The translations under genes and the position numbers were made by a program. DNA of 64,000 nt from Plicaturopsis crispa FD-325 SS-3 (taxonomy: Eukaryota; Basidiomycota; Agaricomycetes; Amylocorticiales; Amylocorticiaceae): contig KN832566.1 of the NCBI GenBank assembly GCA_000827205.1, positions 328,543 to 392,542 on the forward strand, written 5' to 3'. This document shows positions 1 through 64,000 of this stretch, in pieces; within the stretch, counting starts at the first letter, position 1, and every line of letters starts with the position of its first letter. Under the pieces are notes generated by a model. It was not told the origin of the DNA and searched no databases. It saw nothing but the letters and a program-made list of their open reading frames with translations.

Positions 1-1762
1 GGCCTCGCGCGTGAAGCGAGGGCTCTCGAAGAGCGGAAGAAGTGGATCGCAAACGAGGATATACGCCTAAGGAAGAAAGTCGAGGAAGAGGCTGAGTGTA
101 CGTCCTTTGTTTCATTCCATATGTCATATATTGGCTAATTTCTTTCTTACAGTGATATCGCGATTGCAACAAGTGCATCTTGTCGTAGACGAGATCAACG
201 CGCAGGCAAAAGAGTTGGCCTCTGTTTATGAAGCAACCCTCGAGCCATTCCAGTCACATTTCTACAAGCTTATCTCGCAGTTCCCGGAGGAGTTCGATAA
301 ATATCGTCTGGACGATGTCGTCGTCGGTGCTATCGCTCCCATAGTGAGTTGCTTCAATGCCTGCATAAGTACGATATTAACGGCTGTTCTTGCATCTCAG
401 TTCAGACGCATGGTTACTCAATGGCATCCGCTAGAAGATCCAACCGCGTTTATTACTCTTTTCCGTAGTTGGCGCCGTGCATTGAAGATGAACCTAGTAA
501 ACGAGGACATCGCATCGCAAGTGGACGTGTATGGCTCGAAAACGATCGACCCAGTGCAAGTGTAAGCCGTTCAATACCCATGTCTTACATTCGTTTATCT
601 AAATTTCTCCGTTGCAGTGAAAAGCCAATGACACCGTTCGAGAGTCTTCTTTGGCACGTCTGGTTGCCCAAGGTCCGCTCTACCATCAACAACGACTGGT
701 CCCCGCAGGACCCCCATCCTGCTGTACGACTCTACGAGGCGTGGTCCTCCTTGCTACCCCCTTTCATCCGCGACAACTTCCTTGATCAACTTATCCTACC
801 CAAAGTACACTCGGCTGTCGCAGACTGGAATCCGAAGAAGGACAAAGTCCCTCTACAAACTTTGGTTTTCCCCTGGTTACCTCATGTGGGCCTGCGATTG
901 GAAGAAGTCGTAGGCGACGCCAGGAGAAAGGTGAAGGGCTTGCTAAGAGCTTGGACCGTGGAAGAGGACGTTCCAAAGGACCTCATAGCCTGGAAAGATG
1001 TAAGTGGCTTCGCTTTCTTTCCAAAATAGGTGTTCATGAATATACTAGGTCTTCGATGCTGGCGACTGGGACAACATGCTATTGAAGTACGTGGTCCCCA
1101 AACTCGGTGCAACCCTTCGCAACGACTTCCGCGTCAACCCGCGTGCGCAGGACATGGCGCCTTTCCAGCATGTCCTCGCATGGTACGACACACTACGTCC
1201 GTCCGTCTTCGCGCAAATACTCGAGACCGAGTTCTTCCCGAAATGGCTCGATGTGCTCCACGTGTGGCTCATACAGCCGCGCGTCAGCACCACGGAGGTC
1301 GCGGACTGGTTCGACCGCTGGAAAGACACACTGCCGAAGAGCGCACAGGCGCTGCCCGGGATCGCGAACGGCTTTACGCGCGGGCTGCAGCTGATGAACA
1401 AGGCTCTCGAGCTCGGGCCCAATGCGCCTACCCAGCTGCCGCGTCCCGACCACAGTGCGCCGCAAACTTTGGAATCGCTAGGGGCGAAACGGGATGTGCC
1501 CGCGAAGGCGCGCCCTGCGCGCACGCAGGAGATTACCTTCCGTTCTGTCGTCGAGGAGTTCGCCGCTGCGCACAACCTGCTGTTCATTCCCACGGGTCGC
1601 GCACACGAGCTCTCGCGGATGCCGCTGTTCCGTGTGTCTGCTACGGCGGATGGTCGGGGTGGACTGTTGGTGTATCTGTTGGATGATGCAGTTTGGGCAC
1701 CCAGCCCAGACGGGTACCGTGCCGTTAGTCTAGAGGATATGGTCCTCAGAGCAAACCAATAG
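1..1762 (+). CDS. TFIP11/Ntr1-like spliceosome disassembly factor, 3' part
   Basis: This is the C-terminal part of a tuftelin-interacting protein 11 homologue (Ntr1/Spp382 in yeast). In the family this protein activates the DEAH helicase Prp43 to release the intron lariat and take the spliceosome apart in the nucleus. The window opens inside an exon (1-97) with a charged helix, then introns at 98-152, about 343-400, about 561-617 and about 1000-1050. The translated exons carry the family's GC-rich-sequence-binding-factor-like helical region, with repeated blocks such as RRMVTQWHPLEDP, WLPKVRSTINNDWSPQDP and VVPKLGATLRNDFRVNP. The G-patch and N terminus lie upstream of the window. The TAG stop is at 1760-1762. 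It converges on the WD40 gene with a 220-bp spacer. The identification rests on these helical blocks and is fairly secure. Confidence 0.85.
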
Positions 1763-1982
1763 CTACGAACTAGGGATGTAAAGAGCTTGTCATACCTCTT
1801 GTAACTCATAATCAGACGAGACGCGACTGCTGCCGTCAAACTACGAGCGACGAACAATTGAAGGACGATTGCGCTATGCATATGCAGGTCAGAACCATAG
1901 CATCCAGATGACGGGAGTCCGATAGGTAGCATTCCACTATGTAATAATAATATATCGCTGTCCCAAGGTCTGAGCAAGGCGG

Positions 1983-4858
1983 TCAAGCTCGGGGTGTTCC
2001 AGGTACCACGCACAACTCACCACGAGAGAACAATAATTCAACATCATATCCCCGTGTCATAAGGCACTCGATCATATACATATACGCCTCCGCCACAGTC
2101 TCCTCTGTAAATAAGACCCATTGATTAGCGTTCATTGGGAAAAAGTATCTTGAATATCATCAGTACTTACACAACGAGTGGCTTTTCCTGTTTAGCAGGG
2201 TCTCCGAGGGAGAAGTAGCCGATGTTGAAGTCCGTCTCCGCCAGAACGGTCCCATTCAGAGGATCGTCGGAGGCCTTCCTGACATCCCACAGCCGAATAC
2301 AGCCTATACCAGAGTGCTTCAGAGATAGTATGCGATGCAATGGAAGAAGAAGAACCCACCGTCACTTCCACCAGTAACGAGCCCAAGCCTCCGCCGGTCT
2401 CGCGTTTCTACCCACTGCGCTTCGACGACGCCGTATTCACCACTGCCTTCATTCTTGTGGAGGGAACGGGGATGGTTGAAGTAATGTACGACGCCCCTTG
2501 AGAGCATCCGCGAGTCGTAGACGTGAGCCGAGTTGTCGCTTCGTGCGAGGGCCAGGTATATGCCGTCCGGACTGTATTGGGCCGTAGTGACTTCGCCGGG
2601 TCCGTTGAAGGACACAAGCTGCTCAGTGCCGGTGCATGCTCCTATCCGGCGGCGGACATCGTACAGCTGCAATGTATTAGCGGCTTCGCCAGTGGTTAAA
2701 AGTGCTAGCTGATCGCCTACGAGATCGATGAGAAAACACAGAAGATTGCATAGTCAAGTAATGAGGCTTTACCTAGTGGATGCAGGGCCATGGCATCGCC
2801 AGCGTCCCCCGCGTCGAGTTCGAAGGACACTCGCCGTGTCGTCACGTCAAATGCTTGATGATACCCCGTGTGATCTGCTTCCTGAAGAGGCTCTGAGGAT
2901 GCAAAGAGCAGATCGGACGTCGACTCTACACCCCACTGCATCGCACCAACAGCCTGTTCTCGGTTCGGAGGCGCGACAGTCAGCGTATAGCTACGCTCGT
3001 TCATGATATCTCGAGTTTGTGAATATATGTATATCTTCCTGATAGCCAGAGAAGTGAGTATCGAACGATAGACACAGGGGAGGACATGACTTGCCCGTCC
3101 TTGCAAGTTACAGCTAGAGGCGACTCGTCGGAAACACCTGGCCTGTATTTGAGGTCGATGGGGACATGTTTATATTTGACTGGCGAGTGTCATCTCAGTA
3201 TTGACAGACCGCTATACTTTGATATGTTACCTTTTTTCAGTAGCGTGGGTGGCATGCGGATGCCGTCCTCGTCGAAGTTATTGTACTCCCACAGGCATAC
3301 ATGGCAGTCATCGCCCGATGACACCAATTTTGCAGGCCTGTTAGATTAGCGCGGATAGGCGTAATCACGAGCCGAACTCACCAGTGCGGTACAAACTGGA
3401 CGTCATTCACGGTATAATATTTAGTTTCAAAGAGTTCTTCGTCTCGGAACTCATCTGGCCCTTGCCCCTCCTCGAGGTACCGGACGCGGACCGATCGGGG
3501 TATGTTGGCAGAGTGGCCCTCAATGATGTTGACTGGGTGCATATTTCACACTGTCAGTGAGGGAGTTATTCGACAGAATGCATAAGCCTCACCATCGTTG
3601 CCGTGAATCGAGAACAACGAGCCTGGTTTATTATAAGGACTGGGAGCAGCTTGGCACAACGCTCAATAAGTTTATTTCGGTCAGACGGAAATGGACCTAC
3701 AAGGGCTGTCATCTTCGAAGTCTGCAAAGCCATCGACAGTGCAGCTACACGCAGCTATCAAGGGCCCGTTCTGAGCGATTTTATTGATAGCTAAGACGAT
3801 CCGTTAGCACCCCACTAAACGTAGATAGAGCCCGGCTCACAGCTTGAAGCAACATGGCGAAATGAGGATATTTGCTTGAGCATGTCATAGTGAAGATCAC
3901 GCGTTAAATTTCTTGCTTTAGGTCGAGGAAAACCAAGTCGTTCCTGCGCCAGCTATCAGTTATGGTATTAAAGGTTGATACACAATTACCTGTGTCCATA
4001 TCCACGATCCTGGAATGTCCAATGACACTGGGTAGTCAATCGGGCCTCCCAGAGGCTTCACGACAGACGGGTTGGGAGTAGATATTGAGGTGTTTTCGAG
4101 CATCGAAGTAATGTCGTCCGAGGATGTACTCCTCTCGGGAAGTGGTGTCCACTTTCACAAGTCAGCGGCGCGTGCAAAAGAGGAGGGACAGTGCTTACAA
4201 TGCTATCATTCTTGATATCGAATCCGGCATGTACTGTATCGTACTCATCGTCAGAGGAGGGCGTGAATCTTTTTCTGACTTTCTATTTCGAATTCTTAGC
4301 CCCGATTGTTAGCATATGTTCTGTTTAACGCACCTTCGCCGGAGGCGGCTGCGAGTCATTGTCACCGTCGGAGAGTTCAATGATTTGTGGATGGGGCTCT
4401 CGAAGAGGAGAGTCTGCATGCTGTGTCTGCCCGACGGATTGGTTCATTCTCACCGGGGGTTTCGAGGACTGCGCGGTCTTATGTTGCGCACGCTCGGAAT
4501 CAGAAGGTCGACGTTGGAGCAGGAACAAAAAGAAAGCATACCTTGTGGGTGCTTCGCCTCGGGATTATATTATGGTTGGAGGGACCGGCAACAGGACCTT
4601 GCGGTGCACGCTGGCCCTGCGTCTCCTGAGCCTATGCTGAGATTCAGTCTTCTAGGATCGGTCGAGATTAGGTTGAGATGGAGTACAGACTTTGGCCTTT
4701 TGTGCACGATGTAAAAACTGCCGTAGTTGGAGTTCTGAATCATGTACGCTGGCGGTGTCTACATCAATCGCCTCGGATGGCTTGCGCCCAGGCCTGTGCA
4801 CACGGAGTATCTGGATCTCTTGTTCGGGTTCGGCGTCGACGTCGACGACATCTGGCAT
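1983..4858 (-). CDS. WD40-repeat protein with disordered N terminus
   Basis: This is a multi-exon WD40 beta-propeller protein of unknown specific role. WD-type blades can be read in several exons: SSGDDCHVCLWEY near 3300, an INKIAQNGPLIAACSC block near 3750, YSPDGIYLALARSDNSAHVY near 2550 and a GCIRLWDVRK block near 2290. The N terminus is acidic and disordered (DVVDVDAEPEQE, IIELSDGDNDSQPPP). The open frame extends up to 5035, but its only in-frame ATG is at 4858, so I start there. The last exon ends at a TGA at 1983-1985 after ELLFSRGELCVVPGTPRA. At least eight introns are needed. It is divergent from the DUF202 gene with a 286-bp shared promoter. WD40 proteins act as scaffolds and may serve as ubiquitin-ligase adaptors, but nothing here fixes the partner. 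Confidence 0.75.
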
Positions 4859-5144
4859 GTCGCTAGCCAGGTCAATAAGGCGGATATGCGGCGTACAGCT
4901 GGAGCCTGATTTCAAATTCGCGAGGAATATGATTTGCGCTGCCACTGTGCATGTGGTGGCACTAAGAAAGAGACGTCGACGCGCCGCCGCGTCTATAGAC
5001 GCGTGCTCGTGAGCGTGTTCAACAACGTCTGCCACATTTCTTGATCAACAATTTCTCGACAATTTTACTAGCGTCTCCTGGATATCTACTACGAGGAACA
5101 CTGTCGGTGTATATCTAGACTTCTTGAGGCCAATCTGGTACGCC

Positions 5145-5584
5145 ATGGCAAGAGTCGTTGAAAACGTAGGCAGCACAGCACGCGATTTCTGTATGCTCGA
5201 GCGCAATCTGCTTTCACATCTAAAGCTCGCTCTACTCATGTCCCTTCTCTCATCCTCCTTTCTTCTCCGGGCAAGCCTATCGACTGGTCCAAGCAATGAT
5301 CCTGAGCCTCCATCGCGTTTTGCTACCCCCATGGCGGTTATGCAGGTCGTCGCAAGTATCTGCGTCATCGCGGTAGGAATGTGGGAGTACCAGAGTGGCT
5401 ACCATGATTTGCAGCAGAGCAGGGCATTCCTCAAGTCGACAAAGTGTGTTATTGCATCCTTTCGTAAAGGCGACAGAACGTCCTGACTTTTCCGTCAAGG
5501 CCGCATCTGGCTGTCATCAGCGTTGTGACTGCAGTTGTGTTCACGACGTGCATCATACTCCTCGGTGACGAGAGCAACACTTGA
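5145..5584 (+). CDS. DUF202 family small membrane protein
   Basis: This is a 127-residue protein with the DUF202 signature. The conserved ARDFCMLERNLLSHLKLAL block is followed by three likely membrane segments: LLMSLLSSSFLLRA, AVMQVVASICVIAVGMW, and LAVISVVTAVVFTTCIILL at the C terminus. Exons are 5145-5443 and 5500-5584; the 56-nt intron splits the lysine codon of STK-PHLAV, and the sum (384 nt) is in frame. DUF202 also occurs as the membrane domain of vacuolar transporter chaperone (VTC) proteins in fungi, but stand-alone members have no assigned reaction. The ATG at 5145 is the first in frame; no other start fits. The divergent neighbour is the WD40 gene. Confidence 0.8.
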
Positions 5585-6288
5585 CAGATCATTCCGTTCC
5601 AACAAGGATGTGGCTGATGCATTTTGTCTCGGAAATATACCCCGCCCCGAGTTTTATCCTGTAGACCACCTGCCAGACGGGCGCCACCCCACCGAATTTA
5701 CCCCGCATCTTCTTCGCCTATGCGCTCTGCCGCTTCGAAGGACAATTTTGACACGATACTACCGCCAGAGCTCTCAACGTTGCCTATTACCAGACCACCC
5801 GAAAGGCCGCCCCGGCGGGCCTGCGCTGGTACCTCGGGAGCTTCATGTAACAATACTGCATGTTCCTGCTATTCTGACGCGGATTCAGCGCGGGTTATTC
5901 AACATCCTCGATCTAAATGATTTCGAAATTCCTCGGGCTTCCTCTTCTGCATCAAGCGGAGACTTTGAGGCGGCCCACTGTATTGATCACGTTGAACAAT
6001 CGCCTTCCCCCCAGGCTGCGAGTATTACCCGGTCTCGGACAATCACTGGCAAAAATCCCCCACTTGTGAGCATCGAGACGATGCCAGACATGTCGCTTGA
6101 CCTCCTGGGCAAGGTATTATCCGGGACCGCTCCCTATATAAGCTGCCTTGGTTTACATCGTATTTCCTCAGTCCGAACACACCCCTCAAAAGTTCTTGGG
6201 TGGTCTCAGCTCAAGATATAGTGAGTCTCATTAGACATCTTCCCACTAGCTCCTAATCGAACCCCTTCATAGAGAACATCCATCGAAC
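5585..6288. promoter_or_regulatory. Upstream region of the GH7 cellobiohydrolase gene
   Basis: This 704-bp stretch has no convincing gene; open frames here lack family features. It holds a clear TATA box (TATATAAG, 6135-6142) about 150 bp before the cellulase ATG. Three short matches to the CreA/Mig1 glucose-repressor consensus are present on the minus strand (CCCCAC at 5687-5692, CCCCGC at 5701-5706, CCCCAC at 6058-6063). Such short motifs can occur by chance, but carbon repression is the usual control of this gene class. A 5'UTR intron is possible, with a GTGAGT donor near 6220 and a CATAG acceptor near 6272. Confidence 0.5.
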
Positions 6289-7771
6289 ATGTTTCCTACC
6301 GTTGCTCTCGTAGCGTTCTCGCTCCTCGCTGTTACCCGTGCCCAGCAAATAGGCACGCAGACTGCTGAGGTTCACCCCTCCCTCACCTGGCAGAGCTGCA
6401 CCGCGTCTGGGTCATGCACTGAAAACCAGGGCAGCGTCACCCTTGACGCTAACTGGCGCTGGCTCCACACGACGAGGTGAGTTTCCCTGGGCTTTCCCAT
6501 CGGATATATCTAACCTTCGCATGTTAGCGGCTACACGAACTGCTACACCGGCAACACCTGGGATACCTCTATCTGCCCTGATGCAGAGACCTGCGCCTCG
6601 GCCTGCGCCCTCGATGGTGCCGACTACTCGGGCACTTACGGTATCACCACTTCCGGTAACTCGCTCAAGCTCAACTTCGTGACCAAGGGCGCGAACACGA
6701 ACGTTGGTTCGCGTACGTACCTCATGGCCAGCGACACGGAGTACGAGCTGTTCAAGGTCCTGAACAACGAGTTCACCTTCGACGTCGACGTCTCCAACCT
6801 CCCGTGCGGTCTCAACGGCGCACTCTACTTCTCTGAGATGGACGCCGACGGTGGTACCTCCAAGTACCCCACCAACAAGGCTGGTGCCCAGTACGGCACG
6901 GGCTACTGCGATTCGCAATGCCCTCGGGATCTCAAGTTCATCAACGGCAAGGTGCGCCGTTACTTCGTTTACCTTTTACAGTTGCGCATTATTTATATCC
7001 GACTCTCAGGCCAACGTAGAGGGTTGGACCCCTGACTCTAACTCTGCCAACTCCGGCACCGGTGATATGGGTTCGTGCTGCAATGAGATGGACATCTGGG
7101 AAGCGAACTCCATCTCCGCTGCCGTCACCCCGCACCCGTGCTCCGTTGACGGCCAGACCGAGTGCACTGGCACTGACTGTGGTGGAACCGCTGGCAGATA
7201 CGCCGGAATCTGCGACCCTGACGGTTGCGACTTCAACTCGTACCGCTTGGGCGACAAGACCTTCTACGGCAAGGGCTTGACCGTCGACACCAGCTCCCCC
7301 TTCACTGTCGTCACCCAGTTCCTGACCAACGACAACACGACCACCGGCACGCTCTCCGAGATCCGCCGCATCTACGTCCAGAACGGCAAGATCATCCAGA
7401 ACAGCGCAGTCAACATCCCCGGAATCGACCCCGTCAACTCCATCACCGAAGACTTCTGCACCCAGCAGAAGACTGCCTTCGGCGACACCAACAGCTTCGA
7501 GTCCAACGGCGGTCTCGCTGGCATCAGCAAGGCGTTCAGCAAGGGTGTTGTCTTAGTCATGAGTGTGTGGGACGACTACGCCGCCAACATGCTCTGGCTC
7601 GACAGCAACGACCCATCTGACGGTGACCCATCGACCCCGGGTGTCGCCCGTGGAACGTGCGCCACCACGTCCGGTGTGCCGGCTGACGTCGAGTCGACTG
7701 ACGCGAGCGCGTCCGTCACGTACTCGAACATCAAGTTCGGCCCCATCGGCTCGACCTTCAGCGCCTCCTAA
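6289..7771 (+). CDS. cel7: GH7 cellobiohydrolase (reducing-end exo-cellulase), no CBM
   Basis: This is a secreted glycoside hydrolase family 7 enzyme that cleaves cellobiose from the reducing ends of cellulose chains, retaining configuration. Three exons (6289-6476, 6528-6951, 7010-7771) sum to 457 residues. The signal peptide is [18 protein letters not shown], leaving a mature N-terminal QQ that in this family cyclises to pyroglutamate. The catalytic motif EMDIWEAN places Glu230, Asp232 and Glu235 of the precursor at mature 212, 214 and 217, the numbering of the classical fungal enzyme. Many cysteines typical of the disulfide-rich fold are present. The protein stops right after the catalytic domain ([10 protein letters not shown]), so it lacks the linker and CBM1 of many homologues. 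The GC-rich third positions suggest high expression. Confidence 0.96.
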
Positions 7772-8295
7772 GTAGAAAATCGAACAGTCAGTCATACTTC
7801 ATGACCTGACGCTTGGATGTGTACTGATTTGAGCTTTACAGCACCGTCACACGACTCGGGCGGCAGGATTTATAAAAGTTTCTGAAGAAATAGCGAGATG
7901 TCCCTTGATCTGTACATGCCTACGATGAATGCAATCCAGTGATATCCAATGATACAACCGCGCGGTTCCCCTCAATGATAGTCATTCAAGGATGTATACT
8001 AATTAGACCCCCTTGCTCTTGCGCAAGCGCTCCAATGCGCCTGCTTGTGCATTGGCCAAGCATCCGGCTGTCCAGCTTGACGCTAGCACTTAGTCGATTA
8101 TATGATTGCCATTCACCCTCTGAGTATATATGATTGCCATTCCCCCTCTGAGTATATATGATTGCCATTCACCCTCTGAGTAGACTGAACCACTGTCTAA
8201 CATGAATGCAGGACGATGTACGGCAACTAGTCCGGAGCTGACTCAAAGAAAGCGTACGTTTGGAATCATATATTTGCCAGATACTTGTATGTACT
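7772..8295. other. Convergent intergenic region, GH7 / F-box copy 1
   Basis: This 524-bp stretch is between two convergent genes and holds their 3' ends. I see no coding or RNA gene in it. Its only clear structure is the short tandem repeat at 8102-8182. Confidence 0.6.
8102..8182. repeat. 28-bp minisatellite, about 2.9 copies
   Basis: Three head-to-tail copies of a 28-bp unit that begins ATGATTGCCATTCACCCTCT and ends GAGTATAT. They occupy 8102-8129, 8130-8157 and 8158-8182. Copies 1 and 2 differ by a single base (A to C in the CACC run) and copy 3 is identical to copy 1 as far as it goes. It sits downstream of both flanking genes. Confidence 0.9.
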
Positions 8296-9816
8296 TTAGC
8301 ATAGATCTCGCGGCTTCGCCTTATAATCGACTCGGGATCCCATACAGCTGAAGTGTATCACCACATGTTTATCAGACTGGAATGCAGTGCAATCGCATTC
8401 CAGGAACTTGAGGTGGCCGATCCCAACACCGTGCGCGTGCCGGCTTTGCAAGCATTCATCCAGCATATCCTTCATGCCTTCGTCAAGATCTTCATCGGAT
8501 AGATGAAGCTCCTTCAATCCTGGAACTGGGACGATAGCTTCGGGAGCTTTAGCCACGGCCAGGGCCTCAACGAGCCCGTAGCAGGCATCCCCACCGGCGT
8601 GAATGATTTTTAAAACATCGAGTGTGGCGAGGTAGCCATCCCCATCCTCCGCTTCGACATCGCCGCCGGATAGAGATAATTTGAATAGGTCGGCGAACTC
8701 AAATCGGCCAATCAGGACGGACAGAAGCGATGCGTATTCCCACTCAGAGCGGAAGCGTAGAGATAACTTGAGGAACGTCCCGGGGACGAATTCGAAGGGG
8801 AACAGATTAAGGGCCTCGTACGCGATGGTCAGGGAGGATGCTGATCCTCGGACGACGATTTGATTCGCAGAACGGACTCTGGTTTCCTGAAACGCCCCGA
8901 GCGCAGCGCTCACAGCGGCGTTGGAATCCACGGAATCGACGTTCCAGTCGACGCAAAATGTGGCCGAGGATGGAAATACGAGGTGGCGCAGAAAAATACT
9001 CGTTGAGATATCGTCTTCGTGGCGTAAATCGTGGAGGCGCGGTAGGCTGACACGCAGGTTGGCTGGTACAACGTCAACGGGGCCCTCGCGAAGAGCATCG
9101 ACAAGCATCAGAGACTCCAGTGCCGGTGCCTCCCCGAGAATACGAAGGAGCTGGGAGATCGTGAGCCGCGGCGGAGCATCCCTAGAAGAGGGTCGCGTGA
9201 TACTGAAATAGGTGAGGTGGTCGGAGAACGGCCTATCCCAGCACAACGAGCAACGTATCAATTCCAGAGATTGCAGTCGCGGAGAGCCGTGACAAAACGA
9301 ATGAGGCAATAGGAGGGGCGGGTCGTGCTCGTTCTCCGGCCGCCTGTTTATGCGCAAAACTTCCAGTAGCGGTGCTGGACAGCTCATCGTGTTCGTTGCG
9401 TCAGCGATGAAAGTCCTATCTCCCGAAATCGAGATTCTTCTGGCCCGTGGAGCCTGTCGCAGCGCTAGGTCTGTTGAGGCAGTAGGCTCCCGCCATTTCT
9501 TCAAGGTGAGGTCTATGGGCGTGTTTCTTGAGCGTTTCAAGACGATCTCCGTCCACTCGCGGCAAGAGTGATATGGGTCGAACAATTGGTTCCAGAGCGA
9601 TGAGCACTGAAGCGAGATGCAGCGCCAGTGGCTGCACACTCCCGTAAGTTCATCCCAGTATCTCTGGGCGTAAACGAATATCTCGGAAAGAATTTCGGGG
9701 GGAAGTTTGTGTATCGGCGCGAGCGCGTTCCGTTTAGTCTTGAGCGCCCGCACAGGGCGTAGCAAGAGCTCTATCTCCTCGTCAATCTGCTGGCGCGCTA
9801 ATTCGACCGTCTGCAT
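8296..9816 (-). CDS. F-box-like protein, family copy 1
   Basis: This is an intronless 506-residue protein of the basidiomycete F-box-like family. An N-terminal helix (ELARQQIDEEIELLLRPVRA) leads into the F-box core IHKLPPEILSEIFVYAQ followed by VCSHWRCISLQCSSLWNQL. In the family this binds Skp1 in an SCF ubiquitin ligase. The rest of the protein is leucine-rich and LRR-like (LLEVLRINR, LQSLELIRC, SLMLVDALREGP), presumably the substrate-binding part. The ATG at 9814-9816 aligns with the starts of the three other copies; the open frame continues upstream without an ATG. Copies 2-4 lie at 24.7, 27.2 and 40.1 kb. All four share the upstream leader described separately. The targets are unknown. 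Confidence 0.88.
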   Translation of the reverse strand: MQTVELARQQIDEEIELLLRPVRALKTKRNALAPIHKLPPEILSEIFVYAQRYWDELTGVCSHWRCISLQCSSLWNQLFDPYHSCREWTEIVLKRSRNTPIDLTLKKWREPTASTDLALRQAPRARRISISGDRTFIADATNTMSCPAPLLEVLRINRRPENEHDPPLLLPHSFCHGSPRLQSLELIRCSLCWDRPFSDHLTYFSITRPSSRDAPPRLTISQLLRILGEAPALESLMLVDALREGPVDVVPANLRVSLPRLHDLRHEDDISTSIFLRHLVFPSSATFCVDWNVDSVDSNAAVSAALGAFQETRVRSANQIVVRGSASSLTIAYEALNLFPFEFVPGTFLKLSLRFRSEWEYASLLSVLIGRFEFADLFKLSLSGGDVEAEDGDGYLATLDVLKIIHAGGDACYGLVEALAVAKAPEAIVPVPGLKELHLSDEDLDEGMKDMLDECLQSRHAHGVGIGHLKFLECDCTAFQSDKHVVIHFSCMGSRVDYKAKPRDLC

Positions 9817-10130
9817 GGCGCGCGCTTGAGATTTTAAACAGTCACTAGTCACTAATCACTGCCGACCCTAGCCCGTTCAATTTTAACCGTGCACACTGTT
9901 CTTGAGACACGGCTGGGACCTACGCGTCAACCAGACGTATGGGCGTTCCGAGCAGAAATGAGAGGTTTACCCGGCTTACCAGGAAGTGGTACTGAGTGAA
10001 GCAGATGCAGCAGGTAAGGATGGGCGTTTGAGTAACTGGGGCTGCCAGGGAGTAGGACGTGACAACCACGAAGACACGAGAAAACGAAGTCTACAAGTCC
10101 CCAAATTGACCTGATACACGCCGTCTACTA
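9817..10130 (-). promoter_or_regulatory. Conserved 5' leader of F-box copy 1, probably spliced
   Basis: Upstream of the ATG lie two blocks also found upstream of the other F-box copies. Reading on the minus strand, a CCTGGTAAGCC block near 9975 looks like an intron donor. Further upstream, the complement of GACCTGATACACGCCGTCTA (10108-10127) contains a GTATCAG element. AG acceptors lie just upstream of the ATG. I infer one or two 5'UTR introns; no coding potential is apparent. Confidence 0.5.
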
Positions 10131-11159
10131 TGTATAGACAGTACAGCCAGAGGAGGTCGACATCTCTGGACCTCCCATTCATGCTGCCTGGTTTATTTGC
10201 TCTACCTCATTCGCTGCCTTAGGAGATGAAAGGTGTGTTGATCCGTCCAAAAACTGGGGAGAACAGACAGAAAAAACTTAGTTACAGTACCAGCGAGTTA
10301 TAAAATCGATACTGCGGCCTTGAGATATAGGTCACTGAATGTGCAAGGTACCAACTTTTCCTGACTCCAGGTAGGATAGAGATACATCGGTAGTGAGTTT
10401 GTTGGAATCATTGAGAGCGCCTCCGATAAAACATGAAGCTTTGAAGTGGTTGAAGTTGAACAAACGCTATGAAATGCACCGCCACCCCCGCGTGAATTTG
10501 TTGAATCTTGATCACGATCGCTGTGTCTGCCAGTGTTCGTTCGCTCTTTTCTACCGTGGCAATCTCGTTGACCCGAAGTATTCTCGCTGTTCGTCCATTC
10601 GAATTCGATAACCGGCGGACAACCTGGTGGGAATTGGCGGGAAGCAGGGAACGCGCGGCTGTGCCATAGCGCCTGTGGAAAGAAGTCGAACGAGCTTCAA
10701 GTTGTGCACGAGTTGTGCCCGGGCGGTAAGTTCGCACTGTCTTGTCTTCTGCGTCTCTCTTCTTTAAACCACGATCGCAGGTGGAAACGATCCTGTCATC
10801 GCCAGCAACACCAGTTGCTGCTCAAGGTGCAACCCAAGTTTCAAATCCACGTCGCTAGCCCAACTGCACGCAAACGAGCTCTTGCTTCAAGTTTCTACAG
10901 AACCGATCGTTGTTCTGGTCCTTGCAGGCTTGTACGTCGTCTGTTCTCTAGAATGTCTATACTTACCCAGATGTACCTAGTCAAATTTCCAGGGACGAAC
11001 CTAGTACTCGACGAAGGAACATCACGCCGTCGAGTTTTCGCTCTGATCTCATTGAACTCAGATCCCTCTGGTTGCTTTTCTCTACCCGTACGTCGTTCTA
11101 AGCTGCTCATCTCCTCAGCCCTAAAGAAGGCTCGTTGCTCCTAGAAGTAACATATCAAC
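10131..11159. other. Head-to-head intergenic region, F-box copy 1 / DUF6699 gene
   Basis: About 1 kb between divergent genes. It is rich in short pyrimidine tracts towards the DUF6699 ATG, as expected for a fungal promoter and 5'UTR. Short open frames on both strands show no family motif and I do not call any of them. Confidence 0.5.
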
Positions 11160-13037
11160 ATGCCCGACGATATGCCGCCTGGGATCGAAGTCAGTTGGGG
11201 CGACGGGGCCGGCAGATACCGCGATACCGGGTGGGGTCCAGGGGGATCGCATCGCCACGCTGGTGCTACTCCTGTACCGGGTGGGCGTCACAATACACGC
11301 TCACGCCATCACAGCGAAGGTAGAAGTCCATTTCCCGGACCTTCGCAATGGGACGGCGCAGCGCAAGGCGGTGGTGGCTGGGATGATGTTCCGAGTGGCG
11401 GAGGTTGGGGCGCGGGTGATGGTGGATGGGGTACTACAGGCGGCAGCGCAGCAGGATGGGGTAATCAGGCACATGCAGCGACGGGGCGTCCGGCATCTCC
11501 ACCTGCGTCGTTTTCCGGAGGATGGGGTGATGCGGCGCCATCGCACGGAGGTGATGCATGGGGACCACATGGTGGCAACGCCGGCACTGCATGGGACCAA
11601 CCCGTGCAGCCCGTGTCGTCGTCCGGAGGAGGATGGGGGGCGCAGCAGCCTGGCCTTGGGAGACCAGCTTGGGCGCAGACGGCGCCTGCGACGGGTCCTA
11701 ACAGTGGCACAAACCAGTGGCCCTCACAAAGTGCTAGCGTTCAGCCGTGGCCGTCGTCCGGCGATACGTCCACGTCGTCGAGCTCTGTCTTTCCCCCGCT
11801 AGGTCAACAGTATCCATATCCCTCCAATGGAGACAACTGGGGCGCTGCAACCTCTGCGCACGCGCTCGATCCGTCTGCACACGTCCGTCCGTCGTGGGCT
11901 GGTGGTAATGTGACGCCATGGCCGTCCTCCAGCGGTAACACGTCCGCATCTAGTTCTGCATTTGCACCGCAAAACCAATACCCGCTTCCAGCATCTGCGC
12001 CCGCGAATGGGGACAGCCCGTACGTATACCACCATCAGCCTTCACCGCCCGCTGGGGCCTGGAGCGGGCCGCCACCAACGTCTGCACCCTTGTGGCCCAC
12101 CGCGCATGACGATACGCACACGTCTCGTAAGAAGAAGAAGAAACACCGCTCTGTATCTCCGTCACGCCCCAATTCTGCACCGTCTCAAGCTGTGCCATCT
12201 TCGTACGCGTGGGCACTCGTGCCTACTGGACCGCAATACCCGCCTTCTAGTCAGCCGCCGGTTCCCGGATCGTTCCAATCTCAGCAATGGCCGTCGTTTA
12301 CCACGCCCTCGTCATTCGACTCCGGGATCGGGATGATGAAACCTGCTGAAGTGCCTTATCCTTGGGGAGACGGTGTCGTTGGCGGTGAGCTTGGGGAAAG
12401 GCCGAGCGGGTGGAGGAAAGACTTCAAGGTAAAGCCTAGCGTGGCAGGCGTCCTACGCCGTATATCCTCCTTGAGTACGCGTCTCTTTACTTCACGCGGG
12501 ACAATCGAGCTCACATGTTTTTGCGCAGCTGATTACTCCATGGGCCTGCGGCCCACGCTACACGCTCACATCCACTACAACAACAGCCGCCCGCCGGTAG
12601 TATTCGACCTGCGCGCCCCCCCGCGGCCCGAGAATATCTACTTTTCCTTCACGCGGCGCACGCCAACCATGTCCGATCTGACGACACGCCTCGCCTGCGA
12701 GCCGCCCGTGCCGTTCATGCGGCTATACCACGAGCGCCTCCCATGGTATATCGACGTCGGCACCGCGAACAGCGCGGGCGTGACGCTCATGGACATATTC
12801 TGGGCGATGCACACGAGCCTCATGCGCCAGATACGCGAGGAGGACCTCGGTAACGCGGAGGTCACAGGGCATCTGCGGCGCAAGATCGAGGCGGCGTATT
12901 TCGTGCGGTGTGGCAGCTCGGAGAGCATGCGGATGGAGGGCGTGAAGCGGATTGATTTCTTGAGAAAGCGCGTTCTGTTCGAGGGCATCTCGAAAGGCAA
13001 GAGAGGCATGTGGGAAATGAAGACGAAGAGCTTGTGA
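11160..13037 (+). CDS. DUF6699 protein with long Gly/Trp/Ser/Pro-rich N terminus
   Basis: This is a protein of up to 625 residues. Residues 1-420 are low complexity: Gly-Trp-rich repeats (GGGWDDVPSGGGWGAGDGGW) grade into Ser/Pro/Gln-rich sequence with a basic KKKKKHRS patch. The C-terminal 170 residues match the fungal DUF6699 domain. It begins LRPTLHAHIHY and VVFDLRAPPRP, and continues with PWYIDVG, GVTLMDIFWAMHTSLMRQI and GVKRIDFLRKRVLFEGIS. The domain has no assigned function. The frame is open throughout. However, a GTATAT donor at 12460 and a TTGCGCAG acceptor ending at 12528 define a 69-nt in-frame intron just before the domain, so the spliced form would be 602 residues. The start is the first ATG, at 11160. 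It converges on ARP8. Confidence 0.8.
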   Translation: MPDDMPPGIEVSWGDGAGRYRDTGWGPGGSHRHAGATPVPGGRHNTRSRHHSEGRSPFPGPSQWDGAAQGGGGWDDVPSGGGWGAGDGGWGTTGGSAAGWGNQAHAATGRPASPPASFSGGWGDAAPSHGGDAWGPHGGNAGTAWDQPVQPVSSSGGGWGAQQPGLGRPAWAQTAPATGPNSGTNQWPSQSASVQPWPSSGDTSTSSSSVFPPLGQQYPYPSNGDNWGAATSAHALDPSAHVRPSWAGGNVTPWPSSSGNTSASSSAFAPQNQYPLPASAPANGDSPYVYHHQPSPPAGAWSGPPPTSAPLWPTAHDDTHTSRKKKKKHRSVSPSRPNSAPSQAVPSSYAWALVPTGPQYPPSSQPPVPGSFQSQQWPSFTTPSSFDSGIGMMKPAEVPYPWGDGVVGGELGERPSGWRKDFKVKPSVAGVLRRISSLSTRLFTSRGTIELTCFCAADYSMGLRPTLHAHIHYNNSRPPVVFDLRAPPRPENIYFSFTRRTPTMSDLTTRLACEPPVPFMRLYHERLPWYIDVGTANSAGVTLMDIFWAMHTSLMRQIREEDLGNAEVTGHLRRKIEAAYFVRCGSSESMRMEGVKRIDFLRKRVLFEGISKGKRGMWEMKTKSL

Positions 13038-13402
13038 GTTCCTCTGTATTGGTATGATTGTTTTTTTTATTCTCCGGCAACGAGTCCAGACTCCAAAGCG
13101 CAACGTATGTATGTGTATGCCTCCACTCCCTTCGCACTGTATACCGCATCTGTATAACACCTCTAGATGTACCAAGGACTACTCGAGCTCCATTTGCAAA
13201 GGCCATTGACACGAAATACATTTCACGACATTTCACGACTTGCGTCAATGCGCGTACAACAATGAGGGTCCGTGTGAAGATGGCAAAGTACCCCGCTCGT
13301 CTGTCTCCGTGGACCGGCCGATGTCAACTTCAACCGAAAAATATCCATTCATTAGCTACACATTATACAGTTCAGCTAGATTCAGGTGATATGACACTGG
13401 AA
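13038..13402. other. Convergent intergenic region, DUF6699 gene / ARP8
   Basis: A 365-bp spacer between two 3' ends. It contains a T-rich run near 13060 suited to 3'-end formation. I see no gene in it. Confidence 0.5.
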
Positions 13403-16106
13403 TTACAGGTAGAAACAACGCTCCTTTAGCCCCCGCATACCCAGAACGTCCTATCACATCATACCAAAACAGGATGAGCAAAGTAAATAGCAGAGAAGTA
13501 GAAAACCCATACCCAATCGGCTCCAGTGAGCCACAGATCCGCCACGCCATCCATCTTCCCAAGTACCGCAGCGCCCTTCCAGACGAGCACACGCGGGTCG
13601 ACATCTTTCGGCGGGGGAAGTATCTGAACTTTCTCCATGTTGGGAACCAGCGGCGTAGCGATGGCCTGTAGCCTGCTCTCCAGGGCATGGGCCATACCGG
13701 GGACGAGTGCTGTTCCTCCCACTACAAGCACTGCTTGGAGGTATTTTCGGATTTTGTCATCGCCACCCGCTGCGCGCGCGCTATTGAAGATTGCGACGTC
13801 CAGAGGTAGCTTACTAGCCTCGAAGCACACATCGATGGCGTATCCCCCGGGATATGCTGCAGAGGATTGTGACTGCGATTGCTTGGGAGACGGGCGTCGA
13901 GGTTGGGATTGAGGTTGAGGCGACGGTTGTAGGGCGGGCTTGACGTCCACATCGACATCCATTGCTGCGGCGTCATCTGCAAGCACGATGGGAGGGGTCG
14001 CGTCGTTGCTTGTCGCAGTGCTTCGCGCGGGGTCTTTTTCGGGTGAAGCGGTGCCCTCGATCTCTGTACAGCAGACAATGAATGCGTCGATATTTGGGAC
14101 TCTGATGATGTCTCGGTGACTCTTACCTTGCACTGGCTGTGGTGCAGGTAGTGCAGGAGGATCATGGGGCGGTGCGGGAGCGGGTGGTTCAGGCGCAGGA
14201 GGAGGAGGCGCAGGAGGAATGAGATGCTGCGTCGATATGACCATTGCTTGTGTCTGTCAATATTGATGTCAAGTAGTGAGTCTCCTGGGTCGATAATGGG
14301 CAACTAGAATTCATCTACGACGCACGACATGGTCCCCAGGATGCTCTATGATTTCTTCCGTGACATCAGGGTGGGAACTGTGTAAACCTATCCTCTTGCG
14401 GTCGAATTCGATGACTCGTGGTTCGAAAATACACTGAGACGGCGCGCGAGGATGTGCATTGAGTCAAGTGTGATCGCAATGCATATATAGGATGGTGAGT
14501 GCGCACCATAGGAGCTAGAATACTTTCGTCGTACGCTCGTAGTCCGTATTTTTCTGCGGGCACTCCTGGCTTACGAATTACGAAGTCAAACAGATTCAGT
14601 GCAATATCGCTCTAGACGAATCGGTCCAAGACATGGTTAGCAAAGTGCACTACTAGGCATATAAGAACAGCCTCACTTCAGCAAGCGTACACATCTTGGC
14701 CTTCAGATCCTGCATAAGATTCCAGTCATACCAGCGCGCGAGATTACAGTCCCTATAAGGGAAATTGATCCGCTCTAGCAAGACATAGAGGAATTCGGTG
14801 ATATCGTCGCCGCCGATATTCAGAGCAAGCCTATAAACATGCGATTAAAGGAGTCAATTATTGCAAAACATCTCAGAAATATTTACCGCGTGTCCGCAAT
14901 CACGATACCCTCATCTACGCAAGCGATACTAGTCGTTTTAGCCCCGATGTCCACTACGCACGCGTTGGATATTCCTGCACCATAGGTGGCGGCGAGGGAC
15001 TCCTACTCGAGATATACCGGTTAATGTTTACAGGAACTATAGACATGAGCCGGTTACCTGCTGGACACATATTTGCTTGAAGCCCATAGTCACCAGAATG
15101 ATATTCACGAGATCGCGAACGTATGCGCGCTCGTAGAAATCCGGTATCACCAACAAGACGGAGTGATCCTAGTCGTCGTAAGCGAGACTGGACCCCTTTG
15201 GAGAGGCGGCTCGTTACTCACTTTGTAATCGCGGCGTTCGAGATTGAGCTTCTCGCGGAGACTTACTTGAAGAATAGTTTCAACGTCGCTCAATATCATC
15301 TGCTGCGAGGGATAGTCTCTTTTATTGAAATTTGAACCGTAAATTGGCCATCGAACGGTGTATCCAGCGGTTGTTGGGTCTGCTATACGGAGGGCCTCGA
15401 GTTTCACAACGTCAATTAAGTGTACACGGATTATGTCGTATGGAATACCTTTTCGCCAACGAGAGTGTCTTCCTGAGAGTCCTGAATCCATTCGGCTCGA
15501 TATGGATCGTTATATTCTTGGATGATCTCGGGCTTAAATTGGTCGTTGAATGTCGAAGCGAGGTTGGCGGCATTGGGTACGACTCGTAACTTGTAGAAAC
15601 GCATTCGGTCACGAAGGGATACAGTTATAGCAGCCATTTTTGCATCGAACTGCAAAAAACACGATAAGATCATGGAAGATAGAGGACCAAGTAAACACTT
15701 ACGGGGTCGTCGGATGTTAGTGGCACAGCATACTCGTCAACGTCGGAGGGAACATCTTTCGCGTAAGGATGGTGTCGTCCTATCCTCGGGCGAGAGATGC
15801 CCTCTACAAAAGCTGGGATCGGGACGGGCGGTTTATTCCTTCGAGCGATAACGTTTGGAACGGAGACCGGATTGACGTCGGCGGCTCTCCCTATACGCAA
15901 AAAACGCGACCCCAGATGGAAGACCAGAACATTGGAGCCACGCCTGCGCTATATTCAGGTTTCATCACGCCAACACATATGATAAAAAGTGATGCTTGCT
16001 ACCTGTGATCATGGGACGTGGTGTCTTCAGGGGGTGACTTTGCTTTCCGGACTGCGTTTCTTGCCCACAATGTTTGCGATTCAGCCTTCAGATATGTTGT
16101 TCCCAT
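13403..16106 (-). CDS. arp8: Actin-related protein Arp8 (INO80 remodelling complex)
   Basis: Arp8 is a nuclear actin-fold subunit of the INO80 chromatin remodeller, where it helps bind extranucleosomal DNA and histones. The first exon starts at the ATG 16104-16106 (MGTTYLKAESQTLWARNAVR) and joins in phase to RGSNVLVFHLGSRFLRIGRA, the family's N-terminal actin-fold strand. Later exons carry SNFNKRDYPSQQMILSDVET, ACVVDIGAKTTSIACVDEG (phosphate loop) and NIGGDDITEFLYVLL. The C-terminal part carries LDVAIFNSARA, VLVVGGTALVPGMAHALE and LVWKGAAVLGKMDG. A proline/glutamine-rich insertion in the middle (about 13.9-14.2 kb) is typical of this subunit. The last intron splits TGADW from DVLGMRGLKERCFYL, and the stop is at 13403-13405. 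About eight to ten exons are needed. Confidence 0.9.
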
Positions 16107-16602
16107 ATGCTTGGGGTTTGCGCTAACATGGGCCTTTTAGCTATATCTTCCCAACGCAAATACGGTTTGACGAACGCGAGGGGGACATGGAAAGTCGTAT
16201 ACCGCATGCCTGTCGCGAATTGGTTAAGCCCGTAAAACGATAGGTCTGTTCTGACGCACCGGTGTCATCCCGCTTCGCGTTTGGGACTCCTCGAGGCATT
16301 TTTTGTAGGTCGGCTGTGTCTTTCTAGACTTGTCTTTTAATGCTACGCGGTGTAGCTGCGCACGGAGTAAATCTGGTGAACGCCGCACGAATTGCCGCTG
16401 GTCGAGCGAACAGAGCCGCATCCGGAGTCCGATTGCTCATCAGGGTTCGCAGCCGGAGTCCTCCTCGTCCTTTATATCCTGGTCCACCACCAAAGTACCG
16501 TTTGCTTTCTTGCTTGCTTTCATTCCTTTGCTGAAGTCCCACGAGAAATCTACACTGCGGCTGCCTGCTTAATTTCTGCTAATACACTCTCTTACCGCCA
16601 CC
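16107..16602. promoter_or_regulatory. Bidirectional promoter, ARP8 / DnaJ gene
   Basis: A 496-bp head-to-head spacer. No gene is visible. The DnaJ start has a strong Kozak context (CCGCCACCATGG). Confidence 0.45.
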
Positions 16603-18734
16603 ATGGCACCAGTCGAAACCGAATATTACGACCTTGTACGTTGATCGAGCTCTCCTATGGACGCCACAGTCCCCCTGCTCACTGGTTGCGATATCGATAG
16701 CTTGGTGTACCCGTAGATGTACAAGATACAGAGTTGAAGAAAGCTTACAGGAAGCAGGCTATGCTCGTACGTCGTTGGCCTCCAGACGCTTGACGCCTAG
16801 CGCTAAATGTTATGCGGCAACCTGTAGTTCCATCCCGACAAGAATCATGCCCCTGATGCCGAGGAGAAATTCAAAGATATAAGGTGCGCTCAGTCTACAT
16901 GCGAAACTTTGTATGTGCGCTCAGGGGGATCTACAGTAAAGCCTACCAGATCCTATCCGACCCTGTGAGTTGATTGGAACGAGTGGACCGCTGTATACGA
17001 CCATGTGCTGACTACAGATACTTTACTCAGAATCTGCGTGCTGTATATGACAAGAATGGAGCAAAGATGGCGCGTATACTACCAGTTTGTGTCTTGTCGC
17101 GATATTCACCTTACCAATACACATAGGTGGAGAAAGAGGGTGGTGTCGGCATGGATGACGCGGCCGGATTCTTCGCAAACGTCTTCGGAGGTGAACGATT
17201 CATCGATTATGTGAGCAGAGTTACGAATGCACGACAATTGCAAACTAACAAGGGTAAAGATTGGAGAAATCTCCCTCATGAAAGAGATGACATCCGTCGC
17301 GACGACCATGATGTCTGACGAAGACAAGGCGGAGCTTCAGAAAGAGATGAACGGTGGAGAGTCCACCCCCAGTTCACCGCCAGTCGCGGGAGGACCTGCT
17401 ACCCCATTCGGTGCCGCGGCACCCGCGAGCGCGCCCGAAACACCTGCGGCGTCTACGCCGCATACCGCCTCACCCCCACGAACGGAGACACCGAGACCTC
17501 AAACCGCTACTGGTCACGGACCGTCCCTTCACATGGTTTCTCCTGGCTCGCCACCCCCCGAATCCTCAAAATCCCTTTCTGGCAAGGACAAGGGCGACCA
17601 TTCGCCGAAAAGCCGGAAATCAAAGGTAACCCCGGAACAGAGGCAAAAGCTCGATGAACTAGAGAAAGAGCGACGGCGCGCAATGGAGGAGCGGATAGCC
17701 ATGCTCACTACCAAACTCATAGAGAGACTGCGACCATTTGTCGAGGCAGAGCATCCTGGAGAGAAAGACGACCCCGAAACCGCAGCATTCGAGGCTAAAA
17801 TGAAACGCGAGGCCGACGATCTGAAGTTGGAAAGCTTTGGCGTCGAGCTCCTACATACCATCGGTACGGTATACATGACGAAAGCGTCATCGTTCATGAA
17901 GTCGAAGAAATTCTTGGGCATGTGCGCAGTATCTTACTACTGGGTTTTGCAGTATCGCTGACGGCGCCATGTTTGTTAGTCCTGGCTTCTGGTCGAGACT
18001 GAAAGAAAAGGGCGCTTTAGCTAAGGATGCATGGGGTGTGATTGGGAGCGCGTTAGTGGTTTGCAATATAGTCACGAGCGTTGCTGATTGCTCTCTCGTT
18101 CGACTAGGCTTGGAGTACAACAAATGATGCAGGAGATGGAGAAATTGCAAGCGAAGGGTGAGCTTGGCGAAGAGGAGCTCCGAGCGCTCGAGTTAGATGT
18201 TACTGGAAGGGTACGGCTTGTTCATTTACGCTGCTTACCCTCGCTGATTACGCGTTGGATTAGATCATGTTGGCGTCGTGGCGAGGAACACGCTTTGAAG
18301 TGGTGCAGGTTCTCCGCGAAGCTGTTGACAATGTCCTCAAAGATCCGACAGTCTCTGACCAAGTCCTGTACAATCGATCCAAGGTCAATTTCCGCGACAT
18401 CATCGTTAGAGCGACAGAGATATTTAATGCATTCACTATAGGGTCTGCTACTTATGGGTGCAATCTTCAAGTCCACGGTCCCCGACGAGTCAGACCAAGA
18501 GCGACGAGAACTTGAACGGTATGCCTCCATTCTAATACGTCTTAGACCACGAGGACTACTAATTTGGTCAACAGGATGGTGGCCGAAGCTGCGTCGGGCA
18601 AGTCAAAACACCATCAACTGCAAGCTCAGGCGCGTGCTGCCGCCAAGGCCAAGCGGGACGAGGAACTAAAGGCCAGCAAGTCCGGTCACCTCAAAGATGC
18701 GGACAAGGAGAAGGCGCCTGCGGTGGAAGCTTGA
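16603..18734 (+). CDS. DnaJ (class C Hsp40) with DnaJ-X domain, Caj1/Djp1-like
   Basis: This is an Hsp70 co-chaperone. The J domain is spread over several short exons: ETEYYDLLGVPVDVQDTELK, KKAYRKQAMLF, then HPDKNHAPDAEEKFKDI with the essential HPD triad, then AYQILSDP. It is followed by FFANVFGGERFIDYI, the start of the DnaJ-X domain found in yeast Caj1 and Djp1. A Pro/Ser/Thr-rich linker (about 17.35-17.65 kb) comes next. A charged coiled coil (EQRQKLDELEKERRRAMEER) and the rest of the X domain reach to about 18.5 kb. The C terminus is Lys/Ala-rich and ends with TGA at 18732-18734. Members of this type assist peroxisomal import or general folding; which role applies here is not shown. It has at least eight introns. 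Confidence 0.9.
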
Positions 18735-19154
18735 GGAGGAACTCTTGCGTCCGCGGTCCCACACTATTAGAACTATTTGCTTTCAGGTGTTTAGTATGCT
18801 TCACGTTGGCTCAGAATAATTGCTCTCTGTTCATGGACAATTTGGATTGACGGCGCGCGTATACAGCTGCGCATATTTAATTTACCTATGCAAGTGCAAT
18901 ATATACCCCACATTCTCCGCCGCACAAAAAAAATCTGGCGTCAAAATACAAGAGGACGGAGTGTGGCATGGACATGATTCATCGCATGTTCTCAAAGATG
19001 AGGAGAAGAAGTGTTAATCCACCAATTATTGGCAGTGTCCGTGTATGCGCCGAGCGAATCGATCCGAGTCCTAACAGTCTGTGCGCGAGGAACTTTCCTC
19101 TGCGAAGGCACTCTTGACCTACAAATAAGTCGTCAGCTTCATTCAGATGAGCTC
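18735..19154. other. Convergent intergenic region, DnaJ / M20 genes
   Basis: A 420-bp spacer between 3' ends with an A-rich run near 18926. No gene is visible. Confidence 0.5.
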
Positions 19155-21127
19155 TTACAGGTAGCTAAATACCCTCGCGTAAAAGTCGTCGTCGTTAAGG
19201 ACCCGGAAACCTGTGTAGGCTAGGGCTTTCATGGTCGTAATGCACGCCTCGTGAGCTTCCGGTGTTCCTGCGGCGGCTGCGAAAGCAGGAGTATGGTTTC
19301 CACCATTGGGTTCAGTTGGAATCGCTGGAAAAAGGGCACGTCAAATATCACGAAATGTGTGGGTAGAGTCAGGCGCACTAAATTGTGGGTGAATCGCCGG
19401 TAGTGCTAGAAACGGGACGGTGTAAATTCTGAACCAGAGTCGTGTGTTTGAACATACTCGCCGTAAGTAACGTTGCCCTGTGTTTCTCGGTGTTAGCCCG
19501 GTATCGTTGATGTGCGTAGTCAATGCTCACAAAGTCTGTTGATGCTTTTGCAATAGAGGGAAGAATTCCATAGCCAAACTGCTGCTTGACCACGCTGAGG
19601 TAGTCGCCGCCTGCTCGCAGTCAGCTCGGTGCCACCGTAACGAAGGACAAATGCCTACTCAGCACACTATTTTGTTGCAGGTCGTACAGAGGCTGCCCTA
19701 ATTTCATCTCCAACCTGCATCCGGTGGATAATGCCGCCCCTCTAGTTTCCATGCTAGTGAGATACGGCTGTGTATAGAGCAATTGACTCACTGGAAGCAG
19801 TCTTGGACGCGTTTCGTCAAAACCTTTACCTCTGCGAGTGTCGGGGCTCGCGCGAACCATGTCATTTTCGCGTAGTCTGGAATGACTGCAAAGACAGGTC
19901 GCGTCATTAGTCTGAGACGACTGCACACCACGCACTATTCGCGGCCCAGTCTCTCCCTTGCACTGTCCCGTGGACTCGGTGTGTAGGCTTCAGCTGCTGC
20001 CTCAGGACAGACACAGCGGAGTACGCCATAAAGGCTGCGTCAAGGGCGTTAATGCCCTCCCACGGCGCGGCTGCTGCATGCGCCCTAAAAGAATAGTCAA
20101 CAAATGAATGCGTAGTGACTGTCCGTAACGCACGTATGTCCGAAAAACTCGATCTCGATGGGCTGAATCGCAAGTGTCGAGCCCATGCCGACGTGGTGGA
20201 CGGGCCCGTCGCTGGGATGGCACCTGATATAATGAATATCTGGGCAAGGAGTGATCAAGGCGTGAAACAAACATGACGCAGGCGTCCATGCCGCGATATC
20301 CTCCGCGAGATAAAAGTATGCTCTTCCCTGCGCGGATTAGCCAAGGATCTAGCTCGTATAAAATACTGTGCACCTGCGCCGGCCTCCTCCGCTGAAAGGG
20401 AATCAGTCGGCAAGAATGGACAATAGTAGATGGCAGTACCTGGTGTTCCCAGGAGCACGACGGATCCAGCGACGCCGTGAGCCTCGAGGGCAGCTTTGAC
20501 GGCTAGAGCTATACCAGCCCCACTCGCAGCGATAAGGTTGTGTCCACAGGCATGCCCAATGCCGGGCAATGCGTCCATTTCAGAGTTAACACCAATAGTA
20601 CGGCCGCCCTTGCCATTCGAAAATTCCGCGCGCCATGCCGTGTCCAGCCCCAGGTAATGTCTGGTGACCGTAAAGCCGTGCTCCTCCATGAATGCGGTCA
20701 GGGTATCGTGGGCGAATCTGCGTGACGCTTAGCCGTTGCAGCAGGGAGGTTCAATGAATGCTAGAACCTTTCTTGGAAGGCGAGTTCCGGATGGTCTGGC
20801 GAACAAGGTCATCATTTCGGCATGGCTACATTAATTGAGTACTCGCCGTGTATTTTCAAGCTGAGCGATCGAAGAGCCGGGTCCAGTTTATCGAGGAAAG
20901 ACGCGATTGTCTTCATCAATTCGGGTTGGAAACCGTCACCCGGAACGTACGGGGGCAGAGACTCTACTGAGCAGTCCAGCGTCTGGTCGTGGTCACCATT
21001 TAATTGGCAGGTCACTGTGAAGTCGCATGCGCACCTCGACGGGCTCGGGTGCTTGACGACGCATCGAACGGGACGATTTCCACCTCGGAAGTATAGCGGA
21101 AAGGCATCCTCCGTGGACTGCAGACAT
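19155..21127 (-). CDS. M20 family amidohydrolase / peptidase
   Basis: This is a zinc-dependent M20-family amidohydrolase (aminoacylase/peptidase type); the substrate is unknown. Motifs along the exons are [35 protein letters not shown] (metal-binding Asp and His), VVLLGTPAEEAGAG (paired glutamates: catalytic base and metal ligand), [30 protein letters not shown] and the end [18 protein letters not shown]. The stop is TAA at 19155-19157. The best N terminus is the ATG at 21127 ([19 protein letters not shown]) spliced to [20 protein letters not shown], but that splice is weak. The ATG at 20916 (MKTIASFL) is the minimal start. Two oddities are reported as findings: a 51-nt intron with a GC donor, and an 18-nt exon coding for the GTPAEE glutamates. 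Confidence 0.85.
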
Positions 21128-21573
21128 TGCAAACGCTGGAAAGACCGATTTTAATGTGCGATTTTAACCGTGCAGGCCTTTGGGGTGACCGGGGAGAATA
21201 CTAACAGAAACGTCCTGCGGTTGATATACATTCAAGAAATCTCCGACTGGGTCCTTGGCGACCTGGAGGGTACTTGCTCCGACCCTGCGGACGTCATCTC
21301 CGCCCTCAGCGGAAGGCTCGAGTACGGACCTAAATCGCATCCACAATCAGCCTTTGCATAAAGTACATCAACGCGGCCGTGCACCAATGCGTTTGGTAGA
21401 CGTACGAAAAGCCGCGACGCTGCACCACGGTCATGGACGTGCATAGCGGCCTACCTATCCTCGAGCCCGTGACACGCAAATAAAAAAACAAAGGGCCTAA
21501 TGGGATAAACGGAATGGTATATATACCACTCCTGCTGCTAGGACGCACGAATCGCACAAAAGCAAAAACAATG
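21128..21573. other. Spacer between the M20 gene and the tRNA palindrome
   Basis: A 446-bp stretch with open frames on both strands but no recognisable motif. It may hold an upstream exon or the promoter of the M20 gene. Nothing else is supported. Confidence 0.4.
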
Positions 21574-21663
21574 GGCCTGACTGGGAATTGAACCCAGGAC
21601 CTCCTCGAGATGCGAATGTCGTATTCACCCTAACAAGGAATCATACTACTAGACCATCAGGCC
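21574..21663 (-). tRNA. tRNA-Pro (AGG), intron-containing
   Basis: A 90-nt tRNA gene on the minus strand, identical base for base to the plus-strand copy at 21946-22035. It folds as a standard cloverleaf: acceptor stem GGCCTGA/TCAGGCC, anticodon stem CCTTG/CGAGG with loop TTAGGG-T, and T arm CTGGG-TTCAATT-CCCAG. A 19-nt intron sits one base 3' of the AGG anticodon, the canonical place. A T5 run (complement of 21564-21568) follows as RNA polymerase III terminator. A-box and B-box (GGTTCAATTCC) are intact. Confidence 0.93.
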
Positions 21664-21945
21664 GTTGGAATGCATGCTGCGGTGGTCCACTCCAGGACAC
21701 GGACAAGCACTAGTAGTTGAGAGTAGAATGGAGAGGCTGCAACGAGACTGGAACACAGTGACCCAACTTTTTGGTCTCGTTTTTGCCGCGCCACTGTGGC
21801 GCGGCAAAAATGAAACCAGAAAACAAGTTTGGTCTTATTTGGTGTCGAGCCCCCGCCACTACGATTATCGACGACCAAGTATCCGCCCATTTCTCGACCG
21901 ACGCGGCCCCCCTCTCGAGTGGACCACCGCAGCATGCATTCCAAC

Positions 21946-22035
21946 GGCCTGATGGTCTAGTAGTATGATTCCTTGTTAGGGTGAATACGACATTCGCATC
22001 TCGAGGAGGTCCTGGGTTCAATTCCCAGTCAGGCC
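21946..22035 (+). tRNA. tRNA-Pro (AGG), intron-containing, second copy
   Basis: The plus-strand twin of the gene at 21574-21663, transcribed away from it. The anticodon AGG is at 21978-21980, the intron at 21982-22000 and the T5 terminator at 22041-22045. Internal promoter boxes are intact, so both copies look functional. The shared flanks show this is part of an inverted duplication. Confidence 0.93.
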
Positions 22036-22225
22036 CATTGTTTTTGGTTTTGTGCTATCGTCTAGCAGGGACCGTTCGTTTTATCCCCAGTCCTTTTGCG
22101 TGTGTTATCGCGAGTCGGTGATTTCGACATTACAGACAACATGGGTACTACCCAGGGTAGCATATCACAATCGTACAACATGCGTAGCACTTTCTGCGTG
22201 TATACATTCATTGTCAACGCGCCGC

Positions 22226-24284
22226 CTACTCTCCCCGTCCCCGCCCTCTTCCCCGGAACATCCCTCGCCCCGCGTAGCCGATGCGAAAGTGACTGCCGCC
22301 ACCGCGCCCAAACGCAGGCATCAGCGGAATCTGGCCTGGAAGAGGCATCGGATTGTACGCCCCGGGGATGGGCTCCGTGTCGAGCTCAGCGCGTGCGTCA
22401 TCTTTCTCCTGCTCCGCCTCTTCGTCATCCTCGTCGTCCGGCTGTAAAACACTTGTCAGACGCAACTCACACCACGCCGCGTCACACACGCACCTCCAAA
22501 TCAATAACGAGCGCGCCCGTGTGCCAACCCCCCGCCGCAGCGGCAAAGCAAAACGTATCGTGCCTCTTCTTCTCGCCCCAGTCGAACCGCACCTCGCAGG
22601 GCACCTCGACCCTGTCCGGCGTTGCGCGCCTTCTTCCCTGCCGTGCCTGCGCGAGCTGCACGTCGTCCGCGAACCCGCCCGGCGCGCCGATCGCGAGGTC
22701 CACGGGGTCACCGAGTCCGAGCGCGCCGCGCGAGTACGCGCCCCAGGTAAGCAGCGTGCCGGCGGCGGTGAGCGCTCCGAGATGGTAGTCGCCGAGCACG
22801 ACGGCGATGACCGCGCGGTTCTGGAGCGCGGGGACGATTTGAGGCGCGGTGTCGGGGGTGGTAGCGGGCGTGCCGGTGAGCACGACGGAGACGGGCGCGG
22901 TGGAGTAGGCGGTGAAGGTGTTAAAGTTCGCGGAGATGTGCATGATGCGCAGGCCTGTGAGGTCGGCGTCGGCGAACGCGGGCTGGGCGCCTACGCGTGC
23001 GGCTTCGCTGAATTCAGGGAGCTGTGCGGGTGTCAGTAAGGCCCAGATGAGATGGCATTGGCACGCACATATTCCCAACGACCTTGACCGACCGTCGTCT
23101 CGCTCACAAGTTCTCCGTATTTCAGCACATGGCCCTGGTTCGTGAGGCCGATCAGACACTTGTCCATGGCCGCAATCTTGACCAACACGGTCTCGGAGCT
23201 GTCGCCGTGTAATTCAGGCAACGCAGGTAGGCCGGGCAGCGCGCGCGGATCGTGCTCCACTTCCCACTGGTAGCACTCGACAACACCCTCAGCGGTCGCC
23301 TGCGCCTTCTTGTCCCCTTCGTGGTCCATGTCCGTGTTCCGCGCGGTGACGTAGGGCGCGAGCACGCCGCCGAACGGGAACCACACGAGCACCTCGCCGG
23401 AATGCGTGAGCGCGGCAGAAAATGCCCAGCCGCATTCGACCTGGGCGGGGGTGGAGGAGGGGGTCGTGCAGTCGACGAGCGGGGAGCGGAGACGGAAGGG
23501 CCGGCCCCAGGAGAGGAATGTCCAGATGTGCCCCGCGGCGTCGAGCGTCGTAGAGTGCAGCCGGCCGCAGCTGGAACCGAAATGAGCCGACGAGTGCAAT
23601 ACAAAGACATGCACCGCACCTGATGCTGCGCGTCGGCGTCGAGAGCTGGAGACGCAGGGGCTTGGGAGCGGCCTTTCCTGGCTCAGAATAGCCGTCCGAG
23701 CTGAGCGTAAAGTCCGTGCCATTCAGAGTACCTGCGCCGGCCGTGAGCGATTAGAATAAAAGTTATCGCCCTGCACACGCACCCCACACCCAGACATTGC
23801 CTTCAGAATCGAGAGCGTGAAATGACCTGCGACCTATATTCAGCGCGTTATCTGACTGCGGATGACAGGATGTACGCACATTCCGCCTGCGACAAGGCTG
23901 ACAATGCGAGCGCCTGGAATATGCAGCTCCTTGGGGTACGGGACGTCCTGTCCACGCTGTCCGTGGCCAAGACGCCCATGGCTGTTCTCTCTGCGCCGTA
24001 CATCAGCGTCATCCGGGCGTACTAGAGCATACCACTTACCCCCATGTAAACACCTTTGGACGACTCAAGCCCTTGTATATCGCCTTCCAGCCGCTCGTCC
24101 GCGCCGTATCGTTTCCGTTAAAGTTAAAGTCTGCCTGCAGCTTGCGCTTCCAGAACGTCTCGTCGGCGGCAAGCTGAGTGAACGCGCGGTTGGTTGCTGC
24201 GAGACTGAGGAGGTCGCGGATGGGGATTTGCGGTAGGAGGTTGTCGATGAGGACTTCGACGGGAATGTCTGTGATAGTTGGCAT
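22226..24284 (-). CDS. F-box protein with RCC1-type repeats (Saf1-like)
   Basis: The first exon (24284 to about 24036) encodes an N-terminal F-box: ITDIPVEVLIDNLLPQIPIR and LLSLAATNRAFTQLAADETF, ending in a first RCC1-type turn KVFTWG. Later exons continue with RCC1-like blades (AAMDKCLIGLTNQGHVLKYG, LGDYHLGALTAAGTLLTWGA, GGWHTGALVIDLEV). The last exon encodes an acidic stretch and an RGR tail ending at the stop at 22226-22228. This order matches yeast Saf1, a substrate receptor of the SCF ubiquitin ligase; the target here is unknown. It has five or more exons with strongly GC-rich codons. It is not related in sequence to the 507-residue F-box family around it. Confidence 0.85.
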
Positions 24285-24663
24285 AGTGGTCGTTGGTGTT
24301 CAAGTCAAGTTCGCTCGGGAGCTGCTCAGGCTGCGGCGCTCTCAATCCTGACACTGACCGTGGATCATGCGTCATTTCGGAGGCACCGTCCCGGATTGCC
24401 GCCCCGAGGATGTTTGACCTAGGTTAGCGCCTGGTCCGTATTTGCATAAATTCAAGCAGCATGCAAGCTCAGAACGATAGGCAAGCATGGGGGCAAACGA
24501 GATGAATGGTAATAAGACGTTGACACCAAGAACTTGGTATGTTGAATTATGTAGGTTGCTACGTTGGGCTGCCCAAAAAACGACTCGGAATCCAACTCTA
24601 GATCACGTCAGACCGAACAGCGTAGCATGTAGTGTGAACATGCTTTAGTACCGTCTGTACACT
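24285..24663. other. Spacer between the Saf1-like gene and F-box copy 2
   Basis: A 379-bp region holding the promoter of the F-box/RCC1 gene and the 3' end of F-box copy 2. No gene is visible. Confidence 0.5.
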
Positions 24664-26184
24664 TCAGTTCCACTCGACTTGTGGGGCAAAAAGGCGAAAG
24701 TGCGCCGATACGTCGTCGCCCGAACCAAATGCACTGTGATTGCAGTGATCGAACTTCAGCTGGCTGACTCCAGCATTGCGCGCACGCCGGCTGTGCAGGC
24801 AATTGTCCAGCATGAACGTCAGGTCGTCGTTGAGGTCCACATCAGCCAATTGGAGATGGCACAATTTAGGTGCTGGGACGGGGGCGTCAGGAGCGTCGTC
24901 CACGGTGAGGGCCTCGACGAGCCCGTGGCAAGCGTTCCCACCAGCGTGGATGATGCTCAAGCCACCAGAAGTTGCAAGGTATCCGTCCCAGTCTTCCGCA
25001 GAGAGGTCGTTGCCTGCTACGCACAAATGAGATAGGTTGGTGAATTCGAATCGGCCGAGCAAGACGGAGAGGAGTGACGAATACGCCCACTCGGATCGAA
25101 CTTGCAAAATCATCTCGAGGTACTTGTTGGTCCTGAACGATAATGGATAGCGACCGGGTCCCTCATATGAAATGACCGCAACGGTTGATCTACGGCTGAC
25201 GTCGAGTTTGTTCGCAGCACAGACGCTAGTTCCGTTGAATGCCCCAAGCGCCGTGCTCACAGTGGCAATGGGATCGGCGGAACCGACGCTCCAGTCGATT
25301 CGGAACATAGTCGAAGATGGAAAAATGATGTGGCGGAGAAATACACTGGTAGAGATGTCGTCTTCGTGTTGCAGATTCATAAGCTGTGGCAAATTGATAC
25401 GCAGACCGTCTGGTACGGTGTCAAGGCGGTCATCGCGAAGGGCTTTGTCAAGCCTCAGAGACTGCAACCCCGGCGCCTCCTTGACGATACGAAGGAGCTG
25501 GGAGATCGTGAGGCGCGTTTGCGGGTTATGACGGGAGGAGGGTTGCACGACACTGAGAAAGGTCAGACAGGTGGAGAATGGTCTGTCCCAGCGAAACGCG
25601 CAGCCGACCAAGTCGAGTGATTGCAGTCGTGGAGAGCTGTTACAAAAGGACTGGTGCAGCATAAATGGCACATCGTCCTCTTCCACGGGCGGATCGCGAT
25701 GTACGCGTAGGAATTCCAGCCGTGGCGCGGGTCCCCCAATCTTGTCCGTAGCACCGGCTAGGAAAGCTCTGTTGCCCCAAAGAGTGATTCGGTAGGCCCG
25801 CGACGCATGTTGTATTGCAAGATCCGTCGACTCCGTAGGCTGGTCCAACCAACCGTTCAAGTCGAGGCATATAGGCGAGTTTTTTGAGCGCTTCAAGACC
25901 AACTCTGTCCATTCGCGGCGGAGGTGATATGGATTGAGTAGCTGGCTCCACAAAAGGGGGCACTTAAGCGAGATGTAGCGCCAGTGGCTGCACACGCTCG
26001 TCAGTCCCTTCCAGTTTGCCCGCGCGGCGTACACGAATATCTCGGAAAGGAGTTCGGTAGGAAGTCTGTGGATCGGCGCGAGGGCATTCCGTTTCGTCCT
26101 GAGCGCCCGTATGGGGCGTATGGGGCGTAGCAGGGCCTCTATCTCCTCGTCGATCTTTTCACGCGCTGCTTCGACCACGTCCAT
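24664..26184 (-). CDS. F-box-like protein, family copy 2
   Basis: Intronless, 506 residues, colinear over its full length with copies 1, 3 and 4. The N terminus (AAREKIDEEIEALLRPIRPI) carries a small PIR-type duplication compared with copy 1. The F-box core reads IHRLPTELLSEIFVYAARAN and VCSHWRYISLKCPLLWSQL. The LRR-like remainder contains LEFLRVHRD, LQSLDLVGC and LQSLRLDKALRDD. The frame is undamaged and substitutions look protein-like, so the gene appears functional. The start is at the ATG 26182-26184; the frame is open slightly further but without an ATG. It forms a tandem pair with copy 3. Confidence 0.87.
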   Translation of the reverse strand: MDVVEAAREKIDEEIEALLRPIRPIRALRTKRNALAPIHRLPTELLSEIFVYAARANWKGLTSVCSHWRYISLKCPLLWSQLLNPYHLRREWTELVLKRSKNSPICLDLNGWLDQPTESTDLAIQHASRAYRITLWGNRAFLAGATDKIGGPAPRLEFLRVHRDPPVEEDDVPFMLHQSFCNSSPRLQSLDLVGCAFRWDRPFSTCLTFLSVVQPSSRHNPQTRLTISQLLRIVKEAPGLQSLRLDKALRDDRLDTVPDGLRINLPQLMNLQHEDDISTSVFLRHIIFPSSTMFRIDWSVGSADPIATVSTALGAFNGTSVCAANKLDVSRRSTVAVISYEGPGRYPLSFRTNKYLEMILQVRSEWAYSSLLSVLLGRFEFTNLSHLCVAGNDLSAEDWDGYLATSGGLSIIHAGGNACHGLVEALTVDDAPDAPVPAPKLCHLQLADVDLNDDLTFMLDNCLHSRRARNAGVSQLKFDHCNHSAFGSGDDVSAHFRLFAPQVEWN

Positions 26185-26460
26185 GACCTGCACTTGAGAT
26201 AGTATGGCACACTTGCCAATCCCCGAGGCGCGGCAATGACCTATGCGTTGACAACAAGACGTATGGGCGTTCTAGACAGCAATGAGTAATTGATTTGTCG
26301 GCGTACCAGGGAGAAATATTGAGTACTGAGTGGCTGCAGTGCAAACTTGAGTCTTTGTGTTATGTTTGACGGACTCAGACGCGACGACGACTCGGACGAA
26401 AACCACGTTTCCCCATTTGGAATTTTGACCTGATACTTGCCGTCCACTAGACAGACAGTT
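26185..26460 (-). promoter_or_regulatory. Conserved 5' leader of F-box copy 2
   Basis: It has the same arrangement as upstream of copy 1. A TGCAG acceptor-like sequence lies directly before GTC-ATG, a CGTACCAGG block (complement of a donor-like element) lies near 26303, and the conserved element GACCTGATACTTGCCGTCCA is at 26427-26446. Confidence 0.5.
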
Positions 26461-26698
26461 CGACCTCCTCAATTCTGAACATGAGGCTCTCTACATTCTG
26501 AGAAGTCGGCTCACTGATAATATTGACGGCCGGTCTCGCTACTAGTACTATCGGAGCTTTCGCGCAAGTCACGACGAGAAAGTTCAGCGTTTCGCAGAAC
26601 GCGGCTTGGTAGAACGAAGGGAACTGTTTGAGATGGCATTCCTCCGATACGCGTTAGTATCCTCGAGGAAACCAAAGTCTGAGATCTGAAGAGGCGAT

Positions 26699-26999
26699 AC
26701 GAGGCCTTCACTTGCATTGAATATTACCAGGTAGCCATATATGTCGTCGGCTAATAAGAGTATAGCGGCTGATAATTGAGGTGACTTTCGCGCGGCGTTA
26801 CAGCGGTGTCTAGATCTCCGAGGGCGAACAAATGCGTAGACGGTACGAATCCTCGCTACCGTCGTACCGATGCATCTTCTAGTGCGCGTTCGCCACCAGT
26901 GCCGGAAGAGGTAAGGGCTCAAGCCACTAGTCAGCGCACTGGATGATGTTTTCAGCGCTGCGAACCGCGAATGATGTTTCAAAGAACACACTTACTTAG
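26699..26999 (-). pseudogene. Duplicated module B, copy 1 (decayed unknown gene)
   Basis: This roughly 300-bp block resembles 29153-29449; I judge about two thirds of bases to match by eye. On the minus strand one frame of each copy reads as related protein: GYLVIFNASEGLVS here and GYLLVFNASQDLVS there, with many silent or conservative differences. This suggests a former coding sequence. The other parts do not hold a common frame. I do not recognise the family. It lies between F-box copies 2 and 3. Confidence 0.45.
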
Positions 27000-27183
27000 T
27001 AACGGCACCGCCGGGAGACAACCCGGCTATGCTGAGTCCTCAAATTCGCCAATAGGGCCGTTCCAATAGAGGAATGACAGCTGAGTGAATTGAGGTATTG
27101 CTCGCTCGTCCCAAGTCTCTGCTGGTTGAATCCTTGATTAAGTTGAGCACCCCAAGAGTGAAAGCCTCTATACGTGCATGTAG

Positions 27184-28710
27184 TTAGTATCTAGTGTACT
27201 CCTTTGCCTGCTTCCAATCGACTTCGCATCCCATCCGCTCGAAATGCGAAATGACGTGGTCGCTCGTCTGAAATGCCGTGTAATCGCATGCTATGAGCTT
27301 GAGGTGGTCGATCTTGGCATTGCGCGCGCGCCTGCTTTCTAAGCAGTCCTCCAGCATATCCCGGAGGATGTACTCGAGATCCACCTCGGCGAGCTCGAGC
27401 TTGTACAGCCGCGGAGCTGCGACGGTGGCATTCTCCACGGTGAGGGCCTCCACGAGCCCGTAGCAGGCATCCCCGTCCGCCTGGATCACTTCCAGATCGC
27501 CGAGAGCCGCAAGGTGTCCGTCCCAATCATCCGCCGTGATGACGCCGCCAGATACGCACAATCTGAATAGGTGGTCGAATTCTAGCTGGCCGAGTAGGAC
27601 AGGCAGAAGCGACGTCCATTCCCACTCCGAGCGGAAGCGTAGGGCTAGCTTGAGATGCGTTGTGGGGATTGGTAAGATCGGAAACTCGTCGAGGCCTTCA
27701 TACGCCACGATCAGGGAGAATGCCGAGCGCTGAATGACGATTTGGTTTGCAGAACGGACACTGGTTTCTCTGAACGCCGCGAGTGCGGTGCTCAGCCCAC
27801 CACTGGGGTTCGCGGCATCAGCATTCCAGTCTACGGAGAATTTGGTGGAAGACGGGAATAGGATGTGGCGTAGAAATACACCCGTCGAGATATCGTCGCC
27901 GTGCTGCAGCTGTCTGAGGTGCGGTAAGCTGACTCGCAGGCTAGCCGGTATGACATCAAGGGGGTCCTCGCGAAGAGCGTCGACAAGCGTCAGAGACTCC
28001 AATGCCGGTGTCTCCCCGAGGATACGAAGAAGCTGGGAGATCGAGAGCCGCGTATGCGGGGCATCACGGCAAGAGGGTCTCACGACACTGAGAGAAGTGA
28101 GACAGTTGGGCAACGGTCTGTTCCAGCACCACGAGGAATGTTCCAGTTCGAGTAATCGCAATCGTGGAGCGCTGCGACAGAACGCATAGTGCGGAATGAA
28201 GGGAGGCCCATCCTCGCCTCTAACACTGCATCTGTGTATGCGTAGGACTTCCAACAGCGGCGCAGGACCCGTTATCCTGCCCGTGACATCATTTAGGAAA
28301 GTGGTGTCGCCGGAAAGCACGATCCTGCTGGCCCGCGCTGCGTGTTGTAGTGCGAGGTCCGTCGACTCGTTAGACTCACTGAAAGTCCAAATGCTCAAGT
28401 CGAGTTTTATGGGCGAGTTTTTCGAGCGCTTCAGGACCAGCTCTGTCCATTCGGCACAACTATGATACGGGTCAAGCAACTGGTTCCATAGCAGAGGGCA
28501 CTGAAGCGAGACGGAGCGCCAATGGCTGCACACGCTCGTCAGGTCCTTCCAGTTTGCGCGCGCGTGCACGAATATCTCGGACAGGAGTTCAGTTGGAAGT
28601 CTGTGTACCGACGCCAGCGCGTTCCGTTTCGTCCTGAGTGCACGGACGGGGCGTAGTAATAGCTCTATCTCTTCGTCGATCTTTTGGCGCGCCAGTTCGA
28701 CGGTCTCCAT
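27184..28710 (-). CDS. F-box-like protein, family copy 3
   Basis: Intronless, 508 residues, start ATG 28708-28710 (METVELARQKIDEEIELLL). The F-box core is VHRLPTELLSEIFVHARANW and VCSHWRSVSLQCPLLWNQL. The LRR-like body contains LLEVLRIHR, LRLLELEHSSW, ALESLTLVDALREDP and LYKLELAEVDLEY. It is closest by eye to copy 1 in the N terminus and in the LTLVDALREDPLDVIPA region, and to copy 2 in position. The frame is intact. The role is inferred as an SCF substrate receptor. Confidence 0.87.
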   Translation of the reverse strand: METVELARQKIDEEIELLLRPVRALRTKRNALASVHRLPTELLSEIFVHARANWKDLTSVCSHWRSVSLQCPLLWNQLLDPYHSCAEWTELVLKRSKNSPIKLDLSIWTFSESNESTDLALQHAARASRIVLSGDTTFLNDVTGRITGPAPLLEVLRIHRCSVRGEDGPPFIPHYAFCRSAPRLRLLELEHSSWCWNRPLPNCLTSLSVVRPSCRDAPHTRLSISQLLRILGETPALESLTLVDALREDPLDVIPASLRVSLPHLRQLQHGDDISTGVFLRHILFPSSTKFSVDWNADAANPSGGLSTALAAFRETSVRSANQIVIQRSAFSLIVAYEGLDEFPILPIPTTHLKLALRFRSEWEWTSLLPVLLGQLEFDHLFRLCVSGGVITADDWDGHLAALGDLEVIQADGDACYGLVEALTVENATVAAPRLYKLELAEVDLEYILRDMLEDCLESRRARNAKIDHLKLIACDYTAFQTSDHVISHFERMGCEVDWKQAKEYTRY

Positions 28711-28960
28711 GATGTGTGCTTGCAAAAAGTTGAGATATCGCCAGGCGCGTCGGCTGTGACCTGGACGTCAACCCCAGATGCATAGACATTCTAGACATCA
28801 CTGAAAGGGATACTGGGCTTACCAGGAGGCGATATGGAGTGAAGCAGATGCAATAATTGAGTTCTATGGACGGGCGCGACAAGGACGCGACGGCAAAAAC
28901 CAAGTCACGCCAAGTCGCGAAATTGAAATATTGACCTGATACCTGCCGTCTACCACTTAC
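28711..28960 (-). promoter_or_regulatory. Conserved 5' leader of F-box copy 3
   Basis: It shows the same two blocks: GGGCTTACCAGGAGG near 28817 (complement of a CCTGGTAAGCC donor) and GACCTGATACCTGCCGTCTA at 28933-28952. A TTTTTGCAAG acceptor-like sequence precedes the ATG by 8 nt. Confidence 0.5.
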
Positions 28961-29152
28961 AGGTCTGAGAAGTTCGCTCCAAGTAGGTCGTGCAAGTACA
29001 ATCGTCTTCGATTCTATCAAGTACATCCTGTGGAAGGATAACGTTATAATACCCTTCCCTCTGGCCAACATCCATCTTTCAGATAGCCACTCGAAAGCTC
29101 AGATAGTACTAGCAGCGGCCCCGGTCCTCGATATTGGACCGACCTCTTGAAA

Positions 29153-29449
29153 CGAGGTCTTGACTTGCATTGAATACCAACAGATAGCCACGACTGTCGT
29201 CGGCCACCAACAGTAGAGCGGCAGAGCTGAAAGTGCCTTTGGTCGCGGCGTTACTACTAAGATAGCGGTACGGTCTCCGTAGGCGGGGAAATAGATCGAA
29301 GGGCACGAACACCCCCGCCTGTCAAAGCGGTGTCTTCTCGTGCGCCTTCGCCGCCAGTACTGATATGTAAAGGTTTTGAATCACTGGTCGGCGAGAACGT
29401 GTCAGTGCCGCGAACCGTGGACGATGTTTCAATTGGCGCACCTGCTTAG
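29153..29449 (-). pseudogene. Duplicated module B, copy 2 (decayed unknown gene)
   Basis: Partner of 26699-26999, in the same orientation relative to its F-box neighbour, so the duplicated unit was F-box gene plus leader plus this module. The frame SSAALLLVADDSRGYLLVF is the best-kept stretch. The product is not recognised. Confidence 0.45.
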
Positions 29450-31279
29450 GGAAGTATGCCTGGAACCCTACCCGGCTCTCTCGAGTCGCCGCCGGACCCA
29501 TCAATGTCGCTGACGAGAAATGAATATGCACACGAGACTGGGAGCCGAATGGCCCAAGATCCTCACAGCTATCGCGAGTAGAAATTCGAGCATGCATTAT
29601 CTTTGAGACAACGAGACTTCGTCGCAAGCGTTGTGAGCACAAAGTTGGAAAGAGGGTACAAATCGCGCCTTTACGAGTGGTAATCATTGGCCACAGCATA
29701 CATCGGATGATACTCAACGAGCGAAATTGGAAGTCACTGTGCGTCGCCCTCAACAGTAAGACCGGTCCCACCGAGCACGGGATATGCAACCCTCGGTGAA
29801 GCGCGGAGGGTTCGATGGAGAGCAAGGTAGTCAATCGAAGTATGCGTCGGGGGGATAAATCTCATAATCGCGCGGAGTGCCCACGTTCGAAGCGTTCGTG
29901 ACACGCCGACCACTGCGGAATGGAAATTTGAGTGGGCGTGTAGAAGTGAGCGCTCCAATAGAACCTGTCAGGAGGCCAATACCCAGTCGGTCAGCACGAT
30001 GCACGCAGCAGACTCAGAACGTTTTGATGCGGACTCACCACGCATCATTGCCCAGCCGACGCGCAGGCACGGTAGTCCTCGGCGCTCGTGCGTCGTGGCC
30101 CTAATGCTAATGCTATGTGCACCGATAAATTGCGATCGCGCCGGCGGCCCACTGCAGTCATAATGTCGAGCACACGATACTTACCGCCGGCCTAGCGCAA
30201 GCTCAACGACAGCCTTTTGCAAGCTCGTCGCCTCGGGCATCCTCTGGAATCGGACATTGCGTACGATTGGCTTGCGGTAGATACTTTTGCTCGACAAGCA
30301 GCATATTTTCGAGAAATCGAGGACACGGCGAGTGTCAAGCCAGCGTTGAAAGGTCCGCCGTTGGACTGGAACATGGAGAGAAAGAGGATGGTTGTTTGTT
30401 GGACGCGAGAGAGGCGTGGACGACAAACGAACTGAGCGGCTCGGTTGATCGACGCACGAATCAACATCACATCTATTCACCGGCGGCAAAGGCACGTGGG
30501 CAATCGGATAAGGGAATATTGCGCGCATGTCGGTCCGGCAATCTCGGTTCGGGACGATCGGTTGATTGTGTTTCGACGCATCTGTGGAGAAGGGTCGGGT
30601 GTCTTTTTTGTCGACGCGTTTTTACAGGTTTTTTACTTGGTATTTTGTTATCGAGACTTGAGGCGTACGCTGTACAGGACGGCGGCGGCGCACAGTGGGC
30701 ACGATAACGCGGGTACACGTTGAAGTACGGCGCTAGAACTGCGACCTGCGCCTCGAATCCGTCAGAGTCTCGCTATCGACACCCTCAAACACGTTCCACG
30801 ACCACGACTCCTGTTCAACGAATTTTCCATATCGAAAGTCTCGAAGATTTGGCCCTTCCGGCGGCAGCGCGCCTCGACGCAAGTAAATGAAAAGACATGA
30901 CACGCGATGAGCAGAAGACGAAAATAAAATCAAAGCGGACGGCACAAGCGGAGCTCGCTCACGGGGTTACATACACGATCTCAGATGGGGGCAAGGCGAA
31001 GAGAAGGCGCAGTGGCAAGGAAGGCGAGAAAAGAAGGCGAAGGGAAAGAACGATCATGGCAGCGTCAGATTCACGAAGCACGTCCGCCACCTTCCAGTCC
31101 GAGACGTCTCGAGCTTTCTTTTCTTTTTCTTTTCTTTCTTGCGTTTTGTTTCGTTTCGTTCATGTTCGCTGGTGTCGTCGGTGGTGAGTCGCACAAGTGG
31201 AATGCTCAATTCCTTATCCTTCCCTTTTTCCTCGCCCTTTTCCCCCTCGCAAACATTCCACTCCTCCGCCCACCGTTCC
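29450..31279. other. Long non-coding stretch before the Con7-like gene
   Basis: No firm gene is visible. On the minus strand near 30050-29830, a short exon (ATGATGCGTG), a GTGAGT donor and a CTGACAG acceptor could join to give MMRGSIGALTSTRPLKFPFR and about 28 further residues. This looks like a remnant and has no family match I know. From about 30.9 to 31.28 kb the sequence becomes purine-rich and then strongly pyrimidine-rich (TTTTCTTTTTCTTTTCTTTC near 31125), which suits the promoter and 5'UTR of the next gene. Confidence 0.4.
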
Positions 31280-33792
31280 ATGTACACAGACAGCAGCGAT
31301 CTCAGCCGCCGTCCAAACTCTTATCCTTCCCCAAATGCCGCTAATCGTACAGGGTCCACATCCTCCCCCATTAACCCGAATAACATTATCACTCAAATCC
31401 AACCTCGTAATTCCTCAAATACCTCGCCTCCAAGTTCCCCATCTTTCCCCGTTCACCACCCATTCTACACCGACTCTGGACGCATGGCCGAGCTCGCTAC
31501 CCCCCACTACTCTTACTCGCCCCCAACAACGTCGTTCTCAGATACATCACTGTCGTATCGTCGAGAGGACCACCAACAGGCCTCCTACACGCGTACACAT
31601 AACGAGCTACCCTCGTTCGCCCGCCTCCAAGATCATGCCTTCACTCGCCGTCATGAAGACCATTTTGCGCACCACCCCCAGCAACCTGCCCCACTATCCT
31701 CTTTCTCCTCCACATTTGCATATCCGCCAGACACAGATTACATCGCAGGGTCCACTTATCCGACCACTACGGATTATTCACCCCCAACCACTGGGAACAC
31801 CGACTATCACCCAACCGGCACAGAAACCGCTGGGTACCATACGTCCCTCACCGACACAGACATCCAACGCGTCGAGGAGTATGCACAGTATGGGCCGAGT
31901 CCGCCTAGCACCGGGGGTTATACTAGTGAGTATACTTCCACGACGTCGCGCCCCGCCACTGCAGAGTACGCGCAAGTGCGAGGAGATTATCCTGCGCAGC
32001 ATGACTATGCTGCAGAATATGCGTATGGTCCGAGCCCGCCCGGTACGGGCACGTCGATAGCGACGACAAGTTCACTCGGTGCGCGCCCAGGCTCGGCGTC
32101 CTCGTCGGCTACCTCTACCCGGTCGGCGTCGGGGCAGCTTTTCGCGCACGGAATGCCGGGGCAGGCGACGTCGAGGTCTACCACTATGGACTCCACGTCT
32201 ACATCAAGCTCCGCGTCTACGTCTACTTCCACTGGGAACATTTCCGCGAGACGCACACCCGTCAAGTCGCGCTCGACGGACGACGAGCCATTCTACGCGT
32301 CAGCCCACACTGCCGGCCCCGTATTCACCTCCCCTTCCGGCTCGTCATCGTCGTCTATACATCTATCCGTGCCGTTCCCCACGTCTGTGCCTCCTCATTC
32401 TGCGCCAGCGTCCGCAACCGCTATGCAGGCCGCATCATCGTCCGCGCACGGCCATTCCGTAGACAACTCCGGCGCAGCACGCAACGCACAAACGACGAAG
32501 ACGTATGCGTTCGTCGCGCTGCCCGGGACGAATGTCCGGAAACGCCCTCGGAGGAGATACGACGAGATCGAGCGATTGTACGAGTGTCGCTGGGAGGGTT
32601 GTCGGTGAGTTTTTTCGTCCTCGAATTTCGTCGGCTTCGGCCTCTGTTTCGTTGGAGCGAGCACCCGCTGGGCGCATTCATTCTTTCTGTGAAGTGGTGT
32701 GTCTTATCGCAGCGGGTGTAATATCCCACTTTGTGGCCTTCGTGCTCCGACTCATCTGCCGCGTCTTTTCTCTTTCACGTCCGTCACGCTCATCGCAGAG
32801 CAATTCACGACTCCCCTGTTCACATTAATTACGTGGACAACGCCCACTGACAAACTCTATATTTCTTTTGAATGCAGAAAAGCGTACGGTACATTGAATC
32901 ACCTCAATGCGCACGTTGTCATGCAGGGCCACGGCGAGCGGCGCAGTCCCAGCGGTGCGTACCCTTCATTTTCACGTCTCATTAAATCGACCGAACATGA
33001 GCTGACATGGCTTCTCCAATAGAGTTCAAAGAGCTGCGCAAGCAGTGGCGGAAGGCGAAACGCGAGGACGATGCGGGCGAGGAGGGCGAGGCCCCACCGT
33101 ACGCGCACCACCCGCACGTCCACGCGCGCAGCCATGGGGAGATGCCCTACCCGCACCCGCATGCGCACCCGCGGCGGCGTGGCAACTCGGACTCCGAGCT
33201 GCCCGCCTTTGAGCGGTTCGGTGGAAGCACGCGCTACGAGCACCCGCGCGGCGGTGCGCGGTACGACTACGGTGACCCTAGCGCGCAGGGCCAGGGCCAG
33301 CGCTGGGAGCCGAGTATGCTCCCCATGCATGCACCGCCGTACGCCCAACCGAGCACGCACCCGGGTGGGCTGCCACCGGACAGCACGCTCCTGACGCCGT
33401 TGCCCAACTACCCGCCGTCTACGTCTATCGCGCACATCGCGACCCCGCACACGCCCGCCGCACATGGCGGCGCGTACGACCCGATGCCTTTCGGGTACAT
33501 GATTTACGGCAGCGGGGACGAGCGGACTCGGCCAGCATATCCTGATTATGCCGAAGGCCTGCGCCCGGGCAGCGCGTATGCGGAGGACATCCGCCCGGGC
33601 AGCGGGTACACCGACGACTTGCGCCCTGGGAGTGGGTACACGGACGACATGCAGCCTGGTGCGGTCGGGTACGTGCGTCCGGGGACCGCAGGCAGCACTG
33701 GTGTGTACCCGGCGAGCACGGGCAGCCGTCCGGGGACGGGCCAGAACGCAGGGTTTTACCCGGACTATAGAGGACCCCGTGAGGGCGTCTAG
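31280..33792 (+). CDS. Con7-like C2H2 zinc-finger transcription factor
   Basis: This nuclear regulator has the Con7-type finger: LYECRWEGCRKAYGTLNHL, followed by NAHVVMQGHGERRSPSEFKE and a basic LRKQWRKAKRE tail. In ascomycetes Con7 controls morphogenesis and conidiation genes; the role in basidiomycetes is not established. Exons are 31280-32604, 32878-32954 and 33023-33792. The first intron separates the two finger cysteines from the histidines. The long N terminus is Ser/Thr/Tyr/Pro-rich, as in activation domains. The C terminus has a His/Pro-rich part and a decapeptide-like repeat (LRPGSAYAED, IRPGSGYTDD, LRPGSGYTDD). I choose the ATG at 31280 because the sequence just upstream is pyrimidine-rich; an in-frame ATG at 31202 would add 26 residues. 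Confidence 0.82.
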
Positions 33793-35002
33793 GTGCGAGC
33801 CGCGGGATGGCTAAATCATCCTCCGTCTCAGGCGCTGGTTCCCTTCTTTTCCCTCGGATGTGCTGCCCTGCAGTCCGGGCCTCGCCTGTTGGCCGCGCGT
33901 TTTTAGGCCTTTTCTTGTTCCCGCTTGCCTCGCCTCGACCTCGTGCATGGTGCTATGTCTGCGCGTCCTCTGAATCGCTGCCTTTAGGTCATACTGCGTC
34001 CTCTCTTCCGCCTGCTTTTACTGTGCTCCCTTCACACCCTTTGCCAAACCAAGACCTCCCATTCACTGTCGACATACTTTATCTCCTCCATTCGAATTCG
34101 CGTATACATAGCTCTTTCGCAGGCGATCCCTGTTATATTATTACGGTACATATTGTACGAAATATCTGTCGCTCCTTCCCCACGTTGTTCTGTTAACTTT
34201 CGGTGTACATCCTACTTGCCTCCTGCTACTCTACTACGTATCTCTTACTTTATTTACCCTTACTTACATCGCACATATAGTTTGTTCCCCGTTTATATCT
34301 ATCCTGCTCGTGGCCTGGGTTTGAGGCCCGCGCATGTACTCTCCTCTTACGATTCAGTGTAACCAATAATCATCCCGGTTTCATCTGATAGCCAATTCGC
34401 ACGTCGCTCAGCTGACGCTTAGGCCGATTCTGGACGGCACTTCGTGCATTTATCCACAGAAGAGATGTCGGTCAGTGGTGTCTTTGCCTTCTCTCGGCCT
34501 TCTTGCTCCAGTGGGGGGATTGGACGTTGTTCTCCAGCGCAGTTCTCCTCGGTATGTGCAATGCTTTTAATTAAAGTTTTTTCCATTTCGACGCGTCCCG
34601 AAGCGCACTCTAAACAAATCTCTTCTACCCGCGCACCTCCTCCTCGAGTCGGTCCGGTCTCTGTCGTAAGCAAGTGCTCGGTCAGATGCAGTCCGAGCGC
34701 TTGGTGCTACGCGCAATCAACCATCGTAAAAATTACGCCATATTGCTGTACGGCTGTCGACACGATTAGGAAAAACATGCAATGAGGTCCGAGAGGAACA
34801 ACACAACAACGTATCTCTGAGCCTCGAGGTCTGGAGAAAAAACGGTGGCGCGACTTTTGAGGTTTCCCGGTTCGATCACGCCCCGATGCGATCTGTGCTT
34901 GATTTTCCATTTTTGGACATGTGAGCTTCACGAGGCCGGCGGGAAATCGGTTCGTCTGCGCGTTCGATTCTGCATTTAGGCCTTAATCCTCTGATTCAAC
35001 GC
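33793..35002. other. 3' flank of the Con7-like gene and intergenic DNA
   Basis: About 1.2 kb, pyrimidine-rich at first, consistent with a long 3'UTR. Open frames on both strands are short and featureless. No RNA gene or repeat is recognised. Confidence 0.45.
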
Positions 35003-35691
35003 CTCTACGGTAAAGTTGCCGTTGTCCGGTTCAGGTCCGGTTCGGGCACTTTTGCAGTGAACTCGGACCCGAACCGGTGAAAATTCTCGCCTTTGGTGTG
35101 GACCCGAACCTGACCCAAGGTTCGGTGGTGGTCCGGTCCAAAGTGGTCCGGTCCAGGTCCGGACTGGGTTCGAACCGGAAATGGGCCCAAAAAATTGACT
35201 ATCGCATCTACTTTGACAGTGAAGGTTGGAGAGCACCCAAGCAACACCCAAGGCACTAAATATTTGCCAAAATCATGTCAAAAATACTGTTCTGGCATAT
35301 TAGGCCACAAAACATGCATGAAAAGCGACTATAAAAGGTCCGAATGTGCGCCACATCTGGCGCCACCCTAGATTTCAGATGCAAAGTTTGCCTAAACAAT
35401 GCTTTTTGTGATAACACAAGTCGACCAATACAGAAAATTATCAAGGCAGCCCGTGACTGGTCAGATTTTTGCTTGGGCGTTACACATATATCCCTTCACG
35501 GTTCACGGTTCGGTCCAGGTCCGGACAGGTTCAACGGCGGTTCGGGCATGGCTTCAGGCTGCTGAACTCGAACCTAACCGCCGCTGAACCTTGTGCGGAC
35601 CTAACCGCTGTGGACCGGACCCAAGTCCAGTTCGGGGTCCGAACCCGGTTCACTGGGTTCAGAACCGAACAACGGCAACTTTACTCTACGG
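35003..35691. mobile_element. Non-autonomous DNA transposon (MITE), hAT-like by target duplication
   Basis: The element spans 35011-35683 (673 bp). Its ends are inverted repeats: TAAAGTTGCCGTTGTCCGGT at the left and TAAAGTTGCCGTTGTTCGGT when the right end is read on the minus strand. They match at 21 of 22 positions (through the following TC). It is flanked on both sides by the direct repeat CTCTACGG (35003-35010 and 35684-35691), an 8-bp target duplication. Eight bases is typical of the hAT superfamily. The interior has many GGTCCGG/GGTTCGG-type subterminal repeats in both orientations and no transposase frame. The perfect target duplication suggests a fairly recent insertion. Confidence 0.82.
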
Positions 35692-38316
35692 TGGCTTCCA
35701 CTGCCGCTTCCGTGTTCGACGACGGACGTGGCACTGGCAGCGTCTTTCTTCGCTGAAACATGATGGGATGCGTTCATAGGTAGCAAAAAAGTCTGTTTCG
35801 TCCGATGATGGCCATCGACCAATCATGAAGCGATAAGTGTCTGTTCCCGGAACATGCGATAACGCACCGTGGTTTCTCGAGGCTCGCAATCAACATTCCT
35901 TGCGAATCTCCACCACTCGAAAGTGTCGCGGTAAGTCCCAGGAGAACAATCAACGGCATGCAACGGTACGGTCCGTTTATTACGCCCATAGGCAAAAGGT
36001 GTTCCAGAACCCATCTGCTTCCCATGATGGAGAAAGAAATTGCGGTTGTGGCCGGGGAAGTACATTCCCTTGTTCCAAACTGGGCTCAATTATGGAAGGG
36101 CGACGGAAGGTTGGAAGCGAAGAAATGGCCACTGACAGCGAGTAAATACGCGAACTCGAACCCGGAACAAACGCGAAAAGCAGCACACCTCTTTCGATGG
36201 TACTCATTTGGTCACCCGTTCCCTCGGAGGATGGTCAATGGAGGAAGCGACGTGGGCTGACATACGATCTGGAGAACGTTCGCGCTCGACCATCGGCACA
36301 TCTGGCTTCGACCAGCCTTGATCCTCGTTGATCCTAAGGCCACTCTCTTGTCAGCTTGTCAACCGATGGGATGTCCTGACCGCTGCCCATGTACTTTTAT
36401 AGTCATGGTATTCCCGTCGTTGACCGTGTTCTTTTGATCCTTGGCCAGCTCAATTGACGCGGAAAAGAACTCTCGGGATTCCGAGACGCGGCTGTAAGAT
36501 GTAGATGCTTCTCCCGTCCTGTGAGCCACGAAATCACTCAGTTAATTGATGCATAGAATACGCAAGAATTAACATCGTACGTACGCCACTGCATCCGTGA
36601 TGATTATGTGTCCCAGTGGGGTCAGTGCTACAGGAAGTCCGGCGACACTACCCCAGCCGGGGCAAGCTGCTCAATGGGCTTGATATTGCCAAGATATTAT
36701 TGAGTAGGCGGAGGCGTCGGGCAGGGCACGCCTGTCGCCTGTCATGATAAGCGGGAGATTGTGGCGAAAGCCCGTTTGAGTGCGCACATCAGCGTCAACA
36801 AGTTGCAGAGAATTGACAGAGGAAGAGAGCGCCAGATACGTACATGTACGGATGTCGCGTGAGCAGCTATTGCCCGGGGTGGACGGGATATTTGGGGAGG
36901 GCAACATGAGTGTATGGTCGAATGCAAGAGAACGACGAGTACACCGCTGCGGTAATCATCCTCACTAGTTTGACTGCTCCATCATCCTGGTAGTCGAGAC
37001 CACGAGAAGACGTGGACATAGATTGCATGTATAACCTTTCACGCTGTATTATACGCGCTCCTCCGAATGATTCATATGCACGGCGCAGAAAAGACAGACT
37101 TCATAAGCAATTTCTTGTGCTGGAGATATACAGATACTCACGAGTGATAGCGTGATAGCATGGGGGTGCGTATATCGTTGCTTAGCAGTCGAAAGCATCC
37201 GAGAGGCTTGCCTGCAGTCGAAATCAGATAGGGGGAGATACTTTTCACATCATTCATTGGGTCTCCGCCGTTCGACATTTCGCGAGGGAGAGTCCAGACA
37301 ATGCATGATCGACGTGATGCAGACCATGACTGCACACATCGGTAAGGGCCATGTCAATCCGGATTTACGGTCCATGTATGCGAGGGACCGTGGACACCAG
37401 ATGAGCAATTTGGTGAAGCCCGCGTCTACATAGCGCTCCCGAAATGTGCTGAGAAGGGACGTGAGCTTTACAGGAGAAGGTGAAGAGAAGGTCAAGTAGG
37501 TCGTCGGTCGGGCGAACTTAGCAGCAGCAAGGAAATTGCCGGTGAGATGATACGCTTCGGGAGGGGGTGGCCCTATTGATTCAGACCTTTCACAGCGATC
37601 AGCAAAAAAGTGTAGAGAATCGGAAGAGACGTACCGTAAATGAATTGAAGGCCATCCCGAGACCGCGATATGTTTTACCAAAGTTTCAACTCGATTGAAC
37701 ACGTTTCTGATCAACGCGTGTCGAAAATGAACGAACTTGTCATACGCAGTTACTACGCGTCAATTCAGACTGATATGACGTGCACGCGACATAGGTGGTG
37801 CCAGTGGCAGGCGCGTCGACCTGGCGTCGACGAAACACAGCCCAGACATCTAGATAGCAGTAGACACTGAAGTCGGCGCACACTAATGCTTTAAGTACAA
37901 AGAGAAAATCAGAAGATCATGAGAACCCACTTTAAGTTGCAAAACTTGTCTCTCGATTGAAATGACCGCGCGAGAGCACGTCGCGCATCGGTGGCTTGCA
38001 ATGCTGTCTCTCCGGTACGCAAGTTGCCAGTGGTGTTCTCAAATCGCCTTTGCAACGCGTTTCCACATGATAGAGACAACGTTCGTAACGCTGCAGTAGT
38101 AGCGACACGGAACGCCGCGTAGGTCGCCGTGGTACGAGCTAGCTCGAGGAGGAGAAACGGGAAATTTCAATTATCGCGAGCGTTGAGTTAGTCTCGTGAT
38201 GGTCGCGCCACCGCCACCGCGACCGTGGCACAATGAAGGTTTAATGGCAAGTCCGGCGTTCCTTGTGCTTTACCACCACAGTCGACAACTATTTCGTGCT
38301 GTTACCGTTCCTCGGA
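35692..38316. other. Gene-poor stretch with possible remnant exons
   Basis: About 2.6 kb without a firm gene. On the minus strand an exon ending at a stop at 36359-36361 can be read (SRVSESREFFSASIELAKDQ within it). It is joined through a plausible 5'-GTACGT...CACAG-3' intron to LTPLGHIIITDAVA. Further upstream, frames at 36.7-36.9 and 37.2-37.7 kb look partly protein-like. I could not join them into a gene or recognise a family. They may be a decayed or rapidly evolving gene. Confidence 0.35.
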
Positions 38317-39524
38317 ATGTCTTCGACATTGACTCGCGCAAGGCGGGCCCTAGAGAATGCTCCGAGACGGTCTATGAGACTGAACAAGGACGGTGAGCTT
38401 CAGTTTCCGGAACACAGGCGCCAAAGATCTTGGCTGATGCCATATAGATTCCTCGAGTGCCATGGTCGTCCAAATCGACTCCGTACCGACTAAGAAGCGC
38501 AAGATCACTTCCGAGAGCGCAAGCGCTGCGCCTTGTTCTCAACCACACGACTATACCCCCACCACACCACGTTCCGTTGCGCCCACCCGCTCGTCGGTAT
38601 CGATCAAGTCGGAATCAGGCAGTCTGTCCAAGCGCGAGAAGGCGCTTTCTGAGAGAGAGAAGGATTTCGAGCGCAGAAACAAGAAACTAGAGGAGCAGCT
38701 CCAGGAAGTGTCGAGATTGGGGCAGGAAGCGCAGAGGCTCATAGACCAATGTGAGCTACGTTCAGCAAAGGCTCGATTAGAACAGCTCGAGGAACATTTC
38801 ACTTGCGCATTGTAAGTTTGCCTCACCCGGTTAAACATGAACTGTCACTGAATGTCCTGAACAATGCAGATGTTACGAAATCATGTAAGTGCTATCGTCT
38901 TCTCCACGTTATTGTACTGACAAACATATACAGTGCATCCCCCTACAGTCTAAATCCTGGCGCGTGCGGCCATACATTCTGCGCGACGTGCATTCTCAAA
39001 TGGTTCTTCTCTCGGCTGCACAGCGCGTGCGGTTCATGGCACGACTATGTCGACTGCCCTATCTGCCGGGCACGGGTTATTCTGACACCAGACGGAGAAG
39101 AGATCCCGCGGTCCATGCTGACCTTCCCATTCGTGCCTAATCGCACTGCGGAAGGCATCATACGAGAAATCATGGATAAACTCCTGTCCGCACCCGTACC
39201 GGATGGTGGTAATGCGGACAAGAAGAAAAGGGGCCGGAAGCGGAAGCGAGGGACTATCAAGGAGGAGGCAGAGGTGCCGGACGTGGGGAGCGAATTTCAA
39301 CCGCTGAGAGCATGGAAGGAGGGCGGTACGGTGCGCGCTGAATGGAAAACTCGAGACAGGCAAGTCCCTTTCTCTATCTTATACTATTTGCATTTCCTGT
39401 TTCGTTTCTATCGCTGATTCCGCCTTGTAGGGATGGACGCGCTCTTATGACCCGACTTCACCAGCAATGGTCTATGCTTACCGGGGATGACTTCTGTGCT
39501 CTCAAGGTTGACCTTGGCGTTTGA
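38317..39524 (+). CDS. RING-finger protein with coiled coil (putative E3 ubiquitin ligase)
   Basis: Five exons give an intact 324-residue protein: 38317-38392, 38448-38811, 38870-38884, 38934-39359 and 39431-39524 (975 nt). The N terminus is basic (RARRALENAPRRSMRLNKD) with a KKRK patch. A coiled coil follows (SKREKALSEREKDFERRNKK and LEQLEEHF). The C3HC4 RING reads CALCYEII, then PGACGHTFCATCILKWFF, then VDCPICRARV. The basic stretch KKKRGRKRKRG suggests nuclear location. The third exon is only 15 nt and contains the second zinc cysteine. The last intron begins with GC instead of GT (CAG|GCAAGT). Both are supported by the unbroken RING. The ubiquitin-ligase role is inferred from the fold. 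Confidence 0.8.
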
Positions 39525-40096
39525 ACGATCCGTGCGCCTTTTCACCGCCTACCCGAAGTGAAGATCAAGGATCCTCACTGACTCGCAGGTGACAATACCA
39601 GACTTCGAATCGTTGCCCGCACACGGCGCCCTTTTTCCATTCACACATACCAACTGCCAACGAGGCCTCTTGCAACCATTATCCCATTGATTTCAAACGG
39701 ACATATGTATGTCTTCCTTTCGTTCGTGCGGCACCACTAAATTCCAATTCTATACCATCAAAATGACAACGATAATAGCGATCCAACACCTGTTCTGACT
39801 CTGCTCTCTGGTTACATGCATTTCTGTTCAAGCAATGATTTTTTGCGGACTTGTATCATCTGCCGTCGCCTACATCAATCATATGAAGTTATACGCATCG
39901 CGAGCTGCGATGACGCTTGTCCCATGTCCCCGACAACTGCACGTTATACGCTATTTTGAAATTGACACGGTAGGCGACCGTTAAGTTTCGATGTCCAGTA
40001 TGAGCGACATATGTGCAAGCGAGTGAGGTCCCGGTTGCATTCGGCGCGTTGGATGGACCTCGTTTGCTTCGACGACACTCTTCCGTATGCATGCAC
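39525..40096. other. Convergent intergenic region, RING gene / F-box copy 4
   Basis: A 572-bp spacer between two 3' ends. No gene or repeat is recognised. Confidence 0.5.
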
Positions 40097-41620
40097 TCAG
40101 TACACTGATGTGACCATTGTCCTCCACTCCACGCGGACTTTCCAAGCTTCGAAGTACTCCACCAGGTCGTCCTCCGGAGGAAAAGCAAGATCAGCGCACG
40201 CCATGAAAACAAGGCGATAGAGTCTGACATCACGCTTGCGTCTGCTCTCCAGGCACTCCTCCAGTATATCCTTCAAGTCCTCGTCGAGGCTCAATTCGGC
40301 AAGCACGAGCTCGCGAAGTCGAGGGACTACGACAGTGTCGCGCTCGTCGGTCACTATGAGGGCACGAACGAGCGAGTTGCCACCAGGCCCGCCTCCAAGG
40401 ACAGTTTCCAAGCCCCCGAAAGTGGCGAGGTACCCAGCCCAATCCGCGGCTGTGACTCCCTCACCCCAAATGCATAAGTGGGTTACGTTGGCAAACGTCA
40501 AGCGTTGAAAAAAGGTGGACAGAAGCGATGCATACGCCCATGCAGAGCGGAACGACAGGTTTAGGGTGAGACATTTCTCGCGCATGGAATATCCGAGTGG
40601 GTCTTCATGTCCTTCGCATTCGATGAACATCGAGGATGCAGCTCGTCGGAAGTCGAGTTTATGGGCAAAACGAACGCGTGTTCCGTTGAACAAGGAGAGT
40701 GCGGCGCCCACAACGGCGTTAACATTTGCGAAGTCAACATTCCACTCGGCGCTGAAAGTCGTATGGGACGGAAATTGGATGTGTCGTAGAAAGGTAGACG
40801 TTGAGACATTGCTTTCCAAGTCCGTCACCCTTTCGAGGCGCGGTAAGCTGATACGTAGGCTATCTGCTACATGCTCGAGACCACCCGGGTTGTCGCGAAG
40901 AGCGTCCCAAAGTTCCAGGTCTTTCAAGGCCGGTGCCTCCCCGAGTATACGAAGAAGTTGGGCGACTGTGAGCCGCATATCCTGGTCACCCTTTGAAGAG
41001 GGTCGCATGATGCTGAGATAAACCAGATTCCTGCAGGACAGCCTTTCCCAAGGAACGGCGCAACGAACCAATCGGAGGGATTGCAGTCGCGGAGTACTGC
41101 TACAGAAAGAGTCGGGGGGAATGTAGGGTGGGGAATTTTTATCTTCGTTGTACAGTTGCAGGAACTCTAGCGATGGGGCAGGGCCACTAATCTTGTCCAC
41201 GACACCGGTCAAGAACACGGGGCTGCCGTGAATAGAAAGGTTCCTGACCCGGTGTGCGTGTCTTAACGCAATGACCACCGAGGGTCTCCTTGTATTCCAT
41301 TTCCGCAGGTCGATGTCTATCGGCGCATTTTTTGAGCGCTCCAAGACTAAAGCAGTCCACTCGGGGACGCGATGGTATGGATTGAGTAATTCGTTCCATA
41401 GCAACGGGCATTGCAGTGAGACGGAGCGCCAGTGCGTGCATACGCTCGTGAGTGTCTTCCAGCATTCATGAGCATATACGAATATTTCGGAAAGGATCTC
41501 GAGTGGTAGTTTGTGTATTGGTGCGAGGGCGTTCCGCTCCGTTTTGAGCGCGCGGATTGGGCGGAGCAAAATTTGTATCTTCTCGTCGATCTTTTGGCGG
41601 GCTAGTTCCACAGCATCCAT
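40097..41620 (-). CDS. F-box-like protein, family copy 4
   Basis: Intronless, 507 residues, start ATG 41618-41620 (MDAVELARQKIDEKIQILL). The F-box core is IHKLPLEILSEIFVYAHECW and VCTHWRSVSLQCPLLWNEL. The LRR-like body contains LEFLQLYNED, LQSLRLVRCAVPWE, ALKDLELWDALRDN and RLRELVLAELSLDED. By eye it is the most diverged of the four, although the frame is intact. It lies about 11 kb from copy 3 with unrelated genes between, so it is dispersed rather than tandem. It is head to head with TOR. Confidence 0.87.
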   Translation of the reverse strand: MDAVELARQKIDEKIQILLRPIRALKTERNALAPIHKLPLEILSEIFVYAHECWKTLTSVCTHWRSVSLQCPLLWNELLNPYHRVPEWTALVLERSKNAPIDIDLRKWNTRRPSVVIALRHAHRVRNLSIHGSPVFLTGVVDKISGPAPSLEFLQLYNEDKNSPPYIPPDSFCSSTPRLQSLRLVRCAVPWERLSCRNLVYLSIMRPSSKGDQDMRLTVAQLLRILGEAPALKDLELWDALRDNPGGLEHVADSLRISLPRLERVTDLESNVSTSTFLRHIQFPSHTTFSAEWNVDFANVNAVVGAALSLFNGTRVRFAHKLDFRRAASSMFIECEGHEDPLGYSMREKCLTLNLSFRSAWAYASLLSTFFQRLTFANVTHLCIWGEGVTAADWAGYLATFGGLETVLGGGPGGNSLVRALIVTDERDTVVVPRLRELVLAELSLDEDLKDILEECLESRRKRDVRLYRLVFMACADLAFPPEDDLVEYFEAWKVRVEWRTMVTSVY

Positions 41621-42045
41621 AGCTGATTTCGCAGGAAATTTTGTTTGTCCGTGCTAAGCAGCGCTAGAGACGCGACGCTGTACGGTTTCACCTGGAATAA
41701 TAAGGACCATTGAGCGTCCAGGTCGAAGAATAACAGAAATCTGCGCGACTTACGAAAAGGTGATATTAAGTAGAGAGCTGAGTAGCAGATGGGATCGCGT
41801 AGTACTAGATATGCAGAGTATAATAATATATTATCGTTGTGCAAGGAGTGAGTTGAACGCTGTGCGGAACCAAACGGTGAAGCTGACGACACGACCACGA
41901 AAGGGAAATATCGACCTGACACTTCCCGTCCAGGTCTGTGGCGGCTGGGACTCCGAGTCCGCGATTGAGTCGTGCACCACTTCACCTGTACCATCTTGCC
42001 ATACCTACCGTCGAGCGCTGTACCGCGCCGCTCACGTTGGGGACT
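41621..42045. promoter_or_regulatory. Shared upstream region of F-box copy 4 and TOR
   Basis: A 425-bp head-to-head spacer. It contains the F-box leader blocks on the minus strand: a GTAAGT donor (complement near 41752), a TTATTCCAG acceptor (complement near 41698) and the element GACCTGACACTTCCCGTCCA at 41913-41932. This element lies only about 115 bp before the TOR ATG, so the TOR promoter overlaps the F-box leader. Confidence 0.5.
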
Positions 42046-45000
42046 ATGGCGTCTCTTCAAAATGATGTTCTGGACCGTATCTTTCAAGGGCTTAAGAACA
42101 AGAATCACGACGTCCGCCTCGAATCTGCGCTGGAGCTGCGCCATTATGTATGTCCCCATCCGCACATTGTGTCTCTCAACTAACCATGCATCCAGGTCGC
42201 TACAACCGTAGCGGAGATGTCTTCGGATACCGCTGCCAAACTCTGGGATGATAATATCAACAAGCGACTGTTTGAACTCGTTCACAGTCAAGTTAGCAAT
42301 GTCGAGAAACTTGGCGGAATATTGGCCATCGGTGCGTTTGCTTACTATGAACGCGTGTCATTTTGACCAACCACGTATCCCAGACAACCTTTTGGACGTC
42401 GACGGAGGCGAGACGATTGAGTCCAAGCGTAACCTCTTCCGCTTCTATAACTATGTCAAATCTCTCCTCCCAAATCCCGATGTCAACATCATGTTGTCCG
42501 CGTCCAAAACTCTCGGTCAAATTGCTGCTATCGGTGGCGCTGCATTTGGGGAGCACTTCATGGACTACGAGGTCCCCGCCGCAATCGGTCTGCTCCAAGG
42601 CGACAAACCGGGCGACAAGCAAGACGCGTCGCGATACGCCGGTGTCCTCATTCTCAAGGAACTCGCACGCAACAGTCCAACGTACTTCCATACTCATATC
42701 AACATCGTCTTCGAGAAGATCCTAACCCCGCTCCGGGATGCACGCGTCTTCATTCGCGAAGGTGCTGCAGAACTACTCGCCGCATGCCTCGAGATCGTCA
42801 CGCAACGCGAGCGCCAGACTCGAAGCCCATACTTGCTACGCATACAACAGGACGCGCAGGCGGGCCTTCGAATGTCCCAGCCTGAAATTATTCACGGTGC
42901 GCTGTTGACGTATCGCGAACTGTTGCTTCACGGTGGCATGGTATGATTTCCCCAGCTACTTTTGTTCAGTTGCTAATCTGCCGCTACAGTTCATGAAGGA
43001 GATATTTTTGGACACCGCAGAACAGATACTTTCTTTCAAGACGCACCGAGATGGACTGGTGAAGAAGATGGTTATCACGTTGATACCAACGCTGGCCGCA
43101 TACGACACACAAACGTTCTCCGAGCATTTTCTTCACAAGTCGATGGCGCATCTGCTGACGCAGCTCGACAAGCCCAACGAGCGCTCTTTCGGTGTGTGTT
43201 TTCTTCTTTCCTTATCCTTTCTTATTGCTGACAATTGCATAGCGTTCATTGCCATTGGACACACGGCTGCTGCCGTGGGCAGTGACATGAAGCCCTTCCT
43301 GGATTCGATTATGGTGCAAATCAAACAAGGTCTCCAGATGCGCGGAAAGAAGAACGCTCCATCAGAGGAGCCCATATTTCAATGCGTCGGCATGCTTGCC
43401 TCCGCCGTTGGTCCGAATCTGACGAAACTGCTGCACGACCAATTGGACTTGATGTTTGCATGCGGATTGAGCGAGCCCTTACAACAGGCTCTTATTGCAA
43501 TCGCGCGGCATATACCTCCTCTGCTCAAGACTATTCAAGGTACGTGACACTTGCCCTCAACTAGTGCAATACTGATTTTTGTTCGCAAGATCGACTACTT
43601 GATCTGTTATCGAATATCTTGAGTGGTCAGCCCTACAAGCCACTGGGTGCACCGTCTTCGATAGTGCGCAGCGACATAGCGCGTGATATTAATGCGACAC
43701 AGCTAAGCACGAACGGGAAAAGTCCCGAACTGATAACTCTCGCATTGAACACCCTAGGTTCCTTCGATTTTAGCGGCCATGTACTCAACGAATTCGTCCG
43801 AAACTGCGCGCTGCCCTATCTCGAGGACGACCATGCGAAAGTGAGACGTGCCGCAGCATTGACATGCTGTCGCCTATTCGTCCGCGATCCCATATGCTAC
43901 CAATCCAGTAGCCATGCTATCGAGATCATCAGCGATGTTTTGGACAAATTGTTGACAGTAGGAATAGCGGATCCAGGTGGGAGGCGTCGGCATGCACATG
44001 TTATGACGGACTCATCTCTTTTCCAGATGCGACAATCCGGCAGACGGTACTATCCTCGCTGCATGAACGCTTTGATAAACATCTGGCACAGGCGGAGAAC
44101 GTTCGTTCTCTGTTCATCGCCCTGAACGACGAGGTATTCGAGAACCGCGTAACAGCCGTCGGGTTGATTGGGCGACTAGCTATGCACAACCCAGCGTACG
44201 TGATGCCGTCTCTGCGGAAGGCATTGATCCAGCTCCTCACTGAGCTCGAGTACTCTACGGTGATGCGGAATCGCGAGGAGTGTACGCGTTTGCTCACGTT
44301 GCTCGTGAGCTCCACGCAACGCCTTATCAAACCGTACGCGTTACCCATGCTGCGTGTGCTATTGCGCAAAGCAAACGACCCTAATCCCACCGTCGCCGCG
44401 AACGTCATCATGTGCCTCGGAGAGCTTGTCTGTGTCGGCGGCGAGGATGCGTTACCACACGTTCCCCAGCTTATGCAGTGCATCCTGGAACGCTTGTCCG
44501 ATCCGCTCATTGTCAAGCGTGATGCAGCGCTACATACGCTCGGCCAAGTGTGCTCCAGCACAGGCTATGTTATCACGCCGCTCGTCGAGTACCCGCAATT
44601 ACTCCAACTCCTTGGCAAGATTTTGAAGACGGACCCAACCCAGACGGTAAGGCGCGAGGTAGTCAAGGTTCTGGGTATTCTTGGTGCGTTGGACCCATAT
44701 CGACGCAAGGTACGGCATCATCCGGCATCCGTCATACATCCGTATTCACCCTATTCTCTAGAGCAAGCCTGAAGAGGATGCCGTCAATAGCGAGACCGCC
44801 GTCTCTGCTGTAAACATGGTTCCTCTCAATAACGCTGCGCCTTCAGCATCAGATGATTACTTCCAGACTGTTGTCATCAATGCCCTCCTCGGCGTACTCA
44901 AAGACCAGTCCCAAAGCAGCCATCACCACACTGTCATCGAAGCTATCATGTCGATCTTCAAGACGCAGGGTCTCAAATGTGTCTCATTCTTACCCCAGGT

Positions 45001-48000
45001 ACAAATTTTTGTCAACATTAACTGCTTGTGGGCCCTCACATCTTCAACATTAGATCATACCGGCTTTCGCTGAAGTTACTCGAACTTCTCCAGCACGGAC
45101 TCAGGACTTCCATCTGCAACAATTGGCCATTCTCGTTGGCATCATCAAGCAGCATGTGCGAGGCTATATGCTAGAGATATTCGGCCTCGTCACGGACTTA
45201 TGGGAACACCAAGCACTCCAACTTCCCATCGTCGCTCTTATCGAGGCGCTTGGAAAGGCGCTCGATGCAGAATTCAAGCCATTCTTGCCGGCCATTCTCC
45301 CTCCGATCCTCAAGGTCTTCGAAGGTGAATTGACCGACAAACGTGTGAATACTCAAATCAAGGTGTTCGACGCATTCCTTACCTTCGGGGCCAACATTGA
45401 GGAGTATATGCACCTCGTAATCCCGATCATCGTCAAATCTTATGAGCGACCCGACGGTAGCACAGCGCTGCGCAAGCGTGCCATACAGACGATCGACGGA
45501 CTGTCGCGGCGCGTTAACTTCTCGGACCATGCATCGCGCATCATACATCCCCTAGTTCGCGTTCTCGAGAATTCGAACAATGAGCTACGCCAGGCTGTGA
45601 TGGATACACTATGCTCCCTCGTGAAACAGCTTGGATCTGATTTCGCCATCTTCGTTCCGACTATCAACAAGGTATATTTCTAACGGTCCTCCTGTTTTGT
45701 TGTTACTGAGACGTACTGTTTTGAAGTGTTTGATGCGTAACCGTATCACGCACCCAGCATACGAAAACTTAATATCCAAACTCCTCAGTGGCGAGCGTCT
45801 CCCCCAGGAAACAGGCGTGTTTGAATTGCTGTTCGTATTACATCTGTCTCAATTTTGCCTACATTAACGTGAATATCTCAAAGGATGAGTCAAGATTCGA
45901 AGGCGCCAGAATTCTCAGCTCCGGCAGAAGCTACGAAGATGACGGTGAACCAACAGCACCTAAAGCAGGCTTGGGACGTCTCTCAAATATCATCTCGGGA
46001 AGATTGGATCGAGTGGATGCATCGCCTCTCTGTTGAGTTTATGAAGGAATCGCCTTCCCATGCACTGCGTGCTTGTATGAGTTTGGTCGATGTCCATCCT
46101 CCCCTGGCTAAAGAACTTTTTAACGCTGCCTTCATCTCTTGCTGGAGCGAGCTTTACGACCAATATCAGGTTCGTTTTTTTATCTGTCGCAGTGCAAGTT
46201 GTCTGACTCCTTGCCTGATTTTTAGGAGGGTCTTGTTCGCTCGATTGAGACCGCCATCACGTCTCCCAATGCACCATCGGACCTCATTCATCGCCTGTTG
46301 AACCTTGCAGAGTTCATGGAACACCAGGAGAAACCCTTGCCGATCGAGAACCGCACCTTAGGAGAATATGCGATGAAGTTTCATGCGTACGCTAAGGCGC
46401 TGCACTACAAGGAACTCGAATTCTTTTCCGAGACGTCACCTACCATCATCGAGGATCTCATCAGTGTCAACACGAGACTGCAGCAACACGATGCGGCTTG
46501 GGGGACCCTGGTTATTGCCCGTGAGCAGTACGACGACACCAAGCACGAGGAATGGTACGAACGACTCGGGCGATGGCATGAGGCTCTCGCCGCCTACGAC
46601 AAGAAGGCGTTGCAAGACCCCGATTACCCTGGCCTCCAGATGGGCCGAATGAAATGTCTTCACGCCCTTGGGGAATGGGATAGGCTTGCTACTTACGTCG
46701 ATGAATATTGGGCCAATGCCAATCACGAAGATCGACGGGAAGTGGCCCCTATGGCTGCAGCGGCTGCATGGTCGATGCACGATTGGGACTCCATGGACGA
46801 CTACATATCGACCATGAAATCTGACTCCCCCGATCGGTCATACTACAGAGCTATCCTATCTGTCCATCAGAATCAATTCCCCAAGGCAATGATTCACATT
46901 GCCAAAGCCCGTGACCTCCTCGACCCCGAGCTATCGTCCTTCGTTGGTGAAGGTTACGGTCGTTCATACAAGTAAGTCTCATTTGCTCATCCCATGTCTG
47001 TAATGTCAACGTTGTCGCATCACAGCATCATGGTTCGGGCGCAAATGCTTTCTGAGCTTGAAGAAATAATCGACTACAAAAAGCACGCTGACCAACCTGA
47101 CCGCCAGCGTATGATGCGGAAGACTTGGATGAAACGGTTTGTGATTGCAGCACCTTTTCCAGCCACTACGATTAATGTCACCTTTCAGGCTACAAGGGTG
47201 CCAGCCCGACGTCGAAGTATGGCAACGAATCCTTCAAGTGCGAGCGCTCGTGCTCCTCCCTGAAGACGATCCTGTCATGTGGATTAAGTTCGCAAATCTC
47301 TGCCGCAAGTCCGAGCGCATGGCGTTGGCGGAAAAGACAATCAACTCCCTTCTCTCTCCGGATCGGGTATGTACCTTTTCAAGGAATAGTTATCGCCCTC
47401 CAACTAATTCTGTCATACAAGCTACACCATCTTCGGGATAATCAGCAACCGAAGGCTCCGCCTAACGTCGTCTATGCACAATTGAAATACATGTGGGCCA
47501 ACGGGTCTCGAGACGAAACACTGACGTTCCTGCGCCACTTCTCAGAGAGTCTCAAACGGGACCTGGAAGTCGAAACGCAGGAACCCACTCATCGTTCTGG
47601 GGTATCAAAGACAAAGCTTGAAGAGGTCTCGCGATTGCTCGCTCGATGCTATTTCAAGCAAGCAAAGTGGGGTGCTGAGACAAAAACGAATTGGAACGAT
47701 GTGAGTCCATTTCTCTGACTGTTCGCGCCGATTTACCAAAGTTGAACGATACAGCGGGACGTTGAGAGGATACTACATAACTACATGCTCGCGACGCACT
47801 TCGATCCGACGTGGTACAAAGCCTGGCATACATGGGCTTTAACTAATTTCGAAGTTGTTTCCAATCTTGAGAGCCATGCCGAGGACAGGACGGATGATAT
47901 ACCGGGTGATGATCTCGCACACCATGTCGTCCAAGCTGTCAAAGGTATCGAATCTCTGCTTTCTCTGTGTACTATATGACTGGGGTTTAACTTTTCCTGT

Positions 48001-50650
48001 AGGCTTTTTCAAATCTATAGGTCTTCGAAACGAGAACGCCCTCCAAGACACTTTGCGGATTCTGACGCTTTGGTTCAAATTCGGCACTCACGACGATGTC
48101 AGTCATGCCATGAGCGACGGATTCTCTACCGTCGGAGTGAATACGTGGCTCGAAGTCATCCCTCAGGTAACTTCACGGCGTACCATCACCATCTTGAGAA
48201 TCTACACTCACCCTCAATTCTCAATTTAAAAGGTCATCGCTCGCATCCAAACTCCAAGTGACAATATCCGGAGAAATATTAATAATCTGTTGAACGATGT
48301 CGGAAAACATCATCCCCAGGCGCTAATCTACCCTTTGACGGTGGCGTCAAAATCGCCCAGCGTTGCAAGGAAGAATGCTGCCCTGGAGATTATGGATCGC
48401 ATGCGGGAGCATAGCTCAGAGATAATTCAGCAGGTATGCAATCCAAGTAAACCGCTGTGGGCCTTCGCTTATCATCTCCTGAAAGGCTTTGGTGGTCAGT
48501 CACGAGCTAATTCGAGTCGCAATTTTGTGGCACGAGCTTTGGCATGAGGGCCTCGAGGAGGCTTCTCGATTGTACTTCTCCGCTCGTGATCCACAAGGGA
48601 TGTTGGCAGTTTTGGCACCTTTACATGACATGCTAGAGGCTGTGAGTATTTCCCCTTGCGTATAGAGCTGATACTCACGACTTACCCTAGGGGCCGACTA
48701 CGGCACGAGAGACGTCTTTCGCACAAGTGTTCGGAAAAGATCTACACGAGGCTCGGGAAGCGTGCCACAGATACCGAGTCTACAATGATACCAGTGAATT
48801 GGACAAGGCTTGGGATCTGTACTACACGGCAAGTGCTTGTCGTTCTCATTAAAAGAAAATATGATGCTAATGATATTGCAGGTCTTCAAAAAAATCGAGA
48901 AGCAACTCCCTCAACTGACGACACTAGATCTCCAATATGTTTCCCCGGACCTACTGAAACTGCGCAATCTAGAGCTGGCTGTTCCGGGTACGTGAACCCT
49001 CAACACCGCCTTTAGTGATAACGTCAAACAAAAAACATCCTTAGGAACCTACCAAAGTGGACGACCAATTATTCGGATAACATGCTTTTCTCCGAAACTG
49101 TCCGTCATTTCCTCAAAACAGAGGCCTCGCCGTTTGTCGTTGGAAGGGAGTGACGGCCGAGACTATCAATACGTTTTGAAAGGTGGGTGTTTAATTACAT
49201 TTGCAGTGACGTCCATTCATTGTATCTCTCTCAGGTCACGAGGATCTCCGACAAGACGAGAGAGTCATGCAGCTCTTCAGTTTGGTCAACACGCTCCTGT
49301 CTGTCGATACCGACAGCTTCAAGCGCCGGCTGCATATTCAGCGTTATCCTGTGATTCCACTTGCTCCAAATGCCGGTCTCCTCGGCTGGGTCCAGGATAG
49401 TGACACACTGCACGTTCTAGTTCGCGATTACCGCGAGTCGCGCAAGGTTCTCCTGAACATCGAATATCGCTTGATGCTACAAGTAAGCTGCCACAGTGCT
49501 GTCACGACCTTTTTTTCAACAAATTTCGCAACAGATGGCTCCCGATTACGAGAACCTTATTCTGCTACAAAAGGTTGAAGTCTTCGAATATGCTCTAGAG
49601 AACACCACGGGCCAAGACCTTTATCGTGTTCTATGGCTCAAGAGCACGAATTCGGAGCACTGGCTAGAGCGTCGCGCAACTTACACTCGGTCGTTAGCGG
49701 TGACGAGCATGGTTGGACACATCTTGGGCTTGGGAGACCGGCATCCGTCGAATTTGCTCTTGGAGCGTAGCACCGGCAAGGTCGTGCACATTGATTTCGG
49801 CGATTGTTTCGAAGTTGCTATGCACCGAGAAAAGTTCCCGGAGAAGGTCCCCTTCCGCCTGACGAGAATGCTAACACATGCTATGGAGGTAAGTCAATCC
49901 ATATATTGTTGGCACTGGCACTCATTGTTCTTCCATATTTTAGGTCAGCGGGATCGAAGGCAGTTACCGCCGTACCTGCGAAATAACGATGCAAGTGTTG
50001 CGCGACAACAAGGAATCGTTGATGGCTGTGTTGGAGGCATTTGTATATGACCCCCTTATCAACTGGAGACTTATGCAAACAGATGTGGACCTACGGCATG
50101 GAGAAGGTGAACTGCCAGCACTGCTGTTCGAATATGACAGAAAGTAAGACGGTCTCATGAACAGATTCTACTGCAGATCCCGATCGCGCTGCCGAGCTTG
50201 CACGGGTAGCTGCATACCCCCAGGGCCCAACTCGCAAGCTGAAGGCAGACGAAAACGATATTTTCAACGGTAATATTTTGTGTATATTTTGGTGTTCCAC
50301 GCAAACTAAAGCGTTTCTTGTGTCTGTAGAAGCCACAGGCGAGCCAGGTGCACGCCAGGAAGTACGCAATGCGCGGGCTCTCGTCGTATACAACCGCGTG
50401 CAACATAAGTTGACTGGTACGTTTGCTCATTCTATTCGCTGCAAGGTAAAGGTTTTCACTCTGGTGACATAGGCCGCGATTTCAACCCGGACGTCGTGCT
50501 CAGCGTGACCTCGCAAGTGGACAAGCTAATTTCGCAAGCGACTGCGTTAGAAAACCTGTGCCAGTGTTTCTCAGGATGGTGCGTTGTTTCAGTCGACTTT
50601 ACCGTACCTCCGCTTTCTAACTACAAGTGTGTAGGTGTGCTTTCTGGTAG
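42046..50650 (+). CDS. tor: TOR serine/threonine kinase (PIKK family)
   Basis: This is the target of rapamycin, the catalytic core of TORC1/TORC2 that couples nutrients to growth. The 8.6-kb gene has well over twenty short introns. N-terminal HEAT repeats run from about 42.0 to 45.9 kb and the FAT domain from about 46.0 to 48.4 kb. The FRB domain lies at about 48.5-49.0 kb: [13 protein letters not shown] keeps the serine that contacts rapamycin-FKBP12, and [13 protein letters not shown] keeps the tryptophan. The kinase domain lies at about 49.1-50.1 kb, with [16 protein letters not shown], the catalytic loop [13 protein letters not shown] and the metal-binding [12 protein letters not shown] is at the end: [19 protein letters not shown] then SGWCAFW. 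The last intron (50579-50634) splits the tryptophan codon of GW-CAFW; the stop is TAG at 50648-50650. The start is ATG 42046 ([17 protein letters not shown]). Confidence 0.95.
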
Positions 50651-51232
50651 TGTCTTGATACGGACTGATAGCTTTCGTGCATTGTCTGGCATTGTATCCC
50701 AATCTGTATATTTATTTAATACCTCGCAATCTCTTTCTCGTTTAACAGGACTTCCGCCGCCGTGTTCTTGTCGCTTTGCTGCCATCACAAGCCTTAACAG
50801 TCGTGCAGGTGTTGCGATTATGGAACTGACAATGGCGTGCGGTCTGTCTTGGATTGATCTTATACCTCTACGCTACGAGGTGTGCCAACTTTCTATTTCC
50901 CACATAAGCTTCAGATCGTAGTCCTCACAACTTCAACATCTCAACGAAATCAAAAAATCATGGCGACTGGCAAGGGGGCATATACTTGTGTGCATCTAAC
51001 TACAGTTATAGACATGGGCTCTCTTGGATCCTAAAAAACAGTGCATAAACTTCGAAAACAGGATAGCGGGAAACGACTGCAAGGACGAAAGAAATACAAG
51101 AACGGAATAATCGAAGGCGGACCAGACATATGCATGCATAAACGACGAGAGCGCGAAAACACGAAAACGAATCAAAGGAATAGAAAGACATTATGACCAA
51201 AGAAAAATAAAGGCGCCCACATGCACAGAACA
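50651..51232. other. Convergent intergenic region, TOR / unknown gene
   Basis: A 582-bp spacer between 3' ends. Nothing beyond probable 3'UTRs is seen. Confidence 0.5.
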
Positions 51233-53548
51233 TCACCGCACGCGTCTTGCAGCACCCCCGCTCACGACCCTCTCCTGGCGGGCGTACACCCGCTTCTTCC
51301 GCACCTCCCTCATCATTTCCTTTGCAGCCGGTGAGAGCTCCGACGACGACGCGGGGGACGGGGTCTTGCCGCGCGGCGGGCGAAATATCGACCGCGTCCG
51401 TATGGGCGTGAACGGCACGATCGGCGGGAGTTGTGGTTTCGAGTTCTTGGAGCCTACCATATATAACAAAAACGAATTAGTATATCACGCACACGTTTGT
51501 ACGAAAAGGGGGAAGGGGCACGTACGGAGGCCGTTACCTTTCTGCGCAGACGAAGAAGGTACGTGAGCGTGGCTGTTCTCCTTGTCGGGTTCCGGACCCG
51601 ATCTGTTGGTGGGACGCTGCTGGCCGTAGTGCCGAGGAGGTTTAACGGCGGGTGCGGGCTTGCCGCTAGGTGCTGCAGCGCTGTTCCTCGATCTGGCCGC
51701 AGAGCTCGGGCCAGGCGCAGGGTGGCGCGCAACATAGGCCAGCTCCTGGTCCTCAAAGTCGACCACGGACCGTGCACTGTCACTGGACGCGGAGTGGCGG
51801 TGGCGCGCGGCCGGGATAGGCGTGTAGGGGTCTACGTACTCTGATGCCGGTTTGGACGAGTCGGTAGCGTCGGTCGGGGTAGTTGCCTCTGTGTAATCTG
51901 AGTACGGGCCACGGGAAGATGTACGGCGGGAATCTTCTGTGCCGCGTGTGTACGCACTGAGGTTGGTGTTGCTGCCATTGCTCGACCGCTCGCTGAAGAT
52001 CGTAGATGCGGGCTGCGTGCTGTGCGAAGACGAAAAGGTCTTGCGCGTAGCCGGGAACGTATTATGTGCTGCAAGCGATGAGAAGGTGTTCCGGGTCGAG
52101 GAGAAGGTACGCGAAGAAACGGATTGTTGCTGGGGAGGTGGACGGGGGCCACGGATGCGTCCCGTCTGCGCCTGTACGTCAAGTGTATTGGTTATAGTAG
52201 CATGGTGGACTTGCGGCCCGGCGCACAGCGTGTCGGCGTCACGCGAGCCTGTAGACGGCCGCAGGCGGTTGCGCAGAGTCATCCACGCGGGCGTGGACAC
52301 GATGTGGTCGTGGCTAGTATCAGAGGAAAAGCGGGATGCAGGAACCGGTGGGGAGTCGGGAATGGAGGCGTTATAATCCAGATACCGAGAGGGAACCTCG
52401 GGGGAGGGGGAGTAGCGCGACGGGGACGACGGTGCCGGTGAAGAGGGAGGCAAGGCTGGGAGCGCGCGCTCCTCCTTGTCGGGCATATTGTGTTGTTTGT
52501 TGGTCAGGAAACGGAAAGGTGCGAGGGCGTCGTGCTCAGGGTCGCTGAGCTCTGTGCCGGTGCTGAGCTCGACCTCCATTGAGGAGATGGCATTTCCGTC
52601 GAGAATCGACGCGTCGTTCGAAGAGAGCGTGGTGTTCGTGCGGACGTATGGGTCGTCTATATGGGTACGTGTGGGGAGATGTGTTTGGGCATCGGTGGGG
52701 GTTACGAGGCCAAGCGAAGACGTATCGGAGGCACTGTCTTCTCCTTGCTCTCTGAGATACACATGAGCAAAGTCCAGACAGCAGAAAAAGACCAACGTAC
52801 TGGAGGAACCGTTCGGCCCACGAGATATCGCCTTCGGGGGCGCTGCTATTTCTAACGTCATTGTCTGAGTCGGCACCCAGAAGTTGCCGCAGCGTCGAGC
52901 CCGTTCTGCGCGTCTGCGCGCGTCCTTGGCTAAGCTCGCCCAGCTCCGCGCCCGGGGACGGCGGTGTATTAGAGAAAGCATGCGCGTCAAGGCAGCCATG
53001 CGCATCGTACATATCGAGCAGACTCGCTACGGAGGGGTCCTGCCGCAGCGTCTTTGCCCGGGGTGTGACTGGATCGAGTCTCTGGGATGAGTCGACAGGC
53101 GGGTTGGCGTTCGGGAATTCGGTGCGCGTGTGCTGGGTGCGTCGTCCGACCTTGACGGTGTACGTCCCCGTGGCGGCACGGCTTGCGAGACTGGAAGTCG
53201 ACGCGGTTGGCGTGTTGATAATGCGATCTATGGGATGGGCTGGCGCGTCCAAAATTAGTCATTTCTGCTTGGTAAAGAAAGTACGAAGTCTAAGCACGCA
53301 CGTAGAGGTGGAAGAGACGCGTAGTCGATCTCGGAGACAACAGCAAAGTGGGCAGACGAAGAGCGCAACAAACGTGCAGCTTGTCTGTCTTGCTTGTCCT
53401 GTTCAAGGCCTGCGCCTTCGTCTTCCTGGGGCTCCGCATCTTCTGGAACTACAAGCAGGCCCGACTCGTTAAGATCGATCAGAGGCTTGCGCCGGTTTCG
53501 ATTTCTGCGTTTGCTACCGATGGAAAATATGCGTTTGAGGAAGCCCAT
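51233..53548 (-). CDS. Unknown disordered protein with Gly2 basic N terminus
   Basis: I do not recognise the family. It begins MGFLKRIFSIGSKRRNRNRR at the ATG 53546-53548. Glycine at position 2 followed by a basic cluster could be an N-myristoylation and membrane-anchoring signal, though the residues after glycine are not an ideal match. The next exon, joined in phase after DYASLPPL, carries HPIDRIINTPTASTSSLASR and VKVGRRTQHTRTEFP. The long middle exon (about 52.7 to 51.5 kb) is Ser/Thr/Pro-rich with repeats of the type RTFSSTRNTFSS and TRKTFSSSHST. The last exon holds a conserved-looking basic tail (PPIVPFTPIRTRSIFRPPRG, AAKEMMREVRKKRVYARQER) and ends with TGA at 51233-51235. It is probably a phosphorylated scaffold; that is inference only. 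Confidence 0.7.
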
Positions 53549-53894
53549 GTTCGTTCAAGTTGTATCGAGTCGTTCCAATAGTCGGTGGATTGTTTTTATT
53601 ATTTCGTAGGAGTCGCCTTGATTACGGGGCTATACGGCGTCGTGTAAAGAGCGTGAGTGGACGTTTGAACGACAGGAAACAGAAAAATAAAGAGGACTTT
53701 GAGGAGGACAAGAAGAGAGAAATTGAACTTTGGAATGAACCAACTACAGAAGTCACGTGAAATAATAATAAAATAATAAAAATAATAAAAGCTCCCGCCC
53801 TCGTGCCGCTAAATGGACCAGGTTTATTTTTCTACGCGACATTTGTACAAGAAATGAGAGCTGCTGCTGCTAGCAGAGCCGGTGAGGACGTGCT
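53549..53894. promoter_or_regulatory. Bidirectional promoter, unknown gene / RBR ligase
   Basis: A 346-bp head-to-head spacer with A/T-rich AATAATAAAATAATAAAAAT near 53765. No gene is visible. Confidence 0.4.
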
Positions 53895-56800
53895 ATGTCT
53901 GCCGCAGGTAAGTGCTTCGTACACCATAGTTCATTGGGCTTAACGGGATTTCTCTGAATCTGAATTTGTAGCTCAGAGCTCTGCAACATGCAAGGCCGCT
54001 TGGATGAGAGCGATTTATACCCGCGACTTCCGTTTCACCTTGAGGTGACTAGCAGATTAGGTTTTTGAACTTCCAAAGCTCAGATCTTCCCAGGTGCCCG
54101 CAGCGAGACCTCCGTGCGTGGCCAGGCAACACGTGTGTATCCCACCTTTCCCCCAAGTCTGACACCTACTGATCGTCTCTGATGACAGCAGGTAACGCCA
54201 CCGGCCCTGTATGCCAATTCTATGCACGCGGAAAATGCACGCGGGGAGATACATGCCAGTTCTACCACCCTATCAACCTATCCAGCAACCCGCCCAAAGC
54301 CGTTTGCCCGCACCACTTGCGCGGCACTTGCAAGTTCGGCGACAAGTGCCTTCTCAATCACGGGGACCAAGCGACGACGCTAGCTTTGGCGGGAGTGCGG
54401 ACACCTCAGTCTCGCCTCCTTTCTGACCGCTCGTCGATCGAGACTGGGGCACTACCTATTCCACCAAAATCCAGCTCGTTTGGTCAATGCAAATTCTTCG
54501 CCCAAGGTCGATGCACAAACTCGAACTGCACCTTTCCTCATATTCTCTCGCCACCACCGTCGGACGCACCTGTGATCTCCTTTGGACGCAAACCGCCACA
54601 AGTCCCGTGTAAATTCTTTGGCCTAGGAAAATGTCGGAGTGGAGCGGCCTGCCCTTTCCTGCAGGAGACTTCTCGTGAAGCTCTTGTCGTCAATACGTCG
54701 ACTCGCGAGCAAACGTCCTCGCTTGTGAGTCCCGTGCCCACGGCGCGAGCCCTTGTGACACCTACTCCGGCAATATCTAGGCCTAATGGAAAGAACGATG
54801 AGAAATCTGTAAGCACCATCTGGTCCTCGATTGACAGCTCTGAGGTGTTGACCGCTGAGACCGTCCAGATGCCCTCCGATGTCCCAGCAGCCGAAGTTAC
54901 AGAGCGATCCCTCCTCAACTGCAAGGTGGTGTTTGGTGCTGGCGCATCCGTGGAGCATGTCACCACGGCTTTTGATTCATCCCTGTTTATTCTCTCAAAT
55001 CTACCAACCCGCGTCAGCGAACAGGACTTGATCGACTTGATCGAGCCTTTCGGCGCCCTCGCACGTATCACCATCGAGCAGCACAGCGCCACCGTTGCGC
55101 CGACCGCACGTGTTGAGATGATTGCCACAGAGGATGCCTCGCGGGCAGTCGAAGCGCTTGACGGGAAAATGTGGTGCCTCGTCAAATTGGCTGCGCGTCT
55201 CAACTTGCGTGCGGTGGAAAGCGGGGCGGGAACGTTGCTTAGCCGGAAGGTCAAGGTCTCTTGGTATGCGCCAAGTGTTCTCGCATGGGCTCATTACGGT
55301 ACCATCGCTCGTGCAAAAGAGGAGGCAGCGCGACTCGATGGGATGATGTTCGGCACGTCCAAACTGTCAGCTTCATTCCAGGCACCCCGAATTCGCGCCC
55401 CCCGTGGCCGCGAAGACTTGCGCGTGTACATCCGCCCTGTTTTATCTTACTCGGTGGATAAGTCATCGTACTCGGTGGAGATCAAGGGTATACCTTTAGA
55501 CACAAGCGAGGTAAACCTCACGCGTTTTTGTCACGCTGCGTCGGTTACAATCGGTCAGCCCAGCTATGACCGATTGGCGGCCGTCGATGCTATCCGTAAA
55601 AAATTACTCGAACACGGTCCCCTCGACTCGTTCGAGGTCTCCGCAGACAAAGGCCGCCCCAAAATCGCTGCATTCGCGCAGTTCAGCTCTCCGGATGCTG
55701 CTGCTTCTGCCGCCGCTCGCCTACACCGCAAGCCACAGACCTTCCTGAAGGACAGTCACCTTTTGGTGGAACACGTACATTCCGTCAAATACAATATTCC
55801 TGCGCCCCAGCTTACAGCTGTATACGCGGCCTTCGATGCACTTCGTGAAAAGTATGCTGGGCGATGCACGATGCGCTGTTACGATCGGGATGAGACGGGC
55901 AAACAGCTCGATACTGTGTGCGTCCGTGTATACGGGACCGATCCGAAATCGCTGGGTCGCGCAAAGGTCGAGTTGGAGGCGCTCTTTCGAGGCAATTTAT
56001 TGGCTTCTGGCGGGATCGACGTCTGGGACGAATACTTTGGCACACCTGAAGGACAGTCTTTCCTCCAGGCAATCAATACAGGATCGCAATTCTTCGTCAA
56101 GCGCGACCTGCGAACCCGAAGTCTCCGAGCCTTTGGTGGACACCCATCCGACACTACGCAGGCCTTGAATTTGGTTCTCGCGAAACTGCAGGAGCTGCAG
56201 TCCAGCCGCCACATCATCCCGCTGCCTCCAGGCGTTCTCCCTGCCCTTTTGAAAGGTGGCCTCAAGAGCTTGCAGGATGAAATCGGCACTGATGCTGTCC
56301 TTCTCGATGTCGTGGCTCGCCAACTGACCGTACGCGGCGACAGCGACGGCATCGATCGTGTCCGTCGGACGGTGAGTATGCTGGCGTCTTCCTACGACCC
56401 CACGACCATTATCGCAGTCGATGCCCTCTGTCCAGTATGTTTCTGCGAGGTCACCGAGCCCTTGCGTCTCCATTGCGGTCATCTCTATTGCAGGTCCTGT
56501 CTTCAGCATCTCTTGCAGTCAGCGGCTGGCCCAAATTTTTCCGTGCTAAAGTGCGTGGCAGAGGTTCAAAACGACCATGACAACACTCCCGCCGCATGCA
56601 AGACAAAGGTGCCCTACAATATCATTCGTGATTTGCTGGCCCCGCCCGACGAGAAGAGGCTTGTGGAGGCTTCATTCTTGGCGCATGTTCACACTCGGCC
56701 AGAGGAATTTTGCTACTGCCCTACGCCAGATTGTCAGGTCATTTACCGTCCCCGCTCGAGTGGAACGGTCCTCCAATGTCCGGCGTGTCTCGTGCGGATA

Positions 56801-57088
56801 TGCGGCGCCTGCAATGTGGAGTTCCACGAAGGCCTGTCGTGCGAGGCCCATCGCAGTAATCTGAACGGTGGCGACGAGGCCTTCCGCAAGTGGAGCGAGG
56901 AGAACGGCGTCAAGCCCTGTCCCAATTGCAAAGCTCCGTTGCAGAAAAATGGGGGTTGCAACCATATGACGTGTGTTCAATGCAACACGCACATTTGTTG
57001 GAAGTGCATGCAAACGTTCACGGAGACAGATAGCGGTCGCGGAGTCTACGCGCATATGAGGAAGGTGCACGGGGGCATAATGAACTGA
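53895..57088 (+). CDS. CCCH / RRM / RBR (RING-IBR-RING) ubiquitin ligase
   Basis: This is a large E3 of the RBR class, which passes ubiquitin through a cysteine thioester. The main exon is open from ATG 54182 to TGA 57088 (968 residues). A better start may be ATG 53895 (MSAA) spliced over a 284-nt intron (53908-54191) to GNATGPVCQFYARGKC. Domains in order begin with four CCCH-type fingers (CQFYARGKCTRGDTCQFYH; CPHHLRGTCKFGDKCLLNH; CKFFAQGRCTNSNCTFPH; CKFFGLGKCRSGAACPFLQ). The last of these has Gln in place of His. An RRM-like fold follows (FILSNLPTRVSEQDLIDLIE), then a long helical region. RING1 reads CPVCFCEVTEPLRLHCGHLY. The IBR starts near FCYCPTPDCQVIY. RING2 reads CPNCKAPLQKNGGCNHMTC, whose GGC cysteine (residue 926) is the predicted catalytic one. 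RNA-directed ubiquitination is the obvious inference. Confidence 0.88.
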
Positions 57089-57183
57089 GTAACCTTTAAT
57101 TCCGCACGCACTGTTCTACCTCCTCACTCGTATGACCTAACGTTGAATACCATGTTGTTGTCAATCGATACCCATATGCCTAT

Positions 57184-59127
57184 CTATCGCCCAGAGACCG
57201 AAGAATCGATGTACCGTCGCAAACTACTCCCAACGGCTCCCGCTAACGACTGTCCAATGACCCGAGCAGCGCCGATGCCCCGCGAGAGCCCTTCTACGCT
57301 GTTCCCTGCGAACGCCCATGCACTGGCAGCATCTCTGCTTTTTGCCTTCCCACCAGCGGACATCATGAGCGCTGCTTTCACGGTGTCGAATTCGTTCACA
57401 ATCTCGAGACCGACCGTGCGTGCCCAGACGACAGGCTCGAACGTCGTGGAGTATAGCTTGTGCAGCTTATCCACGGCTGCCATCAGTTTGTGGTTCTCGA
57501 AGTAGCGTTCCTGGGAATAGGGAAGTAGGGCGGTGTGCGAACCTGTGATATGGTATACAAATTGTTAGTCAACAAATACACGGAAAGACGAAGGGAGCTG
57601 ACCGATGTCACCGCCTTGCAAGACAGCGTTTTCTATACACCTTGCAAGGGCGTCGACGTCGCCTAGACCCATATTGAGACCCTGGCCGGCGAGCGGGTGG
57701 ACCGTATGTGCAGCATCTCCGATTAGCACTGTCCGAGCGCCCGCGCCCTCGCCAATATATGCATCTGCGTGACTGAATCGCAGCGGAAACGATGCGATGG
57801 TTCCAGGGAGTATAGATGTTACTAGCGGGGGCAAAGTATCTGAGTCTTCTGGTGGTATTCCAAGGTTACTTGGTCTGATAGCCCCGGAGGCGTATGCAGA
57901 ATGCTCGTCAATTGAATGTGAGCGCTCGCGCCATTGTATCTCGCCCCGCAGGTCCTCTGCCGTTAGCGGGGTCCCTGCTTGTTTGGCATCGAGGACGAGG
58001 TTATGCAGGTATCGCATGGAGACTTCTGGGAGACGAAACGCAGCGTTTATCATGCTGACAAGTACCGCAGGATCTACTCCGGTCAGGATAGACGCCAGGG
58101 CAGGTTTTGTTGACCAGACGAGCGAGGAGGTGGTAGCAGAAAGTGGGAGGAACGCGATAGGCCCTGTGGGAAGAAAGCGTTGGTACGCGACGGTATTGGG
58201 AGCTTGCAGAGCAGTTCGCGGAGGGTGCTGAAGAGTTGCAACGATAGCTTGGGTGTCATATGCCCAGCCGTAGGCATTAATGCCCGCGTATGATCGTACG
58301 GGGGAGTTGAAGCCGTCCGCACCAACAAGCAACCGTGCTCGGAGAATCTTTCCGTTTGATAAATGCACCATCGGCCACCCACCGCCCTCATGCTCCTCTC
58401 GGCGGATAGAGCTGACTTTCACGTTGTCGAGCACCTCCACTTCGGAGATGCCGGAGAGGTGTTTCAGGAGACCGCGTTGTAGATTAAGATTCTCCGTCAG
58501 TCGTGCCATTTGGGTAGGTTCAGAACTACTTCCAAGGCCTAGTTCAGATGCTGTGAAGGTTATACGAGCATCAGACACCCCATCCCAGACCTGCATGTGT
58601 GTTGGTGAAAGTATAGGAAATATTATAGATGGCACGCCGACCTGCATTTCTTCGACTGGCCATGTACGCGTCTGTTCGACATGGTCCCACGCGCCAATAT
58701 CTATGACAGCAGTCAATGCCTCTGATTCACAACCACACAGGTAGCAAGTAGGGGTATACCGGAGAGAAACTGCCGCGACGCATTCGTGATTGAGCTGACT
58801 CTGTTTGAGAAAGCACCTTGTTGGGGTGCCCACTGCCTGATTTTCGACAAGTCCCCCGCTTCGACTAAAGTAACGCGCAATGCGGTTTTGACATCCTTGG
58901 ATGAGCCTGTATCTTGTGAGACGACGCATAAGAGCAATATGTGCGAATAAGCACGCACCTAACGCGCTCGCCAGTGCAAGCCCAGCGGGCCCTCCCCCCA
59001 CGATGACCACGTCGGAATCTTCATATTGTATCGCAGTCTGCGATGCATATCTGCTGTATGGCAGGATGCACCGCCGCTTTCCGTTGGCTAGTCGAACAGC
59101 CTTGGAACTCGTCGTGCGCAACGACAT
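57184..59127 (-). CDS. COQ6: COQ6-type ubiquinone biosynthesis monooxygenase
   Basis: This is a mitochondrial FAD-dependent hydroxylase that adds the C5 hydroxyl to the coenzyme Q ring precursor. The FAD-binding motif DVVIVGGGPAGLALASALG follows an Arg-rich leader (MSLRTTSSKAVRLANGKRR) suited to mitochondrial import, so I start at ATG 59125-59127; the open frame has an earlier ATG at 59286 that would bury the leader. Other motifs are LRARLLVGADGFNSPVRSYA, the second FAD motif VLIGDAAHTVHPLAGQGLNM, and the C-terminal exon AVDKLHKLYSTTFEPVVWAR ending at a stop at 57184-57186. Introns interrupt near 58,965, 58,760, 58,610 and 57,600. It is divergent from SEC6 with 193 bp between starts, and convergent with the RBR gene (95 bp). 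Confidence 0.92.
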
Positions 59128-59320
59128 AGTGAGAAAATCGGAATGGAGTTCACAGCCGAACGAGATCGCGACGTCGCGCGTCCCAGCGTCTATCTCAGCA
59201 ATTGTTCCTTGTACCGCAACCACCACAGCTGTCTCTAGCTGTCTACATACACTTACCGTCTGTCCTGGCTCGGATAACTTTGTCATTCTTAACCACTAGA
59301 GCCTCACGTTCTGATTGGCA
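59128..59320. promoter_or_regulatory. Bidirectional promoter, COQ6 / SEC6
   Basis: This 193-bp spacer serves two essential genes. The COQ6 frame stays open through most of it with an in-frame ATG at 59286, probably by chance. Confidence 0.4.
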
Positions 59321-61725
59321 ATGTCGACTGCCCAAATATCAGCCGCACAGGCGGTCGGCGAATATCTGCAGTCTCCGGACGACCTTCTGAAGATTGCAGC
59401 GTTCCGGAAGAAACTGGAGAAAGAGAAGGCGTCAATCGACGCGAGATTGAAAAGTGGGGCGAAGGAGCAGCTCGATGCTACTCGTGAAGGTCTCCGGAGG
59501 CTCTTCAGCACGCGCAATAATGTCCAAGCCATAAGGGACGAGATGGAGACGGTGGACAAGATGTGCCGCGACCCACAAAATGTGGTAGCAACATTCGACC
59601 AGATTAGCAGAGTACGTCCCATGCTCTTGTCCATAGCCAGATCTAACAGTATTGTTAGGTCTCTATGGTGCATCGGAACTTCGAGCAAACAGAGGAGATG
59701 GTGAACAACTTGCTCGAGATGAACTCCCGACTTGACGTACTGGAGGACATGCTTGAAGCGGATAGTAGCGACATACTAGGTCCTGCTCCCAATCTCCTCC
59801 CCATGCACTACCAAATAAATCAGCTGGAAGGCTTCCGAAATCAAACGCTACACCAGGCCAAGAAGGCGTCTGCCGACTCAAGGGCTACCCTTGCGCGATG
59901 GTTTGAGCGCTTGAACAAGGTTATAGAGGCCTTCGACGAGTATATAATCGCGCTCGCGCGGAATGTTCTGCCCATCGTACGCGCCGGTCACCCCGAAGTA
60001 ATCGTGAAATTGATAAAGATTGCTGAAGTTGAGGGTAGAGAGGACGAAAAGGTGAGCCGTGATGGACCTTATGGGGACTCGTTCTCATGATATTGTTGCA
60101 GGCTATCGTTATCAGGCTCGTCAAGAAAGCTGCCAAAATGGATGCTGCGTCCAAGTTCAAATCCATGCAGGCGAATGCGCGCGTCATCAAACACTACCGC
60201 TCTAAAATCGTCAAAGCCATAACCGACTCCATCAAAGCCAAGTTTGAGGAGGCATACAAAGACGATGAACGCAATCCTGCAGCTTTCCTCGACGGACTAG
60301 ACGACTGGATGTACAAAGACCTCATCCGCATCGAAAGCGATGTCGTTCCATGTTTCCCGAAAGAGTACGAGATACATGCGCTCTTCATCAAGGAGTACCA
60401 CAAGGCCTTGAACGCGACGATCAAAACACTCATCGCAGCGGAGCCAGAGGCGAGCGTCATGCTCATACTTCATTCGTGGCTCAAGGAGTACAAGAAGAAC
60501 ATGAAGGAGCTCGAGGTGCCACCAGAACTCCTCGAGCCCCCGCTTCTCGACGGGAAGGAGCAGAGCCTCATCGACGACTACTTGAAGTTAATCATCAAGA
60601 AGCTCGACGAATGGTCCGCCAACTTGATGAAGACGGAGCTCCAGGAGTTCAGCACGCGTGCGGAGCCTCCCGAGCTAGACAGTGACGGACTGTATGGGAC
60701 CCAGGGTGCTGTCATCTTATTTCAGATGGTCAACCAGCAGATCGACCTTGCCACCGAGAGTGGGCAGGGCGCTATCCTCGCCCGCGTCGTCAGCGATATC
60801 AACCGAGTGATGCGCGGGATTCAGGAGCAGTGGACGAAGGCAGTTGACGTCGAGTTCAAGAAGCATACGGAGAAGCCGGAGGAGGTAGCAGGCGGTCTCG
60901 TCGAGTACACCATCGCCCTTGCGAACGACCAGATCAAGTCTGCCGACTACGCCGAAGCCCTACTCGCACGCATTGAGCCCTTGGTTTCAGAGAAGTACAG
61001 GGTGACAATCAACGAGCGACTCAACGATGCCATCGACGGCTACCTCGACGTCGCGAAGAAGTGCACGCAGACACTCATTGATATCATATTCAACGACTTG
61101 AAGCCCGCTACGAAACAACTCTTCCAGGCCCCATGGTACGACGGCATCATGCGCCAGATCGTAGAGACCATGCGGGACTACATGACGGACTACCAGACAT
61201 ATCTCAACCCTTCTCTCCTCGAACTCCTTGTCGAGGATCTCCTCGACGCATTCCTCGTCACATATCTCACTGCGCTGGCAAATTCGCCGAAGTTGAAGAT
61301 ACCCGCTGCGACCGATCGAATAAAAGACGATGTCAGTGACGTTTTCGGGTTCTTCAGCACTTTCAAACCTGCGAAGGAGCTGGAATCGTACTTCGAAGTT
61401 GTGGAGATGATCCTGTCGCTCCTAGAGGCTTCAAAGAGCATGGTCTTCCTATCCTTCTGGTCTTTTGCAAAGGTGTATGGACCGAACATCGCGTTCGTGG
61501 AGGGTCTAATGAAAGCTCGTGGTGACCTCGACCGTTCCTCGGTAAACGAAGTGATGGAAAGCGTTAAGCGGAAGGTCAAAGACGAAGGGCTAACCGACCG
61601 TAAGTGCGCTCTGACCTCCACCCTTTTCCGACCACTAAAAATTTGTTTTCTGCTTAGCTCCGGAGCCTACAATAATGAAGAAAATCGCTATTCAAGGCAC
61701 CTTCTCGCGGTTCCTTCGTCAATAG
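59321..61725 (+). CDS. SEC6: Exocyst subunit Sec6
   Basis: Sec6 is a subunit of the octameric exocyst that tethers secretory vesicles to the plasma membrane at growing hyphal tips. Exons 59321-59611, 59659-60051, 60102-61599 and 61658-61725 sum to 749 residues in frame, the usual family length. The N terminus is a coiled coil (FRKKLEKEKASIDARL; QISRVSMVHRNFEQTEEMVN). The helical-rod body includes AVILFQMVNQQIDLA, MRDYMTDYQTYLNPSLLELL and LVEDLLDAFLVTYLTAL. It ends MKKIAIQGTFSRFLRQ. No unusual residues are seen. The start is the first ATG with good context. Confidence 0.93.
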
Positions 61726-61908
61726 ACGTTGCTTGTATCTCACATCCCTTCATCTATACCGGCTGCTCATCGATGCATCTCATTTTGTATACCCCATCAA
61801 CGCACTATCTGTACACTTGTACACCATCGCCTCCATGTATTTCTATCCAACATACACTCTTACTTTACTTATCTATAACAATTCCACGCCAGCACTAGTC
61901 CGACCAAC

Positions 61909-64000
61909 CTAGTCCTCCTTTATGTGCTGCCCTTTTGCGATTGACCTGTCTGGCAAAGCCGCAGCAACCTCGTCGATCTTCTTGAACTGCCATGGGAAGC
62001 GCGACGGATACAAGAATGGTCGAAGGTCAAACCCTACATTACATTTTTAGGTTAGGTCTAAACGAAGGGAACGGAAAGCAGGGCTTACGGTTGTCATCTG
62101 GACTGTACGACTCGGCGTGGTATGAGGGCGTCAATGTTGTCATCTTGTGACGATTCCTAGCGTGCTCAAAGAAGAAGAGCTTGACCTTCTCGGCGATCTA
62201 CAGAAGAAAGAGTTATACGACCAAGACTGTCGACATGCAGAGACAGGCGCTGCGCACCTGTACGGGAGACAAGAACGACCCCCATTCCTGGACAAGCTTC
62301 GTGAAGGTGCTGTATGGTCCACACTTTTCCACTTTGCGCAGTCTTCCAAAGACGGAGAGCTCGTCGTATGTCATACCCATATCAGCCTGCAAGAGATCAT
62401 CAGCATCACAGTTCGTCACTGTAGAAAAAAGGCATTACTTCATCGGCTTGGACGTAGTTCTCAGTGATAGGCTCCAGCTCGGCGGTAGGTACAGCATCCA
62501 AAAAGCTGACAAAAAAGGGTTGGGTTGGATATTTGACGCTAGGGTATGCGAGTACTCACCTGCCGAGTATTGGTAGATCAAAAGCATCCTGGGCGTATGC
62601 GATAAAACGCTTCAAGTCTGTCTTACTGATGCCACCGATTGGGTTTATGTCCGCTAGCGACCGAGTGCATCAGTCTTCATAACTGTCCGACGGGTCAACA
62701 TGACGAACCTGATGAGCAGTCGTACTTCGTAAGATAACCACGCAGACTAGGCTTTTCGTCAGTGCTACACGACAATGCCTTGACTGATAGTGTACCTTTC
62801 ATCGACATTTGCGCTGCCCAAGACCAATAACCCTCCCGATTTGCCCCGTACCCAAGGGAGCAGCTGAGCAAACACATACGCCAACACCATCCTAAGCCTA
62901 GCCTGGTTTTCCCCCTCAGTTACAATGCAGCCGAAAAAAAATCACACTGAAATAAAAAACCGACCTGAATATTCTGCAGTGCTAAATTCTCCGCTGCAGA
63001 CCCACCGTGCGCACGGAACTGCGGTTTCATGCCGGTCACGAAGCTGAAGAGGCTGCGGACAGAGGTGACGAGGGTGTCCATGTTGAGGTCCGTGTGGTAG
63101 CTAAAATAATGACACATATGAGTGCTATGGTCATTTCGGAATCAGAGGGGACTATGTACGTACCCGCCAATTGCCTCGGAGAGATCTTTCGCCCTCTGCC
63201 GGGTATCTACGCTAGAGTTCTCCGTGCCCATATAGCATGTGTGGAATATCCTGTTGGAGAACTCGCGCGCATCGGACGGGACGTACTTGGAGTCCGCAGG
63301 CTCCCCAGTGATGCGCCGAGCGTCCGAGATCACTTGCTCCTCTGCAAAAAAGGTGAGTCAAGTCAGCGACCGCGCTGATATGAACGACGCTAGCTAGCTA
63401 CTGCGGAAGGAGAGACCGACCTCCTCGCTGAGAGGCCTCCACTACGAGGCGGCACATAGAATACACTATCACCGCGGTGGCGCAACTATCGATGCCGCCA
63501 CTGAGGGGGATGAAATAACCCTGTGTACGCGAGCGTCGCAGATAGTCCCACAGCCAGCACGCAGGACCCAGCCTAATTATGACCAAGTTAGCCCTTTCCA
63601 AGATCCCAGCAGGGAAAACATACGCGATCTCCTCCTCGGGTTTATGATACCTCACCTCTAACTCGCGTGTCCGCAACAGTCCAACTATATGCTCTTCGTA
63701 TACTTCAGGGAAGCTGCCCGTGCTCAGCGAGAACGGCACTTCCACTCGATGGTACCTCTCAGATTGCGCGGCCTGCATGCTGCGACTGCTGCTCGCCCTG
63801 TGTGCGCGCACGTCCTCGATGTCGATGGTGGCGCTCACCACTTCGACGTCGTTCAGGGAGAACTGCGAGCCCTGTGCTATCATGCGACCGTTCAGCGCGA
63901 TCATAGCACAACCGTCGTAGTACAACCGATCGCCATCGCAGCCCTGCTGGTTCGCGTACAGGTACACACCGCCGAGCTTATGCGAATACGTTAGCGGACG
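61909..64000 (-). CDS. QNS1: Glutamine-dependent NAD+ synthetase, 3' part
   Basis: This enzyme converts nicotinic acid adenine dinucleotide to NAD+ using glutamine and ATP, in the last step of both the de novo and the salvage pathway. The window holds the end of the glutaminase (nitrilase-like) domain, with [20 protein letters not shown] and [15 protein letters not shown]. It continues into the synthetase domain, with [20 protein letters not shown] and the ATP pyrophosphatase loop [13 protein letters not shown]. Further exons follow to the C-terminal [20 protein letters not shown] and a stop at 61909-61911. The N terminus lies beyond the window. At least eight introns are needed. It is convergent with SEC6 (183 bp). 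Confidence 0.92.

Follow-up and report, generated by a model that had tools for sequence, protein, structure and literature searches.

A head-to-head pair of predicted tRNA-Pro(AGG) genes and a dispersed palindromic repeat between them in Plicaturopsis crispa

The window, by which we mean the whole stretch of 64,000 nucleotides that was analysed, corresponds to C13:328543-392542 in the 33.2-Mb genome of Plicaturopsis crispa FD-325 SS-3, which comprises 49 contigs. It contains genes for Sec6, a DnaJ-X protein, three F-box-like proteins and a DUF6699 protein and, judged from these genes, is ordinary eukaryotic chromosomal DNA. Adjoining an RCC1-like gene are two tRNA genes of 91 nt each, copy 1 at 21573..21663 on the minus strand and copy 2 at 21946..22036 on the plus strand. 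In an Rfam scan, both scored 43.9 bits against RF00005 and thus exceeded the gathering score of 29. Each gene lies with its 5′ and 3′ flanks in one arm of an inverted repeat (left arm 21551..21695, minus strand; right arm 21914..22058, plus strand). The arms are 145 nt long, 98% complementary and separated by a 218-nt spacer. When the window was compared with itself by blastn, the arms matched each other at E = 5e-67, and besides them a hairpin within the spacer was the sole minus-strand self-match in the window (E <= 1e-5). As single-stranded DNA the locus folds far better than shuffled sequence (z = -34.3; 0/100 shuffles as good), as any inverted repeat of this kind does.

Default Rfam scans did not list the two genes, and ARAGORN gave their anticodon as Stop in one run and as Asn in another; the intron is handled badly by tRNA programs at these two genes. 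Read by hand, the anticodon arm is CCTTG/CGAGG with the loop TT-AGG-G, which identifies both copies as predicted tRNA-Pro(AGG) genes with an intron of about 19 nt. With boundaries likewise set by hand from the canonical tRNA intron position, one base downstream of the anticodon, the putative intron occupies 21609-21627 (minus strand) in copy 1 and 21982-22000 (plus strand) in copy 2. The T-rich 3′ flank ATTGTTTTTG is present downstream of both copies, and both genes appear to be intact.

A pattern covering tRNA-Pro from the D arm through the anticodon was searched genome-wide at a tolerance of 3 mismatches. Besides the two window genes, which fit it without mismatch, it matched a CGG-type site on C10 with 1 mismatch and, poorly, a site on C7 with 3 mismatches, four places in all; its reversed-pattern control gave 6 matches. 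A shorter AGG pattern at 0 mismatches was found only in the two window genes, with 0 matches for its control. One genome search at E <= 1 returned no third copy of the 145-nt arm. The number of other tRNA-Pro(AGG) genes, which the earlier note had proposed to count, came to none beyond the pair in the 33.2-Mb genome by exact match to the two patterns. Within the limits of both patterns, the window pair may be the sole tRNA-Pro(AGG) genes of the genome. By wobble rules, tRNA-Pro(AGG) would serve to decode CCU and CCC. If the pair is truly the only one, decoding of these codons would largely depend on a single inverted-repeat locus, and conversion from arm to arm would either shield this locus or propagate its errors.

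Of the 145 columns of the arms, 3 are mismatched: the 5′ flank has one, at its inner end, and the 3′ flank has two. The tRNA gene and its intron show 0 mismatches, and with strands minus and plus the genes do point away from each other, as had been claimed for the pair. Outside the exons, 70 of 73 arm columns are identical (about 96%; 54 non-tRNA columns and 19 putative intron bases). The inner edge of the arms is sharp, 29 identical nt next to the gene being followed by no clear homology; the outer edge is gradual, with mismatches at columns 133, 142 and 145-148 of 149.

The flanks of the pair were set against those of other tRNA loci in the genome. Scoring of 63 out of 681 candidates had given 53 matches, which did not include the window genes, and the 30 with the highest scores were used. 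Self-comparison of these 30 loci, each of about 3 kb, revealed an inverted copy of the locus's own tRNA in none of them, so the head-to-head inverted arrangement is uncommon in this set. A default Rfam scan found a single tRNA, never two, in each of 29 loci and no tRNA in L056; as the same setting also missed the window pair, the self-comparison is the better control. Flanks were compared for the 29 loci with a called tRNA, L056 being left out. Upstream, the members of three sets of identical tRNA genes (L032/L033/L034, L051/L052 and L057/L058) share 6-14 of 32 bases; the window pair shares 31 of 32, a figure that a generic promoter therefore fails to explain. The exception is a tRNA-Asp pair (L029/L030), which shares 29/32 upstream bases by way of a stretch also present in L037 and L039, suggesting that selection on a 5′ flank can occur in this genome. 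Downstream, the window pair agrees at 18/20 positions, L057/L058 and L029/L030 at 17/20 and the rest at 7-11/20, and the 3′ flank is the weaker evidence for a DNA-level duplication. Identical introns mean little here, because they are also found within L051/L052 and within L057/L058. The claim that the two genes share about 30 bp of 5′ flank and most of the 3′ flank is thus borne out, with 29 nt of exact match on the 5′ side. So is the preference for a DNA-level event over RNA-mediated insertion, which we reject as the source of the second tRNA because the shared 5′ flank is not part of the tRNA.

Between the arms lies a near-perfect palindrome (21768..21822) with 27-nt arms that are 89% complementary. 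It encloses a perfect 15-bp core with a 1-nt centre (21780..21810); an inverted repeat of 15 bp arose in 0/100 shuffles, even at 3 mismatches. The earlier note had described this hairpin correctly and placed it near the centre of the arms, which it is, albeit off axis: the hairpin is centred on 21795 and the arms on 21804.5, an offset of 9.5 nt. The palindrome is a copy of a repeat that occurs at 13 loci genome-wide, the window included, a number from which palindromes within masked stretches are absent because they could not be counted. Eight of the loci lie in a Copia-like LTR and two in a LINE-like pair (C11 and C18); the others are on C9, on C17 and in the window. Five imperfect relatives at 3 mismatches, identical to one another over the pattern, would raise the total to 18.

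The eight LTR copies of the palindrome are located about 100-150 nt from the 5′ end of a 416-bp LTR-like element with the ends TGACAGAAT...ATTCTGTCA, found on C6 (L015:1414-1829), C5, C7 (two copies), C14, C15, C23 and C41. Full LTRs of 416-418 bp are present at six of the eight loci; the one on C15 enters a masked stretch, and the one on C23 is partly missing. Among three LTR copies that lack adjoining internal sequence, two are flanked by a 5-bp target duplication (GTTTT on C41, ACTGA on C6) and one, on C14, is not. After three other LTR copies comes GGTTATGAGCCC, and these letters recur at that position on C23; we take them to be a Copia-type tRNA primer site, and the Copia label of the element is likewise our assumption. 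With TG...CA ends, the 5-bp target duplication and the presumed tRNA-type primer site, the element has the predicted hallmarks of a Copia-like LTR. Two of the imperfect relatives (L075 and L076) belong to a second LTR family, with 98.7% identity between them across 313 bp. Over 136 bp, L075 shows 81% identity to the first LTR, and its degraded hairpin aligns with the LTR hairpin.

The C11 and C18 copies (L002:4-1562, minus strand; L010:1504-3028, plus strand) show 79% identity across 900 bp and 70% across another 415 bp, and the far edge of the hairpin is where their homology ends. An endonuclease-like ORF was recognised by eye in this pair, Pfam returned 0 families on L010:2005-3054, and judged by eye the pair looks LINE-like. 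Beyond the hairpin, C11 gives a weak F-box match below the Pfam cut-off, and C18 has a zinc-knuckle-like ORF by eye. The C9 copy, the longest of the palindromes, spans 79 nt (L005:1488-1566; C9:1280820-1280898), is 91% self-complementary and sits in otherwise unmatched sequence; its palindromic flank extension scored 27, with 0/100 shuffles as good when base composition only was preserved. The window palindrome shares about 11 more bases with the LTR on one side (0/100 shuffles as good), a single value to be read with caution given that 14 of 66 flank pairs had <=10/100 shuffles as good where about 7 were expected. The shared bases suggest that the window palindrome is a stray piece of the LTR or of the same repeat.

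The surroundings of the four other non-LTR copies were compared with themselves over about 1.5 kb on each side, and apart from the palindrome no inverted arms appeared there. A search for hairpin-free copies of the sites, which covered the flanks of C9, C11 and C17, skipped very common words and scored the best candidates only, found none; the C9 and C17 flanks were unmatched, and the C11 flank matched C18 only. In Rfam, the hairpins of C9, C11, C41 and the window matched microRNA families only below the gathering scores, and exact scans of a viral collection gave 0 stretches for the hairpin and 0 for the tRNA. A tRNA gene at the C11 hairpin was considered and rejected: the sequence GGTTCGAGTCC there is B-box-like, yet a permissive Rfam scan found no tRNA at E <= 5. 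ARAGORN called no tRNA at this hairpin by default and, at a relaxed threshold, a tRNA-Gly with a 98-nt intron spanning it. Relaxed ARAGORN also produced six further doubtful calls (two in L002, one in L005, two in L009 and one in L008) beside the two real genes, and we regard all of these doubtful calls, the one at the hairpin included, as noise.

Given its presence at 13 loci, we reject the idea that the tRNA duplication produced the hairpin locally; as 12 other copies exist, it needs no local origin. By its distribution, the hairpin between the genes appears to be a separate dispersed palindromic repeat associated with Copia-like LTRs. A dispersed hairpin common to unlike retroelements and stray sites is the more unusual by-product of this analysis, and it could be traced through relatives.

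The remainder of the spacer consists of 72 nt between left arm and hairpin (21696..21767) and 91 nt between hairpin and right arm (21823..21913). These two spacers are not clearly homologous to each other: 939/1000 shuffles were as good in free local alignment, 84/1000 in global alignment, which is slightly better than chance, and 7/200 and 11/200 in anchored extension, which is marginal, so that the two may yet be homologous. Outside the arms, anchored extension detected a weak residual similarity between the outer left flank (21480..21550, minus strand) and the outer right flank (22059..22128, plus strand). The two are in register, and the extension was matched by 2/200 shuffles and, at 100 bp, by 1/300 random window pairs. 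In free local alignment of the outer flanks, 32, 6, 16, 35 and 532 per 1000 shuffles were as good at 60, 100, 150, 300 and 1000 bp, respectively. The outer similarity thus appears marginal, and is a hint that the palindrome is older and that gene conversion has homogenised it.

The reading that we prefer, and to which we give about an even chance of being correct, is a local duplication that is not very recent and whose arms were homogenised by conversion. A tRNA-Pro(AGG) gene with its flanks would have been duplicated at the DNA level in inverted, head-to-head orientation. With the conserved tRNA as an anchor, ectopic gene conversion would since have kept the arms alike over about 145 nt, and the spacers and outer flanks would meanwhile have drifted. 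If conversion has acted on an older inverted duplication, a 98% core surrounded by faint homology is the expected outcome. The palindromic repeat in the spacer would be separate from the duplication, which it may have preceded, followed or helped to bring about. Gene conversion, which the earlier note had offered as one way of keeping the arms alike, is in our view plausible, although short of proven. Taken as a whole, the locus is real and ordinary, most likely a local inverted tRNA duplication of a known type.

A substantial but smaller probability falls to a recent inverted duplication of the unit of about 145 bp by replication template switching, with breaks at the arm ends and without conversion. 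Such an event agrees with the few arm differences and with the sharp inner boundary, where 29 identical nt give way to no clear homology, sharp edges being equally expected if a recent duplication broke at precisely these points; moreover, passages of PMC10766183 and PMC11724301 describe how inverted copies can arise by template switching or fold-back. It would, however, require the weak in-register similarity of the outer flanks to be due to chance, and the outer edge of the arms is gradual rather than sharp.

We consider it improbable that fold-back (snap-back) synthesis at the central hairpin built the entire palindrome in a single event. The hairpin is indeed located between the arms, its C9 copy has extra palindromic flank (score 27), and passages of PMC7467729 describe fold-back inversions via single-strand hairpins in yeast. 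Against this, the axes of hairpin and arms differ, the same hairpin occurs at 12 other loci, and four other non-LTR copies are without inverted arms beyond the palindrome. A recent fold-back would also leave the spacers about as alike as the non-exon bases of the arms (70/73), which they are not. A recent fold-back at this hairpin thus seems unlikely, and the origin by recent fold-back replication put forward earlier is not supported; the arms may still stem from an old fold-back whose spacers have since decayed. The accompanying argument, that long palindromes are usually unstable so that keeping this one calls for an explanation, is weakened by the 218-nt spacer. According to parts of PMC10164571, rearrangement in normal cells declines as the distance separating inverted repeats grows, so survival of the repeat needs no special reason.

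It is very doubtful that the palindrome found in Copia-like LTRs, in the LINE-like element and at single-copy sites is a mobile unit of about 55-80 bp that seeds inverted duplications beside its landing sites, with the tRNA-Pro pair and the longer C9 palindrome as products, given that the other four non-LTR copies have no inverted arms beyond the palindrome. Equally remote is an assembly artefact or chimeric inverted repeat: head-to-head repeats are sometimes artefactual, but here the arms differ at three sites, the spacers differ, and the outer sides carry different sequence.

The locus can be compared with known systems, one of which extends to Cryptococcus, a basidiomycete. A head-to-head bias among antiparallel tRNA pairs is reported in parts of PMC2888827, for example for primates and Cryptococcus. 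Like the eukaryotic head-to-head homogeneous pairs treated there, the window genes are adjacent, of one type, on opposite strands and divergent; beyond what those parts describe, they also share non-tRNA flanks and have a dispersed palindrome between them. Concerted evolution, as passages of PMC5745555 present it, similarly concerns paralogous tRNA genes that are effectively identical, whereas our case comprises one genome only, with conversion inferred rather than observed. The fold-back and template-switch inverted duplications in the passages cited above (PMC7467729, PMC10766183, PMC11724301) resemble the locus in forming local inverted copies near a short inverted repeat; here, by contrast, the hairpin is dispersed and off axis, and the spacers are not clearly homologous. 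Bacterial REP/REPIN palindromes, as far as parts of PMC3116915 and PMC2817692 describe them, are also short and dispersed, with REPs typically numbering above 100 per genome (PMC2817692), whereas the present repeat belongs to a eukaryote and has 13 loci, 8 of which lie within an LTR. Titles and abstract openings of open papers, searched to a limited extent, contained no description of a tRNA pair with a retroelement hairpin between its genes, or of this locus.

Several further features were observed at the other tRNA loci. A second divergent tRNA pair with identical introns, anticodon CTT by eye, is located at C2:1729483-1729582 (minus strand) and C2:1741287-1741386 (plus strand), 11.7 kb apart and with unlike 5′ flanks (13/32). 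Four tRNA-Asp genes (L029, L030, L037 and L039) are immediately preceded by a conserved stretch of about 36 nt, which resembles an extra 5′ tRNA half and contains an A-box-like motif, TRGYNNARNNG. On C14, inverted repeats of 76-83% identity (L037:316-780 and 2414-2845) lie about 0.7-1.3 kb on each side of a tRNA-Asp gene. On C5, a Copia-like LTR (L035:1976-2250) starts about 395 bp upstream of a tRNA gene identified by eye as tRNA-Gly(TCC), and the DNA beyond it is masked. Finally, identical 461-nt direct repeats on C1 (L043:1806-2266 and 2626-3086), whose starts are 820 bp apart, lie beside a tRNA gene, and the second of them runs to the end of the locus.
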